DNA of 64,000 nucleotides from an uncultured Psychroserpens sp. (GTDB lineage: Bacteria; Bacteroidota; Bacteroidia; Flavobacteriales; Flavobacteriaceae): NCBI RefSeq assembly GCF_947492715.1, contig NZ_CANLNS010000002.1, forward strand, positions 310,001-374,000. The letters run 5' to 3'. Below the pieces are notes generated by a model. That model saw only the letters and a program-made list of their open reading frames with translations. It ran no database searches and was not told the origin of the DNA. How positions within the stretch are numbered: position 1 is the first letter of the stretch; each line of letters opens with the position of its first letter. The position numbers and the translations under genes were made by a program. Shown here in pieces: positions 1 to 64,000 of this stretch.

Positions 1-1905
1 TTATCGATTAACTACGGCATAAACTATTTATCTAAACAAGACCGTTCTGAGGAAGTTGAAACCATTCAAGATCAAATTAAAGCTTTATATGATCAAATTC
101 AGGTAGAAGAACATGCCATTACTGGATATAATGAAGAATTATATTTAATTACCGAAAACAGAAGGCTAGGTAATTCGACAGAGGTAGTAAACCTTGAAAA
201 ACTTCAAAAATTCGCCACATACTTCCGTACGCGAACTACAGAAATCAAATCAAACATTTATAAGTCTAATAAAGTAAAAAAGGACTTAAATGCTCAAATT
301 TCAGATTTAAAGAAACAACTTAACGAGCTAAATGTAAATGACAAAGTACAAACAGGAGAGATTACTGTTAAACTTAATTCTACTAACGCCTCAGAATTAA
401 ATTTAATAATCAAGTATAATGTTAGCAAAGCTGGATGGTTTCCTATCTATGATATCAAAGCAGAAAAAATTAATGAACCTATTCAACTAGTATACAAGGC
501 ACATGTGTATCAAAGCACTGGTAACGACTGGAAAAATGTAAAACTTACATTATCTACAAGCGATCCAAACACAAACAATGTAAAGCCCGATGTAAACCCC
601 AAATATTTAAACTTTATAAGTGCCAATAGTAACTATCAAAGTCAGAGAGCCACCAAAAGTTACAACTATAAGTTTAATCCTTTAGTAAAAACAGTGTCTG
701 GTGTGGTTACCTCAACAAATGACGGCTTACCACTTCCGGGAGCTACCGTTATAGAAAAGGGAACAACTAACGGCACACAAACCGATTTTGATGGCAACTA
801 TTCTTTACAAACTGCTGGCGGACAAGAATTAGTTTTTTCTTATGTAGGTATGAAAACCGAAACCTTACCAATTCATTCTAGTATTATGAACGTGTCTTTA
901 GACACAGATGCAAGTATAGATGAAGTTGTTATTGCAGCTTACGGTGCTAAAGCAAAAAGGAAGAATCTCAATTCGAGCGCCGTACAACATCTAGAGGGTC
1001 AAGTTGCTGGATTAAATATTTCTAGCGGAAGTGGCCAGCCTGGAGCCAATGCTTTTATAACGCTAAGAGGTGCTGGGACAATTAATGGCAATGTAGAGCC
1101 ATTATATATTGTAGATGGTGTTCCTGTTGATGCGTATAGTTTTAGAGCATTAAACCCAAACGATATCAAATCTTTTCAGGTGTTAAAAGATGCAGCAGAA
1201 GGCACTGCTATTTATGGTAATAGAGGCAGTAACGGTGCTATTGTTATCACAACGAAAAAAGGAAAACACACGTCTAAAGGTGATATTATTGAAGAAGGCA
1301 TCACCAATACACGCTTTGAAATTGCTAAAGCATACACAATACCAACAGATGGCGATGTGACCGTTATAGAAATTGAAGATTATAAAGTGCCTGCATCTTA
1401 CGCCTATTTTGCTGCTCCAGTATTAAATGAAAACGTTTTTTTAACAGCCAAAATTGATAACTGGGAACAGTATAACCTATTGCCTGCAGAAGCCAATGTG
1501 TATTTTGAAGGAAGCTATTCCGGAAAGACTAATATCAATCCTCAAAGCACTACAGAAAAATTAACCATCTCATTGGGTGTAGATCCAAATGTAGTTGTAA
1601 AGCGGACACAACCAACAGATTTCAAAAAGAAGGCTTTTATAGGAAGCAATAAAATTATATCTAAGCATTATGAGATTGAAGTAAAGAACAACAAATCGGC
1701 TGCCATAGATTTAGTACTGTATGATAGGATTCCTATTAGCCAGAACAAAGAAATAAAAATAGATGACATAGAAACGGGCAGCTCAGAGTATAACGATAAA
1801 AAAGGAATTTTAAAGTGGAATGTTAACATTCCTGCAAATAAAAAAGAAACGTACACATTCTCGTATATCGTAAAATATCCAAAATATAAACGTGTTAATT
1901 TATAA
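1..1905 (+). CDS. DUF4139 (mucoidy inhibitor MuiA-like) protein with inserted SusC-type plug module, 5' truncated
   Basis: The frame is open from the first base, so the N-terminus lies outside the window. The visible 634 residues start with a coiled-coil-like, Lys/Glu/Gln-rich stretch (about residues 10-110) and then the first half of a DUF4139 beta domain, including GWFPIYDIKA near residue 150 and TGNDWKNVKLTLST. From about base 694 a carboxypeptidase-D regulatory-like domain follows (SGVV, LPLPGATV, TDFDGNYS, SYVGM). Next, at about 926-1265, comes a TonB-receptor plug (GQVAGLNI, ITLRGAG, PLYIVDGVP, IYGNRGSNGAIVITTKKG). DUF4139 then resumes (YFAAPVLNENVFLTAKI to the end). There is no beta-barrel and no SusD partner next to it. 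The function is unknown; the family is thought to act in the envelope. The domain calls are secure and the role is not. Confidence 0.85.
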   Translation, partial: LSINYGINYLSKQDRSEEVETIQDQIKALYDQIQVEEHAITGYNEELYLITENRRLGNSTEVVNLEKLQKFATYFRTRTTEIKSNIYKSNKVKKDLNAQISDLKKQLNELNVNDKVQTGEITVKLNSTNASELNLIIKYNVSKAGWFPIYDIKAEKINEPIQLVYKAHVYQSTGNDWKNVKLTLSTSDPNTNNVKPDVNPKYLNFISANSNYQSQRATKSYNYKFNPLVKTVSGVVTSTNDGLPLPGATVIEKGTTNGTQTDFDGNYSLQTAGGQELVFSYVGMKTETLPIHSSIMNVSLDTDASIDEVVIAAYGAKAKRKNLNSSAVQHLEGQVAGLNISSGSGQPGANAFITLRGAGTINGNVEPLYIVDGVPVDAYSFRALNPNDIKSFQVLKDAAEGTAIYGNRGSNGAIVITTKKGKHTSKGDIIEEGITNTRFEIAKAYTIPTDGDVTVIEIEDYKVPASYAYFAAPVLNENVFLTAKIDNWEQYNLLPAEANVYFEGSYSGKTNINPQSTTEKLTISLGVDPNVVVKRTQPTDFKKKAFIGSNKIISKHYEIEVKNNKSAAIDLVLYDRIPISQNKEIKIDDIETGSSEYNDKKGILKWNVNIPANKKETYTFSYIVKYPKYKRVNL

Positions 1906-2171
1906 AAAGAAGCAACAAAATGGGTAACATATCACGATATCATGGAACCATTAGTTTTAACGAAACAATAACATTGTTAAAACATTTTTTAAGAATTATT
2001 TTTTAGAATTTGATAGTTGAAAATTATAAAGTCTTAAAGTGACATATTCAGCTTGAGCCCTACTTCTGTTAGTAAGGAATTAATTAAGCTCTTCTTTAAC
2101 GTAAAGGTCTAAACATTAAAGAAGTTTCTGAAGTACACAACTTCAGATTAGAATTGTTGGCTTTAAGGCTT
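1906..2171. other. Intergenic stretch without a recognisable gene
   Basis: These 266 bases lie between the converging ends of the DUF4139 gene and the QEGLA peptidase gene. I see no clear stem-loop terminator and no open frame longer than a few dozen codons. A short frame near 2096-2180 reads like a 25-residue piece of a helix-turn-helix protein, but it is too short to call. Confidence 0.4.
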
Positions 2172-3332
2172 TTATTTTAGACTTTTTAAGATAAAGTCTA
2201 AGTTTTTATTGGAGTTGTCGTTAGTAAGATAGGCGTCGGTATAATGTTTGGATGGTATTGCGAGTCCTTTATCTTGTAATTTTTTAATAGTATCAATATA
2301 ATCTAAGGAGACTTTACCTGTGAGTAAAATATCCAGATCACCATCACTTTTAGCATAATTATAAACGCGATTAATACCACTCAAATATTGATGATCTTTT
2401 GTAAATCCACCACCTCGATGCACACGCAGCGTAATTGAAAATGCCTTATCTCTATTAAGTTTATATTGGCTATATAACAAATCGAACGTGTCAGCAAAAC
2501 TATAGCCTTTATTTAAAGTATCAACAGCAATAACCCGATATGCTAGTTCCTTAAGGCGTTTCATCGTTAAACATCCAGACATATATTCGGAGTAAACCGC
2601 TAACCCTTCTTGAGTCTCTACATTATTTGGAAATCCATTTGAAAACACCTTGAGCGGTTGTGCCAAACCGTTAAACGTTGTAACCATGTGCACACCAATT
2701 TCATGATTAGTTAAGACTTTTAGTTGGTTTTTACTGAATTTATGATTCTTATGCAGCACCAAGGTCTGTGAATGATTTAAAACCATTGCAGCTGCCGATA
2801 AATTCGTTGACAACTTGATATTATAGTTAAAATCATAACGTTTCGAATACTCATTAAAATAATCTACAGCATCCGAAGCCGAAAAAATAGGCAACATTTC
2901 CTCATCAAAATCACTATCGTCAAATCGTAAGATAAATTTAGCATTATCAATCTCCTTTTCAGTAGGTGTTCCAAAACTCTTAAGACTGTTAAAATAAAAT
3001 TTGCGCCCTTGGTTAATGGTTTCAATACATTCTATTAAGCCAGAGTATTCATAAATAACGTCTTCATACAACTGTCTAATTTCTTCATCAGATATGCGCT
3101 CTAACCGCTGTGAAAAGAACAGGCGATGTAACTTATATCCATTAAATTTCATCTTTGGATACTTAAATACAGGATCATAATTAAACTTGGACGAAAAAAA
3201 CTGCTTTTTCTCGCGTTGAATATTCAAAGGGTTGATATAATTAAGTACTTCAATTTTTTTTACTAATCGATTCAAATTTGCATCGATATCAAATAAATCT
3301 TGGTATTCGTCTGTACTTGTAATTTGTGGCAT
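2172..3332 (-). CDS. DUF1704 / QEGLA-motif zinc metallopeptidase-like protein
   Basis: This 386-residue protein belongs to the family named 'flavohemoglobin expression-modulating QEGLA motif protein' (DUF1704), which is related to eukaryotic MATCAP-type tyrosine carboxypeptidases. The zinc-site motif HEIGVH is near residue 207 and the name-giving QEGLA about 30 residues later (NVETQEGLAVYSEY). An ATG at 3365 is also in frame and would overlap the upstream amidohydrolase gene by 32 bases. I chose the ATG at 3332, one base after that gene's stop, the usual spacing for a coupled start. It is the last gene of a five-gene operon with an ATP-grasp ligase and an N-formylglutamate amidohydrolase homologue. 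I infer that it trims C-terminal residues from a peptide or protein, possibly one modified by the ligase; the substrate is unknown. Family call is strong, reaction is inferred. Confidence 0.85.
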   Translation of the reverse strand: MPQITSTDEYQDLFDIDANLNRLVKKIEVLNYINPLNIQREKKQFFSSKFNYDPVFKYPKMKFNGYKLHRLFFSQRLERISDEEIRQLYEDVIYEYSGLIECIETINQGRKFYFNSLKSFGTPTEKEIDNAKFILRFDDSDFDEEMLPIFSASDAVDYFNEYSKRYDFNYNIKLSTNLSAAAMVLNHSQTLVLHKNHKFSKNQLKVLTNHEIGVHMVTTFNGLAQPLKVFSNGFPNNVETQEGLAVYSEYMSGCLTMKRLKELAYRVIAVDTLNKGYSFADTFDLLYSQYKLNRDKAFSITLRVHRGGGFTKDHQYLSGINRVYNYAKSDGDLDILLTGKVSLDYIDTIKKLQDKGLAIPSKHYTDAYLTNDNSNKNLDFILKSLK

Positions 3333-3333
3333 T

Positions 3334-4161
3334 TTAGGCGTACTTATTGTAAAAATTAGTGGCATGCTCTGGCAATATGGCTCTCAATTGTTCTTCAACG
3401 CTAGCGACAACCTCAGGATAAATGATGTAATCATATTCATCACAATAAACCTTAGCAATTTCGGTTGCCAAAACTAAGGTATTTTGAAAGTTTTTGGTAA
3501 TAAATTTTAAGAAATATCCATTCCCTTGGAAGGTGTCATTAATTTTCGAGGTCGATTTAATAGCATGAGGAAGCCGTAACTCAGACAAAGCCTGTCTCCA
3601 TAACTCAATATCAGCGCCAAACCTATCATTATCAACATTTGAAGTACCCAAATTCCAAGTTGGCACTTCCCTATCCCATCGTTTCCAATTATAACTGTGC
3701 ATATCATAAACTATAGCCACACCAAATTTATGCTCTAGTTTAGCTATTAACGCATAAACAACTTTATAGAAATTCTTGTGTTTTTCGAGACTTTTGCTTT
3801 TTTGTTCTTCGGAAAGTGGCTCATGCCATAATTCCTTTCCCCAAGCCGTATCAAAAACGGCATCTTCAGGAGCTCTATTTAAATCATATTCAAAACGTGA
3901 ATCACAACCAGCAATAACAATTGGGTGTGAATTTATCATGTTTTTTGTTTCAGGATCTTCTTCATACCAACGTTCATACTCTGTATGTATGCAGTTACCC
4001 CAAAGTTCTTTCCTAAATTGGTGACCATCATGTACTGCACCACAAGCATAATGTACATAGGCATCAATTTTGATGCTAAATGAATAATCTTCGGCTACAG
4101 CATGAAATATCTTTTCATTATTGATATGTTCAATGATCTGTTCAATGCTTAGCTTTTCCAT
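3334..4161 (-). CDS. N-formylglutamate amidohydrolase family protein
   Basis: 275 residues, the usual size for this family (PF05013, HutG-like zinc amidohydrolases related to M14/aspartoacylase folds). Visible motifs are HYACGAVHDG near residue 36, AGCDSRFEYDLNR near 84 with the acidic/Arg pattern of the family, and VYDMHSYNW near 153 with a likely catalytic or metal-binding Asp/His. There are no hut histidine-degradation genes next to it, so a role in histidine catabolism is unlikely. It lies between the RDD membrane gene (9-base gap) and the QEGLA peptidase gene (one base). I infer that it removes an N-acyl or C-terminal glutamate-like group from a product of the neighbouring ATP-grasp enzyme. 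Start ATG at 4161 has no competitor nearby. Confidence 0.85.
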   Translation of the reverse strand: MEKLSIEQIIEHINNEKIFHAVAEDYSFSIKIDAYVHYACGAVHDGHQFRKELWGNCIHTEYERWYEEDPETKNMINSHPIVIAGCDSRFEYDLNRAPEDAVFDTAWGKELWHEPLSEEQKSKSLEKHKNFYKVVYALIAKLEHKFGVAIVYDMHSYNWKRWDREVPTWNLGTSNVDNDRFGADIELWRQALSELRLPHAIKSTSKINDTFQGNGYFLKFITKNFQNTLVLATEIAKVYCDEYDYIIYPEVVASVEEQLRAILPEHATNFYNKYA

Positions 4162-4170
4162 AATGAAGTT

Positions 4171-5208
4171 TTAAAATATTCTAAATTCGTCCATACATTT
4201 ATACAAAAATAAGGCTATAAGTGCAATCAAAAAAACAATGTATATGGCTCTATACTTAAACGGTTCGCGCTCTTGCTTAGCCACTGTTGTATAGGCCAAA
4301 CTATCATGCCATCCTAATTTACCAAAAAATGAAAAGGCATCAAAAGGAATACGTCTACAAAGCGTTCTGCCTAAAACATTCGAGAAGCTAACAACTTCGT
4401 TATTAAGATTTACGACACTGGTTTGACTTAAATACTTCGCTGGTGTAGCTTTAAAAAAACCTTCAAAGACTAAGAAATAAAACGAACTAAACACAAAGAA
4501 AATAATAGTAGCAGCAAAATGTTCACCAACAGCTAACTCTAAAGATGATACTAATCCCCTAAAGTTAAAGTCAAAAATATACACTGAAAAGATGCTCATT
4601 ATTAGAAATATATCCAAAATGTAATGCATGAGCCGTTGATACCATTCTGCCCGCTTTAACGTAAAGGATTTAAAATCTGGTAAAATCACTTTTTCAGTAT
4701 CAATATATATACGTTGTGATTTCCACGAGTTCAAATACAAATAACACACATAAAATAAAACAATGGCCTTCACGAAATAAAGTAATGAAAAAACAATCAT
4801 TTCATTACCTGGCTGAGTATTAAGTAATAGATAATAAAGTCTAAATAGCATTGCTATTAATGCAAACAAGAACAAAAAACTATAACAAAACTTGAGCACT
4901 TTAGATTCTTTAAATCTTGAAAGTTTATAGACAATGACTGAAATTAAGAATAGTATATAGAACACGAAATTTAAATAACTCATAGAGGAATATGAGCTCT
5001 CTTCTATATTAAACTTAAACTCAAAAACATCTGCTCTAAAGAAATTAAAATTAGCATAACCATAATTAAAAATTAGGCTAATCCATTTACTGCCTCCAGT
5101 ATTCATAAAATCATACATGTAAACAAACTGAAAGGAAATGCCTGATAAAGCCAGAAACAAAGACATTCCAAAGATGTTATTCAATAACCATTTATTTAAT
5201 TTTTGCAT
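4171..5208 (-). CDS. RDD-family integral membrane protein
   Basis: 345 residues with about seven hydrophobic segments, at roughly residues 10-30, 75-95, 105-120, 130-155, 190-210, 225-250 and 325-340. The second half (about residues 187-320) looks like an RDD domain: RAEWYQRLMHYILDIFLI with the Arg and Asp pattern, then ATPAKYLSQTSVV and an NVLGRTLCRRIPFDAFSF region typical of RDD proteins. RDD proteins are poorly characterised membrane proteins, some linked to ion transport. Here it is embedded in the ligase/peptidase operon, six bases after the rhodanese gene, so it may anchor or transport the pathway's product. The role is inferred from context only. Confidence 0.75.
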   Translation of the reverse strand: MQKLNKWLLNNIFGMSLFLALSGISFQFVYMYDFMNTGGSKWISLIFNYGYANFNFFRADVFEFKFNIEESSYSSMSYLNFVFYILFLISVIVYKLSRFKESKVLKFCYSFLFLFALIAMLFRLYYLLLNTQPGNEMIVFSLLYFVKAIVLFYVCYLYLNSWKSQRIYIDTEKVILPDFKSFTLKRAEWYQRLMHYILDIFLIMSIFSVYIFDFNFRGLVSSLELAVGEHFAATIIFFVFSSFYFLVFEGFFKATPAKYLSQTSVVNLNNEVVSFSNVLGRTLCRRIPFDAFSFFGKLGWHDSLAYTTVAKQEREPFKYRAIYIVFLIALIALFLYKCMDEFRIF

Positions 5209-5214
5209 ACCAAA

Positions 5215-6039
5215 TTATTTAGTTAATGTGCCGTATTCTGTCCAAGATCCATCATAAACAGACAGGTTTTTTATTCCTACAATTTCTGCAGCCAATGCCA
5301 AAATACAAGCTGTAATTCCAGAACCACATGAAAACGTAAGTTTTCGTGACCCAATATTAAAAGCACTAAAAATAGTTTTTAAGTCTTCTTTAGGCCTTAA
5401 ACAATGGCCATCAAATAAAGAAGTGTACGGAAGGTTTTCGGAGTTTGGTATTGTTCCGCTCCTTAAGCCCGCTCTAGGTTCTGGAATAATACTTTTAAAA
5501 CGATCTTCTGAACGTGCATCTAAAATTATGGCATCTTCATTTTTGGAAATCTCATTAATATGATAAAAAAAACGCATCTTATCTGCTTGATAATTTGCTG
5601 TAAAATTTCCATGTTGATTTAATTGATGTTCTCTATAAAAGGTTGTTTCAAAACCTAGTCGTTGCCACTCAGGAAGTCCACCATCCAATACAGCCACATT
5701 TTGATGTCCGAAAGATTTAAATAACCACCAAACTCTCGGACTCCAATACACACCTTTATTATCATAAACGACAATCAAAGACTCATTATTAATGCCGAGT
5801 TTTCTAACTTCTATTTCAAATTGTACTTGTGAAGGAAAGGTATTAGGGAATTCGCCATTGCTGTCGCTCAATTTTCGCTTAATATCGACGTATTTGGCTT
5901 CAGAAATAATTTTTCGAGCTAAAGATTCGCTTTCAGAATATACACTAGCATCAAGAACAACAAGTTCCTTCTTGTGACGGTTTTTAAGTAGCCATTCACA
6001 ACTCACAACAGGTGATGGAAACCCATCAGTTCTATGCAT
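5215..6039 (-). CDS. Two-domain rhodanese-family sulfurtransferase
   Basis: 274 residues, the usual length of tandem-rhodanese thiosulfate/3-mercaptopyruvate sulfurtransferases. The N-terminal inactive domain contains VYDNKGVYWSPRVWWLF and VLDGGLPEW. The C-terminal domain holds the active-site loop CGSGITAC near residue 240, with the catalytic cysteine first, and closes with VYDGSWTEYG. The CGSGxTA loop is the type usually seen in mercaptopyruvate-type enzymes. The ATG at 6039 overlaps the stop of the ATP-grasp gene (ATGCATAG), so translation is probably coupled; a TTG six bases upstream is less likely. The enzyme moves sulfane sulfur to thiol acceptors. Its place behind a GshB-like ligase suggests work on a low-molecular-weight thiol, which is an inference. 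Confidence 0.85.
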   Translation of the reverse strand: MHRTDGFPSPVVSCEWLLKNRHKKELVVLDASVYSESESLARKIISEAKYVDIKRKLSDSNGEFPNTFPSQVQFEIEVRKLGINNESLIVVYDNKGVYWSPRVWWLFKSFGHQNVAVLDGGLPEWQRLGFETTFYREHQLNQHGNFTANYQADKMRFFYHINEISKNEDAIILDARSEDRFKSIIPEPRAGLRSGTIPNSENLPYTSLFDGHCLRPKEDLKTIFSAFNIGSRKLTFSCGSGITACILALAAEIVGIKNLSVYDGSWTEYGTLTK

Positions 6040-7069
6040 CTTCAACTGTTTTTCTCAAACGTGTACGTCTATCAAATGCTTGTAGCTGATCCACAACTTT
6101 ACTTTCTAGAAAGTCAATAACGCGTTCTTCAACCCTAATTTTACTTTTATACACTTTGTTAATGTAAGTAATCCCGCCAGGAGACATCACATTAACTTCA
6201 ACAAGTTTCCCACCAATAACATCAATACCAACAAAATAGAGTCCGTCTTTGACAAGTTTCGGACCAATTTGTTTGCACAATGCTTTTTCAGCTTTAGTTA
6301 ATGTATGTTTTTGAACAGAACCACCAGCAGATACGTTAGAGCGATGATCATCAGACCCTGGAACACGTTTCATAGCGCCTACAGGTTCCCCATTAAGAAG
6401 TAAAATTCTAACGTCACCTTGATCTGCACCTTCAATATAATCTTGAAGTATTACATAATTCGAAGTACCATCACCACTAGTAATATAAAAATCTAATAAC
6501 GAGTTAATGTTGCTCATTGCAGACTTTTCAATAAGTATCACACCAGAACCTCCAAAGCCATTTAAAGGCTTTAATATCATTTTGTCTGCCTTTGACTCCT
6601 TAATTTGCTGAATGAGATAGTTTTTATTTTTTGAAACATGCGTATTCGGTATAATATTACTATGTGCATCTCCAAATGCCGCTGTATATAATTTATTATT
6701 TGCCTCACGCATACCTTGTAAAGAATTTACGATAAAGACATCGTCTTTTACCGAATCTAAGAAATTAAGCATGATTGGATCTAAAGGTGGATTTGCCCTA
6801 AAGAAAATAGCATCAAAACCAGCAAGTGGTAACATTTCTTCTCTCAATTGGGCTTTATTATAAAAAGCCTTCAATGTAGAAGGCACCTTCTCCATACGAT
6901 TAATAACTGTGCAAAACGCATTTGTAACACTATCTCTAATAGTCAAATTAGCAGGCGTGCACATCGCAACACCATGACCTCTTTTTGCGCATTCTTTTAT
7001 TAAGGCTAAGCTCGTATCATTTTCAGGATCTATCTGTTCCCAAGGATACATGATAAAACAAACATTCAT
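6032..7069 (-). CDS. GshB-like ATP-grasp ligase (glutathione synthetase family)
   Basis: 345 residues with a GshB-type architecture: N-terminal preATP-grasp domain (MNVCFIMYPWEQ, DAIFFRANPPLDP), then the ATP-grasp fold with KPLNGFGGSGV near residue 172 as the glycine-rich loop, VRILLLNGEPVGAM, and the metal/ATP motif EVNVMSPGG near residue 303. True GshB has a very similar EVNVTSPTG. No gshA is present here and the neighbours are not glutathione enzymes, so the substrate pair could be another amino acid and peptide. It is the first gene of the operon ending at 2172. ATG at 7069 is preferred over an in-frame TTG at 7075. Family is secure, glutathione synthesis itself is not. Confidence 0.85.
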   Translation of the reverse strand: MNVCFIMYPWEQIDPENDTSLALIKECAKRGHGVAMCTPANLTIRDSVTNAFCTVINRMEKVPSTLKAFYNKAQLREEMLPLAGFDAIFFRANPPLDPIMLNFLDSVKDDVFIVNSLQGMREANNKLYTAAFGDAHSNIIPNTHVSKNKNYLIQQIKESKADKMILKPLNGFGGSGVILIEKSAMSNINSLLDFYITSGDGTSNYVILQDYIEGADQGDVRILLLNGEPVGAMKRVPGSDDHRSNVSAGGSVQKHTLTKAEKALCKQIGPKLVKDGLYFVGIDVIGGKLVEVNVMSPGGITYINKVYKSKIRVEERVIDFLESKVVDQLQAFDRRTRLRKTVEDA

Positions 7070-7125
7070 AGTCAATTATTTTGGTTGATATGGTTAAATT
7101 TAAAAATAAAAATTGTTTACTGAAA

Positions 7126-8448
7126 CTATTTTACGTCTTCATAATTATCGTCCCAATTTTCTACTTTAGGTTCTCCTAGTTTACCCACCGATTTAGCTAC
7201 AACCATAGACACTGTAGCATCACCTGTAACATTTACAACTGTTCTACACATATCTAATGGTCTGTCTACTGCGAATATAAGTGCTAAACCTATTGGCAAT
7301 AAATGTGGCGGAAGACCAACAGATTCTAAAACAATCACTAGCATTACCATTCCTGCTCCTGGTACAGCAGCACTACCTATAGATGCCAACAAGGCTGTCA
7401 AAACTATAGTGATTTGATCGGCAAAAGTTAAATCGAGTCCAAGTGCCTGAAATATAAATACTGCTGCAACGGCTTGGTATAAACTTGTACCATCCATGTT
7501 AATCGTTGCGCCTACTGGTAATACAAAACTCGACACTTCTTTATCAACACCAATATGCTCTTCAACACGCTCCATAGTTACTGGTAACGTTGCGGCACTA
7601 CTGCTGGTTGAGAAAGCCAGTAGTTGGGCAGGGCTTATTTGCTTTAAAAACCAAAATGGGTTTTTCTTTGTAAATGTAGCTACGAGAATAGCATAAAAAA
7701 CAATCATTAAAATTAACCCAGCTACTACCACACCAGCATATTTTAACAAGGCATATAAAATGTCTGGATCATCAGAAGACACCACGACATTTGCCAATAA
7801 TGCAAAAACTGCAACAGGAGCAGTTAGCATTATTAAATCCACCATTTTCAAAACAATATCATTTAGTGAGTCAAACAAATTCTTCATAGGTTTGGCACGT
7901 TCTTCTCCAATAAGTAGCATTGATATACCCAAAAATATTGCAAAGAAAATGACTTGAAGCATTAGTTTATTATTCCCTAAGGCTTTGAAGGCATTATCAG
8001 GAACCATATCTTCTAGAAATTGCAAAGGTCCAGTATCCATTTGCTTTGAGGCTTCGGCAATTTTTGCTTTAACACTACTATTTTGAGAATACGTCTCTGT
8101 TAGCTTTGTAATTGTCTCTTCAGAAACACCATCTCCTGGTGATAAAATATTCACTAATGCTAATCCAATTGAAATAGCTATAACTGTGGTTACTATGTAT
8201 ATTCCAATCGTTCGTAATCCAATATTTTTAAATTTAGAAATGTCTTTTAAATCTGAAATACCCTTAATTAATGATGCCAGTATTAACGGAATTGCAATTA
8301 GCTTCAATAATTTAACAAAAATCGATCCTATTGGCTTTATCCAATCTTCGGTAAATTCTCTTCCTCCAACTTGAAGCATAACAAAACCGAATATTAGACC
8401 CAATAACATTCCTATTAAAATTTTCCAGTGTAATGCTAATTTTTTCAT
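7126..8448 (-). CDS. Dicarboxylate/amino acid:cation symporter (DAACS family)
   Basis: 440 residues in the inner membrane, as expected for GltP/GltT/DctA-type carriers that couple uptake of glutamate, aspartate or C4-dicarboxylates to sodium or protons. Family marks are the serine-rich re-entrant loop STSSSAATLPVTMERVEE near residue 280, the VGATINMDGTSLYQ motif near 315 (NMDGT binds sodium and substrate), the second re-entrant loop ASIGSAAVPGAGMVML near 360, and the late helix PLDMCRTVVNVTGDA with the conserved Asp/Arg/Asn that contact substrate. It stands alone between the ligase operon and aroC; substrate cannot be told from sequence. Confidence 0.92.
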   Translation of the reverse strand: MKKLALHWKILIGMLLGLIFGFVMLQVGGREFTEDWIKPIGSIFVKLLKLIAIPLILASLIKGISDLKDISKFKNIGLRTIGIYIVTTVIAISIGLALVNILSPGDGVSEETITKLTETYSQNSSVKAKIAEASKQMDTGPLQFLEDMVPDNAFKALGNNKLMLQVIFFAIFLGISMLLIGEERAKPMKNLFDSLNDIVLKMVDLIMLTAPVAVFALLANVVVSSDDPDILYALLKYAGVVVAGLILMIVFYAILVATFTKKNPFWFLKQISPAQLLAFSTSSSAATLPVTMERVEEHIGVDKEVSSFVLPVGATINMDGTSLYQAVAAVFIFQALGLDLTFADQITIVLTALLASIGSAAVPGAGMVMLVIVLESVGLPPHLLPIGLALIFAVDRPLDMCRTVVNVTGDATVSMVVAKSVGKLGEPKVENWDDNYEDVK

Positions 8449-8492
8449 ATGTAGTATTTAATCTTTTCCTAACGAAAAAGGAATTATTATGT

Positions 8493-9554
8493 TTAGTTAT
8501 ATATCTTATTCAATAAATAGAAATCTGCTAATACCAGTGCCGCCATAGCCTCTACAATTGGGATAGCTCTAGGCACCACGCAAGGGTCATGTCGACCTTT
8601 GCCCTGCATTTCAACAATATTTCCAGAACGATCTAAAGCGTCTTGTTTTTGAATTATAGTTGCTACAGGTTTAAATGCTACTCTAAAATAGATGTCCATT
8701 CCGTTGCTAATACCACCTTGGACACCGCCAGACAAATTGGTTTTTGTAGTACCATCTTCATTAAACAAATCGTTGTGAGCACTTCCTTTCATTTTTGCAC
8801 CACAAAATCCGCTACCACATTCAAAACCTTTAACAGCATTTATTGATAGCATGGCTTTACCAAGTTGTGCATGTAGTTTATCAAAAACCGGTTCGCCTAA
8901 TCCTACAGGTACATTTTGAAGTACACAAGTCACTGTACCTCCTATCGTGTCTCCTTCTTTACGAACATCCTTTATTTTGGCTATCATCTGCTCAGCAATT
9001 GAGTCGTCAGGACAACGCACAACATTACTTTCTATCTTTGAAAAATCTAAATCCTGATATGGTTTCTCTAAAAACAAATCACCAACCGAAGAGGTATAGG
9101 CATTAATTTTAATTGAGCTCAGTAACTGTTTAGCAATGGCTCCAGCAACAACACGACAAGCAGTTTCACGAGCAGAACTGCGTCCTCCTCCTCTATAGTC
9201 ACGAATACCATACTTTTGTTCATAGGTATAATCGGCATGGCTTGGTCGATACACATCTTTAATATGCGAATAGTCTTTTGATTTTTGATTTGTATTATGT
9301 ATTGTAAACCCAATTGGAGTTCCCGTAGTTTTTCCTTCAAAAATTCCAGATAAAAAAGATACTGTGTCTGGTTCTTTTCGCTGTGTAACGATTTCAGATT
9401 GACCAGGCTTTCTACGATTAAGCTCTTTTTGAATGGCATCAAAATCTAATTCTAATCCAGCAGGACAACCATCTATTAAACCTCCAATAGCCACACCATG
9501 TGACTCCCCAAATGTCGATAACTTAAAAATTTCTCCAAAGGAATTTCCTGCCAT
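8493..9554 (-). CDS. aroC: Chorismate synthase
   Basis: 353 residues, full length for the family. It converts 5-enolpyruvylshikimate-3-phosphate to chorismate using reduced FMN, the last common step to aromatic amino acids. Signatures: [18 protein letters not shown] at residues 16-33, the [15 protein letters not shown] loop near 48, [14 protein letters not shown] near 121 (conserved Arg, Ser and Ala run), and [25 protein letters not shown] near 315. No other aro genes lie in the window. ATG at 9554 begins the canonical [11 protein letters not shown]-terminus, leaving no doubt over the start. Confidence 0.97.
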
Positions 9555-9664
9555 AAATTAAGATTTTACGCTAATGTAGTCGTAAAAATAGAGAAACAAA
9601 AACAGAATTCAATAAAGCACTTGTATTCAATTCACTAATTATTTAATAATTTACAGTTAATAAC

Positions 9665-12592
9665 CTAATTTGAGATTAAAGCCTGTCTTAAAATAGTTAT
9701 AGGATGTAATGCTTCTCGTTCTGTTCCATCTTTGATTTGATGTCTACAACTTGTTCCGTTTGCTGAAATCATAACAGTATCGTTTGCACGTCTAATTGCA
9801 GGAAAAAGTGTCTGTTCTCCAATTTGCATACTCACTTTATAGTGTTCTTTTTCATAACCAAAACTTCCAGCCATCCCACAACAACCACTAGGAATGATTG
9901 TCACTTCATAATTTTTAGGTAAATTCAAAATTGCAAAACTTGACAGTTGATTTGATAATGCCTTTTGATGGCAATGTCCGTGAAACTTTATGCGCTTTGC
10001 TTCCAAAGTAAACTGATCTGATGTAATATGACCACATTCAATTTCTTGATGTATAAACTCTTCAACTAAATACGTATGTTCAGCGATCTTATTAGCCGAA
10101 ACTTTATCATCTGCCAACCGAAGATATTCATCTTTGAAAGTTAAAATTGCAGATGGTTCAATACCAATAAGTGGTGCATCCTTTGAAATTAAATCTTTAA
10201 AAAGCTCTACATTTCTATTCGCATATGCTTTCGCTTTGTCTAACAGTCCTTTCGACAAAAAAGCACGCCCAGATTCTGGATGTTTTATAAGGATAATATT
10301 ATAATTTAACGCTGTAAGTAGTTCTATTGCATCGATGCCAATAGATGTGTCTAAGTAATTTGTGAATTCATCATTAAATAGATAAACATCTTTTAATTCT
10401 TCATTTCTATTTCCTTTATTTTTAATAGTTTCAAATGTTTTATATAAACTTTTACTTGATATTCTAGGAAATGTTCTAGCGTTAGCGATTCCGAAGATTT
10501 TCTTTAAAACTGAAGCTGTTAACCCATTGGAAAACATCGCATTTGATAATCTTGGAAGTCGACTTCCATAGCGATTTATAGTATTATTATAAGCAAACAA
10601 CTTTGTACGCCAATGTATCCCGTTTGCCTTTTGATATTGATATTGAAATTCAGCTTTTAATCTTGCCACATCTACACTGCTCGGGCATTCACTTGCACAT
10701 GCCTTACAACTCAAACACAAATCAAAAACCTCCTTTAACTCTTTATGATCAAATCTGTTTTCTTTTTCGGAATGTGTCAAAAATTCACGAAGTGCATTAG
10801 CCCTTGCTCTGGTAGTATCCTTTTCATTTCTGGTAGCACGATAACTCGGGCACATTGTTCCTCCAAATTCTGGTAACTTCCTACAATCCCCAGAACCATT
10901 ACACTTTTCAGCCTCTCTCAATATACCAAGCGTGTCAGAAAAATCTAAAACCGTTTCAATTTCAGGCTCTTCCCTATCAGGCACATAACGAAGCGACTTG
11001 TCCATAGGAAAAGCCTCTACAATTTTACCTGGATTAAAAATATTTTCTGGATCAAAAACTGATTTTATTTGTTTTAAGATAGCGTAGTTTTCATCCCCGA
11101 TCATTAAAGGAATAAACTCTGCTCGCACAATACCATCGCCATGCTCACCACTCATAGAGCCCTGAAATCGCTTTACCAAATGAGCAACATCTGTGGTAAT
11201 TTCTCTGAACAACTTAACATCAGACTTTTTCTTTAGATTAAGAATAGGACGCAAATGCAACTCTCCTGCTCCAGCATGCGCATAATAGACAGGTTTCTGG
11301 TTATGAGTCTCCATTAGTTGAGAAAATGATTTGATATATTCTGATAAATCTTCCAAAGCCACTGCAGTATCTTCAATGCAGGCAGCTGTTTTTTCATCAC
11401 CAATCATATTCCCTAACAAACCCAAGCCTGCCTTTCTCAGTTCATTTGCTTGATCAATTCTTCCTCCTTCAAGTAATACATTTGCATAGGCCAACCCTGA
11501 CAATTTAAGATCATCAATTAATAATCCCGCTTTTTTTGTTAATTCTGACTTATCATCAGATTTTAACTCACACATTAAAATAGCCTCAGGATCACCATCA
11601 ATAAACTCGCGATTAGCCTGTTGCTTTTTATTATGTCTAGTAAGATCTAAAATAGTCTTATCTAACATTTCACAAGTGTACAGATCATAATTCATCACCA
11701 ACTCAACAGCATCTAAACAATGCTCAATAGACCTAAAATGCGCAGCAACCATAATATTTTCGGCAGGAGGAAGTTCGTCTAACTGTAACGTAATTTCTGT
11801 TGTAAATGCCAAGGTACCCTCGCTTCCTGTCAAGAGATCACAAACATTAATAGCTTTCTCAGAAGTTTCAAACACCTCACTTTCAATTAATTTATCAATA
11901 GCATATCCTGTATTTCTTCTATGAATTTCAGGCTTAGGGAAATTATCTTTTATCTGCTTTTTTACACGATCTGATTCTAATGCCGTTTTTAATGTTCTAT
12001 AGATATCACCTTCGAGTGTGTCATATTTAAGTTTCTCATCAAACTCTTGCTTAGACAGGTGAGAAAAAACAACTTCACTTCCATCACTCAAAACGACGTC
12101 TAACTTTAAAACCTTATCACGTGTAACTCCGTATTTAATAGAAGTAGTCCCAGACGAGTTATTACCAACCATCCCTCCTATCATACAACGATTTGATGTT
12201 GAAGTATTAGGACCAAAAAACAGCCCGAAAGGCTTCAAGTAAGCATTCAGTTCATCTCTTACAACTCCAGGCTGAACAGTCACAGTTCGCTGCTTTTCAT
12301 CAATATTAATTATCTTATTAAAGTACTTTGAGATATCAACCACAATACCAGTTCCAACGCATTGCCCAGCCAATGATGTTCCAGCTGCTCTTGGTATTAA
12401 AGCTGTTTTATACGTTTTGGCAAATTTCACAAGACGCATTATATCATTCTTCGTTTTAGGAACCGCTACAGCGAGAGGCAACATTCTGTATACGGAAGCA
12501 TCTGTGGCGTATATAGCCTTCATTAAGTTATCAAAATACAACTCACCTTCTAACTGTGAGGACAAATTTTGCAATTGTGATGTACTTATCAT
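9665..12592 (-). CDS. FAD-binding and Fe-S-binding dehydrogenase (YdiJ/D-2-hydroxyacid type)
   Basis: 975 residues, a fusion of a GlcD-like flavoprotein with a GlcF-like Fe-S module. Residues about 45-260 form the FAD-binding domain (PRAAGTSLAGQCVG, GGMVGNNSSGTTSIKYG, LTGSEGTLAFTTEI). The oxidase C-terminal domain follows (GELHLRPIL, GEHGDGIVRAEFI near 510). Two [4Fe-4S] sites then appear: an atypical CNGSGDC...MCPSYRAT near 585-610 and a classic CLSCKACASECP near 658. The C-terminus has GHCHQKAL and SGCCGMAGSFG, the CCG-type motif of heterodisulfide-reductase-like domains. E. coli YdiJ of this architecture oxidises D-2-hydroxyglutarate; D-lactate is another possibility. It passes electrons to a quinone or carrier at the membrane face. 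Substrate not determinable here. Confidence 0.9.
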   Translation of the reverse strand: MISTSQLQNLSSQLEGELYFDNLMKAIYATDASVYRMLPLAVAVPKTKNDIMRLVKFAKTYKTALIPRAAGTSLAGQCVGTGIVVDISKYFNKIINIDEKQRTVTVQPGVVRDELNAYLKPFGLFFGPNTSTSNRCMIGGMVGNNSSGTTSIKYGVTRDKVLKLDVVLSDGSEVVFSHLSKQEFDEKLKYDTLEGDIYRTLKTALESDRVKKQIKDNFPKPEIHRRNTGYAIDKLIESEVFETSEKAINVCDLLTGSEGTLAFTTEITLQLDELPPAENIMVAAHFRSIEHCLDAVELVMNYDLYTCEMLDKTILDLTRHNKKQQANREFIDGDPEAILMCELKSDDKSELTKKAGLLIDDLKLSGLAYANVLLEGGRIDQANELRKAGLGLLGNMIGDEKTAACIEDTAVALEDLSEYIKSFSQLMETHNQKPVYYAHAGAGELHLRPILNLKKKSDVKLFREITTDVAHLVKRFQGSMSGEHGDGIVRAEFIPLMIGDENYAILKQIKSVFDPENIFNPGKIVEAFPMDKSLRYVPDREEPEIETVLDFSDTLGILREAEKCNGSGDCRKLPEFGGTMCPSYRATRNEKDTTRARANALREFLTHSEKENRFDHKELKEVFDLCLSCKACASECPSSVDVARLKAEFQYQYQKANGIHWRTKLFAYNNTINRYGSRLPRLSNAMFSNGLTASVLKKIFGIANARTFPRISSKSLYKTFETIKNKGNRNEELKDVYLFNDEFTNYLDTSIGIDAIELLTALNYNIILIKHPESGRAFLSKGLLDKAKAYANRNVELFKDLISKDAPLIGIEPSAILTFKDEYLRLADDKVSANKIAEHTYLVEEFIHQEIECGHITSDQFTLEAKRIKFHGHCHQKALSNQLSSFAILNLPKNYEVTIIPSGCCGMAGSFGYEKEHYKVSMQIGEQTLFPAIRRANDTVMISANGTSCRHQIKDGTEREALHPITILRQALISN

Positions 12593-12643
12593 ATATGAAT
12601 AACTCTGTTTATAAAACTAAAAATAAATTTAATAAAACCTTTT

Positions 12644-12661
12644 TTTTGGCGTTATTTTTGT
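12644..12661 (+). promoter_or_regulatory. Putative promoter of the 12750 outer-membrane protein gene
   Basis: TATTTTTG at 12653-12660 fits the Bacteroidota -7 box TAnnTTTG, but no TTG lies at the right distance upstream. The overlapping TTTGGC at 12645-12650 followed by TTTTTGT has GG and GT ten bases apart, which loosely recalls a sigma-54 -24/-12 arrangement. Which one is used cannot be settled from sequence. A small inverted repeat (GACCC/GGGTC, 12688-12703) lies in the predicted leader. Confidence 0.35.
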
Positions 12662-12749
12662 AAAGTTAAACCGAAACTGTGACATTCGACCCCTTAATGG
12701 GTCTTATTCATATTCGTATTTAATTATTAACAACAAAAACTTAAATTTT

Positions 12750-13232
12750 ATGAAAAAATTATTTTTAGTAGCATTGGCTTTTATGGGTTTAACTGCCGTT
12801 AACGCTCAAGATATTTCAGATCATGCTATTGGTCTACGTTTGGGAGACAGTGATGGTTTTGGAGCAGAAATCTCTTACCAAAAAGCGCTTGGTGATAATA
12901 ACCGTTTAGAACTTGATTTAGGATTACGAAGCGGAAATAATTACGATGGCTTTAAACTTACTGGTTTATACCAATGGGTATGGAATATAGACGATGGATT
13001 TAATTGGTACGCTGGTGCTGGTGGAGGTGTTGGATCTTATAACTTTGACAATGTTCCGAATGGCGCAGATGACAGTGAAACATTTTTGTTTATTGCGGGC
13101 GACGTAGGAATTGAGTATAATTTTGACATTCCTTTACAGCTTTCTTTAGACGCAAGGCCTGAATTTGGCTTTGGTGATTTTAGAGACGATTTAGATTTTG
13201 ATATCGCCTTAAGCATTAGGTACAGGTTCTAA
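12750..13232 (+). CDS. Small outer-membrane beta-barrel protein, porin-like
   Basis: 160 residues with a clear Sec signal peptide (MKKLFLVALAFMGLTAVNAQ, cleavage probably after NAQ). The mature part is made of short amphipathic stretches rich in Gly, Asp, Tyr and Phe that end in aromatic residues, closing with FDIALSIRYRF, where the terminal Phe is the beta-barrel assembly signal. This is the look of an eight-stranded OmpX/OmpW-like barrel. Exact family and cargo unknown. It is monocistronic, with its own terminator directly behind it. Confidence 0.75.
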   Translation: MKKLFLVALAFMGLTAVNAQDISDHAIGLRLGDSDGFGAEISYQKALGDNNRLELDLGLRSGNNYDGFKLTGLYQWVWNIDDGFNWYAGAGGGVGSYNFDNVPNGADDSETFLFIAGDVGIEYNFDIPLQLSLDARPEFGFGDFRDDLDFDIALSIRYRF

Positions 13233-13253
13233 AACAAATAGTATACATTCACA

Positions 13254-13287
13254 AAAGCCACTTCAATTGAAGTGGTTTTTTTTTTTT
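13254..13287 (+). terminator. Intrinsic terminator of the outer-membrane protein gene
   Basis: A perfect palindrome CCACTTCAATTGAAGTGG at 13258-13275 is followed directly by about twelve T residues. The T run reaches the stop codon of the DinB-like gene on the other strand, so the two genes share this boundary. In the minus direction the hairpin is followed by only four T residues, so it is weaker there. Confidence 0.9.
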
Positions 13288-13801
13288 AAAGATATCGCTC
13301 TTTTATAATACCACAATGATGATTCTCATGTCCAATAGTAATAAACGCAACTGCTCTTGGAGATAAATTGCTATTACTCGCTGTTCCTATTCTGGTTAAC
13401 ATATCTTCAGAAAAGCTGTCAAACAAAATTATAGTGGCTAAACGAACAGCCTTATACTCATTCATCAAACTAATCATTGAACGCTTATTAGCCTCACAAT
13501 TAGCAGCATATTCATCCTGATCATAACCCGGAAACAAGGTTTTGTCTTGCCTTGCTATACACAGAGCTCTATAAGTAAACACACGTTCTGTATCAATTAA
13601 ATGCTGGATAATTTCTTTAATGGTCCATTTACCTTCCTCATATCTATACTCTAGTTTATCTTCAGGAATAGACTCTAAAAAAGCAATAGTCGCATCGCCA
13701 TTTTCTTTTAAGCCTACCTTCAATGTTAAGGAGCCTGATTTTTCAATATACCTATCATAATAAGGGTTATACTCATTTTTTAATAAATCGTCTTTTGTCA
13801 T
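13286..13801 (-). CDS. DinB-family (YfiT-like) putative metal-dependent hydrolase
   Basis: 171 residues, fitting the DinB/YfiT four-helix-bundle superfamily. The likely metal-binding histidines are in IIQHLIDTERVFTYRAL near residue 66 and GHENHHCGIIKERYL at the C-terminus, the spacing usual in DinB_2 proteins. Members include thiol transferases for bacillithiol-like cofactors, but most are uncharacterised, so no substrate is assigned. It lies behind the Lrp gene but a terminator separates them, suggesting independent transcription. Confidence 0.75.
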   Translation of the reverse strand: MTKDDLLKNEYNPYYDRYIEKSGSLTLKVGLKENGDATIAFLESIPEDKLEYRYEEGKWTIKEIIQHLIDTERVFTYRALCIARQDKTLFPGYDQDEYAANCEANKRSMISLMNEYKAVRLATIILFDSFSEDMLTRIGTASNSNLSPRAVAFITIGHENHHCGIIKERYL

Positions 13802-13835
13802 AGTAGTTCTTGTTTACAAATTATAAGCAACAAAA

Positions 13836-13866
13836 AACCCTTCATCAAATTCATGACAAAGGGTTA
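13836..13866 (-). terminator. Intrinsic terminator behind the Lrp-family gene
   Basis: Read on the minus strand, AACCCTT and AAGGGTT (13859-13865 and 13836-13842) pair around a 16-base loop, followed by TTTTTT. It lies between the Lrp regulator (ends 13887) and the DinB-like gene (starts 13801). Confidence 0.75.
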
Positions 13867-13886
13867 ATTTATAAATGTTAAAATAG

Positions 13887-14372
13887 TTATAGTTCATTAA
13901 AAATAGTGTGCATTAATCGCTTTTTATCATTAATGCTCTCCTCTAAAGAAATCATAGTTTCTGTTCTATAAATCCCTTCTATATCGTCTAGCATAAAGAT
14001 AATATCTTTAGCATGAGACGTGTTCTTAGCCCTTACCTTACAAAAGATATTAAACTTACCTGTTGTTATGTGAGCCACTGTAACATAAGGTATTTCAGCA
14101 ATACGTTCTAGAACAAATTTTGTTTGAGACGTGTTATTTAAGAACACTCCAACATAAGCAATAAATGAGTATCCTAATTTTTGATAGTCTAACGTTAATG
14201 ATGACCCTCTAATTATTCCTGCCTCTTCCATTTTCTTAACTCTAACATGCACTGTTCCTGCCGAAATCACCAACTTTTTAGCAATATCTGTAAAAGGAAT
14301 CCTTGTATTATCGATTAACATATCTAAAATTTGATGATCGATTTCATCTAATTTGAATTTTGCCATTTTCAT
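13887..14372 (-). CDS. Lrp/AsnC-family transcriptional regulator
   Basis: 161 residues. Residues about 6-55 form the winged helix-turn-helix of the family (KLDEIDHQILDMLIDNTRIP, FTDIAKKLVISAGTVHVRVKKMEEAGII). The rest is the RAM/AsnC effector-binding domain (YVGVFLNN, VAHITTGKFNIFCKVRAKN, IEGIYRTETMISLEES). Such proteins form octamers and often sense amino acids. ATG at 14366, two codons later, is an equally good start, giving MAKFKLDE. The gene is 69 bases downstream of a zinc carboxypeptidase that would release amino acids, which may be functionally linked or only adjacent. Confidence 0.93.
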   Translation of the reverse strand: MKMAKFKLDEIDHQILDMLIDNTRIPFTDIAKKLVISAGTVHVRVKKMEEAGIIRGSSLTLDYQKLGYSFIAYVGVFLNNTSQTKFVLERIAEIPYVTVAHITTGKFNIFCKVRAKNTSHAKDIIFMLDDIEGIYRTETMISLEESINDKKRLMHTIFNEL

Positions 14373-14441
14373 TCTTTTTAGTAAATATAATACAAAAATA
14401 ATGCAATTTCTTTAAAGATATTGCATCAAAAATCGACTTTT

Positions 14442-15572
14442 TTACAGTTTTAGTAAGAATTTTTCATTACCAATCCTTACGAAATCGATTTCGCTACCCA
14501 CCTCAATTGTAGTATTATTCTCTCCAAACACCTGATGTCCATTGGCATACAACTCTTTATGTCCATGAAAATCGCTTAAATCGCATATTTTTTCAATTTT
14601 AGGAACAAACTTTATCTCTCCATCAATTAGTTTTTCTTGAAACTGAATTGCAATATCCAAACCACTCGTATCCCTTATTACAATATCATAAAACGTTTTT
14701 TCATTTCTAGGGATTTCAACATACGATTTATAATGATCCCCTTTAATGTCTGTTGTAGCAATATATTCTAACGACACTAATAGTGACTGAAAGATAAATT
14801 CTCGTGTCTGTTCTCTATCATAGTCATTAGCAAAATGCCCTGCTTCAAACAAAATCGTTGGAACGTTAGACGCCTGAAACGTATCGCCTACGCAGTTAAT
14901 ATTAAATCCGTCATCATAGATCCCAACCTGGTCCTTTATTTGGGCCTGAAGGTTTTCATTCATTTCTACAATCACATCCATTGCAATTTTTCGCGTGGTT
15001 GTTACGGATCGGTCTTCGTCTTGTGCTGGAGCAAGGAAGGACACCGTTGCAGACTTAGGTTTTCTTCCTGCGCTAAATATCGTGCGTTGACCATGAAGGT
15101 TAAAACAAAAATCAGGTTGAAAATCCTCAAATACACTACGAAGTATAACACTTTCTGGTTGGGAAAGATTTTGAGCGTCCCTGTTTAAATCAACAGCATT
15201 GGCATTAAACCTAGTATAAGCCTTTGCTCCATCTGGATTCAAAATTGGGATAATAACAATCGAACACTCCTCTAAAACCGCATCTAATAACCCATTTTCA
15301 TCAGAAAACACATTTAGTACATCGAAAACAGCCTTTGTTGTGGTACTTTCATTGCCATGCATTTGTGACCACATCAAAATTTTCTTTGGACCAACTCCTA
15401 ATCGAATTGAATATATAGGAATATCATTTACCGATTGGCCAACATTATGGATGACAAAATTTTCTTCAAATTTCTTCAACAAAGACACTATCATTTCATG
15501 ATGAATATACCGCCCAAAAAGAGTCTGTTCTTTATGAGTTTTAAATAATGAAATAAGCGTTTCTAATTGCAT
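14442..15572 (-). CDS. M14-family zinc carboxypeptidase
   Basis: 376 residues. The zinc-binding HxxE motif is in MHGNESTTTKAV near residue 71. DLNRDAQ near 129 carries the substrate-binding Asn-Arg pair, FNLHGQRTIF near 157 the third zinc ligand His, and FEAGHFANDYDREQTREF near 240 the catalytic Glu. No signal peptide is visible, so it is probably cytoplasmic, as in many flavobacterial M14 proteins of this subgroup. The C-terminal 90 residues are a beta-rich extension. The promoter on the minus strand overlaps a perfect palindrome (15612-15625), see that entry. Confidence 0.88.
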   Translation of the reverse strand: MQLETLISLFKTHKEQTLFGRYIHHEMIVSLLKKFEENFVIHNVGQSVNDIPIYSIRLGVGPKKILMWSQMHGNESTTTKAVFDVLNVFSDENGLLDAVLEECSIVIIPILNPDGAKAYTRFNANAVDLNRDAQNLSQPESVILRSVFEDFQPDFCFNLHGQRTIFSAGRKPKSATVSFLAPAQDEDRSVTTTRKIAMDVIVEMNENLQAQIKDQVGIYDDGFNINCVGDTFQASNVPTILFEAGHFANDYDREQTREFIFQSLLVSLEYIATTDIKGDHYKSYVEIPRNEKTFYDIVIRDTSGLDIAIQFQEKLIDGEIKFVPKIEKICDLSDFHGHKELYANGHQVFGENNTTIEVGSEIDFVRIGNEKFLLKL

Positions 15573-15876
15573 GCTTTATAATTAATAGAGACAAAGGTAA
15601 ACATTTGATAATTTACAATTGTAAACATTACAATTGCACACATGACCTCTTGAGTTTATCAATTTGTATACAAATTCACACAGCTTGCAAATTAGTAGTT
15701 GCAAAATTCTCAAAACAAATCACATTAAACATTCAAATATTTTAAAACTAGACAATTATACACCGCTATTTAAACTGTTAATTTTAATAATAATAATATA
15801 TGTCAACTTATTTTAGCATTAAGAATGCAATTTGTTTACCTTTGTAACGTTACAATGTTAAACCGCAGTGTTGTCA
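15573..15876. promoter_or_regulatory. Palindrome-rich divergent control region between M14 peptidase and XRE regulator genes
   Basis: 304 bases without a gene. Three perfect palindromes share the half-sites TTGTA/TACAA: TTTACAATTGTAAA (15612-15625), AATTTGTATACAAATT (15661-15676) and TTGTAACGTTACAA (15842-15855). A partial copy, TTACAATTG, is at 15629-15637. On the minus strand TTG (15618-15616), a 16-base spacer and TACCTTTG (15599-15592) form a promoter for the M14 gene that overlaps the first palindrome. On the plus strand TACCTTTG (15837-15844) forms the -7 box for the XRE gene and overlaps the third palindrome. An extra inverted repeat GCATT-aag-AATGC is at 15816-15828. The likely binder is the XRE protein itself; that is inference. 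Confidence 0.6.
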
Positions 15877-16260
15877 ATGATAAACAACGAAGAATTTACA
15901 AAAAGACTACAAAAAGTCATCAATTTTTACGGAGAATCAGCCTCGTCTTTTGCTGAAAAAATTGGTGTGCAACGTTCTAGTATATCTCATATATTATCGG
16001 GTAGAAATAAACCCAGTTTGGACTTCGTTTTAAAAGTACTCTCCTCCTTCCCTGAAGTAGAATTATATTGGCTAATGAATGGCAAAGGACATTTTCCTTC
16101 AAAACAAAAAGAAGCTCATACACCTCAAGTTTCGGAAACAAAACAAAAGTCGATCGCAAATCACACAACACCTTCTCCTTCTCCTTCTCATGACAAAGAC
16201 ATTGACCGTATCGTTATTTTTTACAAGGATGGTACATTTAAAAATTTTGAACAGTCTTAG
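15877..16260 (+). CDS. XRE-family helix-turn-helix transcriptional regulator
   Basis: 127 residues from the ATG at 15877; a GTG three codons upstream is possible but gives no better N-terminus. Residues about 5-62 are a Cro/CI-type helix-turn-helix: FTKRLQKVINFYGESASSFA, EKIGVQRSSISHILSGRNKP, then SFPEVELYWLMNGKGHF. The C-terminal half is a Lys/Ser/Pro-rich linker and a short tail (DIDRIVIFYKDGTFKNFEQS) conserved in flavobacterial versions as far as I recall. Its promoter overlaps a perfect palindrome, which suggests autoregulation. It may also repress the divergent M14 gene. Confidence 0.88.
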   Translation: MINNEEFTKRLQKVINFYGESASSFAEKIGVQRSSISHILSGRNKPSLDFVLKVLSSFPEVELYWLMNGKGHFPSKQKEAHTPQVSETKQKSIANHTTPSPSPSHDKDIDRIVIFYKDGTFKNFEQS

Positions 16261-16332
16261 CTCGTCAATCCTTGTAGGTCTATTTTTACTAATGAATATG
16301 TTCAGATTTCAAGGAAATCGCGTTCGGTTTTG

Positions 16333-16340
16333 TAATTTTG
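16333..16340 (+). promoter_or_regulatory. Putative -7 promoter element of the lipoprotein-terC pair
   Basis: TAATTTTG fits TAnnTTTG and lies 16 bases before the ATG at 16356, giving a leader of about ten bases. There is no convincing TTG about 17-20 bases upstream, so it may be a weak promoter. Confidence 0.35.
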
Positions 16341-16355
16341 TATAAAACAAATTCT

Positions 16356-16742
16356 ATGCGCTACCGTTTTCTCTTATTACTTCCTTTGCTTTTCATAAAC
16401 TGCTATGAAGTAGAACGCAATTGTGCCGATTTTAAAACTGGCACTTTTGAATTTACTTTTATGGTAGATGGCGTTGAAAAAACTGGCACTTTTGTGAGAA
16501 CTCCCGAGTATAATATTGATTACTTCGATAATAAAGTAGATTCGGCATCTATACGCTGGATTAACGACTGTGAGTTTATTCAAAAAGAACTGCATCCAAA
16601 AAGTCGAGATGAACAAAAAGCCATACATTTTAAGATATTAAGTACTACGGAAGATTCTTATACATTTGAATATAAATTGGCAGTAAAAGAAGATTACAAA
16701 AAGCAACGTGTTGAAAAGGGTACTGCTAAAAAAATAAAGTAA
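16356..16742 (+). CDS. Small predicted lipoprotein of unknown function
   Basis: 128 residues. The ATG at 16356 gives MRYRFLLLLPLLFINCYEVE, a short lipoprotein signal with the lipobox cysteine at residue 15 or so (FINC). An upstream TTG at 16338 would spoil the signal and is rejected. The mature part is mixed alpha/beta with FKTGTFEFTFMVDG and ends in a basic tail. Flavobacterial homologues sit near topoisomerase IV genes and are, in my recollection, sometimes mislabelled as such; nothing here resembles a topoisomerase. One base separates it from terC, so both are probably on one transcript. Confidence 0.7.
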   Translation: MRYRFLLLLPLLFINCYEVERNCADFKTGTFEFTFMVDGVEKTGTFVRTPEYNIDYFDNKVDSASIRWINDCEFIQKELHPKSRDEQKAIHFKILSTTEDSYTFEYKLAVKEDYKKQRVEKGTAKKIK

Positions 16743-16743
16743 T

Positions 16744-17547
16744 ATGTTAGAGTTCTTATTGACAGGTGACGCTATTATGGCATTGCTAACGTTGACGTTT
16801 TTAGAGATTATTTTAGGTATAGATAATATTGTTTTTATTTCTATAGCTGCAAATAAACTCCCTGAAAATGAAAGAAGTAAAGCCACAAATATCGGACTTA
16901 TACTTGCTTTGGTGCAGCGCGTTATTTTGTTGTTTTTCGTGTCTTTTCTCGTTGGACTTTCAAAACCTTTTTATCATTTTGAAACCAGTTGGATTGAGCT
17001 CCATATAAGTTGGCAAGCACTAATTTTGTTCGTAGGCGGTTTGTTTTTAATCTATAAGAGCACATCCGAGATAAGGGAAAAAGTAAACTTTCCAGAGCAT
17101 GATGAAGACCAAATAAAAGGAAAAAAAATAACTACACTCTCGAATGCTTTAGTGCAGATATTGATTATTGATTTTATTTTTTCAATAGATTCTATTCTTA
17201 CAGCTGTTGGAATGACTAATGGCTTACACCCAAACCATAATTACACTTTAGTATTAATGATTATTGCGGTAATGATTTCTATTGCGATCATGATCATATT
17301 TGCCAACCCAATTCGTCGTTTTATAGACACCAACCCAAGTATTCAAATGCTAGGTCTTGCCTTTTTAATTTTAATTGGTTTTATGCTTATTACAGAGGCA
17401 GCCCACTTATCTCATACATCTTTCTTTGGAAACAAGGTTGGCGCAATACCAAAAGGTTATTTATATTTTGCTATTGCCTTCTCACTATTTGTTGAATTCT
17501 TAAATTATAGAATTAACAAGAGCGCTAAGAAAAAACGGAAATCATAA
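16744..17547 (+). CDS. TerC-family integral membrane protein
   Basis: 267 residues with about seven to eight membrane helices. TerC marks are FLEIILGIDNIVFISIAANKLP at residues 19-40, with the acidic-Gly-Ile-Asp-Asn core, and the repeat-like LIIDFIFSIDSILTAVGMTN near 140. TerC/Alx/YkoY proteins are linked to manganese export or metal loading of exoenzymes. A basic tail (KSAKKKRKS) ends the protein in the cytoplasm. It starts directly after the lipoprotein gene's stop and faces parC tail to tail with only eight bases between. Confidence 0.9.
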   Translation: MLEFLLTGDAIMALLTLTFLEIILGIDNIVFISIAANKLPENERSKATNIGLILALVQRVILLFFVSFLVGLSKPFYHFETSWIELHISWQALILFVGGLFLIYKSTSEIREKVNFPEHDEDQIKGKKITTLSNALVQILIIDFIFSIDSILTAVGMTNGLHPNHNYTLVLMIIAVMISIAIMIIFANPIRRFIDTNPSIQMLGLAFLILIGFMLITEAAHLSHTSFFGNKVGAIPKGYLYFAIAFSLFVEFLNYRINKSAKKKRKS

Positions 17548-17555
17548 TCACGCTC

Positions 17556-20225
17556 TTAAAACAATGTGATTTGTCCCTGATCATCATCTTCTCCTCCTTT
17601 TTCAGAGCCGTTATCAGCTTGAGGGTTATCTTCGTTTTTCGCTTCGGAAACACTATTGGCATCAGAAGGCTCAACAGTTTCACTCACAACCTCTATTTCT
17701 TCTGCTGGTTTTTCTTCAGGAGCCTCATACGGCAAAGGATCTAACAAATTAACTTGGTTGATTTTTTCTTTGGTTAACTGGTTGCCAAGCGCATTAATCC
17801 CTTTTATTGCGATAAACTCTTCTAGATTAACAACCTCATTATCTTTTCGGTCTTTGCCTCGTTCTTTCTTAAATTCTATTTCGGCCATTGGCTTCCAATC
17901 TGTGGACACAATTTCCAACTGAGAATCTGGATGTTCCGAAATAAAAGACTCTTCTCTACCCTCATTCTCAATTAAAAAACGTTTCACATAATACATGTCT
18001 TTTTCGCCATTATAATACACCACAGAAATTGGTTTTTTAGGAACCCATTTTTCTAACACAATCATGTCATCATCAAAATGTGTACTTAATTCTGGGAGAA
18101 TGGTTTTTACATTTCCAGATTGCGTAATAATAAGTAACCTGTCTTCTCCTCTAAATTCTCCAATTAATTCTCCACGATCATCAACGTTAAGTCGCTGAAC
18201 GGTATCATCAAACCAGATTTTACGAGGCTTTAGAGTTGACACTCCTTTTTCTTTAAGTTCAATTTTCTTTACAGAATATTTAGTCACTAAATTTCCTTTT
18301 GAAGCTCTCCCTTTGATAAGAACATCTGCAAAATCTAAGTCCCATTTCAACTTTTTAATACTACCAACTTGCCTCAAGTGAACTGTAATGACCTCTGCCT
18401 CTCCATTTGGGTTAGCCGAGAAATACCACAGTTTCGAACTTTTAGATCCGTTGGTTAAATCGTATTCTTTATCTCTTGTCATCGATGTAACGGCAAAACG
18501 CTTTACATAAGTAGAGCCTTTACTTCCGTCGCGATAAATCATATTGTAAATTGTACGTTTGTCTTTCTTTTTAAAGACTGCAACATGGATAATATCCTTT
18601 CCTACGAAGGTTTTACTACCAACCTTAGTCACCATCATTTTTCCATCTTGGGTAAACACAATAATATCGTCAATATCACTACAATCGCAAACATATTCGT
18701 CTCTACGAAGCGAGGTTCCAATAAACCCTTCAGCTCTATTTACATATAATTTTGTGTTTCTAATAACCACCTTTGTCGCGTCAACATCTTCAAACGTTCT
18801 TATTTCTGTTTTACGCTCTCTACCTTCTCCATATTCTTTTTTCAAACGCTGGAAATAAGCAATAGCGTAATCAATTAGATTTGCTAAGTGATGTTTCACC
18901 TCAGCAATTTGATCTTCAAGAGCATCAATTTTTTGTTGTGCCTTATCAATATCAAATTTTGAAATACGCTTAATTCTAATTTCTGTCAAACGCGTAATAT
19001 CTTCAACAGTTATTGCTCGTTTCAAATGTTTAACATGAGGTTTCAAACCTTTGTCAATGGCTTGAATAACACCTTCCCAAGTCTCTTCTTCTTCAATATC
19101 TCTATAGATTCTCTTTTCAATAAAAATACGTTCTAAAGACGCGAAATGCCACTGTTCTTCAAATTCTCCAAGTTTAATTTCTAATTCACTTTTCAAAAGC
19201 TGAACCGTATTATCAGTAGAGCGTCTTAACATTTCAGACACGCCAATAAACAGCGGCTTATTATCTTCAATAACGCAACCTAATGGAGATATTGATGTTT
19301 CACAGTTTGTAAATGCATAGAGTGCATCGATAGTTTTATCTGGTGAGATGCCACTTGGAAGGTGCACCAAAATTTCGACGTCTGCAGCAGTATTATCCTC
19401 AATCTTTTTAATTTTAATCTTCCCTTTATCATTCGCTTTTAAAATAGAATCAATTAAAGACGATGTATTAGTTGCAAAAGGGATTTCAGTAATTACGAGG
19501 GTATTTTTATCTAATTGCGAAATTTTCGCTCTTACTCTTACTTTTCCTCCTCGAAGTCCGTCATTATAATTTGACACATCAGCAATACCAGCAGTTGGAA
19601 AATCTGGTACAATGGTAAATCGTTTTCCTTGTAAATGCTTTACAGAAGCGTTGATTAATTCGATAAAATTATGAGGTAAGATTTTGGTAGATAAACCAAC
19701 CGCAATTCCTTCTCCTCCTTGAGCCAACAACAATGGAAACATTACAGGAAGATTAATAGGCTCTTTACGACGACCATCGTAACTGGCTTGCCATTGTGTT
19801 ATTTTTGGGTTATACACAACATCCAAACCAAATTTAGAAATACGAGCTTCTATGTAACGTGAGGCGGCTGCACTATCACCTGTGAGAATATTTCCCCAGT
19901 TTCCTTGAGTGTCAATCAACAAATCTTTTTGGCCAATTTGCACCATTGCATCTGCTATACTTGCATCTCCATGTGGATGATATTGCATGGTATGCCCAAC
20001 AATATTGGCTACTTTATTATATCTGCCGTCATCTAAATCTTTCATAGAATGCATAATACGACGTTGAACAGGCTTAAAACCATCTTCTATAGCTGGCACT
20101 GCTCTTTCTAAAATTACGTACGACGCATAATCAAGAAACCAGTCTTTATACATGCCTGTAACCCTCGTTATACTTTCTTGAGGCTCGTCTTGATTGTCAA
20201 TGATATCGGTGTTATCTTCGCTCAT
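17556..20225 (-). CDS. parC: DNA topoisomerase IV subunit A
   Basis: 889 residues. The breakage-reunion domain begins after about 20 residues: YKDWFLDYASYVILERAVPA, DGFKPVQRRIMHSM, HTMQYHPHGDASIADAMVQI, and SAAASRYIEARIS near residue 120 with the catalytic tyrosine. A long coiled coil follows near 410-450. The C-terminal part is a divergent beta-pinwheel, and the last 70 residues are very acidic and Glu/Pro/Asp-rich. It decatenates replicated chromosomes together with ParE. Its start ATG shares one base with the stop of the preceding small membrane protein gene, and parE is upstream in the same run, which separates it from gyrA. Confidence 0.93.
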   Translation of the reverse strand: MSEDNTDIIDNQDEPQESITRVTGMYKDWFLDYASYVILERAVPAIEDGFKPVQRRIMHSMKDLDDGRYNKVANIVGHTMQYHPHGDASIADAMVQIGQKDLLIDTQGNWGNILTGDSAAASRYIEARISKFGLDVVYNPKITQWQASYDGRRKEPINLPVMFPLLLAQGGEGIAVGLSTKILPHNFIELINASVKHLQGKRFTIVPDFPTAGIADVSNYNDGLRGGKVRVRAKISQLDKNTLVITEIPFATNTSSLIDSILKANDKGKIKIKKIEDNTAADVEILVHLPSGISPDKTIDALYAFTNCETSISPLGCVIEDNKPLFIGVSEMLRRSTDNTVQLLKSELEIKLGEFEEQWHFASLERIFIEKRIYRDIEEEETWEGVIQAIDKGLKPHVKHLKRAITVEDITRLTEIRIKRISKFDIDKAQQKIDALEDQIAEVKHHLANLIDYAIAYFQRLKKEYGEGRERKTEIRTFEDVDATKVVIRNTKLYVNRAEGFIGTSLRRDEYVCDCSDIDDIIVFTQDGKMMVTKVGSKTFVGKDIIHVAVFKKKDKRTIYNMIYRDGSKGSTYVKRFAVTSMTRDKEYDLTNGSKSSKLWYFSANPNGEAEVITVHLRQVGSIKKLKWDLDFADVLIKGRASKGNLVTKYSVKKIELKEKGVSTLKPRKIWFDDTVQRLNVDDRGELIGEFRGEDRLLIITQSGNVKTILPELSTHFDDDMIVLEKWVPKKPISVVYYNGEKDMYYVKRFLIENEGREESFISEHPDSQLEIVSTDWKPMAEIEFKKERGKDRKDNEVVNLEEFIAIKGINALGNQLTKEKINQVNLLDPLPYEAPEEKPAEEIEVVSETVEPSDANSVSEAKNEDNPQADNGSEKGGEDDDQGQITLF

Positions 20226-20707
20226 TAATCTGTCTTGTTTTTATTCATTTTAATCATCTTGCTCAAAGATTGTTTAATATAACGTCTTTTTTTTCGAGAC
20301 ACTAAAGTAACATTAAACACCTCACTAGTTTTTCTATCGCGATGATCTTTAAGATAAAATGTTAGTGTTTTATATACAATATAGTTGTTAAACTTAAAAC
20401 CATAAAGTTGATCTTTTTCGAATTCTAATTTATACTCTCTATAATTATACTTTTCTGAAATGAGCAAACCTCTATTAATGACCACAACCTTAAGGCCATC
20501 ACTATCATATTCAAAGTATTTAGAAATAAAATGAACCAAAATAAAAAGCAATGCAAAACCAAAAGCAATAAGTAAAAACGTAAGTGTAGGGTTTCTTGTA
20601 AGATCAGTAAAAACCTTAAAGACAGTAGCAAAAACAATAGCCAAAACCATCAATATAAAATATACTGATATAATTGTATTTTTAACTTTTGAATTGTTTG
20701 TTCGCAT
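20225..20707 (-). CDS. Small membrane protein of unknown function in the parE-parC operon
   Basis: 160 residues. Two hydrophobic helices lie at about residues 9-32 and 40-62 (TIISVYFILMVLAIVFATVF, LTFLLIAFGFALLFILVHFI), followed by a basic cytoplasmic-looking beta-rich domain (YREYKLEFEKDQLYGFKFNN, VTLVSRKKRRYIKQSL), resembling membrane PH-like bPH domains in layout. I do not recognise the family. It is three bases behind the aspartyl protease gene and overlaps parC by one base, so it is co-translated with them. Confidence 0.65.
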   Translation of the reverse strand: MRTNNSKVKNTIISVYFILMVLAIVFATVFKVFTDLTRNPTLTFLLIAFGFALLFILVHFISKYFEYDSDGLKVVVINRGLLISEKYNYREYKLEFEKDQLYGFKFNNYIVYKTLTFYLKDHRDRKTSEVFNVTLVSRKKRRYIKQSLSKMIKMNKNKTD

Positions 20708-20710
20708 ATT

Positions 20711-21946
20711 CTAATTCAATCGAATATTAAAATCATTTAAAATTTTATCAAGTTCTTTTTTGGTAATAAGAACATCTACAATATTCCCTTCCTTATTTTT
20801 GATTTTTAGCTTTATTTGGTTTAATGATTCTGACGTTGATGACTTTGTAACGTACTCACAAATCTTACTTTCGGTAAGCACTTCGTCATTTATAGCTAAA
20901 ACCTCATCACCATACTTCAATTTCGTTTTCAGGTCTTCATCCCAAACATAACCAATAACAATCTTACTATTTTTAAAGGTTCTAGTAAAACCAAGCATTG
21001 GCTTGCTGACATCTAAAGTTTCAGAATACGGATTAAAATAAAAGCGTTTGTTCTTAAAGTCTATGGTCATTACACCATAATTTAAGAGCTCTGCTCCAAT
21101 CTTAGAATTATCATCTTTGGTTGTATGGGTGATATAATTTTTAATTTCAAAATCATTTATTACCAGTGTTGGCAAATGCACTCTTATTTGATTATTCACA
21201 GGAACCTCCCCAAACAAACTAATAGATGATGCGCCATCACTTTGACCAATGGCATTAAAAATAGTTTTAGATTTAAAAATGTCGAAATTTTCTCGAGAGA
21301 CATCATACAAACTTCCCATTCCTGTATCGATTAGCACAAGTTCCTTACCGCTCTCTTTTCCCTTAAGTTTAATCCACACATAAGGGCTGCTTTGATTTCC
21401 TACTAATTTAATCTTTTCGGAAAGTTTCTTATCCAATTGTAATCGCCTAGGTCTATCCGTTAGTTTTAAAACTCTATTTTTGGCATCAATTTGAAGTATT
21501 GATTGCCTAAGTAAATTACTTCCAATAAAACCGTCAATACCGAAGCATTTAAAAATATCACTCCCATTAAGGTCATAAACCAAGGCTGTAGCATTTTCAA
21601 ACTCTACAGCACCAAGTTTTAAACTCTTTAATGAAACAACATCGAGGTTTTGTTTTTTTCTATTGGCATCGTTGGTTGGAATAGTAGCTATTATCTTAGG
21701 CTTGACAGCTTGCAAGACTTCAGCCGATATAATATTTGGCGCACCTGTATCTAATAAAAATCGATACGTTTTGCCTTCAATCTCAACTGGGATTATAATC
21801 TTATTTTTATCAAACTCAAACGGAATCTCTTCGTAGTAGTTTTTACTTTTGGCGTACCCATTTTTTAAACTAGCATTTTGAGCGCACGCCGTTAGTGAAA
21901 AAGCTAAAACAAGTAGCTTACATACAATTTGAATTCTTATCTTCAT
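20711..21946 (-). CDS. Retropepsin-like aspartyl protease lipoprotein with PDZ domain
   Basis: 411 residues. ATG at 21946, one base after the parE stop, gives MKIRIQIVCKLLVLAFSLTACAQ, a lipoprotein signal with lipobox LTAC. A TTG at 21961 is the alternative and is rejected. Two aspartyl-protease halves are visible: RFLLDTGAPNIISAEVL near residue 67 and ELVLIDTGMGSLYDVS near 206, each with a DTG triad, so a single chain could form a complete pepsin-like site. The C-terminal ~100 residues form a PDZ-like domain (YGDEVLAINDEVL). Predicted envelope-located protease; the target is unknown. Position between parE and parC is striking for an exported protein. Confidence 0.8.
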   Translation of the reverse strand: MKIRIQIVCKLLVLAFSLTACAQNASLKNGYAKSKNYYEEIPFEFDKNKIIIPVEIEGKTYRFLLDTGAPNIISAEVLQAVKPKIIATIPTNDANRKKQNLDVVSLKSLKLGAVEFENATALVYDLNGSDIFKCFGIDGFIGSNLLRQSILQIDAKNRVLKLTDRPRRLQLDKKLSEKIKLVGNQSSPYVWIKLKGKESGKELVLIDTGMGSLYDVSRENFDIFKSKTIFNAIGQSDGASSISLFGEVPVNNQIRVHLPTLVINDFEIKNYITHTTKDDNSKIGAELLNYGVMTIDFKNKRFYFNPYSETLDVSKPMLGFTRTFKNSKIVIGYVWDEDLKTKLKYGDEVLAINDEVLTESKICEYVTKSSTSESLNQIKLKIKNKEGNIVDVLITKKELDKILNDFNIRLN

Positions 21947-21947
21947 T

Positions 21948-23804
21948 CTACTTCTCCTCAACCAAATCTAATTCAACTTTCAAATTATTAATTATAAACT
22001 CTTGACGTGATGGTGTGTTTTTACCCATATAAAAAGATAACAACTCTTCAATAGACATGTCTTTATCTAGCATTACAGGATCTAAGCGAATATCATCTCC
22101 AATAAAATGCACAAACTCATCTGGCGAAATTTCACCAAGTCCTTTAAATCGTGTGATTTCTGGTTTTGGTTTTAATTTATTAATCGCGTTTCTTCGTTCT
22201 TCCTCAGAATAACAGTAAATCGTTTCTTTTTTATTACGCACTCTAAACAAAGGCGTTTGTAGAATATACAAATGTCCTTCTTTTATGACTTCTGGGAAAA
22301 ACTGCAGAAAAAACGTAATCAATAACAATCTAATGTGCATACCATCAACATCGGCATCAGTTGCAATAACAATGTAGTTGTATCTTAAATCCTCTAAGGA
22401 TTCTTCAATGTTTAATGCTGCCTGTAAGAGATTAAACTCCTCGTTTTCATACACAATCTTTTTACTTAAACCATAACAATTAAGCGGCTTTCCTTTTAGG
22501 CTAAATACGGCTTGCGTATTAACATCTCTTGATTTTGTTATACTACCAGAAGCAGAATCTCCCTCTGTAATAAACAATGTAGTTTCAAGATTGCGTTCAT
22601 TCTTAGTATCTCCAAAATGCACGCGACAATCTCTTAGTTTTTTGTTATGTAAACTGGCTTTTTTAGCTCTGTCTTTCGCTAATTTTCTAATTCCTGAAAG
22701 TTCTTTACGTTCGCGCTCAGCTTGTAAAATTTTACGTTGAATTTTCTCAGCTGTATCCGGATTTTTATGTAAATAATTATCCAGATAGCGCTTCATAAAG
22801 TCATTGATATAAGTCCTTACTGTAGGTAAATCACCTCCCATATCTGTAGACCCTAGTTTTGTTTTGGTTTGACTTTCAAAAACAGGCTCCATTACTTTTA
22901 TTGAAATTGCTGAAGCCACCGATTTTCTAATATCCGAAGCTTCATAATTTTTTCCGTAAAACTCGCGCAACGTCCTTACTAAAGCCTCTCGAAATGCAGC
23001 TAAGTGCGTTCCTCCTTGTGTAGTGTTTTGTCCATTTACAAAACTGTGATATTCTTCACTGTATTGCGTTTTACTATGTGTTAGTGCGACTTCAATATCA
23101 TTCCCCTTAAGATGTATTATATCATAAAGTCTGTCGGTTTCAGATATATTTTCTGCTAAAAGATCTCTAAGTCCGTTTTCACTAAAATACCTTTCTCCGT
23201 TAAAAACTATAGTTAACCCCGGATTGAGATACACATAGTTTTTAAGCATCTTTGCTACATATTCATTACGATACTTATAATTTTTAAATATACTATCGTC
23301 TGGTATGAAAGATACTTTTGTACCCTTGCGTCTAGATGTATCATCTAACTTTTCCTCATTAGTAAGATTACCTTGTTCAAATTCAGCTGAGGCCGATTTG
23401 CCATCACGAGTAGATTCTACTCTGAAATAATTTGATAAAGCGTTTACTGCTTTGGTACCTACACCATTTAATCCTACCGATTTTTTAAATGCTCTAGAGT
23501 CATACTTTCCTCCTGTATTCATTTTAGAAACTACATCCACTACTTTTCCTAACGGAATACCACGACCATAGTCTCTCACAATAACTTTGTTTCCTTGAAT
23601 AGAAATCTCGATAGTCTTACCTGCTCCCATGACATATTCGTCAATTGAGTTGTCTAAGACTTCTTTAAGCAATATGTATATACCATCATCTGGTGATGAT
23701 CCATCACCTAGTTTACCAATATACATACCTGGTCGCATTCTAATGTGTTCTTTCCAATCGAGCGAGCGTATATTTTCTTCAGTATATTTGGTTTCTTGAG
23801 ACAT
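21948..23804 (-). CDS. parE: DNA topoisomerase IV subunit B
   Basis: 618 residues. GHKL ATPase domain: [30 protein letters not shown] (Glu-Asn Mg/ATP motif), [10 protein letters not shown], and [34 protein letters not shown] near residue 415 and the acidic pair [18 protein letters not shown] near 485. C-terminal motif [16 protein letters not shown] near 555. The length and absence of a large insertion fit ParE rather than E. coli-like GyrB. It is the first gene of the run to parC. It supplies the ATP-driven strand passage of topoisomerase IV. Confidence 0.95.
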
Positions 23805-23950
23805 AAAAGGAAAAAAATTAAGATAGAACGCTAATATAAGATAACGTTGTAAAAAATGAAATAGGGATTACACAAAGTAATTAACAATAAAAGCCCAATT
23901 TTGTTGAGAACATTGCTGTTTTAGAGAATATGTGATAATTCTTCTGCTTT

Positions 23951-24385
23951 TTACTTTAAATGTCTATTTCTAGTGTGCAACAAATTAGTCATATAGCGTT
24001 TTAAAAACAACATATTTACTAATCTACCAAAGATACTGAAAGGTGCTTTAAAATCAAACTTATCGATCATCAATGTACCATCATTTTTTGCTTTGAATAT
24101 ATGCTCGTGTCGAAACGATTTAAAAGCACCTGAAACCATTTCGTCTACAAAATAATGAGGCGTCTCAAATTGAGTTATTTTTGAAATAAGCTGCTGTTTA
24201 AACCCTAGGTGCTTGGCTTCCCATGTCACCCATTCATCCAGCTGGATTAAACCAGAAGTTTTTCCTGCAATTGCTTTTTCGTTTGAATGTACTAGGGTTT
24301 ATGTATGAAAATCAATATCACGTGAGAGCTCAAAACAAATTTGAACATTTGCCTTGACATGCTTTTTGATTTCAATTAAAGGCAT
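23951..24385 (-). pseudogene. SRPBCC-family protein gene interrupted by an in-frame TAA
   Basis: The start ATG (24385) overlaps the stop of ychF as TAATG. Codons 1-28 read [20 protein letters not shown]...DIDFHT, then codon 29 is TAA (24301-24299). After it the same frame continues without shift as TLVHSNEKAIAGKTSGLIQL and on through VTWEAKHLG, HYFVDEMVSGAFKSFRHEH, LMIDKFDF, to a stop at 23951. Both sides fit one SRPBCC/START-like 'cell division inhibitor-like' protein of about 144 residues, with no residue missing at the break. One base change (for example TTA to TAA) explains it. A GTG at 24229 could restart translation but would lose the N-terminal third of the fold. Confidence 0.8.
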
Positions 24386-25479
24386 TATACGTTAAATAGG
24401 AAATGCATGACATCTCCATCTTTTACGATATAATTTTTTCCTTCAACACGCATTTTTCCTGCCTCTTTCACCTTAGATTCGCTTCCATAATCTGCATAGT
24501 CATCATAAGCAATAACTTCAGCTCTAATAAAGCCCTTTTCAAAGTCGGTGTGAATAACGCCAGCTGCCTGAGGAGCAGTTGCTCCAATATCTACAGTCCA
24601 AGCGCGCACCTCCTTCTCTCCTGCCGTAAAATAGGTTTGTTGGTTTAGCAATTTATAGGCTGAACGGATTAATTTAGATGAACCTGGTTCGTCTAATCCA
24701 ATATCTTGAAGAAACATTTGACGTTCTTCATAGTCATCTAATTCGTTAATATCGGCTTCGGTACCAACGGCCAATACAAGCACTTCTGCATTTTCATCTT
24801 TAACAGCTTCTATCACTTGCTCTACGTAAGTATTTCCATTAACTGCACTACCTTCATCAACATTACACACATACATTACTGGTTTTGAAGTAATAAGTTG
24901 TGCTGGCTTTACAAATTCTTCCTGTTCATCATCACTAAACTCTAATGCTCTTACCGATTTTCCTGCTTCGAGTCCTTCTTTGAGTTTTAACAATATAGCT
25001 TCCTCTTTTTGAGCTTCCTTATTCCCAGTCTTTGCTGCACGCTTTACCTTATCAAGTTTCTTTTCGACAGTTTCTAAGTCCTTAAGTTGCAACTCCATAT
25101 CTATTGTTTCCTTATCTCGTATAGGATCAACACTACCATCTACATGTACAATATTGTCATTATCAAAACAACGCAATACATGAAGAATCGCATCGGTTTC
25201 ACGTATGTTTCCAAGAAATTGATTACCAAGACCTTCTCCCTTACTCGCTCCTTTTACCAAACCTGCTATATCAACAATTTCTACTGTTGCAGGCATCACA
25301 CGTTCTGGGTTAACCAAAGATTCTAATTTTTGGAGTCTAGGGTCTGGTACATTAACTACGCCAATATTTGGTTCAATAGTACAAAAAGGAAAGTTTGCGC
25401 TTTGTGCTTTAGCATTAGACAAACAATTAAATAAGGTTGACTTTCCAACATTTGGCAGTCCTACAATTCCAGCTTTCAT
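24385..25479 (-). CDS. ychF: Redox-regulated ATPase YchF
   Basis: 364 residues, exact family size. Obg-like P-loop [16 protein letters not shown] at residues 6-21, switch/G3 [20 protein letters not shown] near 66, a long coiled coil, and the altered G4 region (VMYVCNVDE, Asn-containing, favouring ATP over GTP). The C-terminal TGS domain ends with [31 protein letters not shown]. YchF/OLA1 proteins bind ribosomes and act in stress and redox responses. The gene is upstream of the broken SRPBCC gene with a TAATG overlap. Confidence 0.96.
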
Positions 25480-25658
25480 AAGTTTTGTTTTTGCGAGTGC
25501 AAAGGTAATTAATTAGAATAAAATAATGCTTGAATATTCGTTTTTTGATAGTCAATTATAATTCAGTGATTTTATACTTTCATTCCTTGAAATTTGTTTC
25601 ATGTGTCAAAATAGATTGTTCTCTGATGATATAAATACGTTCCCTAGCTAAAAAGGCA

Positions 25659-25688
25659 CGCTTACTAAATGATATGACCCGCTTACTA
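25659..25688. repeat. Direct repeat CGCTTACTA upstream of the VWA lipoprotein gene
   Basis: Two identical nine-base copies at 25659-25667 and 25680-25688 are 21 bases apart, two turns of the helix, about 57 bases before the ATG at 25745. Such spacing is typical of a pair of regulator half-sites on one face of DNA. The rest of the 265-base gap shows no gene. Confidence 0.4.
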
Positions 25689-25744
25689 GTTTAGCATTTC
25701 CAGAATTAATATAACTATATACTTTTAATTCAAATTCTATTGTC

Positions 25745-26923
25745 ATGTTCAAAAAACTCAGTTTCTTCATCGTCTTAATTTTTGTGTTCGGTTGTAAAAA
25801 AAACACAAAGAATGATTCAGAATCATTAGACATTGCCAAATCAAATACGCTTCTTAAAGAGCAAACTATCAATGAAACACTTACAAAAAACACTGAAATA
25901 GTCTTCTGTTTGGATGCAACTGGCAGTATGAGTGGGCTCATAGATACTGCCAAAGAAAAGATTTGGGATATTGTTAGTGAACTGGCCCAAAGCAATGAGG
26001 TAGACACCTTAAAAATGGGCATGATATTTTATAGAGATCGCGGGGACAATTTTATAACTCGACAAATTCCAATGACCACAGATCTTGATGAAGTCTATGC
26101 CGACTTACTTGAAATCACCGCAGATGGCGGAGGCGACACACCTGAAAGTGTTAATCAAGCATTACATGAATCTGTGATTGACATGAAGTGGTCTTCGAAA
26201 GCAAATACATATAAAACCATTTTTGTTGTTGGAGATTGCCCTCCTCACATGGATTATCAAAATGATGTAAAATATACTGAAAGTTGTAAACTAGCCGCAT
26301 CAAAAGGCATTGTTATAAATACCATAAAACTTGGCAACAGTTGTTTAGACGCCATTACACATTTTAAACAAATGTCTACATGCACCAATGGTCAGTTTTT
26401 AAAACTAGATCAAAATGCAAAAGATTATACTATTGCTACACCTTATGATTCTGAAATTAATGCACTTTCAAAAGACATTGACGACTCAAGGATGTATTAC
26501 GGAACACATGCAGAACGCGAATACAATTACAACAAAAAGAGCAAATCGATGAAGGTTTATGATGATGGTTCTGTAACTGCCAATAGTGCGCGTGCCGAAT
26601 ACAAAAGCAGTAAAGTAGGAAAAAAAGGGGCTTATGGTACGAACGAAATTATAAGTGATTATGATGACGGAAAGTTAAATTTAGATAAGATAAAAGAAAG
26701 TGAATTACCGAAAGAACTCAAAGGTTTAAGTGTTTCAGAAAAAAAGGAATATATAGAATCCCTTTCTAACAAGAGAAAAGAAAATTACACCAAGCTCAAT
26801 CAGTTATTCAAAAAGAAACGAGCATACATTAAATCTAAAGAAAATGAGCAAAAAGACAGCACGTCATTTAGTAAGGAAGTCATTAAAGTTATGAAAGAAC
26901 AGTCAAAAAAAGACCATAGCTAA
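25745..26923 (+). CDS. VWA-domain lipoprotein
   Basis: 392 residues. MFKKLSFFIVLIFVFGCKKN is a lipoprotein signal with the cysteine at residue 17. Residues about 50-230 form a von Willebrand A domain: IVFCLDATGSMSGLIDTAKE contains the MIDAS-like Asp-x-x-Gly-Ser, with TTDLDEVYADLLEITADGGGDTPESVNQAL as the second metal-binding loop and the strand TIFVVGDCPPHMDY. The remainder is lysine-rich and helical, ending in KKRAYIKSKE and an extended charged tail, perhaps a periplasmic spacer or coiled coil. It probably binds a protein partner through a metal ion. No operon partner on the same strand. Confidence 0.85.
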   Translation: MFKKLSFFIVLIFVFGCKKNTKNDSESLDIAKSNTLLKEQTINETLTKNTEIVFCLDATGSMSGLIDTAKEKIWDIVSELAQSNEVDTLKMGMIFYRDRGDNFITRQIPMTTDLDEVYADLLEITADGGGDTPESVNQALHESVIDMKWSSKANTYKTIFVVGDCPPHMDYQNDVKYTESCKLAASKGIVINTIKLGNSCLDAITHFKQMSTCTNGQFLKLDQNAKDYTIATPYDSEINALSKDIDDSRMYYGTHAEREYNYNKKSKSMKVYDDGSVTANSARAEYKSSKVGKKGAYGTNEIISDYDDGKLNLDKIKESELPKELKGLSVSEKKEYIESLSNKRKENYTKLNQLFKKKRAYIKSKENEQKDSTSFSKEVIKVMKEQSKKDHS

Positions 26924-26936
26924 AAAGAGAGGTTAC

Positions 26937-27746
26937 CTAGTAAGGGGAAAAGACACTCTTTTGTTTGCTCCGTTGTATCGAGAGTTGACATAAGGTGTCT
27001 TTTTTATATTGTATTGTTTTATGGGATGGAAAACCTATAGAATCAAAATCTGTAGTTATGGTATACAAAGGATCTTTAGCATCTTCTTCAGCATACATTT
27101 TATCTTCCACTAGTCTTAAAACACCATTATTCCAATTGTAGCGTAGTACATTCTTTTTAAATTGAAATTCACCACTAGGATGGTTTTTTCGTGTTCTAAT
27201 TTTCTTGACTAAGAGATTGTCTTCGTTATACTCAAAATGAGTAACATCATAAAAATCCAAGTCTTCTGGAAACGCTCCTTTACCCAATTGTCCAACGCGA
27301 GATATTAGTCTTTCATTTTGAATGACATAAGTGTAATATATAGACCAACTTACATTTGAGACTCTAGATTCAAAAATAGTATCTCCTTTACGCTGCCTTT
27401 CGTAAACAAACAACTCAGAATAATCTGTAAATAAATTTCTCTTTACTAATAATCCTAATGAGTCATATTTGTAAGTATTATGACAGCACATAAACCCTTT
27501 TATATTCTCATTTACTATATTAAATTTGTTTTTGATAGAATAACTTGAAGTGTCCCCTAATTGGAATCTATTGATAGACCCTGAGACTATAATTTCAAAT
27601 GTCGAGTCTATATCTTTTTCATGCATGAGATATGGCATGTTATCTACATAGTCTATCAGGATAGGCGTTAAAGACTTATTCTCCTCCTTAGCATTAGAAC
27701 AAGAGCACAAACAAAAAACAAAAGATACAAGTACAACCCATTTCAT
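26937..27746 (-). CDS. Predicted lipoprotein of unknown function
   Basis: 269 residues from ATG 27746; a GTG nine bases upstream is rejected because it weakens the signal. MKWVVLVSFVFCLCSCSNAK is a lipoprotein signal. The mature protein shows recurring motifs of the kind YxYDSLGLLVKRN, FEYNEDNLLVKKIR and DFDSIGFPSHKTIQY, an RHS/YD-like pattern of short beta hairpins seen in many Bacteroidota lipoproteins that monitor or coat the envelope. I do not recognise a specific family. It converges with the VWA gene with 13 bases between. Confidence 0.65.
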   Translation of the reverse strand: MKWVVLVSFVFCLCSCSNAKEENKSLTPILIDYVDNMPYLMHEKDIDSTFEIIVSGSINRFQLGDTSSYSIKNKFNIVNENIKGFMCCHNTYKYDSLGLLVKRNLFTDYSELFVYERQRKGDTIFESRVSNVSWSIYYTYVIQNERLISRVGQLGKGAFPEDLDFYDVTHFEYNEDNLLVKKIRTRKNHPSGEFQFKKNVLRYNWNNGVLRLVEDKMYAEEDAKDPLYTITTDFDSIGFPSHKTIQYKKDTLCQLSIQRSKQKSVFSPY

Positions 27747-27804
27747 ATCAATCACTAACAGAAAAAAACTGTGTTTATTGCCAGTACCATGCTTTCATAA
27801 GGTG

Positions 27805-27933
27805 TCACTTTAAAAATGATAAGCTTACAATATTATAGATAACCCATATAAATACACAAGCTATAACAATCATAAGGACACAACCGAAATGTTTCCAAAA
27901 TCCAGTATAGCCTTCTTTATTTTGACGATCCAT
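27805..27933 (-). CDS. Small single-span membrane protein, 42 residues
   Basis: An ATG-initiated frame encodes MDRQNKEGYTGFWKHFGCVL followed by a strongly hydrophobic stretch (MIVIACVFIWVIYNIVSLSF) and LK, then TGA. This is a polar basic N-terminus plus one membrane helix, a composition typical of real small membrane proteins. It lies 16 bases past the ferredoxin terminator on the same strand, so expression would need read-through or its own promoter, which I do not see. No family recognised. Confidence 0.45.
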   Translation of the reverse strand: MDRQNKEGYTGFWKHFGCVLMIVIACVFIWVIYNIVSLSFLK

Positions 27934-27948
27934 AATGGCAATTTAAAC

Positions 27949-27979
27949 AAAAAACCCGAGCAATAGTGCTCAGGTTTTG
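27949..27979 (-). terminator. Intrinsic terminator of the ferredoxin gene
   Basis: On the minus strand AAAACCTGAGCA pairs with TGCTCGGGTTTT around a four-base loop with one G-T/A mismatch region, followed by TTTTTT. It begins about 25 bases after the ferredoxin stop. Confidence 0.85.
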
Positions 27980-28003
27980 TTTATCATTTAGTCCTTTTAC
28001 TAA

Positions 28004-28357
28004 TTAATCTTCTGGATGCATAAAACGTTGTTTACCAAGAAGCGCTTCTTCAGACTCTACATTGTCGTCATCAGGAACACAGCAGTCAACAGGACAAACA
28101 GCAGCACATTGAGGTTCTTCATGAAATCCTTTACATTCTGTGCACTTATCTGGAACTATATAGTAAATCTCATCACTAATAGGTTCTTGCGATTCCTCGG
28201 CGTCAACGGCATTTCCATTTGGCAAAACAATACTTCCTTCTAAACTTGTTCCATCATTATACCTCCAGTCATCAGCACCTTCGTATATAGCTGTGTTTGG
28301 GCATTCTGGTTCACATGCACCACAGTTAATACATTCATCTGTTATTATAATTGCCAT
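28004..28357 (-). CDS. Bacterial-type 2[4Fe-4S] ferredoxin
   Basis: 117 residues from ATG 28357, which gives the canonical [20 protein letters not shown]; the frame is open 19 codons further upstream but that stretch is promoter. First cluster [12 protein letters not shown] at residues 9-20. An insertion of about 45 residues (acidic, [12 protein letters not shown]...) separates it from the second cluster [22 protein letters not shown], with eight residues inserted between its second and third ligands, as in Allochromatium-type ferredoxins. A low-potential cytoplasmic electron carrier. It is divergent from the acyl-CoA reductase gene across an interlocked promoter. Confidence 0.93.
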
Positions 28358-28385
28358 AGTAATTTTTCTTTTGAGTTTGCTTACG

Positions 28386-28407
28386 TAAATTTGCAGTTGC
28401 AAAAATA
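28386..28407. promoter_or_regulatory. Face-to-face divergent -7 elements, ferredoxin and acyl-CoA reductase
   Basis: Plus strand TAAATTTG (28386-28393) and minus strand TATTTTTG (28407-28400) point toward each other with six bases between. Their TTTG ends form the palindrome TTTGCA-GT-TGCAAA (28390-28403). Predicted start points about six bases downstream of each box would fall at or inside the opposing box. Leaders would be about 38 bases (plus) and 36 bases (minus). Confidence 0.5.
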
Positions 28408-28437
28408 AAGCCAAAACATCGTATAACCAAACACAAT

Positions 28438-29499
28438 ATGGATTTACAACAAAGAATTAATGCATTTGTAAAACTAGGCGAATTTTTAAGCCAGTTTTCT
28501 CAAAAAGCTATTGAAAAAAATCAGCCTGTAGCTTTCAATGATCTATTTTTTGATGGCTTTAAACATCAAATAAAATTGGCTCAGGAGCATAATGGCTGGT
28601 TTACTCAAGAGAATGTTCTATTTTCAATTGATGGATGGTCTAAACAACTAACAAACAGCACTATTAATGAATGGCTATCAAAGTATCACTTTAATACTGA
28701 AAATTTAAAAACTATTGCCATTATTATGGCTGGAAACATTCCTTTAGTTGGATTTCACGATTTCTTATCTGTATTAATTTCAGGACAAAAGGTACTTGTA
28801 AAACAATCGTCTAACGACAAGCATCTACTTCCCTATTTAGCTAAGTATTTAGAGCATGTTGAGCCAGAATTTAAAGGCAGAATTGTATTTACCGAAGAAA
28901 AATTGGAAAATTTTGATGCCGTTATTGCTACTGGCAGCGATAATACAGCGCGTTATTTTGAGTATTATTTTAAAGACAAGCCTTCCATAATAAGAAAAAA
29001 CAGAAACTCTATAGCTGTATTATCTGGAGGCGAAACCAGTGAAGAACTTAAGGCGCTTTCGGAAGATATTTTTAGATATTATGGACTTGGCTGCAGAAAT
29101 GTGTCAAAATTATTTGTACCTCATAACTATAATTTCGACAGCTTTTTCAAAGCTATGTACGATTGGAACCCAATTATCCATCAAGCAAAATATGCCAATA
29201 ACTACGATTATAATAAAGCAGTGTATTTAATGAGCGAATTTGACATGCTTGAAAACGGATTCCTCATGATTAAAGAAGATGAAAGCTTTTCATCTCCAAT
29301 CGCAACCGTATTTTATGAAACTTACAGTTCTAAAGAAGAACTATTAAATGTATTGGAAGCAAAGAAAGATAAGATACAATGCATTGTTGGGAATGGTGTT
29401 AATGAAAGTGAAGTGAAGTTTGGACAAACTCAATTACCAAATTTATGGGACTATGCAGATGATGTGGATACTATTTCGTTTTCGTTGACAATCTGTTAA
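28438..29499 (+). CDS. Acyl-CoA reductase, LuxC-like
   Basis: 353 residues, matching the flavobacterial acyl-CoA reductase family (PF05893), related to LuxC and to aldehyde dehydrogenases. Visible marks: [22 protein letters not shown] near residue 97 (nucleotide-binding region), [32 protein letters not shown] near 160, and [19 protein letters not shown] near 211 with the likely catalytic cysteine. No luxD/E or luciferase genes nearby. It would reduce an acyl thioester to an aldehyde with NADPH; the neighbouring ferredoxin gene is divergent and serC/serA follow on the same strand, an order I believe is conserved in Flavobacteria but which is not explained by serine synthesis. Confidence 0.82.
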
Positions 29500-29604
29500 T
29501 AAAATATCGGTATTTTACTGCATTTTTTATGAGAATTTACCACCTTTGTGAGAATTGAAAACACAATATATTTTTCGTTCTTTCGGAAATAAAAATAGAC
29601 ATAA

Positions 29605-30666
29605 ATGAAAAGACATAATTTTAGCGCCGGACCATGTATTTTACCAGGAGAAGTGCTTCAAAAAGCATCTGAAGCCGTTATAAATTTTGATAATGGATTA
29701 TCACTTTTGGAAATATCGCATCGTAGCAAACCTTTTGTTGATGTGATGGAAAGAGCCAGATCATTAGCCTTAGAACTTCTTGGCTTAGAAGGCAAAGGTT
29801 ATAAAGCCTTGTTTTTACAAGGTGGTGCCAGTACGCAATTTTTAATGGTTGCCCTTAACATGCTTGAAAAACGTGCAGGTTACTTAAATACAGGAACTTG
29901 GAGTGACAAAGCAATTAAAGAAGCAAAAATATATGATGATATTTATGAAGTAGCCTCGTCAAAAGATGCAAATTTCAATTATATCCCAAAAGGTTATGAC
30001 ATTCCTACAGATTATGACTATTTCCACTGCACGTCAAACAACACTATTTTTGGAACTCAAATGAAAACGTTTCCAAATTCACCAATACCTATGGTATGTG
30101 ATATGAGTAGTGATATTTTTTCTCGTCAGTTGGATTTTTCAAAATTTGACCTAATTTATGCTGGCGCTCAAAAAAACATGGGACCTGCAGGAGCTACTCT
30201 GGTTGTAGTCAAAGAAGACATTCTAGGCAAAGTGTCTCGAAAAATTCCATCAATGATGGATTACAAAATTCATATAAGCAAAAGTAGTATGTTTAATACG
30301 CCTCCTGTATTTTCAGTTTATGTATCAATGCTAACATTGCAATGGTTGAAAGATTTAGGAGGAATTCCAGCTATTGAAAAAGAAAATGATAAAAAAGCCC
30401 AACTCATATATTCTGAAATAGATCTCAACCCTTTATTTAAAGGATTTTCTACAAAAGCAGATCGCTCAACTATGAATGCCACCTTTACTTTAGCCAATGA
30501 AGATTTAAAAGAAACTTTTGAAACTATGGTTAAAGACGCTGGTATTAACGGTTTAAATGGCCACAGAAGTGTTGGAGGATATAGAGCATCAATGTACAAT
30601 GCATTACCTCTTGAAAGTGTTGGCATTTTAGTGGATGTTATGAGTGAATTAGAAAGAAAAGCATAA
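29605..30666 (+). CDS. serC: Phosphoserine aminotransferase
   Basis: 353 residues. N-terminus MKRHNFSAGPCILPGEVLQK is canonical. ISHRSKPFVDVMERAR, LFLQGGASTQFLMVALNML (phosphate-binding Gly-Gly-Ala-Ser), CTSNNTIFGTQ near 143, and YAGAQKNMGPAGATLVVV near 190 with the pyridoxal-phosphate lysine in AQKN. The C-terminal GLNGHRSVGGYRASMYNAL binds phosphate. It transaminates 3-phosphohydroxypyruvate to phosphoserine with glutamate and also serves in pyridoxal-phosphate synthesis in some bacteria. Ten bases separate it from serA. Confidence 0.97.
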   Translation: MKRHNFSAGPCILPGEVLQKASEAVINFDNGLSLLEISHRSKPFVDVMERARSLALELLGLEGKGYKALFLQGGASTQFLMVALNMLEKRAGYLNTGTWSDKAIKEAKIYDDIYEVASSKDANFNYIPKGYDIPTDYDYFHCTSNNTIFGTQMKTFPNSPIPMVCDMSSDIFSRQLDFSKFDLIYAGAQKNMGPAGATLVVVKEDILGKVSRKIPSMMDYKIHISKSSMFNTPPVFSVYVSMLTLQWLKDLGGIPAIEKENDKKAQLIYSEIDLNPLFKGFSTKADRSTMNATFTLANEDLKETFETMVKDAGINGLNGHRSVGGYRASMYNALPLESVGILVDVMSELERKA

Positions 30667-30676
30667 ATAAAATTAA

Positions 30677-31630
30677 ATGAAAGTATTAGCAAACGATGGT
30701 GTTTCACCAAGCGGGATTGCAGCATTAGAAAATGCTGGTTTCGAAGTTTCAACAACAACTGTAGCCCAAGAACAACTCATTAATTATTTGAACGATAACC
30801 ACATTGACGTGCTCCTAGTACGCAGTGCAACAACCGTTCGGAAAGATTTAATTGATGCCTGCGACCATTTAAAAATAATTGGTCGTGGTGGTGTAGGTAT
30901 GGACAATATTGATGTTGATTATGCACGCAGTAAAGGAAAGCATGTTATTAACACTCCAGCTGCGTCGTCGCAATCTGTTGCAGAGTTGGTTTTTGCTCAT
31001 CTATTTGGAGGCGTTCGTTTTCTACACGACTCTAATAGAAATATGCCTTTAGATGGTGACACACGATTTAAAGCCTTAAAGAAAAACTATGCTAAAGGTG
31101 TAGAACTTAGAGGTAAGACACTTGGTATCATTGGCTTTGGTAGAATTGGTCGAGAAGTTGCTAAAATAGCTCTTGGCGTTGGAATGAAGGTTATCGCTAG
31201 CGATAAATTTGTTGGAAAAGCAACAGTAAAGGTTGAATTTTACAACGGACAGTTTATTAATGTAGATATTGAAACAGAACCAATGAAGGATGTATTAAAA
31301 CACGCCGACTTTGTAACACTTCACGTTCCTGCACAAAAAGATTACGTCATTGGCGAAAAGCACTTTGCTTTAATGAAAGAAGGCGTTGGTATTGTTAATG
31401 CTGCGCGTGGTGGTGTTATTGATGAAGTTGCTCTGGTAAAAGCCATCGAATCTGGAAAAGTAGCCTTTGCAGGATTAGATACTTTTGAAGAAGAACCAAC
31501 CCCTGCTGTTCAAGTACTAATGAATGGGCATATCTCACTTACTCCTCATATTGGAGCGGCTACCAACGAAGCTCAAGATAGAATTGGAACGGAATTAGCC
31601 GAACAAATTATTAGCATTTTAAAATCATAG
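30677..31630 (+). CDS. serA: D-3-phosphoglycerate dehydrogenase (short form, no ACT domain)
   Basis: 317 residues, D-2-hydroxyacid dehydrogenase family. VLLVRSATTVRKDLIDAC and GRGGVGMDNIDVDYARSKG form the substrate domain. GKTLGIIGFGRIGREVAKIA near 146 is the NAD-binding GxGxxG. Catalytic Arg and Glu lie in VNAARGGVIDEVALVKAI and the catalytic His in LTPHIGAATNEAQDRIG near 287. It lacks the C-terminal ACT domain that gives serine feedback inhibition in E. coli SerA. Forms the first step of serine synthesis, in one operon with serC. An intrinsic terminator follows at 31663. Confidence 0.94.
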   Translation: MKVLANDGVSPSGIAALENAGFEVSTTTVAQEQLINYLNDNHIDVLLVRSATTVRKDLIDACDHLKIIGRGGVGMDNIDVDYARSKGKHVINTPAASSQSVAELVFAHLFGGVRFLHDSNRNMPLDGDTRFKALKKNYAKGVELRGKTLGIIGFGRIGREVAKIALGVGMKVIASDKFVGKATVKVEFYNGQFINVDIETEPMKDVLKHADFVTLHVPAQKDYVIGEKHFALMKEGVGIVNAARGGVIDEVALVKAIESGKVAFAGLDTFEEEPTPAVQVLMNGHISLTPHIGAATNEAQDRIGTELAEQIISILKS

Positions 31631-31662
31631 CATTTTAAAATGTGACCTAAACAAAAAAAATG

Positions 31663-31691
31663 AGTCCTACTTAATGTTAGGACTTTTTTTT
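31663..31691 (+). terminator. Intrinsic terminator of the serC-serA operon
   Basis: AGTCCTA (31663-31669) pairs with TAGGACT (31678-31684, reading through the loop CTTAATGT), followed by eight T residues in all. Confidence 0.88.
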
Positions 31692-31736
31692 GTAAATTGA
31701 ATGTCCAACTTATATTAACTTTATTTAAAAACAATT

Positions 31737-32375
31737 ATGTCAGGAATTTTAGACTTATTAAACAGTGACCTTGGTAAAACAATTATTAGTGGTGTATCAA
31801 ATGAAACAAGACAACCACAAAACAAAACACAAGATGTATTAACCATGGCTTTGCCAGTATTAATGGCAGCTATGAAACGAAATGCATCAACACCAGAAGG
31901 TGCACAAGGTTTAATGGGCGCTCTTAGCAATAAGAAACATGATGGAAGCATTTTAGATAATCTTGGTGGCCTATTTGGAGGTGGCGTTAATGATAACGTT
32001 AAAACAGATGGTGATAAAATTCTAGGACATGTTCTTGGTAATAGAAGACAAGGTGTTGAAAAAATTATTGGTGAGAAATCTGGTATCGATTTAGCTTCTG
32101 TTGGAAATATTTTAAAAGTGGCTGCTCCTATTTTAATGGGTGTTTTAGGAAAACAATCTAGACAAAACAATGTAAGTTCACCAAATGATTTGGGTGGCTT
32201 ATTAGGAGGTCTTCTTGGTGGAAATCAAGCAAAAGAAGAACAGAGTTTCTTAGAGAAAATCTTAGATGCAGATGGCGATGGAAGCGTTATTGATGATGTT
32301 GCAGGAATGGTATTAGGAGGTTCAAAGAAAAAAGGTGGACTTGGAGGTTTACTTGGTGGTCTTTTTGGCAAATAA
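31737..32375 (+). CDS. DUF937-family protein
   Basis: 212 residues, glycine- and leucine-rich. The pattern ILDLLNSDLGKTIISGVSNE, TQDVLTMALPVLMAAMKRNA, GLMGALSNKKHDGSILDNLG, and two LLGGLLGG-type runs near the end is that of DUF937 (YidB-like) proteins. Residues about 175-200 contain an EF-hand-like acidic stretch (DADGDGSVIDDVAGM). No signal peptide. Function unknown; homologues are cytoplasmic or poorly located. Own terminator at 32399. Confidence 0.8.
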   Translation: MSGILDLLNSDLGKTIISGVSNETRQPQNKTQDVLTMALPVLMAAMKRNASTPEGAQGLMGALSNKKHDGSILDNLGGLFGGGVNDNVKTDGDKILGHVLGNRRQGVEKIIGEKSGIDLASVGNILKVAAPILMGVLGKQSRQNNVSSPNDLGGLLGGLLGGNQAKEEQSFLEKILDADGDGSVIDDVAGMVLGGSKKKGGLGGLLGGLFGK

Positions 32376-32398
32376 AATAGACTTAAAGCATTTAAAAA

Positions 32399-32427
32399 AG
32401 TCAAACAAAATGTTTGGCTTTTTTTTA
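32399..32427 (+). terminator. Intrinsic terminator of the DUF937 gene
   Basis: AGTCAAACA pairs with TGTTTGGCT (one G-T pair) around the loop AAA, followed by eight T residues. Confidence 0.88.
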
Positions 32428-32582
32428 TACCCTTTTGACTCATTCAAAGCATGACTTCACTCATTATTAGTTTAGGAAACAATTTATTCGTCATACTTTT
32501 GATTCAACTTAAAAATTAATGGTTAAAATCATTAGCATACAAATGCTTCGGAATGATTTTTGTAACTTTAAAAGAAAAAAAG

Positions 32583-33014
32583 ATGAAACATTATTTTAGC
32601 CTTTTAGTCATGGGCTTGTTATTATTTAATTGTGGAACGGCTCAAACTGTAGGTAATGACACCGCACAAGACAATATTCCTGAAGAGGATATCGTTAAAA
32701 TATCCAACGACGACATTGAGTATGAAATTTTAATTATTGAACCTGGTTTTAATGGTTGGTTAGCCTCGATGGCAAGACCCGAAGGTTATTATTCTCAATC
32801 ATTTCTTGAAGCCAGAAATACAATTCTTGTAAGAGAATGGAATACTAGAGTATTACAAGTAAATAGGTTTGATCCCAACCTTTATGAAATGCAAATAGAT
32901 TATCAACCTCATATAGATTATGGTTATGACGTAAACTATAAACTCTATAATTACTTTATATACTTTCAACTTACGCACAAACAACAATTATCCACATTTG
33001 TTCCTAGAATTTAA
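32583..33014 (+). CDS. DUF6146-type predicted lipoprotein
   Basis: 143 residues from ATG 32583; the open frame extends ten codons further but MKHYFSLLVMGLLLFNCGTA is a clear lipoprotein signal, cysteine at residue 17. The mature part has EIEYEILIIEPGFNGWLASM-like sequence followed by PEGYYSQSFLEARNTILVREWNTRV and ends with tyrosine-rich YGYDVNYKLYNYFIYFQL. This matches the Bacteroidota family I know as DUF6146. No function known. It precedes the DUF6787 gene by 27 bases, but that gene has its own promoter. Confidence 0.7.
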   Translation: MKHYFSLLVMGLLLFNCGTAQTVGNDTAQDNIPEEDIVKISNDDIEYEILIIEPGFNGWLASMARPEGYYSQSFLEARNTILVREWNTRVLQVNRFDPNLYEMQIDYQPHIDYGYDVNYKLYNYFIYFQLTHKQQLSTFVPRI

Positions 33015-33024
33015 AGTATCTTTG
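32997..33024 (+). promoter_or_regulatory. Promoter of the DUF6787 gene
   Basis: TTTG (32997-33000), a 16-base spacer and TATCTTTG (33017-33024) match the Bacteroidota housekeeping pattern. The box begins two bases after the stop codon of the upstream gene, and the ATG follows at 33042, for a leader of about ten bases. Confidence 0.6.
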
Positions 33025-33041
33025 CATAGCAAATTTAGGCT

Positions 33042-33542
33042 ATGTTAAAAGACTTTAAAACAAAATGGCAAATACAACAAAACTGGCAACTATTGTTCCC
33101 AGTTTTGGGGTTAATAGGATTAGGATATAGTGCCTATAAATTGGCATTAGTCTTTACTAAAACACTTCATATCACAGTAACTATAGGCGTTGCCATATTG
33201 TTGATGTTTATACTTTTAAAATTAACATTGTTTGTTTTTAAAAAGCTTGAAACAAAGTGGATCGTTTCCTACCGATGGGAAATGATACGTATTTTTATTG
33301 TATTTGCCATCACTGGCTCCTCCTCTGTCTTTGTTGGACGACCAATAACGCAACTATTCGGAATTACTAAAGAAAACTTAAATCCCTTTATTTATTGGGC
33401 TTTATTTATTATCATTGGCCTAATTTTTTACCAAATCCTTTTGGTCGCCTTTGGTTGGCTTTTTGGTCAGTTTAAATTTTTCTGGGAATTTGAAAAGAAA
33501 ATGTTGAAACGATTCGGGTTTGGTAAATTCATTAAGGAATAA
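33042..33542 (+). CDS. DUF6787-type membrane protein
   Basis: 166 residues with four hydrophobic segments (about 18-38, 42-65, 84-103, 118-142). N-terminal MLKDFKTKWQIQQNWQLLFP and the internal VSYRWEMIRIFIVFAITGSS with VFVGRPITQL are as in the flavobacterial DUF6787 family. Basic C-terminus in the cytoplasm. Function unknown. Its stop overlaps the next gene's start (TAATG), so the following His-rich protein and perhaps the TonB receptor belong to the same transcript. Confidence 0.72.
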   Translation: MLKDFKTKWQIQQNWQLLFPVLGLIGLGYSAYKLALVFTKTLHITVTIGVAILLMFILLKLTLFVFKKLETKWIVSYRWEMIRIFIVFAITGSSSVFVGRPITQLFGITKENLNPFIYWALFIIIGLIFYQILLVAFGWLFGQFKFFWEFEKKMLKRFGFGKFIKE

Positions 33543-33874
33543 TGTCAGATAAAAAACAACACATATCTACTAAGTTAGTGGCGCTTTTGTTAGCTTTTAC
33601 GCTAATTGTGCCTTCTGTTGTTAAATTTTCACACGCCTTAAGCAGTCATGAACATGAGGTTTGTTTTGATGAAAATCAAACTCATTTTCATAATGTTGAT
33701 GTTGACTGTGAATTTTATAAATTTAAGTTAAGTAATAGCTTATATATTCAATTAGAAGATTATTCGTTATCAGCAGATGATACGATATATAAACCTATTA
33801 TTCCTTATCATAATTTCTTAAAAAGTCATCAGCAATTATTCTCTTTCTTAAGGGGGCCTCCTTGTTCAATGTAG
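33542..33874 (+). CDS. Small secreted or anchored His/Cys-containing protein
   Basis: 110 residues. A hydrophobic stretch (LVALLLAFTLIVPSVVKF, residues 12-29) follows a short basic N-terminus and may be a signal peptide or anchor. After it come closely spaced metal-ligand-like residues: SHALSSHEHEVCFDENQTHFHNVDVDCEF, with five His and two Cys in 29 residues. The C-terminus is a hydrophobic/Arg patch ending GPPCSM. It overlaps the DUF6787 gene by one base and precedes a TonB-dependent receptor by 37 bases. The context and His cluster suggest a periplasmic metal-binding accessory; this is inference. Confidence 0.6.
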   Translation: MSDKKQHISTKLVALLLAFTLIVPSVVKFSHALSSHEHEVCFDENQTHFHNVDVDCEFYKFKLSNSLYIQLEDYSLSADDTIYKPIIPYHNFLKSHQQLFSFLRGPPCSM

Positions 33875-33911
33875 TTATATATTTAGCATTATACACATTT
33901 AACAATTTTCA

Positions 33912-36311
33912 ATGAAATATTATTTTTTATGCATTGCGATTTCATTTTTTGGAATTACAAATGCTCAAAATTGTTCGTTGACGTTTTTAGGAGAAATCAC
34001 AGATTTTCATGATGCCTCTCCTATTTCTGCAGCAACAATTTATATTAAAAACTTAGACCGTTACATAACCTCAGATATTGATGGTAAATTTAAGATAGAA
34101 GATCTTTGCGAAGGTGACCTAACTTTGGTTATTTCTCACGTTGGTTGCGAAACTAAAACTGTTACGTTCAATATGAATAGTGATTTATTTAAAGAAATCG
34201 CATTAGAACATCATATTGAAGAACTTGGTGAAATTACTGTTAAGAACAGTGTTGCACGTAAAGAAACCAAAACAGCACAAGAAACCACAATAAAGTCTAA
34301 AGAGCTCGCAAAATATAGTTCTTTAAGTCTTGGAGATGCCTTAAAAGAAGTTTCAGGGGTATCATCTATTAATACAGGTAACACGATTGTTAAACCAATG
34401 ATTAATGGGATGCATAGTAGCCGCTTGCTAATTTTAAACAATAACGTACGTTTGCAAGATCAAGAATGGGGTATTGAACATGCTCCAAACATTGATATTA
34501 ATTCTGCTAATCAAATTTCTGTAATCAAGGGTTCTGGTACATTAGCTTATGGAGGTGATGCTATTGGCGGGATTGTAGTCATTAAACCTTCTAGATCGTT
34601 ACTTAAAGATACCATATTTGGAAAAACCACTATTGGTGGCCAAACCAATGGTAGAGGGTACAACTTAACTACAAGTTTAAACTCAAATTTTAATTCTGGG
34701 TGGTTTGCCAACATACAAGGTAGTTTTAAAAAGAACGGAGATTTCAAAGCGCCCGATTATAATTTAACTAATACGGGATCTCAATCACAAGGCCTTTCTA
34801 TAAGAGCTGGTAAAAAGCAATTTGAAAGTGGTTTTGAGATTTTTTATAGTTATGTGAATAATGAAATAGGGATATTAAGAGCATCTCATATTGGTAACAT
34901 AGCGGATTTAGTATCAGCAATTAACACACAAGAACCTTTGGTGATTGATGATTTTAGTTATGACATTAATTTTCCAAAACAAGACGTTACTCATCATTTA
35001 ATAAAAGCATCTTATTATAGGAGGTTTAAAAACTTTGGAAAATTATCATTACAATATGATTATCAGAATAATCAACGTTTTGAATTTGATGTTCGTGTAG
35101 GAAGTGATAGAAACAAACCTGCTTTGGATTTGACACTTCAAACGCACACATTAAATGCTGATGCCATATTAGACGCTAAAGACACATATAAGTTGAAATT
35201 TGGCGCTTTAGCGCGTTATCAAGATAATTTTGCTAATCCTGACACTGGAGTAAGACGATTAATTCCAGATTATGAGCGTTACGACTTTGGTGCGTACATA
35301 ACATCTGAATGGGATATCTCTGACGAGTTATTATTAGATGCCGGTATCCGATATGATTTTAACAGAATCGATGCGAAAAAATTCTATCAAACTAGTAGAT
35401 GGGAACAACAAGGTTATGACCAAGATTTTGGTTCAATTGTAATTGAAGATTTGGGAACACAATTGTTAACCAATCCTGTTTTCGATTTTCATAATTTTTC
35501 ATTTGCTTCAGGTTTAAAATATGAATTAAATGATCAAAGTTTTATTACCGCTAATTATGCATTAGCTAGTAGACCTCCTAACCCTTCAGAGTTATTTAGT
35601 GATGGTTTACACCACTCTGCTGCGAGAATAGAATTGGGAGATTTAAGACTTGATCAAGAATTATCAAATCGATTTTCTGCAAGTTATTCATTTGAGAAGA
35701 AACGCTTAAATATCTTGTTAGAGGCTTTTTATAATCATATTAGCGACTTTATGTTTTTACAACCAACTGGGATAGAACAAACCATAAGAGGAGCATTTCC
35801 TGTATGGGCTTACCAGCAAACCAATGCCGCTTTATACGGAATTGATTTTTCTGCAAATTATGAATTCAATGATGTCCTGAGTCTTTTGAATAAATCGGCC
35901 TATATAAAAGGTGATGATCTAAAGAACGACACGGCACTAATCGATATTCCTGCATTTAATACAATCAATCAAATTAAGTATACCAATCCTAAATGGAATG
36001 GTTTTTCTGCAAGTTTGAAAAGTGAATGGGTTTTTGAACAAAAAAACTATCCTGATTATAATTTTGAAACCTTTATTGCCTCAACAAATCAAACTGTCTT
36101 GGTAGACATTAGTACGCCACCAGGAGCATACCATTTATTACATCTTTACAGTGATATCAACTTTGATATTACGAAGCATACAAAGTTAAACTTAGCTTTA
36201 TCGATCAATAATTTGCTTGATACAAATTACAGATCATATTTGAACAGACTCCGTTATTTTGCTGATGACTTAGGAAGAAATGTGATGTTACAAATTCAAT
36301 TAAATTATTAA
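33912..36311 (+). CDS. TonB-dependent receptor with carboxypeptidase-like N-terminal domain
   Basis: 799 residues. Signal peptide MKYYFLCIAISFFGITNAQ. A CarboxypepD_reg-like domain at residues about 22-105 (LGEITDFHDASPISAATIYI, TSDIDGKFKIEDL). Plug at about 115-225 (GDALKEVSGVSSINTGNTIV, SVIKGSGTLAYGGDAIGGIVVI). Then a 22-strand barrel ending in NVMLQIQLNY. It lacks SusC-type features and no susD follows, so it is probably a siderophore- or metal-type receptor, similar in layout to ZnuD/CirA. Energy comes from TonB-ExbBD. Neighbours are a His-rich protein before and a surface-type lipoprotein after, suggesting metal uptake. Confidence 0.88.
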   Translation: MKYYFLCIAISFFGITNAQNCSLTFLGEITDFHDASPISAATIYIKNLDRYITSDIDGKFKIEDLCEGDLTLVISHVGCETKTVTFNMNSDLFKEIALEHHIEELGEITVKNSVARKETKTAQETTIKSKELAKYSSLSLGDALKEVSGVSSINTGNTIVKPMINGMHSSRLLILNNNVRLQDQEWGIEHAPNIDINSANQISVIKGSGTLAYGGDAIGGIVVIKPSRSLLKDTIFGKTTIGGQTNGRGYNLTTSLNSNFNSGWFANIQGSFKKNGDFKAPDYNLTNTGSQSQGLSIRAGKKQFESGFEIFYSYVNNEIGILRASHIGNIADLVSAINTQEPLVIDDFSYDINFPKQDVTHHLIKASYYRRFKNFGKLSLQYDYQNNQRFEFDVRVGSDRNKPALDLTLQTHTLNADAILDAKDTYKLKFGALARYQDNFANPDTGVRRLIPDYERYDFGAYITSEWDISDELLLDAGIRYDFNRIDAKKFYQTSRWEQQGYDQDFGSIVIEDLGTQLLTNPVFDFHNFSFASGLKYELNDQSFITANYALASRPPNPSELFSDGLHHSAARIELGDLRLDQELSNRFSASYSFEKKRLNILLEAFYNHISDFMFLQPTGIEQTIRGAFPVWAYQQTNAALYGIDFSANYEFNDVLSLLNKSAYIKGDDLKNDTALIDIPAFNTINQIKYTNPKWNGFSASLKSEWVFEQKNYPDYNFETFIASTNQTVLVDISTPPGAYHLLHLYSDINFDITKHTKLNLALSINNLLDTNYRSYLNRLRYFADDLGRNVMLQIQLNY

Positions 36312-36347
36312 CTCAAAATTAAATTACAAACACAAAATTTTAAAATT

Positions 36348-36923
36348 ATGAAAACTATTAAATATTTATTTATATCAATTTTATCTTTAGCTACATTTAC
36401 TAATTGCTCAAGTGATGATGACAATCCACCACCAGTAAATGAAGAAGAAGTAATCACAACCTTAAGAGTAACTCTAATTCCACAAGGAGGTGGAGATACA
36501 GTAACTTTAGAAACTCGCGATTTAGATGGTGACGGACCAAATGCACCTGTTGTAACCGTTTCTGGCGATTTAGCTGCAATGACAACGTATGCAGGAAGCG
36601 TAGTTGTGTTAAACGAACTTGAAGATCCTGCAGATAATATTACCTTAGAAGTTCAGGAAGAAGATGAAGATCACCAATTCTTTTACACCTTATCAAATAA
36701 CTCTGGTGTAACAGTAGCTTATACTGATCAAGATGCTGACGGCAATCCAGTAGGATTAGCATTTACTTTAACTACTAGTGCTGCTTCAACAAATAATACG
36801 TTAACGGTAACACTAAGACACGAGCCTAACAAATCTGCTTCTGGTGTAAGTAATGGAGATATTACAAACGCTGGAGGAGAAACCGATATTGATGCATCAT
36901 TTCCTTTTGATGTTGCCAATTAG
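36348..36923 (+). CDS. Surface-type lipoprotein next to TonB-dependent receptor
   Basis: 191 residues. MKTIKYLFISILSLATFTNC is a lipoprotein signal; the cysteine is followed by SSDDDNPPP, an acidic stretch like the Bacteroidota surface-export signal. The mature domain is beta-rich with TTLRVTLIPQGGGDTVTLET, DLDGDGPNAPVVTVSG and EDEDHQFFYTL. Homologues are, from memory, labelled 'type 1 periplasmic binding fold superfamily protein', a name that says little. Following the receptor by 36 bases, it may be the outer-leaflet partner that hands over the ligand, as HmuY does with haem; this is inference. A strong terminator closes the unit. Confidence 0.7.
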   Translation: MKTIKYLFISILSLATFTNCSSDDDNPPPVNEEEVITTLRVTLIPQGGGDTVTLETRDLDGDGPNAPVVTVSGDLAAMTTYAGSVVVLNELEDPADNITLEVQEEDEDHQFFYTLSNNSGVTVAYTDQDADGNPVGLAFTLTTSAASTNNTLTVTLRHEPNKSASGVSNGDITNAGGETDIDASFPFDVAN

Positions 36924-36937
36924 TAGGATTCTTTTGT

Positions 36938-36979
36938 AAAAAACGAAAGGCGTGTTTATAAGCACGCCTTTCGTTTTTT
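36938..36979. terminator. Strong bidirectional terminator
   Basis: A perfect 17-base stem, AAAAAACGAAAGGCGTG (36938-36954) with CACGCCTTTCGTTTTTT (36963-36979), loops over eight bases. T runs lie at the 3' end on both strands. It serves the receptor/lipoprotein unit from the left and the folE/small membrane gene unit from the right. Confidence 0.95.
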
Positions 36980-36990
36980 AATATTGTTTT

Positions 36991-37275
36991 TTAACTTACA
37001 TCAATAACAGTTTCATCTGATGGTTTTTCCGAAGAAAAAACATAAGTATAAAACCACATTATTGTAAACGATGGAATAAAGTCAGTTCCTGGGATTATTT
37101 CTTCAATAAACGTAAAGATACCAGCCAATTTACCCTTACTTCCTTTATACATTTTAGTCATTAAGTAACCCGAAAATGGCGCCCAAACAATATCGATAAA
37201 TGGAATCATTCCGATAGCATCCAATATAAGGCTTAATACTAATTTTTTATTTTTTGAAGTGTTTTTCAATGTCAT
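36991..37275 (-). CDS. Small membrane protein of unknown function
   Basis: 94 residues. Two hydrophobic parts, LVLSLILDAIGMIPFIDIVW and IPGTDFIPSFTIMWFYTYVF, with conserved-looking IPFIDIVWAPFSGYLMTKMY and IEEIIPGTDFIPS motifs that resemble each other, a hint of an internal duplication of an Ile-Pro-x-x-Asp segment. Basic N-terminus, acidic C-terminal tail. I recognise no named family. It follows folE by 52 bases and shares the bidirectional terminator. Confidence 0.6.
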   Translation of the reverse strand: MTLKNTSKNKKLVLSLILDAIGMIPFIDIVWAPFSGYLMTKMYKGSKGKLAGIFTFIEEIIPGTDFIPSFTIMWFYTYVFSSEKPSDETVIDVS

Positions 37276-37327
37276 AGTGTATTTGTAATTTACTTATTAT
37301 AAAGCAAATAGTGTTCCAAATATTGGT

Positions 37328-37924
37328 TTATGACAATTTTTCGCTAATGAGCTTTAAGAACTCTGTTCGTGTTTCCATATTTTTAAAAGCACCCCTAAAA
37401 CCAGATGTTGTGGTGGTAGAGTTTTGCTTTTGCACACCTCGCATCATCATACACATATGAGATGCTTCTATAACAACAGCAACCCCTTCAGGTTTCAAGG
37501 TGTTATTGATACAATCCAAGATCTGTTCGGTTAAACGCTCCTGCACTTGCAAACGTCTAGAAAATACATCTACGATTCTTGGTATTTTGCTCAAACCCAC
37601 AATATGTCCATTAGGAATATAGGCAATATGTGCTTTTCCAAAAAATGGAAGGATATGATGTTCACAAAGAGAATACAACTCAATGTCTTTAACAATGACC
37701 ATTTCATTATAAGACTCCTTAAACATTGCACTTTTCAAAATCTCTGCGGCATCTTGATCATAGCCTTGTGTTAAAAACTGCATAGCTTTAGAAGCGCGTT
37801 CTGGCGTCTTTAAAAGTCCCTCGCGTTTAGTGTCCTCTCCTAACTCCTTTATGATTTGTTCATAACGCTGCTTAACGTCATCGGTTACTTGGATATTGTA
37901 TTCTTCAAATTTTTGGTATGGCAT
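37328..37924 (-). CDS. folE: GTP cyclohydrolase I
   Basis: 198 residues. [21 protein letters not shown] at residues 35-55 is the family signature. The active-site zinc ligands are Cys and His in [21 protein letters not shown] near 86 and Cys in [19 protein letters not shown] near 155. [22 protein letters not shown] carries the substrate-site residues. It makes dihydroneopterin triphosphate for folate and related pterins. Full-length zinc (FolE1) type. Next to it only an unknown membrane protein gene; no other folate genes in the window. Confidence 0.96.
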
Positions 37925-38058
37925 TATAAGTCTAAATTAAGTTTTACTAAATGTAAGTAAAAAAATTAAGACAAAATTTTAGTATTCCATTATAAAAACA
38001 TTAACAGTAAGCTAATCTTTTTAACGTTTACTTATGAAAATTGAGCGATTAGCATAGG

Positions 38059-38066
38059 TAGTTTTG
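38059..38066 (+). promoter_or_regulatory. Putative -7 element of the DUF5916 gene
   Basis: TAGTTTTG fits TAnnTTTG; TTG at 38041-38043 is 15 bases upstream, a little short of the usual 17-20. Leader to the ATG at 38141 would be about 68 bases. Confidence 0.4.
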
Positions 38067-38140
38067 TATACCTAACTGTAACAAACTAAAAAATCTAGGG
38101 TCTTTAAATTAATTAGAGACTAATCATCAATCAAAATAAA

Positions 38141-40660
38141 ATGAAATTTCGCTTAATCTTATTAGCATTTATAGCATTTGGCTTTCTCACAAATGCTCAA
38201 GAAAAGAAACAACTCCAAATTAAAAGAACCTCTACACCTCCAAAAATTGACGGTGTTTTAGATGATGCTGTTTGGCAAACAGCAGATATCGCAACAGATT
38301 TTACGCAGTTTAGACCCGAAATGGGAGTAGCACTTCCTGCGCATCAAAAAACAACAGTAAAAATGGCTTATGACGACAGTGCCATTTATGTATCTGCCTA
38401 TTTGAAGGATAAACCAGAAGACATTCAAACGCAGTTTACTAGTCGCGATAATTTTGGTAATTCAGATTTTTTTGGAATCATTCTTAACCCGAATAATGAC
38501 GGACAAAATGATACCGAGTTTTTTGTATTTACTTCTGGTACCCAAGCCGATGCCGTTGCATCTCCAAGTAATGGTGAAGATTTTGGATGGAATGCCGTTT
38601 GGGATAGTGCTGTAAAAATGGTAGATGATGGTTGGATTGTTGAAGTAAAGATCCCATACAGAGCACTACGCTTTTCTAATCAAGAAGTTCAAACTTGGGG
38701 AATTCAATTTCACAGACGATTTCGAATTAGTAATTCACAATATTCTTGGAATCCAATTGATAGAACTAAAGGAAATATTGGTTTGTATAATGGAGAACTT
38801 GTTGGTATAAGAAATATTGAACCTCCTACTCGACTGCTGTTTTATCCGTTTTTATCTACAATTTATGATAGCAACAAAAAACCTGAATATAATATTGGTG
38901 CCGATGTGAAATTTGGTTTAACTGAAAACTTTACTCTAGATGCCACTTTAATCCCAGATTTTAGTCAAGCTGCCTTTGATAACGTAAGATTAAATTTGGG
39001 GCCTTTTGAACAAACCTTTGGCGAACAACGTCAATTTTTTAAGGAAGGGGTTGATTTATTTAATAAAGGAAATTTATTCTTCTCAAGACGAATTGGAAAT
39101 GCACCAATTGGTAGTCCAAATTTGGCAGAAAATGAAGAAGTTATAGACATGCCAACAGAGGTTAAAACCCTTAACGCTTTGAAAGTATCTGGACGCACCA
39201 AAAAAGGATTAGGAATAGGGTTCTTTAATGCCATTACCGAAAAAACAGAAGCAAGTATCAGAAACACTGTGACCGACGAGATACGCCGAGAAGTTGTTGA
39301 GCCATTGGCTAATTACAATATTCTTGTGGTTGACCAGCAATTTAATGGGAATTCATCAGTGAGTTTAATTAATACCAACGTAACAAGAAATGGGCGTTTT
39401 AGAGACGGAAATGTGACTGGGCTTCTAGCCGATATCTCAAATAAAAGAAACACCTATAATATTCGTGGGCAACTAAAAATGAGTAATGTCAATCTGCCAA
39501 GCGGAACGGAAACAGGTTTTAATTCGTTTTTTCTGATTAGAAAATCGCATGGTAATTATAGATATAGTTTCGATCATCGCTTATCGGATACTAAATATGA
39601 TATTAATGATTTGGGTTTAAACTTTCGAAATAACCTTAATAATTTTGGTATTGACGGGTCATACCAGATTTTTGAACCTACTGAAAAGTTAAATAACTTC
39701 AGAATTAATGGTTGGGTAAACTACAGACGTCTATTTAAACCAAGTACTTTTACTGGAACTAATTTTGGTTTTAATATGAACGCTCAAACTAAAAAACTTC
39801 TTTGGTTTGGAGCAAATCTTAATTTTGAACCAGGAAAACAATTCGACTTTTTTGAACCAAGAGACTTTGAAAACAAGCGCTTTTTTGTATTTAAGAACAT
39901 AGGATTTATTGGCGGTTGGTTTGAAACCAATAATAATAAACCTTTTTCTATTGAAGTTAATGGAGGTACATTTCATGCATTCGATAAGGAAAGAGATTTA
40001 TTTGGATATGATTTTGGGATAGAACCAACATATCGTTTTAGCGACAAGTTCTTTGTTAATTATGGTTTTTCATATCAAAACAATAAAGGTAGTAGAGGCT
40101 TTGTAACAAACATTGATGACGATATTGTCTTTGGTGAACGTGACATTTTAACCATTGAGAACAGTATTTCTAGTAGTTATAGTTTTAACCCTTTCCACAC
40201 ATTGTCATTGTCATTTAGAAACTTTTGGTCTACAGTAACCTATGATGAAGGTTTATTTGCATTGCAGGAAGATGGTAGCTTAAACAGAGATGATGATTAC
40301 AGAACAACTGACATTTCTGATCCGAATGTAAATTTTAATACATGGAATTTAGATTTAAGCTACACATGGCAAGTTGCTCCTGGTAGTTTTTTAACTACGC
40401 TATATAGAAACAGGTTGTTTAATTTTAGTAATGCTTCTGAAGATTCTTATTTTGACAGTCTTAGTTCCTTATTCGATCAGTCTATTCAACATACATTTTC
40501 TATTAGACTTCAATACTTTATTGATTATAATAGTATAAAAAATGTGTTTAAAAAACGAAATACCAATGTCAATACATTGAGTAGATTCTCGAATAATCGT
40601 TATCGTTATGATCCTGATTTTTCAAATACTCGTTTCAGTTCAAATTATAATATTTTATAA
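38141..40660 (+). CDS. DUF5916 outer-membrane protein with N-terminal CBM9-like domain
   Basis: 839 residues. Signal peptide MKFRLILLAFIAFGFLTNAQ. Residues about 30-230 are a carbohydrate-binding family 9-like beta-sandwich (PPKIDGVLDDAVWQTADIAT, MAYDDSAIYVSAYLKD, VEVKIPYRALRF). The remaining ~600 residues are DUF5916, rich in aromatic and Asn residues in beta strands (RLLFYPFLSTI, ATLIPDFSQ, FFKEGVDLFNKGNLFFSRRIG), most likely an outer-membrane barrel. Common in Bacteroidota and of unknown function; sugar or polymer binding has been supposed. Monocistronic start, followed 40 bases later by an ABC ATPase gene. Confidence 0.87.
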   Translation: MKFRLILLAFIAFGFLTNAQEKKQLQIKRTSTPPKIDGVLDDAVWQTADIATDFTQFRPEMGVALPAHQKTTVKMAYDDSAIYVSAYLKDKPEDIQTQFTSRDNFGNSDFFGIILNPNNDGQNDTEFFVFTSGTQADAVASPSNGEDFGWNAVWDSAVKMVDDGWIVEVKIPYRALRFSNQEVQTWGIQFHRRFRISNSQYSWNPIDRTKGNIGLYNGELVGIRNIEPPTRLLFYPFLSTIYDSNKKPEYNIGADVKFGLTENFTLDATLIPDFSQAAFDNVRLNLGPFEQTFGEQRQFFKEGVDLFNKGNLFFSRRIGNAPIGSPNLAENEEVIDMPTEVKTLNALKVSGRTKKGLGIGFFNAITEKTEASIRNTVTDEIRREVVEPLANYNILVVDQQFNGNSSVSLINTNVTRNGRFRDGNVTGLLADISNKRNTYNIRGQLKMSNVNLPSGTETGFNSFFLIRKSHGNYRYSFDHRLSDTKYDINDLGLNFRNNLNNFGIDGSYQIFEPTEKLNNFRINGWVNYRRLFKPSTFTGTNFGFNMNAQTKKLLWFGANLNFEPGKQFDFFEPRDFENKRFFVFKNIGFIGGWFETNNNKPFSIEVNGGTFHAFDKERDLFGYDFGIEPTYRFSDKFFVNYGFSYQNNKGSRGFVTNIDDDIVFGERDILTIENSISSSYSFNPFHTLSLSFRNFWSTVTYDEGLFALQEDGSLNRDDDYRTTDISDPNVNFNTWNLDLSYTWQVAPGSFLTTLYRNRLFNFSNASEDSYFDSLSSLFDQSIQHTFSIRLQYFIDYNSIKNVFKKRNTNVNTLSRFSNNRYRYDPDFSNTRFSSNYNIL

Positions 40661-40700
40661 TTATCCATATTAAAGTAGTATTTTCGGAACTCATTTCAAC

Positions 40701-41366
40701 ATGATGATAAAAGCAAAGAATATTCATAAAAACTATGGCGATTTACATGTCTTAAAAGGTGTCGATTTAGACATCAAAAAAGGGGAAATCGTATCAATTG
40801 TTGGCGCTTCTGGAGCAGGAAAAACGACCTTGCTACAAATTATTGGTACTTTAGATAAAATAAGCTCAAACAATACCAGTGAGCTGGTTATAAATGATGT
40901 TTCTATTCCTCAATTAGGAGATAAAGCATTAGCCAAGTTTAGAAACGAGCATATTGGTTTTATTTTTCAATTTCATCAATTACTGCCAGAATTCACAGCT
41001 TTAGAAAATGTTTGTATTCCAGCGTTTATAGGTGGTAAATCTCAAAGCGAAGCCGAAACACGTGCCAAAGAATTATTAGATTTTCTTGGCTTATCACATC
41101 GTTACGACCATAAGCCCAATGAGCTTTCTGGTGGAGAACAACAACGTGTTGCTGTAGCAAGAGCCTTGGTGAATAACCCTGGGTTAATTTTTGCTGATGA
41201 ACCTTCAGGTAATTTGGACAGTGAATCTGCAGAGAATTTACACAATCTGTTCTTTAAACTTCGTGATGAATTCGGTCAAACTTTTGTCATTGTTACTCAT
41301 AATGAAGAGCTTGCGAACATGGCAGATCGCAAATTAACGATGATTGATGGAAAGATAGTGGGATAA
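40701..41366 (+). CDS. ABC transporter ATP-binding protein, LolD/MacB-like
   Basis: 221 residues. Walker [13 protein letters not shown] near residue 33, Q-loop [21 protein letters not shown], signature [16 protein letters not shown] near 137, Walker [16 protein letters not shown] and H-loop [10 protein letters not shown]. The Q-loop and LDSES pattern fit the LolD/FtsE/MacB group, which powers lipoprotein release or mechanotransmission. No permease gene is adjacent, so it must work with a permease encoded elsewhere, as is usual for lolD in Flavobacteria. Two ATG codons in a row start it (40701, 40704). Confidence 0.88.
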
Positions 41367-41388
41367 CACATGCCAAGATATTCTAGTA

Positions 41389-42225
41389 TTACTTTGAATA
41401 ATTATCAAGTTTTTCTTTCTCCTTTTTAGATAAGCTACCAATCCCCTTTCTGCTAATCTTATCCAAGAGTTTATCAATCTCTTTTTGCTTGAAAACCTTA
41501 GTCTCATTATACCTTTGATCGATAGTTAAATTATGTGATTTGCTTTTAAAATATAGATTATTGATAAATAAGATATGAGGTTTTCTAACAATTATGTATA
41601 TGAATAAAATGATTGGAATTGCAATCATGGTAATAATGATATAATTGTTTACCAACGCTTCTGGTCGTATGGTTATGGCAACAAGCATTCCTATTAAAGC
41701 TCCTCCTAGATGAGCCTCATGCCCAATATTGTCTTTGGCAGACGTAATTCCGTAGATAGAATATATCACATATAGCACTCCAAAAATCCAATTAGGTATA
41801 GCTAATGGAATTCCGAAGAAGCCAATATCTAATCCTGGAAAAAGAGCTATAGAAGCGAAGATTATACCACAAACTGCACCTGATGCTCCTACAGCACTAT
41901 AATCACCATGATTTCTATGAATAAACAGTGCCAAAAGATCTCCACCTATTAAACTAACAAAATAGATTAATAAATAACTCCAAATGCCCAGTTGCATCTC
42001 TAACATGCCACTAAATGCATATAAACTTATTAAATTAAAAATGAGATGCCTCCAACTGGTATGTAAAAACCCTGAAGATACTAAACGGATATAATCTTTC
42101 TGAATTAGGATTTTATCAACTTCAAATTTGTAGCTTTCAAAAAAAGTCCTATTCTTGAAACCTCGATAACTAATAGCGACGTTTGCAATTATTAATATGA
42201 TAGAAGCAATACCTAATTCTCTCAT
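41389..42225 (-). CDS. Rhomboid-family intramembrane serine protease
   Basis: 278 residues with six or seven membrane helices. Catalytic Ser in AVGASGAVCGIIFASIALFP near residue 117 (GASG), catalytic His in GHEAHLGGALIGMLVAI near 168. WRHLIFNLISLYAFSGMLE near 58 carries the conserved His-x-x-x-Asn of loop/helix 2. The C-terminal ~60 residues are soluble and Lys-rich (FKQKEIDKLLDKISRKGIGS), the SHOCT-like tail seen in many flavobacterial rhomboids. Cleaves membrane proteins within the bilayer; substrate unknown. Nine bases downstream of a lipoprotein gene on the same strand. Confidence 0.9.
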   Translation of the reverse strand: MRELGIASIILIIANVAISYRGFKNRTFFESYKFEVDKILIQKDYIRLVSSGFLHTSWRHLIFNLISLYAFSGMLEMQLGIWSYLLIYFVSLIGGDLLALFIHRNHGDYSAVGASGAVCGIIFASIALFPGLDIGFFGIPLAIPNWIFGVLYVIYSIYGITSAKDNIGHEAHLGGALIGMLVAITIRPEALVNNYIIITMIAIPIILFIYIIVRKPHILFINNLYFKSKSHNLTIDQRYNETKVFKQKEIDKLLDKISRKGIGSLSKKEKEKLDNYSK

Positions 42226-42234
42226 AAATTAAAT

Positions 42235-42690
42235 CTACTCTACAATTATCACACTACGATATTCTATTTCAACGCGTTTTCCAAAAGTAAAATCAAAATA
42301 GTTAGCATCTCCCTTTTTACCTGTTACTTCCAATTTAGCACGCCCTGTCTCGAGTCCGTTTTTATCAAAAACTTTCACAAAAACGATATCGCTAAAATCC
42401 TGATTGAAAATGAGGTATAAGGTTAATAAGTTATCTTTTCCTCCTTGGGGATTATTAGCAATTGTAAATTTACCCGTATCAATACCTTTTGTTTTTAGGT
42501 TTGGAGATAGTTTAATTTTAGCTTCTAAAGTTTTGTCGATCCCTTCAGAAACACCTTCAATAAATTCGGTAGCCGATTTCCCAACCGCCTCTCCGCCGGC
42601 ATTAATTGTTTCTTGGGTTTTATCCTTCACACGTTGACAAGATAGCAATGTGAATACACATAATAAGATAGTAAAAGTTGAGCTTTTCAT
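42235..42690 (-). CDS. Small predicted lipoprotein of unknown function
   Basis: 151 residues. MKSSTFTILLCVFTLLSCQR, lipoprotein signal with cysteine at residue 18. The first mature part is helical and Lys/Glu/Thr-rich (VKDKTQETINAGGEAVGKSA), followed by a beta domain (LLTLYLIFNQDFSDIVFVKV, GRAKLEVTGKKGDANYFDF). No family recognised. It is first in a two-gene unit with the rhomboid gene and has a clear promoter on its own strand (42736-42709). Confidence 0.65.
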   Translation of the reverse strand: MKSSTFTILLCVFTLLSCQRVKDKTQETINAGGEAVGKSATEFIEGVSEGIDKTLEAKIKLSPNLKTKGIDTGKFTIANNPQGGKDNLLTLYLIFNQDFSDIVFVKVFDKNGLETGRAKLEVTGKKGDANYFDFTFGKRVEIEYRSVIIVE

Positions 42691-42708
42691 AATGTTAGAT
42701 TATACTTA

Positions 42709-42736
42709 CAAAATTAGCAATTCTCGACTATTGCAA
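42709..42736 (-). promoter_or_regulatory. Promoter of the 42235-42690 lipoprotein gene
   Basis: On the minus strand TTG (42736-42734), a 17-base spacer and TAATTTTG (42716-42709) match the Bacteroidota consensus. The TTG abuts the TTG of the plus-strand promoter, forming TTGCAA at 42731-42736. Confidence 0.65.
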
Positions 42737-42761
42737 CAACTATTAAAGTAATGTAAATTTG
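42731..42761 (+). promoter_or_regulatory. Promoter of the TIGR02757 gene
   Basis: TTG (42731-42733), a 20-base spacer and TAAATTTG (42754-42761) match the housekeeping pattern. The TTG start codon follows at 42782, for a leader of about 14 bases. Confidence 0.65.
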
Positions 42762-42781
42762 TATACATAAAATAGAGCCGT

Positions 42782-43546
42782 TTGAATCAAAAAGAACTTA
42801 AGGAATTTCTAGACACTAAAGTAGATCAATATAATCATCCGCGATTTATAGACAGTGATCCTATTCAGATTCCACATCAATTCACAAAAAAAGAAGATAT
42901 AGAAATTGCGGGTTTTTTAACGGCTACTATTGCCTGGGGAAATCGTAAAAGTATCATAAAAAATGCTTTTAGAATGATGGATTTACTCCATCGGTCTCCT
43001 CACGATTTTATTCTGAATCATACCAATAATGACTTGAAGAGTCTTAAACAGTTTGTACATAGAACGTTTAATGGTGATGACTTTATTCAGTTTATAAAAA
43101 GTTTACAGCACATTTATACGAATCATGACGGCCTTGAAGCTCTATTTTCTAAATACCATGATGGTGATAATCTCCAGTTATGCATTCATAAATTTAAAGC
43201 TGCATTTTTCGAAATTGAACATTTAGAACGTAGCAAAAAACATGTTAGCGATCCGCTTAAAAACTCTGCTGCAAAGCGTATTAACATGTATTTAAGATGG
43301 ATGGTAAGACAAGACCAAAATGGTGTAGATTTTGGTATATGGAATAGCATCTCTCCTAGCGCACTGTCTTGCCCTCTAGATGTGCATTCTGGAAATGTAG
43401 CTAGAAAATTGAAACTCATCAAACGAAAACAGAATGATGGTAAAGCCTTATTAGAACTCGACATGGCTTTACGTCGATTAGACCCATTTGATCCTGTTAA
43501 ATATGATTTTGCTTTATTTGGATTAGGAGTTTTTGAAGGGTTTTAA
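42782..43546 (+). CDS. TIGR02757 (DUF2400) family protein
   Basis: 254 residues, starting with TTG at 42782. An in-frame TAG stands three codons before it and no in-frame ATG occurs until well into the conserved domain, so the TTG start is close to forced. MNQKELKEFLDTKVDQYNHP then FLTATIAWGNRKSIIKNAFRMM, CPLDVHSGNVARKLKLIKRK and DPFDPVKYDFALFGLG are the family's features; the DVH/RRL and DPxxxxKYDFAL ends resemble HhH-type DNA glycosylases of the AGOG kind. No enzyme activity established that I know. Promoter at 42731-42761. Confidence 0.87.
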   Translation: MNQKELKEFLDTKVDQYNHPRFIDSDPIQIPHQFTKKEDIEIAGFLTATIAWGNRKSIIKNAFRMMDLLHRSPHDFILNHTNNDLKSLKQFVHRTFNGDDFIQFIKSLQHIYTNHDGLEALFSKYHDGDNLQLCIHKFKAAFFEIEHLERSKKHVSDPLKNSAAKRINMYLRWMVRQDQNGVDFGIWNSISPSALSCPLDVHSGNVARKLKLIKRKQNDGKALLELDMALRRLDPFDPVKYDFALFGLGVFEGF

Positions 43547-43560
43547 TTTTTTTATATTTG
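43533..43560 (+). promoter_or_regulatory. Promoter of the 92-residue gene at 43592
   Basis: TTG (43533-43535), a 17-base spacer and TATATTTG (43553-43560) fit the consensus exactly. The -33 element lies in the last codons of the TIGR02757 gene. Confidence 0.6.
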
Positions 43561-43591
43561 CAATGCCTCTCCTAATATTAAACTAACCAAA

Positions 43592-43870
43592 ATGAAACAT
43601 TCTTTTAGACTAAAACGGTCTAGGCTTAAATCTATTTTTTCTGAGAAAATGGGCTTTAAAAAGCTAATCTTAGAGAATAAAAACGACGTGCAAAATGCTA
43701 TTAATAGCATACTCATGTATATTGAATTAGAGGATAAACTCGCACCTGTAAATTATACGAATAACTTTCTAGACAATTTTATTTCATTTGAATTAACACT
43801 TAAACCTGATTTTGATAAAAAAGTGTTTTTTGATTCTATTAGAAAATTTGAAGGTTTTATCACAGACTAA
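43592..43870 (+). CDS. Hypothetical protein, 92 residues
   Basis: Soluble, basic N-terminal third (MKHSFRLKRSRLKSIFSEKM) followed by a mixed domain (IELEDKLAPVNYTNNFLDNF, FDKKVFFDSIRKFEGF). The strong basic start suggests nucleic-acid or membrane-surface contact, but I recognise no family. It has its own consensus promoter and converges with the M61 peptidase gene. Confidence 0.65.
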   Translation: MKHSFRLKRSRLKSIFSEKMGFKKLILENKNDVQNAINSILMYIELEDKLAPVNYTNNFLDNFISFELTLKPDFDKKVFFDSIRKFEGFITD

Positions 43871-43907
43871 ACACTTTATTTTTTAACGTCATATGATCTA
43901 ACATATC

Positions 43908-43950
43908 GTTAAAAAAAAAAGCTGATAAATATTAAATATTTATCAGCTTT
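43908..43950 (-). terminator. Intrinsic terminator of the M61 peptidase gene
   Basis: A 16-base arm pairs across a single-base centre, AAAGCTGATAAATATT with AATATTTATCAGCTTT (43918-43950). On the minus strand it is followed by about ten more T residues. On the plus strand only three T residues follow. Confidence 0.9.
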
Positions 43951-43969
43951 CAATACGACTAAAAAAAGT

Positions 43970-45859
43970 CTAGCCTTTCAACCAAGCTTTTCTTGTATTT
44001 TTTTGTGCTTCTGTAGCATTTTCATCTTCAATAATACTGCGTGTTGTTGTGAACGTTGGTACGAGTTTAGTTTCTACAACTACTTCTTTTCCATCACGTT
44101 CTAAAACCACTTTAATATCATCACCTTCTTTCCATTGGTACATAGCTCCTAACATTGCCTGTGCATTTTGCATAGTTAATGCCTCTCCATTTACCGTTTT
44201 AATGATATCATTTGGCATCACACCTTGATCTGCCCAAAAGCTATTATTCTTTACGTTTTCAGAAAAATAAATTTCTCCTTTATCTTGATTAGCTCCAAAT
44301 ATGAATCCTTCTCCACTTTGAATATAACTTGTTGCCTCACTTTTTTCTCCAAAAGTTAAACCTACCTTTTCAAAGAATTTTGAATAATCAATTGGTGTTC
44401 CACCAACAACATGTGTATTTAAAAATTCACCTACAGATGGATATGTCATTTCAGTAATTTCTGCAATGATATTATCATCAACGAACGGCTTTTCTTTTCC
44501 ATATTTGGCCGATAATTCTTTCATAAGTGAAAGCATGCTACGATTACCATTACTCTCTTCTCGCATTAAAATATCAATACACATACCTATTAAGGCACCT
44601 TTCATATATACGTTATAATAGTTCGCAGCATAAGGTTCATTAAGCACGTTTTCACTCATAGTCGTGAAACTCATTGCATCATCCATGTTTTTAGAAACCT
44701 GAATTTTTTGATTCATCGTTGCATAATATGCATCATCATCTACAAGTCCTTCATAAATTTGGAAATGCTGCGCGAAATATTCTGTAACGCCTTCATACAT
44801 CCACAAGTGTTTTGAGAATGTTGGATCGTTATAATCAAAATAATGTACATCTTCAGAATGTACAGACAATGGCGTTACAATATGAAAAAATTCGTGCGCA
44901 ACTACATCAATCATTGAGGCAGCTAATTGCTCTTTTGAAGAATTTTCTCCTAACACCACAACTGTAGATGTGTGATGCTCTAAAGCTCCAAATCCTTTTG
45001 GTGCTCCTTCACTCCCATCAGACAAATACAAGTAAATATCGTAACGAGGTGTACTATCAACATCTCCTAAGTATGCTTTTTGGGCTTCCATCATTTTGTA
45101 AACCGTCTCTTTCATACTCGCTGCAGTGTGCACCTTATTTGGAGAATATACACTTAATACAATTTTGATATCTCCAACCATAAATTCTTCAACATCTAAT
45201 TTACCATACATCATTGGGTTATCTGTAATATCAAAATAACGCGGTGCAAAGTAAGATGTCGTTATTTGAGTGCCATCAGAACTTGATTTTGTATTTGTGT
45301 TTTGCAATGCAGATGTACGCTCAAAATTAGCAGGAGCAGTTACATCTAAAGTATATTGAGCATCTTTTAAAGAATCAAAATAACCTATAAAACCATGTAA
45401 GTTTAATACATAGTTATCTGGCTCAATATTTGTTCCTGCTGGTGAGAACGGCACTTCTCCTCCAATTCCTCCACTCTTTTCTTGATCGAATGTATCATTA
45501 ACTAAGTACTCAATTCTATCAAGGTTTTTCGCATTTGCGATAGTCCAAGTATTTGTGTTTTCTTTAACGACAGGCATTTCTTTTCCATCGTAATCAAAGG
45601 CTTTAAAATCGTCAACGTATTTACCAAAGTCACTCACAGAATACGTTCCTTGAACTACTTTAGGTAATCGGTAAGTCACTACATCTTCGGTAAATCGTCC
45701 CGGATTAATAGTTACAGGTGCTTTATCAGCAGTAACGCCCGATAAATTAATTGATGTTGAAATAGGATTTGCAGTGGCTAAATCATTCACTGAAGATTTA
45801 GATGATCCACAAGCTACTAGCAATGCACTGGTAGCGAAAATTGATAGAATTTTTTTCAT
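43970..45859 (-). CDS. M61-family metallopeptidase lipoprotein with PDZ domain
   Basis: 629 residues from ATG 45859, which gives the lipoprotein signal MKKILSIFATSALLVACGSS; the frame is open 14 codons further upstream but that spoils the signal. Residues about 30-270 form the N-terminal beta domain, then the zinc site VVAHEFFHIVTPLSVHSEDV near 335 (HExxH) with the third ligand in MYEGVTEYFAQHF near 365. A PDZ domain at about 535-600 (WADQGVMPNDIIKTVNGEAL). Glycyl-aminopeptidase-like fold. Probably periplasmic or outer-membrane-linked; TAGTTTTG at 45906-45899 is its likely -7 box. Confidence 0.9.
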   Translation of the reverse strand: MKKILSIFATSALLVACGSSKSSVNDLATANPISTSINLSGVTADKAPVTINPGRFTEDVVTYRLPKVVQGTYSVSDFGKYVDDFKAFDYDGKEMPVVKENTNTWTIANAKNLDRIEYLVNDTFDQEKSGGIGGEVPFSPAGTNIEPDNYVLNLHGFIGYFDSLKDAQYTLDVTAPANFERTSALQNTNTKSSSDGTQITTSYFAPRYFDITDNPMMYGKLDVEEFMVGDIKIVLSVYSPNKVHTAASMKETVYKMMEAQKAYLGDVDSTPRYDIYLYLSDGSEGAPKGFGALEHHTSTVVVLGENSSKEQLAASMIDVVAHEFFHIVTPLSVHSEDVHYFDYNDPTFSKHLWMYEGVTEYFAQHFQIYEGLVDDDAYYATMNQKIQVSKNMDDAMSFTTMSENVLNEPYAANYYNVYMKGALIGMCIDILMREESNGNRSMLSLMKELSAKYGKEKPFVDDNIIAEITEMTYPSVGEFLNTHVVGGTPIDYSKFFEKVGLTFGEKSEATSYIQSGEGFIFGANQDKGEIYFSENVKNNSFWADQGVMPNDIIKTVNGEALTMQNAQAMLGAMYQWKEGDDIKVVLERDGKEVVVETKLVPTFTTTRSIIEDENATEAQKNTRKAWLKG

Positions 45860-45948
45860 TGTAATGTTAATTATTTTCAGATATTTTTGTCTGACGCACA
45901 AAACTACAATCTGTTACCACTAATTTAGCTAAGGTTTTGTTAAAATGG

Positions 45949-45956
45949 TACTTTTG
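45949..45956 (+). promoter_or_regulatory. Putative -7 element just before the glycosyltransferase start
   Basis: TACTTTTG fits TAnnTTTG, but the ATG at 45961 begins only four bases later. Transcription from it would start at or near the first codon, producing a leaderless or nearly leaderless message. Confidence 0.4.
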
Positions 45957-45960
45957 TAAT

Positions 45961-46968
45961 ATGTCAAACCCCTTAATTAGCATTCTTACACCTTTTAAAA
46001 ATACGCAGACCTATCTGCCTGAATGCCTAGACTCCATTATAAAACAGAACTATCAACAATGGGAATTACTCATAGTTGATGACCATTCAAGTGATAACAG
46101 CTATGATCTCGTTCGCGCTTATGCCGAAAAAGATAAGCGCATAAAGTTATTTAAAAACAGTGGTGCCGGAATAATTGATGCATTAAAATTGGCATTTGCC
46201 AAAAGTACTGGTCATTATATAACTCGCATGGATAGTGATGACATCATGCATACAAACAAATTAAGCACCATGTTAAATCAATTGCAAATTTATGGCAAGC
46301 AACATGTTGCTCTTGGTTTAGTGAAGTATTTTAGTAAGGATGGCATTGGAAATGGTTATGCCAAGTATGAATCTTGGCTTAATACTTTAACATCAAGTGG
46401 ACTTAATTATTCTGAAATTTATAAGGAGTGTGTTATTCCGTCGCCTTGTTGGATGTTGCATCGCTCAGATTTTTTGGCCTGTGGCGGATTTACACCCAAT
46501 CGATATCCTGAAGATTACGACTTAACTTTTCGATTGTATAAGCACAATATAACTTGTATTCCTAGTACTCAAGAACTCCATTATTGGCGCGATTATTCTA
46601 CAAGAGCTTCACGCACAAATGACCATTACGCCGAAAATCATTTTCTAGAATTAAAAGTGGACTATTTTTTAGAACTTAATTATAATAGTTCTCGTCCCTT
46701 AACTGTTTGGGGAGCTGGACATAAAGGAAAGAAAGTTGCTCAACTTTTGAAGAAAAAACACATTCCATTTTTATGGATATGTGATAATCCTAAAAAAATT
46801 GGAAAACATATTTACGACGAACTCTTATTTAGTTTTGAACATCTAAAAAATTTAGATCATCCACAAAGTATTGTAACGGTTGCCAACGAAGCGTCTCAAA
46901 AGGACATTAAGTCTTATTTCAAGACACAACAAATGACTGCCATGACAGATTATTTCTTCTTTTGTTAG
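45961..46968 (+). CDS. Family 2 glycosyltransferase with C-terminal Rossmann-like domain
   Basis: 335 residues from ATG 45961 (MSNPLISILTPFKNTQTYLP); an earlier in-frame start at 45937 would lie upstream of the promoter box. GT-A core: LLIVDDHSSDNSYDLVRAYA, GAGIIDALKLAFAKS, the nucleotide-sugar metal motif RMDSDD near residue 92, and CGGFTPNRYPEDYDLTFRLY near 178 with the catalytic acidic pair. Residues about 245-330 form a separate domain starting RPLTVWGAGHKGKKVAQLLK, with a GxGxxG-like loop, resembling nucleotide-binding folds. Unknown acceptor; no polysaccharide cluster around it. Confidence 0.83.
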   Translation: MSNPLISILTPFKNTQTYLPECLDSIIKQNYQQWELLIVDDHSSDNSYDLVRAYAEKDKRIKLFKNSGAGIIDALKLAFAKSTGHYITRMDSDDIMHTNKLSTMLNQLQIYGKQHVALGLVKYFSKDGIGNGYAKYESWLNTLTSSGLNYSEIYKECVIPSPCWMLHRSDFLACGGFTPNRYPEDYDLTFRLYKHNITCIPSTQELHYWRDYSTRASRTNDHYAENHFLELKVDYFLELNYNSSRPLTVWGAGHKGKKVAQLLKKKHIPFLWICDNPKKIGKHIYDELLFSFEHLKNLDHPQSIVTVANEASQKDIKSYFKTQQMTAMTDYFFFC

Positions 46969-47001
46969 GAATAAAACAAAAAATCCATATAACAACAGAC
47001 T

Positions 47002-47009
47002 TATCTTTG
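47002..47009 (+). promoter_or_regulatory. Putative -7 element of the BatA-pyrC operon
   Basis: TATCTTTG fits TAnnTTTG; no good TTG upstream. The leader to 47101 would be about 86 bases and contains no evident structure. Confidence 0.4.
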
Positions 47010-47100
47010 TTTAAACGTTAAAATTCTCAAAAGCTAAAGCAACTAATCGCATATCATTTTCTATATTTGATTCCGAACAAAAACAATCCAAAAAACAGGA

Positions 47101-49026
47101 ATGCAGTTTAAACACCCAGAACTTCTTTACGCTTTATTTCTACTCGTTATTCCAATAATTGTTCACTTATTTCAATTAAGAAAATTTAAGAGCGTTCCTT
47201 TCACCAACGTTCAATTTTTAAAAGAATTGGTGATTCAAACACGTAAAAGTTCGCAATTAAAAAAATGGCTTACTTTAATTACGCGTTTACTCCTTCTTGC
47301 TTGTGCTATTATTGCCTTTGCGCAACCCTATATTTCGAAATCCGACAGCTTTAATACCAAAAGCGAAACTGTTATCTATCTTGATAATTCGTTTAGTATG
47401 CAATCGCCAAGCACAAATGGGAGTTTATTAAATACTGCAATACAAGACATTATTGAAAACGTCGATGAGAACGAACAAATTTCAATTTTCACGAATGACG
47501 AAAACTTTAATAACACCAGCGTTAAGGCTATTAAAAATGACCTCATTCAGCTTAAACATTCACCTAATCAAATTACTTATGATGCTGCAGTTTTAAAAGG
47601 AAAAAAACTATTCTCAAACGATCAGAATTCTATCAAAAATTTGGTGCTAATATCTGATTTTCAACAAAAAAACCTAGGACTAACAACACCAAATGATAGC
47701 TTGGTATCTTTGAAATTAGTGCAATTAAAACCATCTAACCTAAGTAATATAGCCATAGATAGCGTATATATTTCAAAAACGACGGTCGAAAATTTTGAAC
47801 TTACTGTACTACTAAAAAATCAAGGCGACGCTATAGAAACCCTACCTATTTCATTGTATAACGACGATAAACTTATTGCAAAAACAGCTGTGAACATTAC
47901 CAATGAAGCTACTACAAATTTCACGATTCCGGTTAACACTATATTCAATGGTAAAATAGTTATAGAGGATAGTAATCTTAAGTATGATAATACACTGTTT
48001 TTTAATATCGATAAACGTGAAAAAACAAACGTACTAGCTATTAATGAGGCTGATGATTCATTTCTAAAAAAAATCTATACCAGTGACGAATTTGAATACA
48101 TGTCTACCAATTTTAATGCTTTAAATTATAACACCATTGAGCTACAAAATTTAATTGTTTTAAATCAATTACAAAACATTCCTAGTTCACTTTCAACGGC
48201 CTTAAAATCGTTCACCGACAAGGGTGGAAGCATATTAATAATCCCTTCAAAAGACATAGCATTAAGCACTTACAATCAGGCTTTTAATACTTTTGGATTT
48301 TCAAATTTCGGCGCATCAAATGTGTTAGAAAAGAAGATTACTAGTATCAATTTTTCCCATCCTTTATTAACCAACGTTTTTGATAAACAGGTTAATAATT
48401 TCCAGTATCCAAAAGTGAACTCATTTTATAATAACGCTGAGAACTCTGTCAATTCTATTTTAAGTTTTGAAGACGGTAAGTCATTCTTATCTCAATCTGG
48501 AAATGCCTTCCGATTTTCAGCAGCAATCGATGTAGAAAATTCAAACTTTAAAAATTCCCCTCTAATAGTTCCTATACTTTATAATATAGGGAAGCAAAGT
48601 TTAAAAACTGGCGACTTGTTTTACACTATCGGACATGAGAACATTATAGATATTGCAACGCAATTACAACAAGATGATATTTTAACCTTAGTAAGTGGAG
48701 ATAATTCAGTTATACCGCTACAACAAACCTATGACAACAAAGTAGAGTTAATTACAAACACCTATCCAGATGTTGCAGGTATTATTTCTGTTCAGAATAA
48801 AGACAGTTTTCTAAAAAGTTTGAGTTTCAATTTCGATAGAAATGAAAGTCACCTGAATTACTATGATTTTCAAAATATAACGAATACCACACTAGATAAT
48901 TCTGTTGCAACAGCCATAAGTGATATCAAAAGTGCTACTAATGTTAATGAACTCTGGAAATGGTTTGTTATTTTTGCAGTGATTTTCTTAATTATTGAAA
49001 TGCTCATCTTAAAATTTCTGAAATGA
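47101..49026 (+). CDS. BatA-domain protein with VWA-like region
   Basis: 641 residues. N-terminal double membrane domain (BatA, TIGR02226): MQFKHPELLYALFLLVIPII, RKFKSVPFTNVQFLKELVIQ, LTLITRLLLLACAIIAFAQP. A VWA domain begins at about residue 88 with VIYLDNSFSMQSPS, a complete DxSxS metal site. Later parts are beta-rich, and the last helix (WFVIFAVIFLIIEMLILKFL) anchors the C-terminus. Large periplasmic or cytoplasmic body between anchors. In Flavobacteria it commonly precedes a dihydroorotase-like gene, as here, with an ATGA overlap. Role unknown. Confidence 0.85.
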   Translation: MQFKHPELLYALFLLVIPIIVHLFQLRKFKSVPFTNVQFLKELVIQTRKSSQLKKWLTLITRLLLLACAIIAFAQPYISKSDSFNTKSETVIYLDNSFSMQSPSTNGSLLNTAIQDIIENVDENEQISIFTNDENFNNTSVKAIKNDLIQLKHSPNQITYDAAVLKGKKLFSNDQNSIKNLVLISDFQQKNLGLTTPNDSLVSLKLVQLKPSNLSNIAIDSVYISKTTVENFELTVLLKNQGDAIETLPISLYNDDKLIAKTAVNITNEATTNFTIPVNTIFNGKIVIEDSNLKYDNTLFFNIDKREKTNVLAINEADDSFLKKIYTSDEFEYMSTNFNALNYNTIELQNLIVLNQLQNIPSSLSTALKSFTDKGGSILIIPSKDIALSTYNQAFNTFGFSNFGASNVLEKKITSINFSHPLLTNVFDKQVNNFQYPKVNSFYNNAENSVNSILSFEDGKSFLSQSGNAFRFSAAIDVENSNFKNSPLIVPILYNIGKQSLKTGDLFYTIGHENIIDIATQLQQDDILTLVSGDNSVIPLQQTYDNKVELITNTYPDVAGIISVQNKDSFLKSLSFNFDRNESHLNYYDFQNITNTTLDNSVATAISDIKSATNVNELWKWFVIFAVIFLIIEMLILKFLK

Positions 49027-50276
49027 ACGTACTTGTAAAATCTGCCACTATAGTTGATCCTAAAAGCGATTTTCACAATCAAACCGTTGATATTTTAATA
49101 GAAAAAGGGACGATTTCTCAAATATCCAAACGCATTCAAAACCCTAAAAACTATAAAGAGTTACGATTAAACAACCTTCATGTATCGCAAGGATGGTTTG
49201 ATAGTAGTGTGAGTTTTGGTGAACCTGGATATGAAGAACGTGAAACCATTGACAACGGTTTAAAAACAGCCGCACAATCTGGATTTACAAGTGTTGCTGT
49301 AAACGCCAACACCAACCCTGTAGTGGATTCATATGCCAATATTGCTTTTTTGAAATCCAAAGCTGCAAATCATCCAGTTAACCTCTATCCTATTGGGGCT
49401 TTGACCAAACATAGTGATGGTGTAGATTTAGCCGAATTATTCGATATGAAAACTGCCGGATCTGTCGCCTATTATGATTATCAAAAGCCTGTTTCAAACC
49501 CTAACCTCATGAAAATAGCTTTGCAATATGCTAGCAATTTTGATGGTTTAGTTTGTTCTTTTCCTCAAGAATCAAGAATTAGCGGATTAGGAGTAATGAA
49601 CGAAAATATAACCAGTACATCTTTAGGTTTAAAAGGAAATCCGGCACTGGCCGAAGCCTTACAAATAACTAGAGACTTATCTATTTTAGAATACACCGAG
49701 GGCAAATTGCATATTCCTACGATTTCTACTGCAAAATCTGTAGAACTGATTAGGGATGCTAAACAAAAAAAATTGAATGTTACCTGCAGCGTCGCTATTC
49801 ATAACTTATTTTATACGGACGAACAACTTGTTACTTTTAACACAAACTTTAAAGTACTACCTCCTTTAAGGACGCAAAACGACATTAATGCGTTAATTGA
49901 TGGTATTAAAGACGGCACTATTGATATGGTAACCAGTGATCATAACCCATTAGACATCGAACACAAAAAAGTTGAGTTTGATTATGCAAAATATGGTACT
50001 ATTGGCTTAGAAAGTGCCTTTGGCGCATTAAACACGCTATTAACCACTAAGAAAACAATAGAAGTACTAACTAAAGGCAAACAACGTTTTGGTATAGACG
50101 CCATACCTGTCGCCATTGGTAATCAGGCAAACTTGTCGCTCTTCGATCCAACTAGTAGTTATACGTTTTCTTCTGAAAATATCTTTTCAACATCAAAAAA
50201 CGCCATATTTGAAGGAGAAGAATTAAAAGGGATTGTTTACGGGATCATTGCCAACAATCAAATGATTTTAAATTAA
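49023..50276 (+). CDS. Dihydroorotase-like amidohydrolase lacking metal ligands
   Basis: 417 residues, clearly of the PyrC/amidohydrolase fold: MNVLVKSATIVDPKSDFHNQ, GEPGYEERETIDNGLKTAAQ, PIGALT, and TSDHNPLDIEHKKVEFDYA near 300. The usual DxHxH zinc motif after the first strand is replaced by FDSSVSFGEPG, and the usual His-x-x-His before Ser-Thr is HIPTIST, leaving one His. The Asp of SDHNP remains. Active dihydroorotases keep these His, so this protein is likely non-catalytic like the pseudo-DHOases that pair with aspartate transcarbamoylase. It overlaps the BatA gene by four bases. Start ATG is fixed by that overlap. Confidence 0.85.
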   Translation: MNVLVKSATIVDPKSDFHNQTVDILIEKGTISQISKRIQNPKNYKELRLNNLHVSQGWFDSSVSFGEPGYEERETIDNGLKTAAQSGFTSVAVNANTNPVVDSYANIAFLKSKAANHPVNLYPIGALTKHSDGVDLAELFDMKTAGSVAYYDYQKPVSNPNLMKIALQYASNFDGLVCSFPQESRISGLGVMNENITSTSLGLKGNPALAEALQITRDLSILEYTEGKLHIPTISTAKSVELIRDAKQKKLNVTCSVAIHNLFYTDEQLVTFNTNFKVLPPLRTQNDINALIDGIKDGTIDMVTSDHNPLDIEHKKVEFDYAKYGTIGLESAFGALNTLLTTKKTIEVLTKGKQRFGIDAIPVAIGNQANLSLFDPTSSYTFSSENIFSTSKNAIFEGEELKGIVYGIIANNQMILN

Positions 50277-50281
50277 TATAC

Positions 50282-50611
50282 ATGAAAGACAACGCAGAAA
50301 AGCAAAATAACACTTTGGCTATCGTAAGTTATATTACACTTATTGGTACACTTATCGCCTTTTTTATGAATAAAGAAACACGCAATCCATTGGTTTCGTT
50401 TCATGTTCGTCAGGCTTTAGGTTTATGGTTACTTCAAATGATTTTGGGTTATTTTATAGGTGCCTTTGACAGTTGGATGATATCAATGTCATTTTGGATT
50501 TTCTTTATTGCACTTTTTCTCTACGGAATTTTTGGTGCTGTAGGCGGTAAAATGAATGAGGTCCCAATTTTAGGGCCTCTCTTTCAAAAGTTATTTTCTT
50601 CAATAGACTAA
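50282..50611 (+). CDS. Small membrane protein, DUF4870/Tic20-like
   Basis: 109 residues with three or four helices. TLAIVSYITLIGTLIAFFMN, NPLVSFHVRQALGLWLLQMI with the typical Phe-His-x-Arg-Gln-Ala motif of DUF4870-like proteins, and ALFLYGIFGAVGGKMNEVPI. Function unknown. Five bases after the dihydroorotase-like gene, two bases before the esterase gene, so in the same operon. Confidence 0.75.
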   Translation: MKDNAEKQNNTLAIVSYITLIGTLIAFFMNKETRNPLVSFHVRQALGLWLLQMILGYFIGAFDSWMISMSFWIFFIALFLYGIFGAVGGKMNEVPILGPLFQKLFSSID

Positions 50612-50613
50612 AT

Positions 50614-51261
50614 ATGAGTTTATCTTTACATCACATCACGAGACCATCATCTTTAAAAGATAATGCTCCTTTACTTATTATGTGTCACGGATATGGTAGC
50701 GACGAAAATGATTTATTTTCTTTTGCACAAGAACTATCGGAAGAATTATTTATCATTTCAGTAAGAGCTCCATATACTATGCAACCTTTTGGTAATGCTT
50801 GGTATGCTATCAATTTTGATGCACATCAAAACAAATGGAATGATGTTGAACAGGCCATTCAATCTAGAGATAAAATTTCAAATTTTATAGATGAAGCCTG
50901 TGCTCAATATCCTGTAAATAAGGATAACGTTACCTTGTTAGGTTTTAGTCAAGGAACAATTTTAAGTTATGCCGTTGCCCTTACATATCCTGAAAAAGTT
51001 AAAAACATCATTGCTTTAAGTGGTTACGTAAGTGACGATATGATTGCACCACATATAGATGAAAGAAACATTGGACACTTAGACTTTTATTGTTCTCATG
51101 GAAGTGTAGATCAGGTTATTCCTGTCGATTGGGCAAGAAGAGCTCCCAAATTTTTAGATAAGCATCATATTAAGCACACTTATTCGGAATTTCCGGTTGG
51201 TCATGGTGTAGCTCCTCAAAACTTTTATGCATTTAAAAATTGGTTAGAAGACCGTATATAA
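50614..51261 (+). CDS. Alpha/beta hydrolase, phospholipase/carboxylesterase family
   Basis: 215 residues, the family's normal size. Nucleophile motif TLLGFSQGTILSYAVALTYP (GFSQG, Ser near residue 113), acid Asp in SHGSVDQVIPVDWAR near 168 and His in FPVGHGVAPQ near 199 make a full catalytic triad. LIMCHGYGSDENDLFSFAQE forms the oxyanion loop. Cytoplasmic, no signal. Short-chain ester hydrolysis is the usual activity; the substrate is unknown. Operon with the genes before and after it. Confidence 0.88.
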   Translation: MSLSLHHITRPSSLKDNAPLLIMCHGYGSDENDLFSFAQELSEELFIISVRAPYTMQPFGNAWYAINFDAHQNKWNDVEQAIQSRDKISNFIDEACAQYPVNKDNVTLLGFSQGTILSYAVALTYPEKVKNIIALSGYVSDDMIAPHIDERNIGHLDFYCSHGSVDQVIPVDWARRAPKFLDKHHIKHTYSEFPVGHGVAPQNFYAFKNWLEDRI

Positions 51262-51268
51262 AACTACT

Positions 51269-51802
51269 ATGAAGTACCTTCTAACAGGTGAAGAGACTCA
51301 ACGACTCCATTTTAGATTAGTCACCAAAGATGATTTCAATACTTGGTTGCCTCTATTTAAAGAAGATAAAGTTGATCTGTTTTTAGGAATGCCTACTGGC
51401 TTATCCCAAATTGAACAATGTGAATTTTGGTTTAATAAAGTCTTTCATCGCTATGATAACGGACTAGGAGGAATGAATGCGCTTATAGATAAAAGGACTG
51501 GCGAATTTATTGGGCAAAGCGGATTATTAGTTCAAACCGTTGAAGATGAAGAGCGCCTAGAAATTGGCTACTCTATACTTCCAAAGTATTGGGGAAAAGG
51601 TTTTGCCCAAGAAGCTGCAATAAAATGTAAAACGTTTTGTTTTGAACAGGAATTTTCCACTAACCTAATATCTATGATGCATACAGACAACATAGGTTCT
51701 GAAATAGTAGCCATAAAAAACGGCATGACCTTCGAAAAGAAAGTGAATACATTTAACGTGTACAGTATAACACGTGAGATGTGGTTAAATCAAAAGAAAT
51801 AA
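51269..51802 (+). CDS. GNAT-family N-acetyltransferase
   Basis: 177 residues, RimJ/RimL type. LRFRL-like opening (RLHFRLVTKDDFNTWLPLFK), GGMNALIDKRTGEFIGQSGL, then LEIGYSILPKYWGKGFAQEAAIKCKTFCFE near residue 105, which carries the acetyl-CoA-binding loop (YWGKGFA), and IVAIKNGMTFEKKVN near the end. The acceptor is unknown. Seven bases behind the esterase gene; last gene of the operon that begins with the BatA gene. Confidence 0.87.
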   Translation: MKYLLTGEETQRLHFRLVTKDDFNTWLPLFKEDKVDLFLGMPTGLSQIEQCEFWFNKVFHRYDNGLGGMNALIDKRTGEFIGQSGLLVQTVEDEERLEIGYSILPKYWGKGFAQEAAIKCKTFCFEQEFSTNLISMMHTDNIGSEIVAIKNGMTFEKKVNTFNVYSITREMWLNQKK

Positions 51803-51804
51803 GA

Positions 51805-52308
51805 TTAAGGTTGATACAATAGCGATCCTAACTCACTAAAAGTCACATTTCCTTTGTCATCCATGTCATAAGCCAAGAGCATTTCACCAGAATATTTTCC
51901 ATCAGTAAAATTGATAATAATCCACTTATGGTTGAGCATTCTAATTTGATCAATTCTCATTTTTTCTCCAGACATAGAAGCAAAAGGAACTAATGGATGA
52001 TCTTCTGTATCATAGGCATTAAGGCTTATGAGTCCGTCTTCTATAAGTGGTATAAATTCAGAAATCCTAAATCCCCTATTCTCCCAATAGGTCATTGCCT
52101 CATCATTAGTATCAAATCTAAATGTATATAAATCTTCAACCTTTTCATCCTCCAACGCTCTAATAGAATCTCTAAGTTGCGTATGAGTTTCTTTATAACT
52201 TGTTAGTTGTGCATCGTAGTTCTCAATAATGTTTTTGGAATTCACGAATTGAAAAATCACAAGCAATAATGTGAAAATAAACAGGTACATAAATATTCTA
52301 CTCTTCAT
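51805..52308 (-). CDS. Hypothetical membrane-anchored protein
   Basis: 167 residues. One N-terminal helix (MKSRIFMYLFIFTLLLVIFQF), then a short coiled-coil-like stretch (YKETHTQLRDSIRALEDEKV), then a domain with DAMTYWENRGFRISEFIPLI-like sequence ending LLAYDMDDKGNVTFSELGSL. No named family recognised. It faces the GNAT gene tail to tail with two bases between and follows the PhnP-like hydrolase gene by 18 bases. Confidence 0.62.
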   Translation of the reverse strand: MKSRIFMYLFIFTLLLVIFQFVNSKNIIENYDAQLTSYKETHTQLRDSIRALEDEKVEDLYTFRFDTNDEAMTYWENRGFRISEFIPLIEDGLISLNAYDTEDHPLVPFASMSGEKMRIDQIRMLNHKWIIINFTDGKYSGEMLLAYDMDDKGNVTFSELGSLLYQP

Positions 52309-52326
52309 ATTAAATAATTCTAACAG

Positions 52327-53094
52327 TTATAATTCTATTTGTAAGTTGTCGTAAGCTAAATAAACGTTTTCTGGTAAACTTTGTTGCACAACATCATGAA
52401 AACCTAAATAATGACTTATATGGGTTAAATAAGCGGTTTCGGGTTTTATCTTTTCTATAAATGCCAAAGCCTCCTTGAGATTAAAATGAGAGATGTGTTC
52501 CTTTTCTCGTAAAGCATTAACTACCAAAACTTTCACCCCATCTAATTTTTTCATTTCAGTTTCATCAACAGTTTTCATATCTGTGAGATAAGCAAAGTCA
52601 CCAAAACGAAATCCAAAAACTTGCAACTTATGATGATAGCCATTAATTGGTATGACATTCAAATTTCCAAGGAGAAAGGCCTCATTCTTAATTTCATGTT
52701 GAATAACACTTGGAACACCTGGATATTTATCTTCAGTCGTAAAAATATAATTAAACCGTTTTGCTAATTCACCCAAAACGCGCTTATGTGCGTAAAACGG
52801 AATATCTCCTTGTCTGAAATAAAATGGGCGGATATCATCTAACCCTGAAGTATGATCTGCATGCTCATGAGTAAACACAATACCATCAATCTTATGACAA
52901 TTAGCTCTTAACATTTGTTGCCTAAAATCTGGGCCACAATCAACAACATAAGCATAATCATCCCATTCTACTAGTACTGAAACACGTAAACGCTTGTCTT
53001 TATGATTGTTACTTAAGCACACCGGGTGATCACTTCCTATTACTGGAATACCCTGTGATGTGCCTGTTCCTAAAAATGTTACTTTCAACTTCAT
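52327..53094 (-). CDS. MBL-fold metallo-hydrolase, PhnP-like
   Basis: 255 residues from ATG 53094; the frame extends 54 codons upstream but those overlap the promoter and the start of the divergent gene. MKLKVTFLGTGTSQGIPVIG is the PhnP/beta-lactamase start. Metal motif VFTHEHADHTSGLDDIRPFY near residue 75 (HxHxDH), FAYLTDMKTVDE near 163, and YLTHISHYLGFHDV near 229. PhnP cleaves cyclic ribose phosphodiesters, but no phn genes are around, so only a phosphodiesterase-like role is suggested. TATTTTTG at 53114-53107 is its likely -7 box. Confidence 0.87.
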   Translation of the reverse strand: MKLKVTFLGTGTSQGIPVIGSDHPVCLSNNHKDKRLRVSVLVEWDDYAYVVDCGPDFRQQMLRANCHKIDGIVFTHEHADHTSGLDDIRPFYFRQGDIPFYAHKRVLGELAKRFNYIFTTEDKYPGVPSVIQHEIKNEAFLLGNLNVIPINGYHHKLQVFGFRFGDFAYLTDMKTVDETEMKKLDGVKVLVVNALREKEHISHFNLKEALAFIEKIKPETAYLTHISHYLGFHDVVQQSLPENVYLAYDNLQIEL

Positions 53095-53148
53095 TTTTAT
53101 TTGATGCAAAAATAAAACTAATTTTTTTAGTTTAACCCCGTATTTTAA

Positions 53149-53156
53149 TACCTTTG
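53149..53156 (+). promoter_or_regulatory. Putative -7 element of the 483-residue conserved gene
   Basis: TACCTTTG fits TAnnTTTG; no perfect TTG at -33, only TTAG at 53127-53130. The leader would be about 20 bases. Confidence 0.4.
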
Positions 53157-53182
53157 TATAGTTGACAAACCCAAAATAAAAA

Positions 53183-54634
53183 ATGGAAATAACCTTAAAA
53201 GGAGATAAAGAGTTTGATGAAATTCCTTCGTTGAAAACGAAATGTTTACGCATCAACTTAAATGAGAATATCTACGGAACATTCGCGGAGATTGGAGCTG
53301 GACAAGAAACTGTTCGTCAGTTCTTTAGAGCTGGAGGTGCTTCTGGGACCATTGCGAAGGCTATGTCTGCATACGATAAGGCCTTTAGTGATGCAATTTA
53401 CGGTATAGAAAATGACAGACGTTATGTAACCGAAGCACGTCTTCGTAAAATGTTGGATCATGAAGTGAATTTGGTTGAAGAACGTATTAAAAGAGATGTA
53501 CATCCTAACAAAATGTTTTTTGCTTATGCCAATACTGTTGCAACAATAGATTTTGCGAAAAAATACAAAGGACATGGATGGGTAGGTATTAAATACCAAG
53601 TAGATCCAAATCAAGGTTATAATGAAATTGTTTTGCACATTCGTTTTAAAGAGAATGATGCTAGGTTACAGCAAGAAACTTTGGGTGTTTTAGGGACTAA
53701 TCTTATTTATGGTGCTTTCTATAAGTATAATGAGCCAAGAAAGCTATTACGCTACCTCTACGATCATTTGGACAAAGATCAGGTTGAAATAGACACGATT
53801 AACTTTTCTGGCCCTGTGTTTGAAGATGTAGACAACCGTTTAATGAGTTTACAGCTTGTAAGAAATGGGATGACAGATGCCGTTATGTTTGCTCCTGATG
53901 GAAACAACGTTTTACCTGCTAGAGTCCTTTACAAAAAGAACATATTAACCTTACGTGGAAGTTTCAGACCAGTAACAAAGGTAAATATGGACATGTATAA
54001 GAAATCTTATGACATGTTCATTAAAGAAAATAAAGTTGATGTTGATAAAACTCAAGTTATTTTCGAAATTACATTATCTAATTTAAGAGCTGAGGGAGAA
54101 ATTGACGAACAGGATTTCATGGATCGTGCGCGACTATTGTGCTCGTTGGGACAAACCGTATTAATCTCTAACTTCCAAGAATATTATAAACTTGTAGAAT
54201 ACTTCTCTCAATACACAAAGAGTAGAATGGGATTAGCTATGGGTGTGAATAATTTAGTAGACATCTTTGATGAGAAATATTATCGTCACTTAAGTGGTGG
54301 GATTTTAGAAGCCTTTGGTAAACTCTTCTTTAAAGACTTACGTGTTTACTTGTATCCAATGCAAAACGACGATGGCACTTTAACTGATAGTGAGAACTTA
54401 AAAGTACATCCAAGAATGAAAGAATTATATAAATTCTTTAAGTATAACGGTAAAGTTGTTGATATCACAGATTTTGACGAATCGATACTTAATGTATTCT
54501 CGAGAACTGTTTTAAAAATGATTGCCGATGGCGAAGATGGTTGGGAAGTTATGCTTCCAGAAGGCGTTTCTACACTTATAAAAGAAAAAAGCCTCTTTGG
54601 TTGTGAAACCGAACAGGTGCATTTAGGAGAATAA
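53183..54634 (+). CDS. Conserved Bacteroidota protein of unknown function
   Basis: 483 residues, soluble, no signal peptide or membrane helix. Notable stretches are KCLRINLNENIYGTFAEIGA, GQETVRQFFRAGGASGTIAK, HPNKMFFAYANTVATIDFAK, GHGWVGIKYQ, NDARLQQETLGVLGTNLIYG, RSFRP-like GSFRPVTKVNMDMY and SRMGLAMGVNNLVDIFDEKY. Close homologues that I remember from Flavobacteria are nearly identical in these parts, which marks a slowly evolving housekeeping protein; they carry misleading names such as TonB-dependent receptor or nucleotidyltransferase. I cannot assign a fold or function. It has its own promoter and a strong terminator, so it is a single-gene unit. Confidence 0.8.
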   Translation: MEITLKGDKEFDEIPSLKTKCLRINLNENIYGTFAEIGAGQETVRQFFRAGGASGTIAKAMSAYDKAFSDAIYGIENDRRYVTEARLRKMLDHEVNLVEERIKRDVHPNKMFFAYANTVATIDFAKKYKGHGWVGIKYQVDPNQGYNEIVLHIRFKENDARLQQETLGVLGTNLIYGAFYKYNEPRKLLRYLYDHLDKDQVEIDTINFSGPVFEDVDNRLMSLQLVRNGMTDAVMFAPDGNNVLPARVLYKKNILTLRGSFRPVTKVNMDMYKKSYDMFIKENKVDVDKTQVIFEITLSNLRAEGEIDEQDFMDRARLLCSLGQTVLISNFQEYYKLVEYFSQYTKSRMGLAMGVNNLVDIFDEKYYRHLSGGILEAFGKLFFKDLRVYLYPMQNDDGTLTDSENLKVHPRMKELYKFFKYNGKVVDITDFDESILNVFSRTVLKMIADGEDGWEVMLPEGVSTLIKEKSLFGCETEQVHLGE

Positions 54635-54653
54635 ACGAATTAATATGACACAT

Positions 54654-54685
54654 AAAAAACCGCAAGATTTTCTTGCGGTTTTTTT
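54654..54685. terminator. Strong bidirectional terminator
   Basis: AAAAAACCGCAAGA (54654-54667) and TCTTGCGGTTTTTT (54671-54684) form a 14-base perfect stem with a three-base loop and T runs on either strand. Serves the conserved unknown gene and, from the other side, bcp. Confidence 0.95.
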
Positions 54686-54720
54686 ATAGCTTTTATATCA
54701 CTCTGAATACAAATCAGAAT

Positions 54721-55176
54721 TTATCCTTCCAAAATTTGATCTGTATGAATTTTAGCTTTTACTTTATCTATGACGCGAGACACCACTCCTTTTTCATCAA
54801 CTAAAAATGTGATACGATGAATACCATCAAACTCTCGTCCCATAAACTTTTTTGGTCCCCAAACCCCAAATGCATCTATAACTTCTTTTTCTGTATCGGC
54901 TAACAATGGATATGGGAAACTAAATTTCTTTTTAAAATTAGATTGTCGCTTTTCGGTATCTGCGCTCACACCTAAAATTTCATAACCAGCATCTTGCAAC
55001 GCCTTATAATTCTCTCCCAAATTACAAGCCTCAACGGTACATGTTGGTGTATTAGCTTTAGGATAGAAAAAAACAACAAGCTTTTTTCCTTTATAATCCG
55101 AGAGTGATACAGCATTCCCGTCTTGATCGTTTACTGTGAAATTTGGAACTTTATCTCCTACTTTTAATGTTTGCAT
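54721..55176 (-). CDS. bcp: Thioredoxin-dependent thiol peroxidase (Bcp/PrxQ)
   Basis: 151 residues from ATG 55176 (MQTLKVGDKVPNFTVNDQDG); the longer frame lacks family similarity. Peroxidatic cysteine and partner in FYPKANTPTCTVEACNLGEN near residue 40, with the resolving cysteine five residues on, the atypical 2-Cys PrxQ arrangement. GVSADTEKRQSNFKKKFSFP and GREFDGIHRITFLVDEKG complete the fold. It reduces peroxides using thioredoxin. The start is only 31 bases from the divergent endonuclease III gene, with facing promoter boxes between. Confidence 0.95.
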   Translation of the reverse strand: MQTLKVGDKVPNFTVNDQDGNAVSLSDYKGKKLVVFFYPKANTPTCTVEACNLGENYKALQDAGYEILGVSADTEKRQSNFKKKFSFPYPLLADTEKEVIDAFGVWGPKKFMGREFDGIHRITFLVDEKGVVSRVIDKVKAKIHTDQILEG

Positions 55177-55182
55177 ATTGCT

Positions 55183-55202
55183 TATTTTTGTAATCAAATA
55201 TA
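55183..55202. promoter_or_regulatory. Face-to-face divergent -7 elements between bcp and nth
   Basis: Plus strand TATTTTTG (55183-55190) and minus strand TATATTTG (55202-55195) point at each other with only TAAT between, forming a near-symmetric unit. Both -33 regions would fall inside the opposing coding sequence. Leaders would be about 11-12 bases each. Confidence 0.5.
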
Positions 55203-55207
55203 CAACA

Positions 55208-55864
55208 ATGACCAAACAAGAAAAAGTGGATTTCGTAATTAAAACATTAAACGAACTTTATCCTACAATTCCTATCCCCTTAGAACATAAAGACCCATAT
55301 ACATTGCTCATAGCGGTATTAATGTCTGCACAAAGCACGGATGTTCGTGTTAATCAAATTACCCCACTTTTATTCGCAAAAGCTGACAATCCTTATGATA
55401 TGATTAAACTTTCGGTTGAGGAGATTAGAGAGATTATCAAACCTGTTGGTTTATCTCCAATGAAAAGTAAGGGGATTTATGGTTTGTCACATATTTTAAT
55501 TAACGAACATGGAGGTAAAGTTCCTCGAACTTATGAAGCATTAGAGGCATTGCCTGCTGTTGGGCATAAAACGGCAGCCGTTGTCTTATCTCAAGCGTTT
55601 GGTATTCCCGCTTTTCCGGTAGACACTCATATCCATCGTTTAATGTATCGTTGGAACTTAACTAATGGTAAGAACGTTGTGCAAACAGAAAAAGATGCCA
55701 AACGCCTATTTCCAAAAGAACTATGGAATGATTTGCACTTACAAATTATTTGGTATGGTAGAGAATATTCTCCTGCTAGAGGTTGGGATTTAGATAAAGA
55801 TCCTATTACAAAAACCATTGGTAGAAAATCGGTTATTGACGATTATTACGCAAAGAAAAAATAA
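55208..55864 (+). CDS. nth: Endonuclease III-like DNA glycosylase without Fe-S cluster
   Basis: 218 residues from ATG 55208 (MTKQEKVDFVIKTLNELYPT); the longer open frame runs into bcp. HhH-GPD core: LLIAVLMSAQSTDVRVNQIT, helix-hairpin-helix with catalytic Lys in ALPAVGHKTAAVVLSQAFG near residue 123, and catalytic Asp in FPVDTHIHRLMYRWNL near 142. E. coli Nth has a C-terminal Cys4 [4Fe-4S] loop; here the matching region reads WYGREYSPARGWDLDKDPIT and the whole protein contains no cysteine. Catalytic residues are kept, so base excision activity on oxidised pyrimidines is likely. Confidence 0.9.
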   Translation: MTKQEKVDFVIKTLNELYPTIPIPLEHKDPYTLLIAVLMSAQSTDVRVNQITPLLFAKADNPYDMIKLSVEEIREIIKPVGLSPMKSKGIYGLSHILINEHGGKVPRTYEALEALPAVGHKTAAVVLSQAFGIPAFPVDTHIHRLMYRWNLTNGKNVVQTEKDAKRLFPKELWNDLHLQIIWYGREYSPARGWDLDKDPITKTIGRKSVIDDYYAKKK

Positions 55865-55917
55865 CATAAGTACAAGGCATTGGTACAATAGTTGTGACTT
55901 AAGAGGAAACTCTTTTT

Positions 55918-56472
55918 ATGAAATCAATCTACTCTATTGTGCTTGTTTTATTGGTTGCATCTTGTATTCCATTAAGAATAGCACCAACAATTAAAGATCA
56001 AAAAATCATGGTTGCTAAGAAGTTTAAACGGACCTTTCCTAAGGAATATGCCTTTATTTTTCAGGACCCAAAAGAAGCCAATGAATTTTATAATTATATC
56101 AATACTAAATTTAAATTAGATCATGTAGATGTCGATTATGATGTGCCTTTAAAGTTAGATGGACAGCAATATTTTTTATCCTTCTATGAGGCAGAAATAC
56201 CAGATAAAGTATTAAACATATTCCCTATTGCTGTCGATGTTGCCCTAGACAGCAACAATATAGACCCTTTATTATCAGATCATTATGTTTACAGAAGCAA
56301 TAACTGGTACATTGCTATAACTATTTTAGACAATGCATCTAATAACTGTTTAAAGCCAAATTATATTCATCGAGAATTGATTATAAATTATTTAAAAAGG
56401 CTTAAACAGGAATATCTAACGACCAGCAATTACACTGAGGTGTTGTTCAAGAAAAGGGCTATTGAAGATTAA
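55918..56472 (+). CDS. Predicted lipoprotein of unknown function
   Basis: 184 residues. MKSIYSIVLVLLVASCIPLR, lipoprotein signal with the cysteine at 16. Then a mixed domain with KKFKRTFPKEYAFIFQDPKE, NYINTKFKLDHVDVDYDVPL and LLSDHYVYRSNNWYIAITIL. Homologues are seen in Flavobacteriaceae as far as I recall; no function. It begins 53 bases after nth and converges with the 56479 gene. Confidence 0.62.
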   Translation: MKSIYSIVLVLLVASCIPLRIAPTIKDQKIMVAKKFKRTFPKEYAFIFQDPKEANEFYNYINTKFKLDHVDVDYDVPLKLDGQQYFLSFYEAEIPDKVLNIFPIAVDVALDSNNIDPLLSDHYVYRSNNWYIAITILDNASNNCLKPNYIHRELIINYLKRLKQEYLTTSNYTEVLFKKRAIED

Positions 56473-56478
56473 ATTTAG

Positions 56479-56988
56479 TTATTGTAAGTACCCAAGTTTA
56501 CGAGTAGTTTTCTCTCCTATAAATTGCTGTATATGTCCATTATATGAAGAAATTATGGTATTAAATAAATCGTCAAAATAGCCAGCATAAGATTCAGGAT
56601 TTTTATAAGTCACTTTAAACTCTTTTTCGCCATAAGCATGTTTTAAATAATAGGTGTTTCCTTTTTCTTTTCTAAAAATGACATGTATTAAAATGAGTTC
56701 TTCAGGAAAAGATTCTGGGGCTTTACAAACTGTTAGTCCAATTCCAAAGTGCCAATAGCTCTCTGGTGTTAATGTCAATGCTCCTAGTAATGATCCGTGA
56801 ATTAAATCAAAATTGTTGTTTTCTTCTATTTTATATAGGGTAAACTGCTGATCTGGTATCGCATAATATGTTTTAAGCGACTTTACAAGTTCAATAGCAA
56901 AATTGTGACAGTTCTTTTTATAGGATTCAAAATTGCTCTGTGCCGTATCGTAGGCCGAACAAAGTTGGTGGAATTTCGTGTTTTTCAT
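56479..56988 (-). CDS. Hypothetical protein, 169 residues
   Basis: Soluble, no signal peptide. Helical start (FHQLCSAYDTAQSNFESYKK), then a beta-rich part (SYWHFGIGLTVCKAPESFPE, LILIHVIFRKEKGNTYYLKH) and a helical end (YAGYFDDLFNTIISSYNGHI). The layout suggests a small alpha/beta domain. No family recognised. Single-gene unit between convergent and divergent neighbours. Confidence 0.6.
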   Translation of the reverse strand: MKNTKFHQLCSAYDTAQSNFESYKKNCHNFAIELVKSLKTYYAIPDQQFTLYKIEENNNFDLIHGSLLGALTLTPESYWHFGIGLTVCKAPESFPEELILIHVIFRKEKGNTYYLKHAYGEKEFKVTYKNPESYAGYFDDLFNTIISSYNGHIQQFIGEKTTRKLGYLQ

Positions 56989-57101
56989 AGTATAGAAAGT
57001 ATATTCAAAAAGTCGATTCTAACATAAATTACTTACAGCCACATATTATCTGTAACTTTTAATTTGCCTTTCATACTAATAGTTTATATAGAAAACAGTC
57101 C

Positions 57102-57701
57102 ATGAAAATTAAATCTAACGCAGCTCCTCACGAAATATCTTCACCCTTTTTTCAACTAAACAAAGAGTTTTGTGCAACTTTTGAGCGGTATATGGCAAAA
57201 AAAGGCGGATTGGTAAAGGGCAAATACAACGCTCGGTCCTTTTTAATATTTGGAAAAATTGAACACCCAGAATCTTGGGATTTAATGTATAAAAAATCAA
57301 CATTTACTAATTCTGGAAACCTATTACTTTCGGCAAAAAGTCAAGGCCTCTTAACCATGGCAACTTGGAGTACAACAATAGCCAATAGTGGATTTCCTAG
57401 TTTCAGTATACGGAAAAGGAAAAAGCGAAATCTCCTAAGGATTTTGTTGAGTAAAAACGTGACTGCATTAAATATTGGAAAAGGCTATATACTAGAAGCA
57501 AAATCTGGAGTATTGAATCCTTCTTTTTATGATATGGTATTAGTTCTCAAACCTCTTTTTGAAGACAAAAAGATATATACTATTAATTTCAAAAAAAACA
57601 AATTAACAATAGAGCTACGCTCTGAAAACCATCATTTTGACGTGTTCGATAACATCCTAGACATCTTTAAAGCCAAAGCAAAAAAAAATCCTGAAGACTA
57701 A
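57102..57701 (+). CDS. Hypothetical protein, 199 residues
   Basis: Soluble, basic protein (many Lys/Arg, for example SFSIRKRKKRNLLRILLSKN near residue 100). NAAPHEISSPFFQLNKEFCA at the start, LTMATWSTTIANSGFPSFSI in the middle and YTINFKKNKLTIELRSENHH near the end. I recognise no family. The terminator stem overlaps the last codons and the stop. Confidence 0.6.
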   Translation: MKIKSNAAPHEISSPFFQLNKEFCATFERYMAKKGGLVKGKYNARSFLIFGKIEHPESWDLMYKKSTFTNSGNLLLSAKSQGLLTMATWSTTIANSGFPSFSIRKRKKRNLLRILLSKNVTALNIGKGYILEAKSGVLNPSFYDMVLVLKPLFEDKKIYTINFKKNKLTIELRSENHHFDVFDNILDIFKAKAKKNPED

Positions 57702-57717
57702 CGATTCAGGATTTTTT
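57683..57717. terminator. Bidirectional terminator overlapping the end of the 57102 gene
   Basis: AAAAAATCCTGAA (57683-57695) pairs with TTCAGGATTTTTT (57705-57717), a 13-base stem around a nine-base loop that contains the stop codon. T runs on either strand let it also end the sigma-factor transcript arriving from the right. Confidence 0.9.
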
Positions 57718-57722
57718 CAAAT

Positions 57723-57866
57723 TTAGTTTTGAAGTGCTTCAAACTTCAAATTATTACAATGTATAACACTTAAAGCCTTGGAATAATTCAAAAGAAAATC
57801 CACTGTCTCTTCTTTTGGGTTTAGGTTGTTTTGTTTTTGGGGACATTCTGAGTAAAGTTTTGCCAT
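57723..57866 (-). CDS. Small conserved ORF, 47 residues, downstream of the ECF sigma factor
   Basis: An ATG frame ends at TAA six bases before the shared terminator. It reads MAKLYSECPQKQNNLNPKEE, then TVDFLLNYSKALSVIHCNNL and KFEALQN. The segment TVDFLLNYSKAL with the end LKFEALQN looks like a small protein family I believe recurs next to sigma factors in Flavobacteria. It starts 57 bases after the sigma-factor stop with no terminator between, so it is probably co-transcribed. No Cys pair or zinc site, no membrane helix. Function unknown. Confidence 0.6.
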   Translation of the reverse strand: MAKLYSECPQKQNNLNPKEETVDFLLNYSKALSVIHCNNLKFEALQN

Positions 57867-57923
57867 TTTACATTTTTTAGTTTGTTATAACCTCATAAAC
57901 GCAACAAAACCTAACTTATTGTA

Positions 57924-58508
57924 TTAATTTGTTAAAATAATATTATTCTTATCTATAACCTTTCTCAAATTAATGAGAGCATAGCGCATTCTTCCTAACG
58001 CAGTATTAATGCTCACACCTGTTCTATCTGAGATTTCTTTGAAACTCATATCCTTATACATTCGCATTACTAAGACTTCTTTTTGATCTTTAGGAAGTTC
58101 TTCAATAATGCGTCTAAGGTCGCATTCTACTTGATCTTTAATTAATCGCTTTTCAGCATTTAACGAAGAATCTCCAAGTACTGAGAAAATATTAAAGTCG
58201 CCAGAATTATCAAATTTTGGCATTCTATTATTCTTTCTGAAATGATCAATAACCAAGTTATGAGAGATACGCATCACCCAAGGTAAAAACTTACCTTCTT
58301 CATTATATTTACCCATTTTTAAGTTTTTAATCACTTTAATAAAGGCATCTTGAAATATATCTTCAGTGATATCTCTATCAAAAACCTTTGAGTAAATAAA
58401 ACTGTAAATCTTTTGTTTGTGTCTGTGGATGAGGACTGATAGAGCACTTTCGTCTCCATTCATGTAGTTCTTAACTAAAACAGCGTCCGTGATAAGTTCG
58501 TGTCTCAT
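57924..58508 (-). CDS. ECF-type RNA polymerase sigma factor
   Basis: 194 residues. Region 2: DESALSVLIHRHKQKIYSFI, YSKVFDRDITEDIFQDAFIK and KFLPWVMRISHNLVIDHFRK. Region 4: ELPKDQKEVLVMRMYKDMSF, KEISDRTGVSINTALGRMRY, ALINLRKVI, with a clear helix-turn-helix for the -35 element. No anti-sigma gene next to it, only the 47-residue ORF. The flavobacterial homologues of this group are not tied to TonB-receptor trans-signalling. The leader carries a 10-base inverted repeat. ATG at 58508. Confidence 0.9.
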   Translation of the reverse strand: MRHELITDAVLVKNYMNGDESALSVLIHRHKQKIYSFIYSKVFDRDITEDIFQDAFIKVIKNLKMGKYNEEGKFLPWVMRISHNLVIDHFRKNNRMPKFDNSGDFNIFSVLGDSSLNAEKRLIKDQVECDLRRIIEELPKDQKEVLVMRMYKDMSFKEISDRTGVSINTALGRMRYALINLRKVIDKNNIILTN

Positions 58509-58512
58509 AATA

Positions 58513-58569
58513 ATTACTTTAAGGGCAAAGAATTTAATCTCAGCTTGGGGTTAAATTTTTTAAAGTAAT
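58513..58569. repeat. Inverted repeat in the leader of the sigma-factor gene
   Basis: ATTACTTTAA (58513-58522) and its exact complement TTAAAGTAAT (58560-58569) flank 37 bases just upstream of the sigma-factor ATG (58508). It could fold in the mRNA to hide the start region or bind a dimeric regulator. Confidence 0.4.
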
Positions 58570-58707
58570 ATTACAATATAGGCTACTCGGTTTTAACTGT
58601 TTATGTTCTCAAATATAACAACAATCATTCCGAAATTCCAAAAAAAAGTACAAAACTTTAACATTTTAATGAACAATAATTCATTTTCTAAGCTTCATTA
58701 AAAGAAC

Positions 58708-58715
58708 TATCTTTG
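58708..58715 (+). promoter_or_regulatory. Putative -7 element of uvrA
   Basis: TATCTTTG fits TAnnTTTG, 25 bases before the ATG at 58741. No good TTG -33. No LexA-like box recognised. Confidence 0.4.
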
Positions 58716-58740
58716 CACTTTCTTATTCGCAACAACTCCT

Positions 58741-61524
58741 ATGAACAGTAGTATTTTAGACCTAAATCCTAAAGAAAATATCATCATAAAAGGTGCAAAA
58801 CTGCATAACCTAAAAAATATTGATGTGGTTATTCCTAGGAACAAATTAGTGGTTATTACTGGTTTATCAGGTTCTGGGAAATCAAGTTTAGCCTTTGACA
58901 CCTTGTATGCTGAAGGTCAAAGACGTTATGTAGAGAGTTTATCTAGTTATGCACGCCAGTTTTTGGGGCGTCTCAACAAACCTAAAGTAGATCTCATTAA
59001 AGGGATTGCGCCTGCCATAGCAATAGAGCAAAAGGTAAATAGTACTAATCCGCGCTCTACCGTTGGAACAACAACAGAGATTTATGATTATTTAAAGTTA
59101 CTATTTGCAAGGATAGGAAAAACCTATTCTCCAGTATCTGGTAATCTAGTAAAAAAGCATCGCACAAAAGATGTATTAGCGCTAGTAAAATCTTTTGAAG
59201 AACGAGAAAAACTACTTCTCCTCTCTCCTATTGTTTTGGAGGAAGGGCGTTCAATGGCAGACAAACTTAACGTCTTAAATCAACAAGGCTATGCTAGAGT
59301 TCAACATAAAGAAAATGTCTTACGAATTGATGAAGCTCTAGAAAAAAAAATAAGCAAAGATATTTTTTTAGTCGTTGATCGTATTGTTGTAAAACATGAA
59401 GAAGATTTTTATAATCGTTTAGCAGACGCCATAGAGACAGCATTTTTTGAAGGAAAAGGCACTTGTATTATTGAGTCATTATCTGATAAAAAACGAACAG
59501 AATTCAATAATCGATTTGAATTGGACGGCATGACTTTCCTTGAGCCTAATCCGCATTTGTTCAGTTTTAACAACCCTTATGGCGCATGCCCAAAGTGTGA
59601 AGGTTATGGAGATGTTATTGGCATTGATGACGATTTAGTTATTCCAAATACGGGATTATCGGTTTATGAAAATGCTATCTTTCCATGGCGTGGTGAAAGT
59701 ATGAGCTGGTATCGTGATCAATTGGTTAACAATTCACATAAATTTGATTTTCCTATACATAAGCCCTTTTTCGAATTATCACAAGAACAGAAACAACTCA
59801 TCTGGGATGGTAACGACTATTTTGAAGGATTGCATTCATTTTTCACAGAATTAGAATCTAAGGCTTATAAAATTCAAAATCGTGTCATGCTCTCACGCTA
59901 TCGTGGAAAAACAAAATGTAATATCTGTAAAGGGAAACGATTACGAGAGGAAGCTAATTATGTGAAAATTGCTGACGTCACTATTACCGATTTGGTTGAA
60001 ATGCCTTTGGATAAATTAGCCGTCTTTTTTAAGGAATTGGAACTGGATGATCACGACACAACGATTGCTAAACGTCTCCTTAAAGAAATAAATAGCAGAT
60101 TATCCTTTTTGAGTAATGTAGGTTTAGATTACTTAACATTAAACCGAAAATCTAATACCTTATCTGGAGGTGAAAGTCAGCGTATCAATTTAGCAACGTC
60201 TCTAGGTAGCAGCCTAGTTGGATCAATGTATATACTTGATGAACCAAGTATAGGTCTGCATCCAAAAGACACGGAAAAATTAATTAAAGTATTACAGGCG
60301 CTTCGAGATTTGGGTAATACTGTAATTGTTGTTGAGCATGATGAAGACATCATGAAGGCTGCAGATGAGATTATCGATATTGGACCAGAAGCTGGAACTT
60401 TTGGTGGTGAAGTTGTAGCAACAGGAACTTATGAGGATATTTTAAAATCTGAATCATTAACCGCTCAATACCTTAACGAAACATTAAAAATTGAACTTCC
60501 TAAACAAAGACGAACGTCTAAATACTCTATTGAAATAAATGGTGCTAGAGAGCACAACCTACAAAATATAGATGTCTCTTTTCCTTTAGAGATGCTTACC
60601 GTTGTAACAGGTGTTTCTGGTAGCGGAAAAAGTACACTAGTAAAAAAGATCTTATTTCCAGCTGTGCAAAAGCAACTTACTGGATTTGGCGATAAACCAG
60701 GACAATTTACCGAACTAAAGGGTAATTTTAAAAACATTAAACACATAGAGTTCGTAGATCAAAACCCTATTGGACGATCATCACGATCAAACCCTGTGAC
60801 ATACATTAAAGCCTATGACGATATTAGAGCTTTATTTTCTAGTCAGAAACTTAGTAAAATTCGAAATTATCAGGCTAAACATTTTAGTTTTAATGTTGAT
60901 GGTGGACGATGTGAAACTTGTAAAGGTGATGGTGAGGTTACAATAGAAATGCAATTTATGGCAGATGTTCATTTAACCTGTGAAACTTGCAATGGAAAGC
61001 GTTTTAAGAAAGAAGTTCTAGAAGTTACTTTTGAAGGGAAAAACATCGATGATATTTTAAGTATGACCATTGATGATGCTATAGCTTTTTTTGAACAACA
61101 CAAAGTTTCAAAAATTAAAAACAAACTCCAACCATTACAAGATGTTGGTTTAGGCTATGTTGCATTAGGTCAAAGCTCCTCTACTCTTTCGGGAGGTGAA
61201 GCACAGCGAATTAAACTTGCATCCTTTCTTGGTAAAGGCTCTAAAAGCACTAATGCTTTATTTATATTTGACGAACCAACCACTGGATTGCACTTTCATG
61301 ACATCAAAAAATTATTGACATCATTTCAAGCCTTAATTTCTAAAGGTCATTCCATTATTGTTATCGAGCATAATCTAGATTTGATAAAGTGTGCAGACCA
61401 TATCATCGATTTAGGACCTGAAGGAGGCAATCGTGGAGGTCAACTCATAGTGCAAGGTACTCCTGAAGCTATTGTAAAAAATAAAGCATCAATTACAGGT
61501 CAGTTTTTAAAGGATAAAATTTAA
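58741..61524 (+). CDS. uvrA: Excinuclease ABC subunit A
   Basis: 927 residues, close to the usual 940. Two ABC modules: Walker A GLSGSGKSSLAFDTL near residue 41 and GVSGSGKSTLVKKIL near 625; signatures LSGGESQRINLATSL near 473 and LSGGEAQRIKLASFL near 817. Zinc fingers: CPKCEGYGDV with CNICKGKRL in the first half, CETCKGDGEVTIEMQFMADV with CETCNGKRF in the second. YAEGQRRYVESLSSYARQFL follows the first Walker A as usual. It recognises DNA damage with UvrB for nucleotide excision repair. No uvrB or uvrC in the window. Confidence 0.96.
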   Translation: MNSSILDLNPKENIIIKGAKLHNLKNIDVVIPRNKLVVITGLSGSGKSSLAFDTLYAEGQRRYVESLSSYARQFLGRLNKPKVDLIKGIAPAIAIEQKVNSTNPRSTVGTTTEIYDYLKLLFARIGKTYSPVSGNLVKKHRTKDVLALVKSFEEREKLLLLSPIVLEEGRSMADKLNVLNQQGYARVQHKENVLRIDEALEKKISKDIFLVVDRIVVKHEEDFYNRLADAIETAFFEGKGTCIIESLSDKKRTEFNNRFELDGMTFLEPNPHLFSFNNPYGACPKCEGYGDVIGIDDDLVIPNTGLSVYENAIFPWRGESMSWYRDQLVNNSHKFDFPIHKPFFELSQEQKQLIWDGNDYFEGLHSFFTELESKAYKIQNRVMLSRYRGKTKCNICKGKRLREEANYVKIADVTITDLVEMPLDKLAVFFKELELDDHDTTIAKRLLKEINSRLSFLSNVGLDYLTLNRKSNTLSGGESQRINLATSLGSSLVGSMYILDEPSIGLHPKDTEKLIKVLQALRDLGNTVIVVEHDEDIMKAADEIIDIGPEAGTFGGEVVATGTYEDILKSESLTAQYLNETLKIELPKQRRTSKYSIEINGAREHNLQNIDVSFPLEMLTVVTGVSGSGKSTLVKKILFPAVQKQLTGFGDKPGQFTELKGNFKNIKHIEFVDQNPIGRSSRSNPVTYIKAYDDIRALFSSQKLSKIRNYQAKHFSFNVDGGRCETCKGDGEVTIEMQFMADVHLTCETCNGKRFKKEVLEVTFEGKNIDDILSMTIDDAIAFFEQHKVSKIKNKLQPLQDVGLGYVALGQSSSTLSGGEAQRIKLASFLGKGSKSTNALFIFDEPTTGLHFHDIKKLLTSFQALISKGHSIIVIEHNLDLIKCADHIIDLGPEGGNRGGQLIVQGTPEAIVKNKASITGQFLKDKI

Positions 61525-61526
61525 AT

Positions 61527-62051
61527 CTATTCCACAGGAATAGGTGTTTCTATTTGCTTTCCATTTTTAAATTCTACTAAGACGCTTTTAACTGCATGAT
61601 ACATGCCATTTTGAAATGCATAATGAAATGACTTGTACTTGGATCCATCAAGGGTCACAACTGTAGTAATCGTTTTATAACCATTAGGCCCAGGAATATT
61701 GTATCGAAAGGCTCCTTTTAATTTTCCTATAATTTTATAGGCATCCTTGAGTTGATCATACTGTAAAATTTCATAACTACAATTAGAGTCTAAAGCACAA
61801 GCGCTCTTGTCATAGACCATTAATTCCTTTAATGAATCATCATTTAAATCGAACAAATAATAGCTTTTTTCAGGCTTCAGACTGTCTAAAGAATCCATGG
61901 CTTTTTTTAAATGTAAGTTCTTAGGTTTTTGAATTTCTACTTGCTTGGGTTTATGACTCGCAACATTATTTTCGACATGAGCGTTAGAATCTCTATTACA
62001 AGAACAGAGAGAACATACCAAAACAAAGAACATCAATCTTTTTACAATCAT
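61527..62051 (-). CDS. Predicted lipoprotein of unknown function
   Basis: 174 residues. MIVKRLMFFVLVCSLCSCNR, lipoprotein signal (CSC). After a Lys/His/Pro linker (KPKQVEIQKPKNLHLKKAMD) comes a small beta domain with YYLFDLNDDSLKELMVYDKS, reminiscent of an FG-GAP/EF-hand-like Asp-rich repeat, and GPNGYKTITTVVTLDGSKYK. No family recognised. Only one base separates it from the DUF3667 gene upstream, so the two are one operon. Confidence 0.65.
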   Translation of the reverse strand: MIVKRLMFFVLVCSLCSCNRDSNAHVENNVASHKPKQVEIQKPKNLHLKKAMDSLDSLKPEKSYYLFDLNDDSLKELMVYDKSACALDSNCSYEILQYDQLKDAYKIIGKLKGAFRYNIPGPNGYKTITTVVTLDGSKYKSFHYAFQNGMYHAVKSVLVEFKNGKQIETPIPVE

Positions 62052-62052
62052 A

Positions 62053-63132
62053 CTAGTAAAACATAAACGAGAATATCCCTACCACAAAAAAGGCTAAAGG
62101 AGCAACAAATAATAAGAACATAAATGTGGCTACACCACTCTTAAACCAGCTTAAAAACCAGCCTTGTCCATAAAAACGCTTAACCGCAAACATTAAATAA
62201 AAGAAGGTTGACAAAAACAGCAACCAATCTATCCAATCAGGAATATCAACAATAAGGTTGATTAAATATAAAATACAAAACGCGGTAAATAAAAATGAAA
62301 AGAAGTACAAACTAAAGACTAAATGATGTGAATAAGGTCCTTTTTTGTAATACAGAACTTTTAAAATAAGTGCAAAAATTGGCAATAAGAAAAATAAAGC
62401 TATAGGTAAACTATTGTATAAGGTGAGTAATATTGTACCAACGCCTTTTTCCTTGTACAATTTAAGCATCTGAGTATAGAATTTTCGCTTAAGAAACCCC
62501 GCGTCATCAGGCATTCCCATTGCTCTTATAATCTCATCTTCCTTAGCTTCTATTTTAATTAAAGAGTCTACTTTCTTCTGGTCAAAATCAAATGTTAAGT
62601 TTGTATTTCGCGCTTCCTTTGCAGCCTCTGTTCTTATTATAGAATCTAAGACCTTTACATCCTCTTCATTAATTCCTAATGCTTTTTGATTATCCTTTAT
62701 AGGTTTGGTTAGCCTTTCAAGTTGTAGTGAATCTAGTGCAGGTTTTTGTATACTATCTAAAGGAACACCCGATAAGGTTACGGCATTATTTTTTTGTAAC
62801 TTTTTATTAAGTATATCCGTATTCTCAGTCACTGTAAATGAAAAGACAAAAAAGAAAATAAAGGCAACAAAAAGATACATCTGACCAGGATGTAAATACA
62901 CCAAACGCTTACCTTCAATAAACTTTTGAGGAAGAAATCCAGGTTTAAACATCAAAGGGAGAAACCCTCTTAAAAATCTAGCATCAAACGAAAAATAGTT
63001 GCTTATCGTGTTATAAAACAACACGCCCATGGTAAGGTCTTCTTCAGCTTTTTGCCCGCAATTAGGACAAAACTCAAACTGTTTATCTAACTCAGAATCA
63101 CAATTTAAACATTTTGATATTTGGTCTTCCAT
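62053..63132 (-). CDS. DUF3667 membrane protein with N-terminal zinc ribbon
   Basis: 359 residues. A zinc-ribbon CLNCDSELDKQFEFCPNCGQ at residues 8-27, then the DUF3667 part (TISNYFSFDARFLRGFLPLM, KPGFLPQKFIEGKRLVYLHP, GQMYLFVAFIFFFVFSFTVT), a long soluble Lys/Asp-rich loop (about 110-235), and four more membrane helices at the C-terminus. Widespread in Bacteroidota and of unknown function. First gene of a two-gene unit with the 61527 lipoprotein. Confidence 0.85.
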   Translation of the reverse strand: MEDQISKCLNCDSELDKQFEFCPNCGQKAEEDLTMGVLFYNTISNYFSFDARFLRGFLPLMFKPGFLPQKFIEGKRLVYLHPGQMYLFVAFIFFFVFSFTVTENTDILNKKLQKNNAVTLSGVPLDSIQKPALDSLQLERLTKPIKDNQKALGINEEDVKVLDSIIRTEAAKEARNTNLTFDFDQKKVDSLIKIEAKEDEIIRAMGMPDDAGFLKRKFYTQMLKLYKEKGVGTILLTLYNSLPIALFFLLPIFALILKVLYYKKGPYSHHLVFSLYFFSFLFTAFCILYLINLIVDIPDWIDWLLFLSTFFYLMFAVKRFYGQGWFLSWFKSGVATFMFLLFVAPLAFFVVGIFSFMFY

Positions 63133-63253
63133 ATATTGGGTTGGTTAGTCAGATAAAAGTAATAAAAAATTGAATTCTACAGCTCGTTTTTCAATTGAAA
63201 CATTTTCAAAACATTTTAAAAACCAATTTAAATTATTGATTATTAGTCTTTTA

Positions 63254-63275
63254 TAACTTTGGCACGCATATTGGT
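63254..63275 (+). promoter_or_regulatory. Overlapping TAnnTTTG box and sigma-54-like -24/-12 element
   Basis: TTGGCACG (63259-63266), then CATA, then TTGG (63271-63274), gives GG-N10-GG, very close to the sigma-54 consensus TTGGCACG-N4-TTGC except for the last C. The -7-like box TAACTTTG (63254-63261) overlaps it. Expected starts are about 63286 (sigma-54) or 63268 (housekeeping). The ATG of the secreted protein is at 63345. Confidence 0.5.
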
Positions 63276-63344
63276 TTATTCAAATCAAATAGCGTAAGCC
63301 GAAAAGCTACAATTATGAGTAGGCAAAATTAAAACCTTATTACT

Positions 63345-64000
63345 ATGAAAAAATTAGTACTACTTTTTACAGGATTGTTAATGGGATTAACATCTGTATC
63401 AGCAGCAGAAACAGTAACTGCAACACAAGGAGATGATTTTAATAATTCACGCTATCGTTTTGCAGAACCTATAGTGTTCATTGAGCGTGGTGTAGAATTT
63501 TTAATCTTTCCTGATGGAAGTTTCGATTTCAATACAGAATTCGGAAACAACGTATCAGAAACGTATTATAGAACCTCAAGAACTCGTAGAAGCTCTGTAA
63601 ACACAACTTATGGTGCACCAGGAACAGTAAGTAGAGTGAACTACTCTACGCCTAGACCAAGAGGTGTTATCATTACACATGATAGTAATGGTCAAGTACG
63701 TAGAATTGGCAATGTATTTATTAACTATGATAGACGAGGTCGAATTAAACGTGCAGGATCTGTGTATATGAGTTATCAAAGAGGAAATGGTTTTCTTCGT
63801 CAGGTTGGCGGATTAAGAGTTAACTATAACCGTTGGGGAGAAATTGTACACATTAGTGGAATTGTAAACCATAATAACGCTACACTAAATTGTGGTGTTG
63901 GATCTGGAGTTGGTGGAAACCAATATGACGACTACGGATATGACGGCGATTATGATGACGATTTTTACTACTACAGAAAAAATGGTAAAGTAAAAAAACA
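63345..64000 (+). CDS. Secreted protein with repeated GxxRRIGNVxINY-type motifs, 3' truncated
   Basis: The frame starts at ATG 63345 and runs open past the window end (218 codons seen). Signal peptide MKKLVLLFTGLLMGLTSVSA. The mature part contains a series of similar beta hairpins: SNGQVRRIGNVFINYDRRGR, IKRAGSVYMSYQRGNGFLRQ, VGGLRVNYNRWGEIVHISGI, each a Gly-x-(Arg/Ile)-x-x-(Val/Ile)-x-x-Tyr-like unit of about 20 residues, then a Gly/Asp/Tyr-rich stretch (QYDDYGYDGDYDDDF) and a basic end. Exported, probably envelope- or surface-associated, function unknown. Family recalled as common in Flavobacteriaceae. Promoter candidates lie at 63254-63275. Confidence 0.82.
   Translation, partial: MKKLVLLFTGLLMGLTSVSAAETVTATQGDDFNNSRYRFAEPIVFIERGVEFLIFPDGSFDFNTEFGNNVSETYYRTSRTRRSSVNTTYGAPGTVSRVNYSTPRPRGVIITHDSNGQVRRIGNVFINYDRRGRIKRAGSVYMSYQRGNGFLRQVGGLRVNYNRWGEIVHISGIVNHNNATLNCGVGSGVGGNQYDDYGYDGDYDDDFYYYRKNGKVKK

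Follow-up and report, generated by a model that had tools for sequence, protein, structure and literature searches.

Conserved clustering of a GshB-like ligase, an FGase-fold hydrolase and a MATCAP-family peptidase in Psychroserpens and other bacteria, and a possible write/erase cycle for an acidic amino-acid conjugate

Which genes of a tightly packed operon in an uncultured Psychroserpens sp. belong together, and does its ligase, which carries a glutathione synthase label, take part in glutathione synthesis at all? We approached these questions by a computational analysis of the window (the whole 64,000-nucleotide stretch of DNA) and of related loci in other bacteria. The conserved core consists of three enzymes, namely a GshB-like ATP-grasp ligase, a hydrolase with the N-formylglutamate amidohydrolase fold (FGase) and a metallocarboxypeptidase of the MATCAP family. 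DUF1704/PF08014 now bears the name MATCAP, taken from the human microtubule tyrosine carboxypeptidase.

Gene organization of the operon

According to the ORF calls, the unit lies on the minus strand and is transcribed in the order ligase, rhodanese, RDD protein, FGase and MATCAP/QEGLA (Table 1). The respective ORF spacings are -14, 6, 9 and -32 bases and Pfam backs all five names, which confirms the five-gene operon proposed in an earlier note on this DNA. The ligase ORF opens with a TTG start at 7075, and its first ATG is at 7069. On the same strand, the ligase is preceded at a distance of 50 bases by the gene for an SDF-family symporter, with which the operon probably begins. No Rfam element matched the window at the gathering score, and the scans for promoters (39 promoter-like sites versus 35.9 expected) and terminators (6 versus 3.7 expected) were uninformative.

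Table 1. Genes of the operon and the upstream symporter gene, with positions in the window
Feature	Position	Strand	Support
SDF-family symporter, Asp/Glu type (predicted)	7126..8448	-	Pfam SDF 423 bits
GshB-like ATP-grasp ligase, PRK12458 subfamily	6032..7075	-	Pfam GSH-S_ATP/GSH-S_N
Rhodanese, 3-mercaptopyruvate-sulfurtransferase-like	5215..6045	-	Pfam Rhodanese, two stretches
RDD membrane protein	4171..5208	-	Pfam RDD 38.8 bits
FGase, N-formylglutamate amidohydrolase fold	3334..4161	-	Pfam FGase (PF05013) 53.8 bits, cut-off 28.9
MATCAP (DUF1704/QEGLA) metallocarboxypeptidase family protein	2172..3365	-	PF08014 333 bits, cut-off 27

Conservation of the core and its partners

We surveyed 296 genomes of the order Flavobacteriales and a set of named loci, which are the best 80 of 575 confirmed stretches, so that their percentages describe close relatives. 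The named-locus counts take in 6.5 kb of same-strand sequence upstream, with contig ends cutting some loci badly (L062, L076, L131) or partly (L094, L125, L127).

MATCAP was found in 27 of the 296 order genomes and the ligase in 24, with both present in 23 (Fisher p ~4e-29, uncorrected for kinship); four genomes have MATCAP without the ligase, and one, which is 65% complete, has the ligase without MATCAP. In all 23 genomes the two genes share one cluster (22 of the 26 order loci, plus the window), and the same is true for 77 of the 80 named loci (best 80 of 575). The window-type FGase occurs in 20 of the 296 genomes, all of them among these 23, and in the remaining three loci (L030-L032) an AstE/AspA hydrolase, assigned by Pfam in L030 and by homology to L030 in the other two, stands in its place. 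The core set recurs outside the phylum in Photobacterium and in rhizobia, where annotated FGase-MATCAP-ligase operons are present in Pararhizobium (with glycogen genes nearby), Mesorhizobium, Shinella and Sinorhizobium; in Sinorhizobium meliloti 1021 a long form of MATCAP and a ligase lie on pSymB. Thus the ligase, amidohydrolase and peptidase do form the conserved unit that the earlier note had suggested; none of the 296 genomes showed the scattering of these genes that it had named as a refutation.

There are several departures from the common arrangement. Three loci (L046, L109, L128) retain the symporter and a MATCAP with intact motifs, without ligase and FGase, and searches of the L046 genome found neither of the two elsewhere. 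Beside a divergent MATCAP type of ~420 residues (L038, L039, L138), neither a ligase nor an FGase or AstE gene occurs within the stretch seen. Apart from these, L145 has FGase-like and ligase-like ORFs together with a match to MATCAP. Phage-borne copies (seven records of 29-31% identity, whose annotation is glutathione synthase, S6 modification or none) were set aside.

For the two other members of the operon, a place in this core is not supported. The rhodanese was found in 27 of the 80 named loci (best 80 of 575) and in 4 of the 26 order loci, and the RDD gene in only one named locus (L061; best 80 of 575) and in none of the order loci. Since neither has support as a core member, the general scheme of the earlier note, with a rhodanese adding sulfur and an RDD protein anchoring or exporting, fails, and we set aside the full five-gene version. 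The RDD gene is a sporadic insertion, and the rhodanese is a clade-specific accessory that may matter in one clade. It scores 183 bits with NF008557, under the cut-off of 250, and its translation contains the active loop CGSGITA, which we take to be of the 3-mercaptopyruvate-sulfurtransferase type.

The conserved membrane partner of the cluster is instead a symporter of predicted Asp/Glu type, which the earlier note does not mention. In 64 of the 80 named loci (best 80 of 575) it is present in the 6.5 kb that precede MATCAP, and it is missing from this interval in nine Aquimarina loci. In the PDB it matches the aspartate transporter 9bgz best (E 2e-94), along with GltPh-type entries; in this comparison its stretch DMCRTVVNVTGD is aligned to DMARTTVNVTGD. 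The Glu/Asp assignment within the SDF family follows from the family and from the substrate loop DMxRTxVN, whose arginine presumably has the role known from GltPh work; the GltP model scored 257, not reaching its cut-off of 638. In some Flavobacteriaceae other genes lie between the symporter and the ligase, by eye encoding unrelated surface and mechanosensitive-channel proteins.

The ligase and the two hydrolases

The ligase of the window passes the PRK12458 model (NF009110; 464 bits, cut-off 408), on which four further cluster ligases score 415-501 bits and E. coli GshB 222. It also passes the curated glutathione synthase model NF003573 (286, cut-off 272) and falls under the cut-off of TIGR01380 (239 versus 299). 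The E. coli GshB positions Lys125, Lys160, Asp208, Arg210, Arg225, Arg233, Asp273, Glu281 and Asn283 are kept. At the place of Thr288, however, glycine is found in 111 of 111 cluster ligases (77/77, 24/24 and 10/10 in the individual sets), versus threonine in all five true GshB proteins, a small yardstick set chosen by hand; in the comparison with this set the annotated gene was used for L149, and a Desulfocapsa ligase that carries threonine was left out of both groups. Three RimK-type PDB chains shown in the alignment likewise have SPG at this place, and the residue at the Thr288 position may set the specificity of the ligase.

The first step of glutathione synthesis was also sought. This genome has no PF04262 or PF04107 match to a gshA-type ligase, the presence of which, together with ordinary glutathione, the earlier note had named as a second refutation. 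Among the 35 MATCAP genomes of the phylum, PF04262 is present in none, and PF04107 ligases are present in 9 and missing from 26. Because a gshA-type match is lacking and glycine replaces Thr288, ordinary glutathione synthesis is unlikely and was set aside; judged from these sequence features, the glutathione synthase label of the ligase looks wrong.

The AlphaFold2 model of the FGase (pLDDT 91.5) has 2q7s as its best Foldseek match (E 1.3e-10, TM 0.72), with a weak match to metallocarboxypeptidases (E ~1e-3). His44, His155 and Glu234 are invariant across 41 aligned sequences; as regular expressions, the residue patterns were found in 75, 76 and 49 of 78 ORFs, the third pattern being too narrow. 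The motif LATE is present in 78 of 79 FGase ORFs, the exception being a fragment in L135. On the HutG model TIGR02017 the protein reaches 19.9 bits, against a cut-off of 278.75, and the first 12 kb of the window contain no hut genes near it.

For the MATCAP protein (AlphaFold2 pLDDT 89.3), the best Foldseek match is human MATCAP, 7z5g, with a TM of ~0.5-0.6 and ~20% identity in the structural alignment. Since the rmsd exceeds 10 over long alignments and the ranking places a Colwellia lipoprotein (3o0y) between 7z5g and the carboxypeptidases, this match supports membership in the MATCAP family rather than fine geometry. HExxxH and QEG[LIMF]A are present in all 80 MATCAP loci (best 80 of 575), and both hydrolases are predicted to be of zinc type from family and motifs. 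With the QEGLA model TIGR02421 the window protein scores 305.9, not reaching the cut-off of 338.65, which the fusion protein of Photobacterium DA100 passes (459.9); nothing that we found supports the flavohemoglobin role to which the name of this model refers. A single ORF encodes both FGase and MATCAP in 8 of the 26 order loci, in both Photobacterium loci and in one Vibrio genome, where no ligase lies beside the fusion. In a long form of MATCAP, hhalign recognizes a degenerate domain of the FGase type (97.5%, score 86.9 versus at most 22.2 in 40 column shuffles).

Possible function and relation to known systems

The reading that we tentatively prefer, and regard as quite possible if short of probable, is a cycle, distinct from glutathione metabolism and tied to osmotic state, in which an acidic and probably oligoglutamyl amino-acid conjugate is written and erased. 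Its support comes from the joint inheritance and the fusions, the features that speak against glutathione, the symporter, the chemistry of human MATCAP relatives, the salinity data and the rlo precedent described below; against it stand the NF003573 score, the nine MATCAP genomes with PF04107 and the loci that lack ligase, FGase or symporter. In the chemistry that we infer, the symporter would supply glutamate or aspartate, and the ligase, using ATP, would couple it to an acidic acceptor at a carboxylate, in the manner of RimK-type glutamate ligases. MATCAP would take the C-terminal residue(s) off again, and the FGase, or the substitute AstE/AspA, would hydrolyse an N-acyl or side-chain amide in the same compound. 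The two hydrolases, whose frequent fusion suggests that they act jointly, probably take off the amino acids that the ligase has added. The product would most likely be a short peptide of oligoglutamyl or N-acyl-aspartyl/glutamyl type. Its level would follow external salinity, and it would act either by altering how many free glutamate particles there are or, once exported, as an anionic osmolyte.

Salinity data are available for Photobacterium damselae. In the table of PMC10308900, its 'GshB' (A0J47_RS17020) is 38.4-fold and its QEGLA protein (RS17025) 27.5-fold up at 1% versus 3% NaCl, and that paper reads the low-salt induction as glutathione. The two locus tags adjoin, in the same ligase-then-fusion order as in two other Photobacterium; the pair was matched to the cluster by names and tag order, in a phylum other than that of the window organism. 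The joint rise of synthesis and hydrolysis genes in this table gives no direction. Beyond this table, our literature search (with most subscription papers and all of bioRxiv outside it) yielded nothing on the function of the system, and for none of the bacterial members did we find a known substrate; in one listing, none of the 20 papers shown of 26 names MATCAP or PF08014.

A storage peptide or N-acyl dipeptide could also be cycled with no osmotic role, by analogy with cyanophycin synthetase and cyanophycinase, or with the N-acetyl-aspartyl-glutamate cycle of an ATP-grasp ligase, a carboxypeptidase and aspartoacylase. The AstE/AspA replacement in three loci, the Asp/Glu-type symporter and the glycogen genes near the Pararhizobium set are consistent with such a store; it is nevertheless rather doubtful, as the low-salt induction tabulated in PMC10308900 is not expected of a plain store. 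Rather unlikely, too, is a modification of protein tails like that by RimK/RimB or tubulin tyrosination, in which the ligase would add a C-terminal residue, MATCAP would remove it and the FGase would have a side role. The RimK-like SPG loop fits this explanation, as do the animal MATCAP homologues, which trim protein tails; those of humans act as detyrosinases and deglutamylases of tubulin (PMC10499314). No candidate target protein recurs within the loci surveyed, however. Moreover, the GshB-type ligases, FGase and AstE families are known for small substrates.

It is very unlikely that the ligase is a true glutathione synthase in an operon that both makes and recycles glutathione or a closely related thiol, the rhodanese taking care of persulfides. 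Against the absence of gshA-type matches in this genome and most MATCAP genomes, the failed TIGR01380 model, the invariant glycine and the 53 of 80 named loci (best 80 of 575) with no rhodanese within 6.5 kb upstream, one can set the GSH-S Pfam domains, the passing scores with NF003573 and with PRK12458, itself named 'glutathione synthetase', the 27 loci that do have the rhodanese and the nine genomes with PF04107. Finally, the hydrolases might be a catabolic pair for imported acylated peptides, the ligase being linked for another reason. The Vibrio fusion and the ligase-less symporter-MATCAP loci would suit this, but with the ligase in the MATCAP cluster of 23 of 27 order genomes, 77 of 80 named loci (best 80 of 575) and all four annotated rhizobial loci, we consider it highly improbable.

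The write/erase cycle can be extended to a bolder proposal. In the eukaryotic tubulin code, the counterparts are the ATP-grasp ligases TTL/TTLL and the zinc carboxypeptidases CCPs; the bacterial ligase would parallel TTL/TTLL, a zinc hydrolase of carboxypeptidase-like fold would stand in for the CCPs, and both sides would have MATCAP in common. That the enzyme classes of the tubulin-tail code thus serve a bacterial three-enzyme cycle on an osmotic-buffering oligoglutamyl compound, that the animal tubulin carboxypeptidase descended from such an operon, and that many PRK12458 'glutathione synthetase' genes are misnamed glutamate ligases is, taken together, unlikely.

If the preferred write/erase cycle is true, a 'glutathione synthetase' ligase subfamily of marine Bacteroidota, rhizobia and Vibrionaceae has another function, and the induction of a marine bacterium's 'GshB' at low salt, as published, should be read anew. 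The operon would also offer a genetically tractable bacterial setting for the MATCAP family, studied as microtubule enzymes in the literature found, and a test case for glutamate chains in salinity management.

Iyer et al. reportedly predicted in 2009 that ATP-grasp genes beside peptidases, possibly including DUF1704, make peptides. The ligase shares with E. coli GshB (1gsa) the fold family, the Pfam domains and the catalytic positions compared, and differs by the glycine in place of Thr288 across the cluster ligases, by its PRK12458 membership and by a genome with no gshA-type match. The FGase has the fold of the N-formylglutamate amidohydrolase family (2q7s), but misses the HutG cut-off and has no hut neighbours. 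The bacterial MATCAP resembles human MATCAP/TMCP1 (KIAA0895L; 7z5g) in its PF08014 family, HExxxH motif and structure, whereas its gene adjoins or is fused with that of the FGase and has a ligase in the operon, its activity being putative. As in RimK/RimB and RloABC, an ATP-grasp protein is paired, here putatively, with a peptidase that cleaves glutamate chains, and the rlo operon of P. aeruginosa, which encodes an ATP-grasp protein and polyglutamate-cleaving peptidases, bears on hypo-osmotic tolerance (PMC12239564). In those systems, however, the peptidases are retropepsins, in contrast to MATCAP and FGase here, where the ligase is GshB-like and an Asp/Glu symporter is present.

Composition of the conserved unit

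The five minus-strand genes that an earlier note had joined into an operon were borne out by ORF and Pfam analysis. They encode a GshB-like ATP-grasp ligase, a rhodanese, an RDD protein, a hydrolase of the N-formylglutamate amidohydrolase fold (FGase) and a QEGLA protein of the metallocarboxypeptidase family MATCAP, formerly named DUF1704, with successive spacings of -14, 6, 9 and -32 bases. The source is related to Psychroserpens, a genus of the Flavobacteriaceae. Among the matches listed, which may omit the very nearest records, the closest named MATCAP is 94% identical.

Features located in the window and at two MATCAP loci of relatives
Feature	Coordinates	Strand	Remark
Ligase, rhodanese, RDD, FGase and MATCAP genes	2172-7075	-	
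SDF symporter gene	7126-8448	-	followed after 50 bases by the ligase
ORF with DUF4139 match	1-1905	+	open at window edge; match spans an inserted carboxypeptidase-regulatory and TonB-plug-like segment
Small protein	L056:7612-7935; L081:6010-7161		weak TerB match below cut-off, after rhodanese; fused in 6/80 loci

Each core protein was searched in 296 genomes of the order, with a threshold of E 1e-20 or better for the ligase. MATCAP was found in 27 genomes, the ligase in 24 and the window-type FGase in 20. Ligase and MATCAP co-occur in 23 genomes, in all of which the ligase lies inside the MATCAP cluster (22 of 26 order loci plus the window). Four genomes have MATCAP without the ligase (G271, G203, G233, G263), and one, 65% complete, has the ligase without MATCAP (G083). 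All 20 FGase genomes fall within the 23, and the remaining three carry an AstE/AspA hydrolase in the cluster, recognized by Pfam (L030) or by homology (L031, L032). MATCAP is less frequent in the phylum as a whole, where 19 of 395 genomes have it.

We tallied the genes lying up to 6.5 kb upstream of MATCAP in 80 named loci, the best 80 of 575 confirmed stretches. FGase occurs in 78, the ligase in 77, the symporter in 64, rhodanese in 27, a TerB-like small protein in 16 (plus six fused to rhodanese) and RDD in one. The ligase is missing from L076, and the symporter from some loci, because the contigs end. At two named loci (L109, L128), and at L046 from the order sample, symporter and MATCAP stand without a ligase or FGase. 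The neighbourhood counts therefore define a unit of symporter, ligase, FGase and MATCAP. The TerB-like protein and rhodanese are additions found in particular clades, and RDD is an infrequent insertion; of the five genes first proposed, ligase, FGase and MATCAP remain in the unit. At the sequence level, co-inheritance, fusions and conserved motifs mark the unit.

Cluster architectures and predicted proteins

Class I clusters have the order ligase-FGase-MATCAP, and in 8 of 26 order loci FGase and MATCAP form a single ORF. Photobacterium sp. GJ3 and DA100 carry the ligase followed by such a fusion; Vibrio sp. HDW18 has the fusion with no ligase within the 17 kb examined. Class II clusters combine FGase with a long form of MATCAP and with a ligase of a second type. 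They account for four of eight new Bacteroidota loci of the phylum scan (L140-L143) and are annotated on plasmids of Pararhizobium, Mesorhizobium, Shinella and Sinorhizobium meliloti; in L030-L032, AstE replaces FGase. The long MATCAP has 260 additional residues that align with the FGase profile (hhalign 97.5%; score 86.9, whereas 40 column-shuffled controls reached at most 22.2 and the reversed profile 12.8), and the [VI]HxG motif occurs in none of five long MATCAPs checked over their first 120 residues. The extension is most plausibly the remnant of an FGase domain that has decayed; FGase and MATCAP would therefore have been physically tied in both classes. Two hybrid clusters (L047, L052) with both ligase types, FGase and long MATCAP might serve a single pathway that includes two ligations. 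Another MATCAP type, divergent and ~420 residues long (L038, L039, L138), lacks ligase, FGase and AstE neighbours over the stretch examined; the best matches found for it are plasmid genes of Pseudoalteromonas and others (31-34% identity).

Among solved structures, the AlphaFold2 model of FGase (pLDDT 91.5) is closest to 2q7s, an N-formylglutamate amidohydrolase (TM 0.72), and His44, His155 and Glu234 are invariant in 41 aligned sequences. Its score is far under the HutG cut-off. For the MATCAP model (pLDDT 89.3) the nearest solved structure is that of human MATCAP; carboxypeptidases, among them 5e3x and 5giv, match less well. HExxxH and QEG[LIMF]A occur in 80/80 MATCAPs of the best 80 named loci. 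Human MATCAP relatives trim tubulin tails (PMC10499314). The top matches of the symporter are aspartate and glutamate transporters.

Ligase identity, proposed cycle and salinity

The ligase retains the E. coli GshB catalytic positions that were compared. It also passes NF003573, a model for glutathione synthase, and this result speaks against a non-glutathione reading. However, glutathione synthases have Thr at the Thr288 place (5/5), whereas the cluster ligases have Gly (28/28 aligned; by motif 77/77 in the best 80 of 575 named loci, 24/24 in the 26 order loci and 10/10 in L138-L151, with no Thr). The ligase belongs to the NCBI subfamily PRK12458, scoring 464 bits versus 222 for E. coli GshB. 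The three RimK-type structures shown likewise read SPG at that loop. Family searches of the window's genome found no PF04262 or PF04107 (gshA-type) ligase; among 35 MATCAP genomes of the phylum, none has PF04262 and nine have PF04107. With no gamma-Glu-Cys source found, the ligase therefore cannot make glutathione here, unless another route exists. On a Desulfocapsa plasmid (L158), a GshB-like gene clusters with genes for a C45 peptidase, a gamma-glutamyl-GABA hydrolase-family protein and a radical SAM protein.

In the best-supported mechanism, the symporter would supply glutamate or aspartate, the ligase would spend ATP to attach an acidic amino acid to an acceptor that is itself acidic, MATCAP would trim the added residue off, and FGase or AstE would open an amide in that same compound. 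We infer the substrate and product, as well as a salt response in this clade. Weaker hints at salinity are a monovalent-cation/H+ antiporter cluster near the Shinella locus, glycogen genes near that of Pararhizobium, and the many marine genera among the best 80 of 575 named loci.

The concept of ATP-grasp ligases beside peptidases was reportedly known already from Iyer et al. 2009. In Photobacterium damselae RNA-seq (PMC10308900), 1% relative to 3% NaCl raises 'GshB' (A0J47_RS17020), which the authors treat as glutathione synthetase, 38.4-fold and a QEGLA protein (A0J47_RS17025) 27.5-fold. By names and tag order, the two fit the ligase and fusion pair of the two other Photobacterium loci. Table 2 of PMC10308900 also lists a 52-fold rise at low salt for RimK, which is an ATP-grasp glutamate ligase as well. 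The rlo operon of P. aeruginosa combines an ATP-grasp protein with polyglutamate-cleaving peptidases and bears on hypo-osmotic tolerance (PMC12239564).
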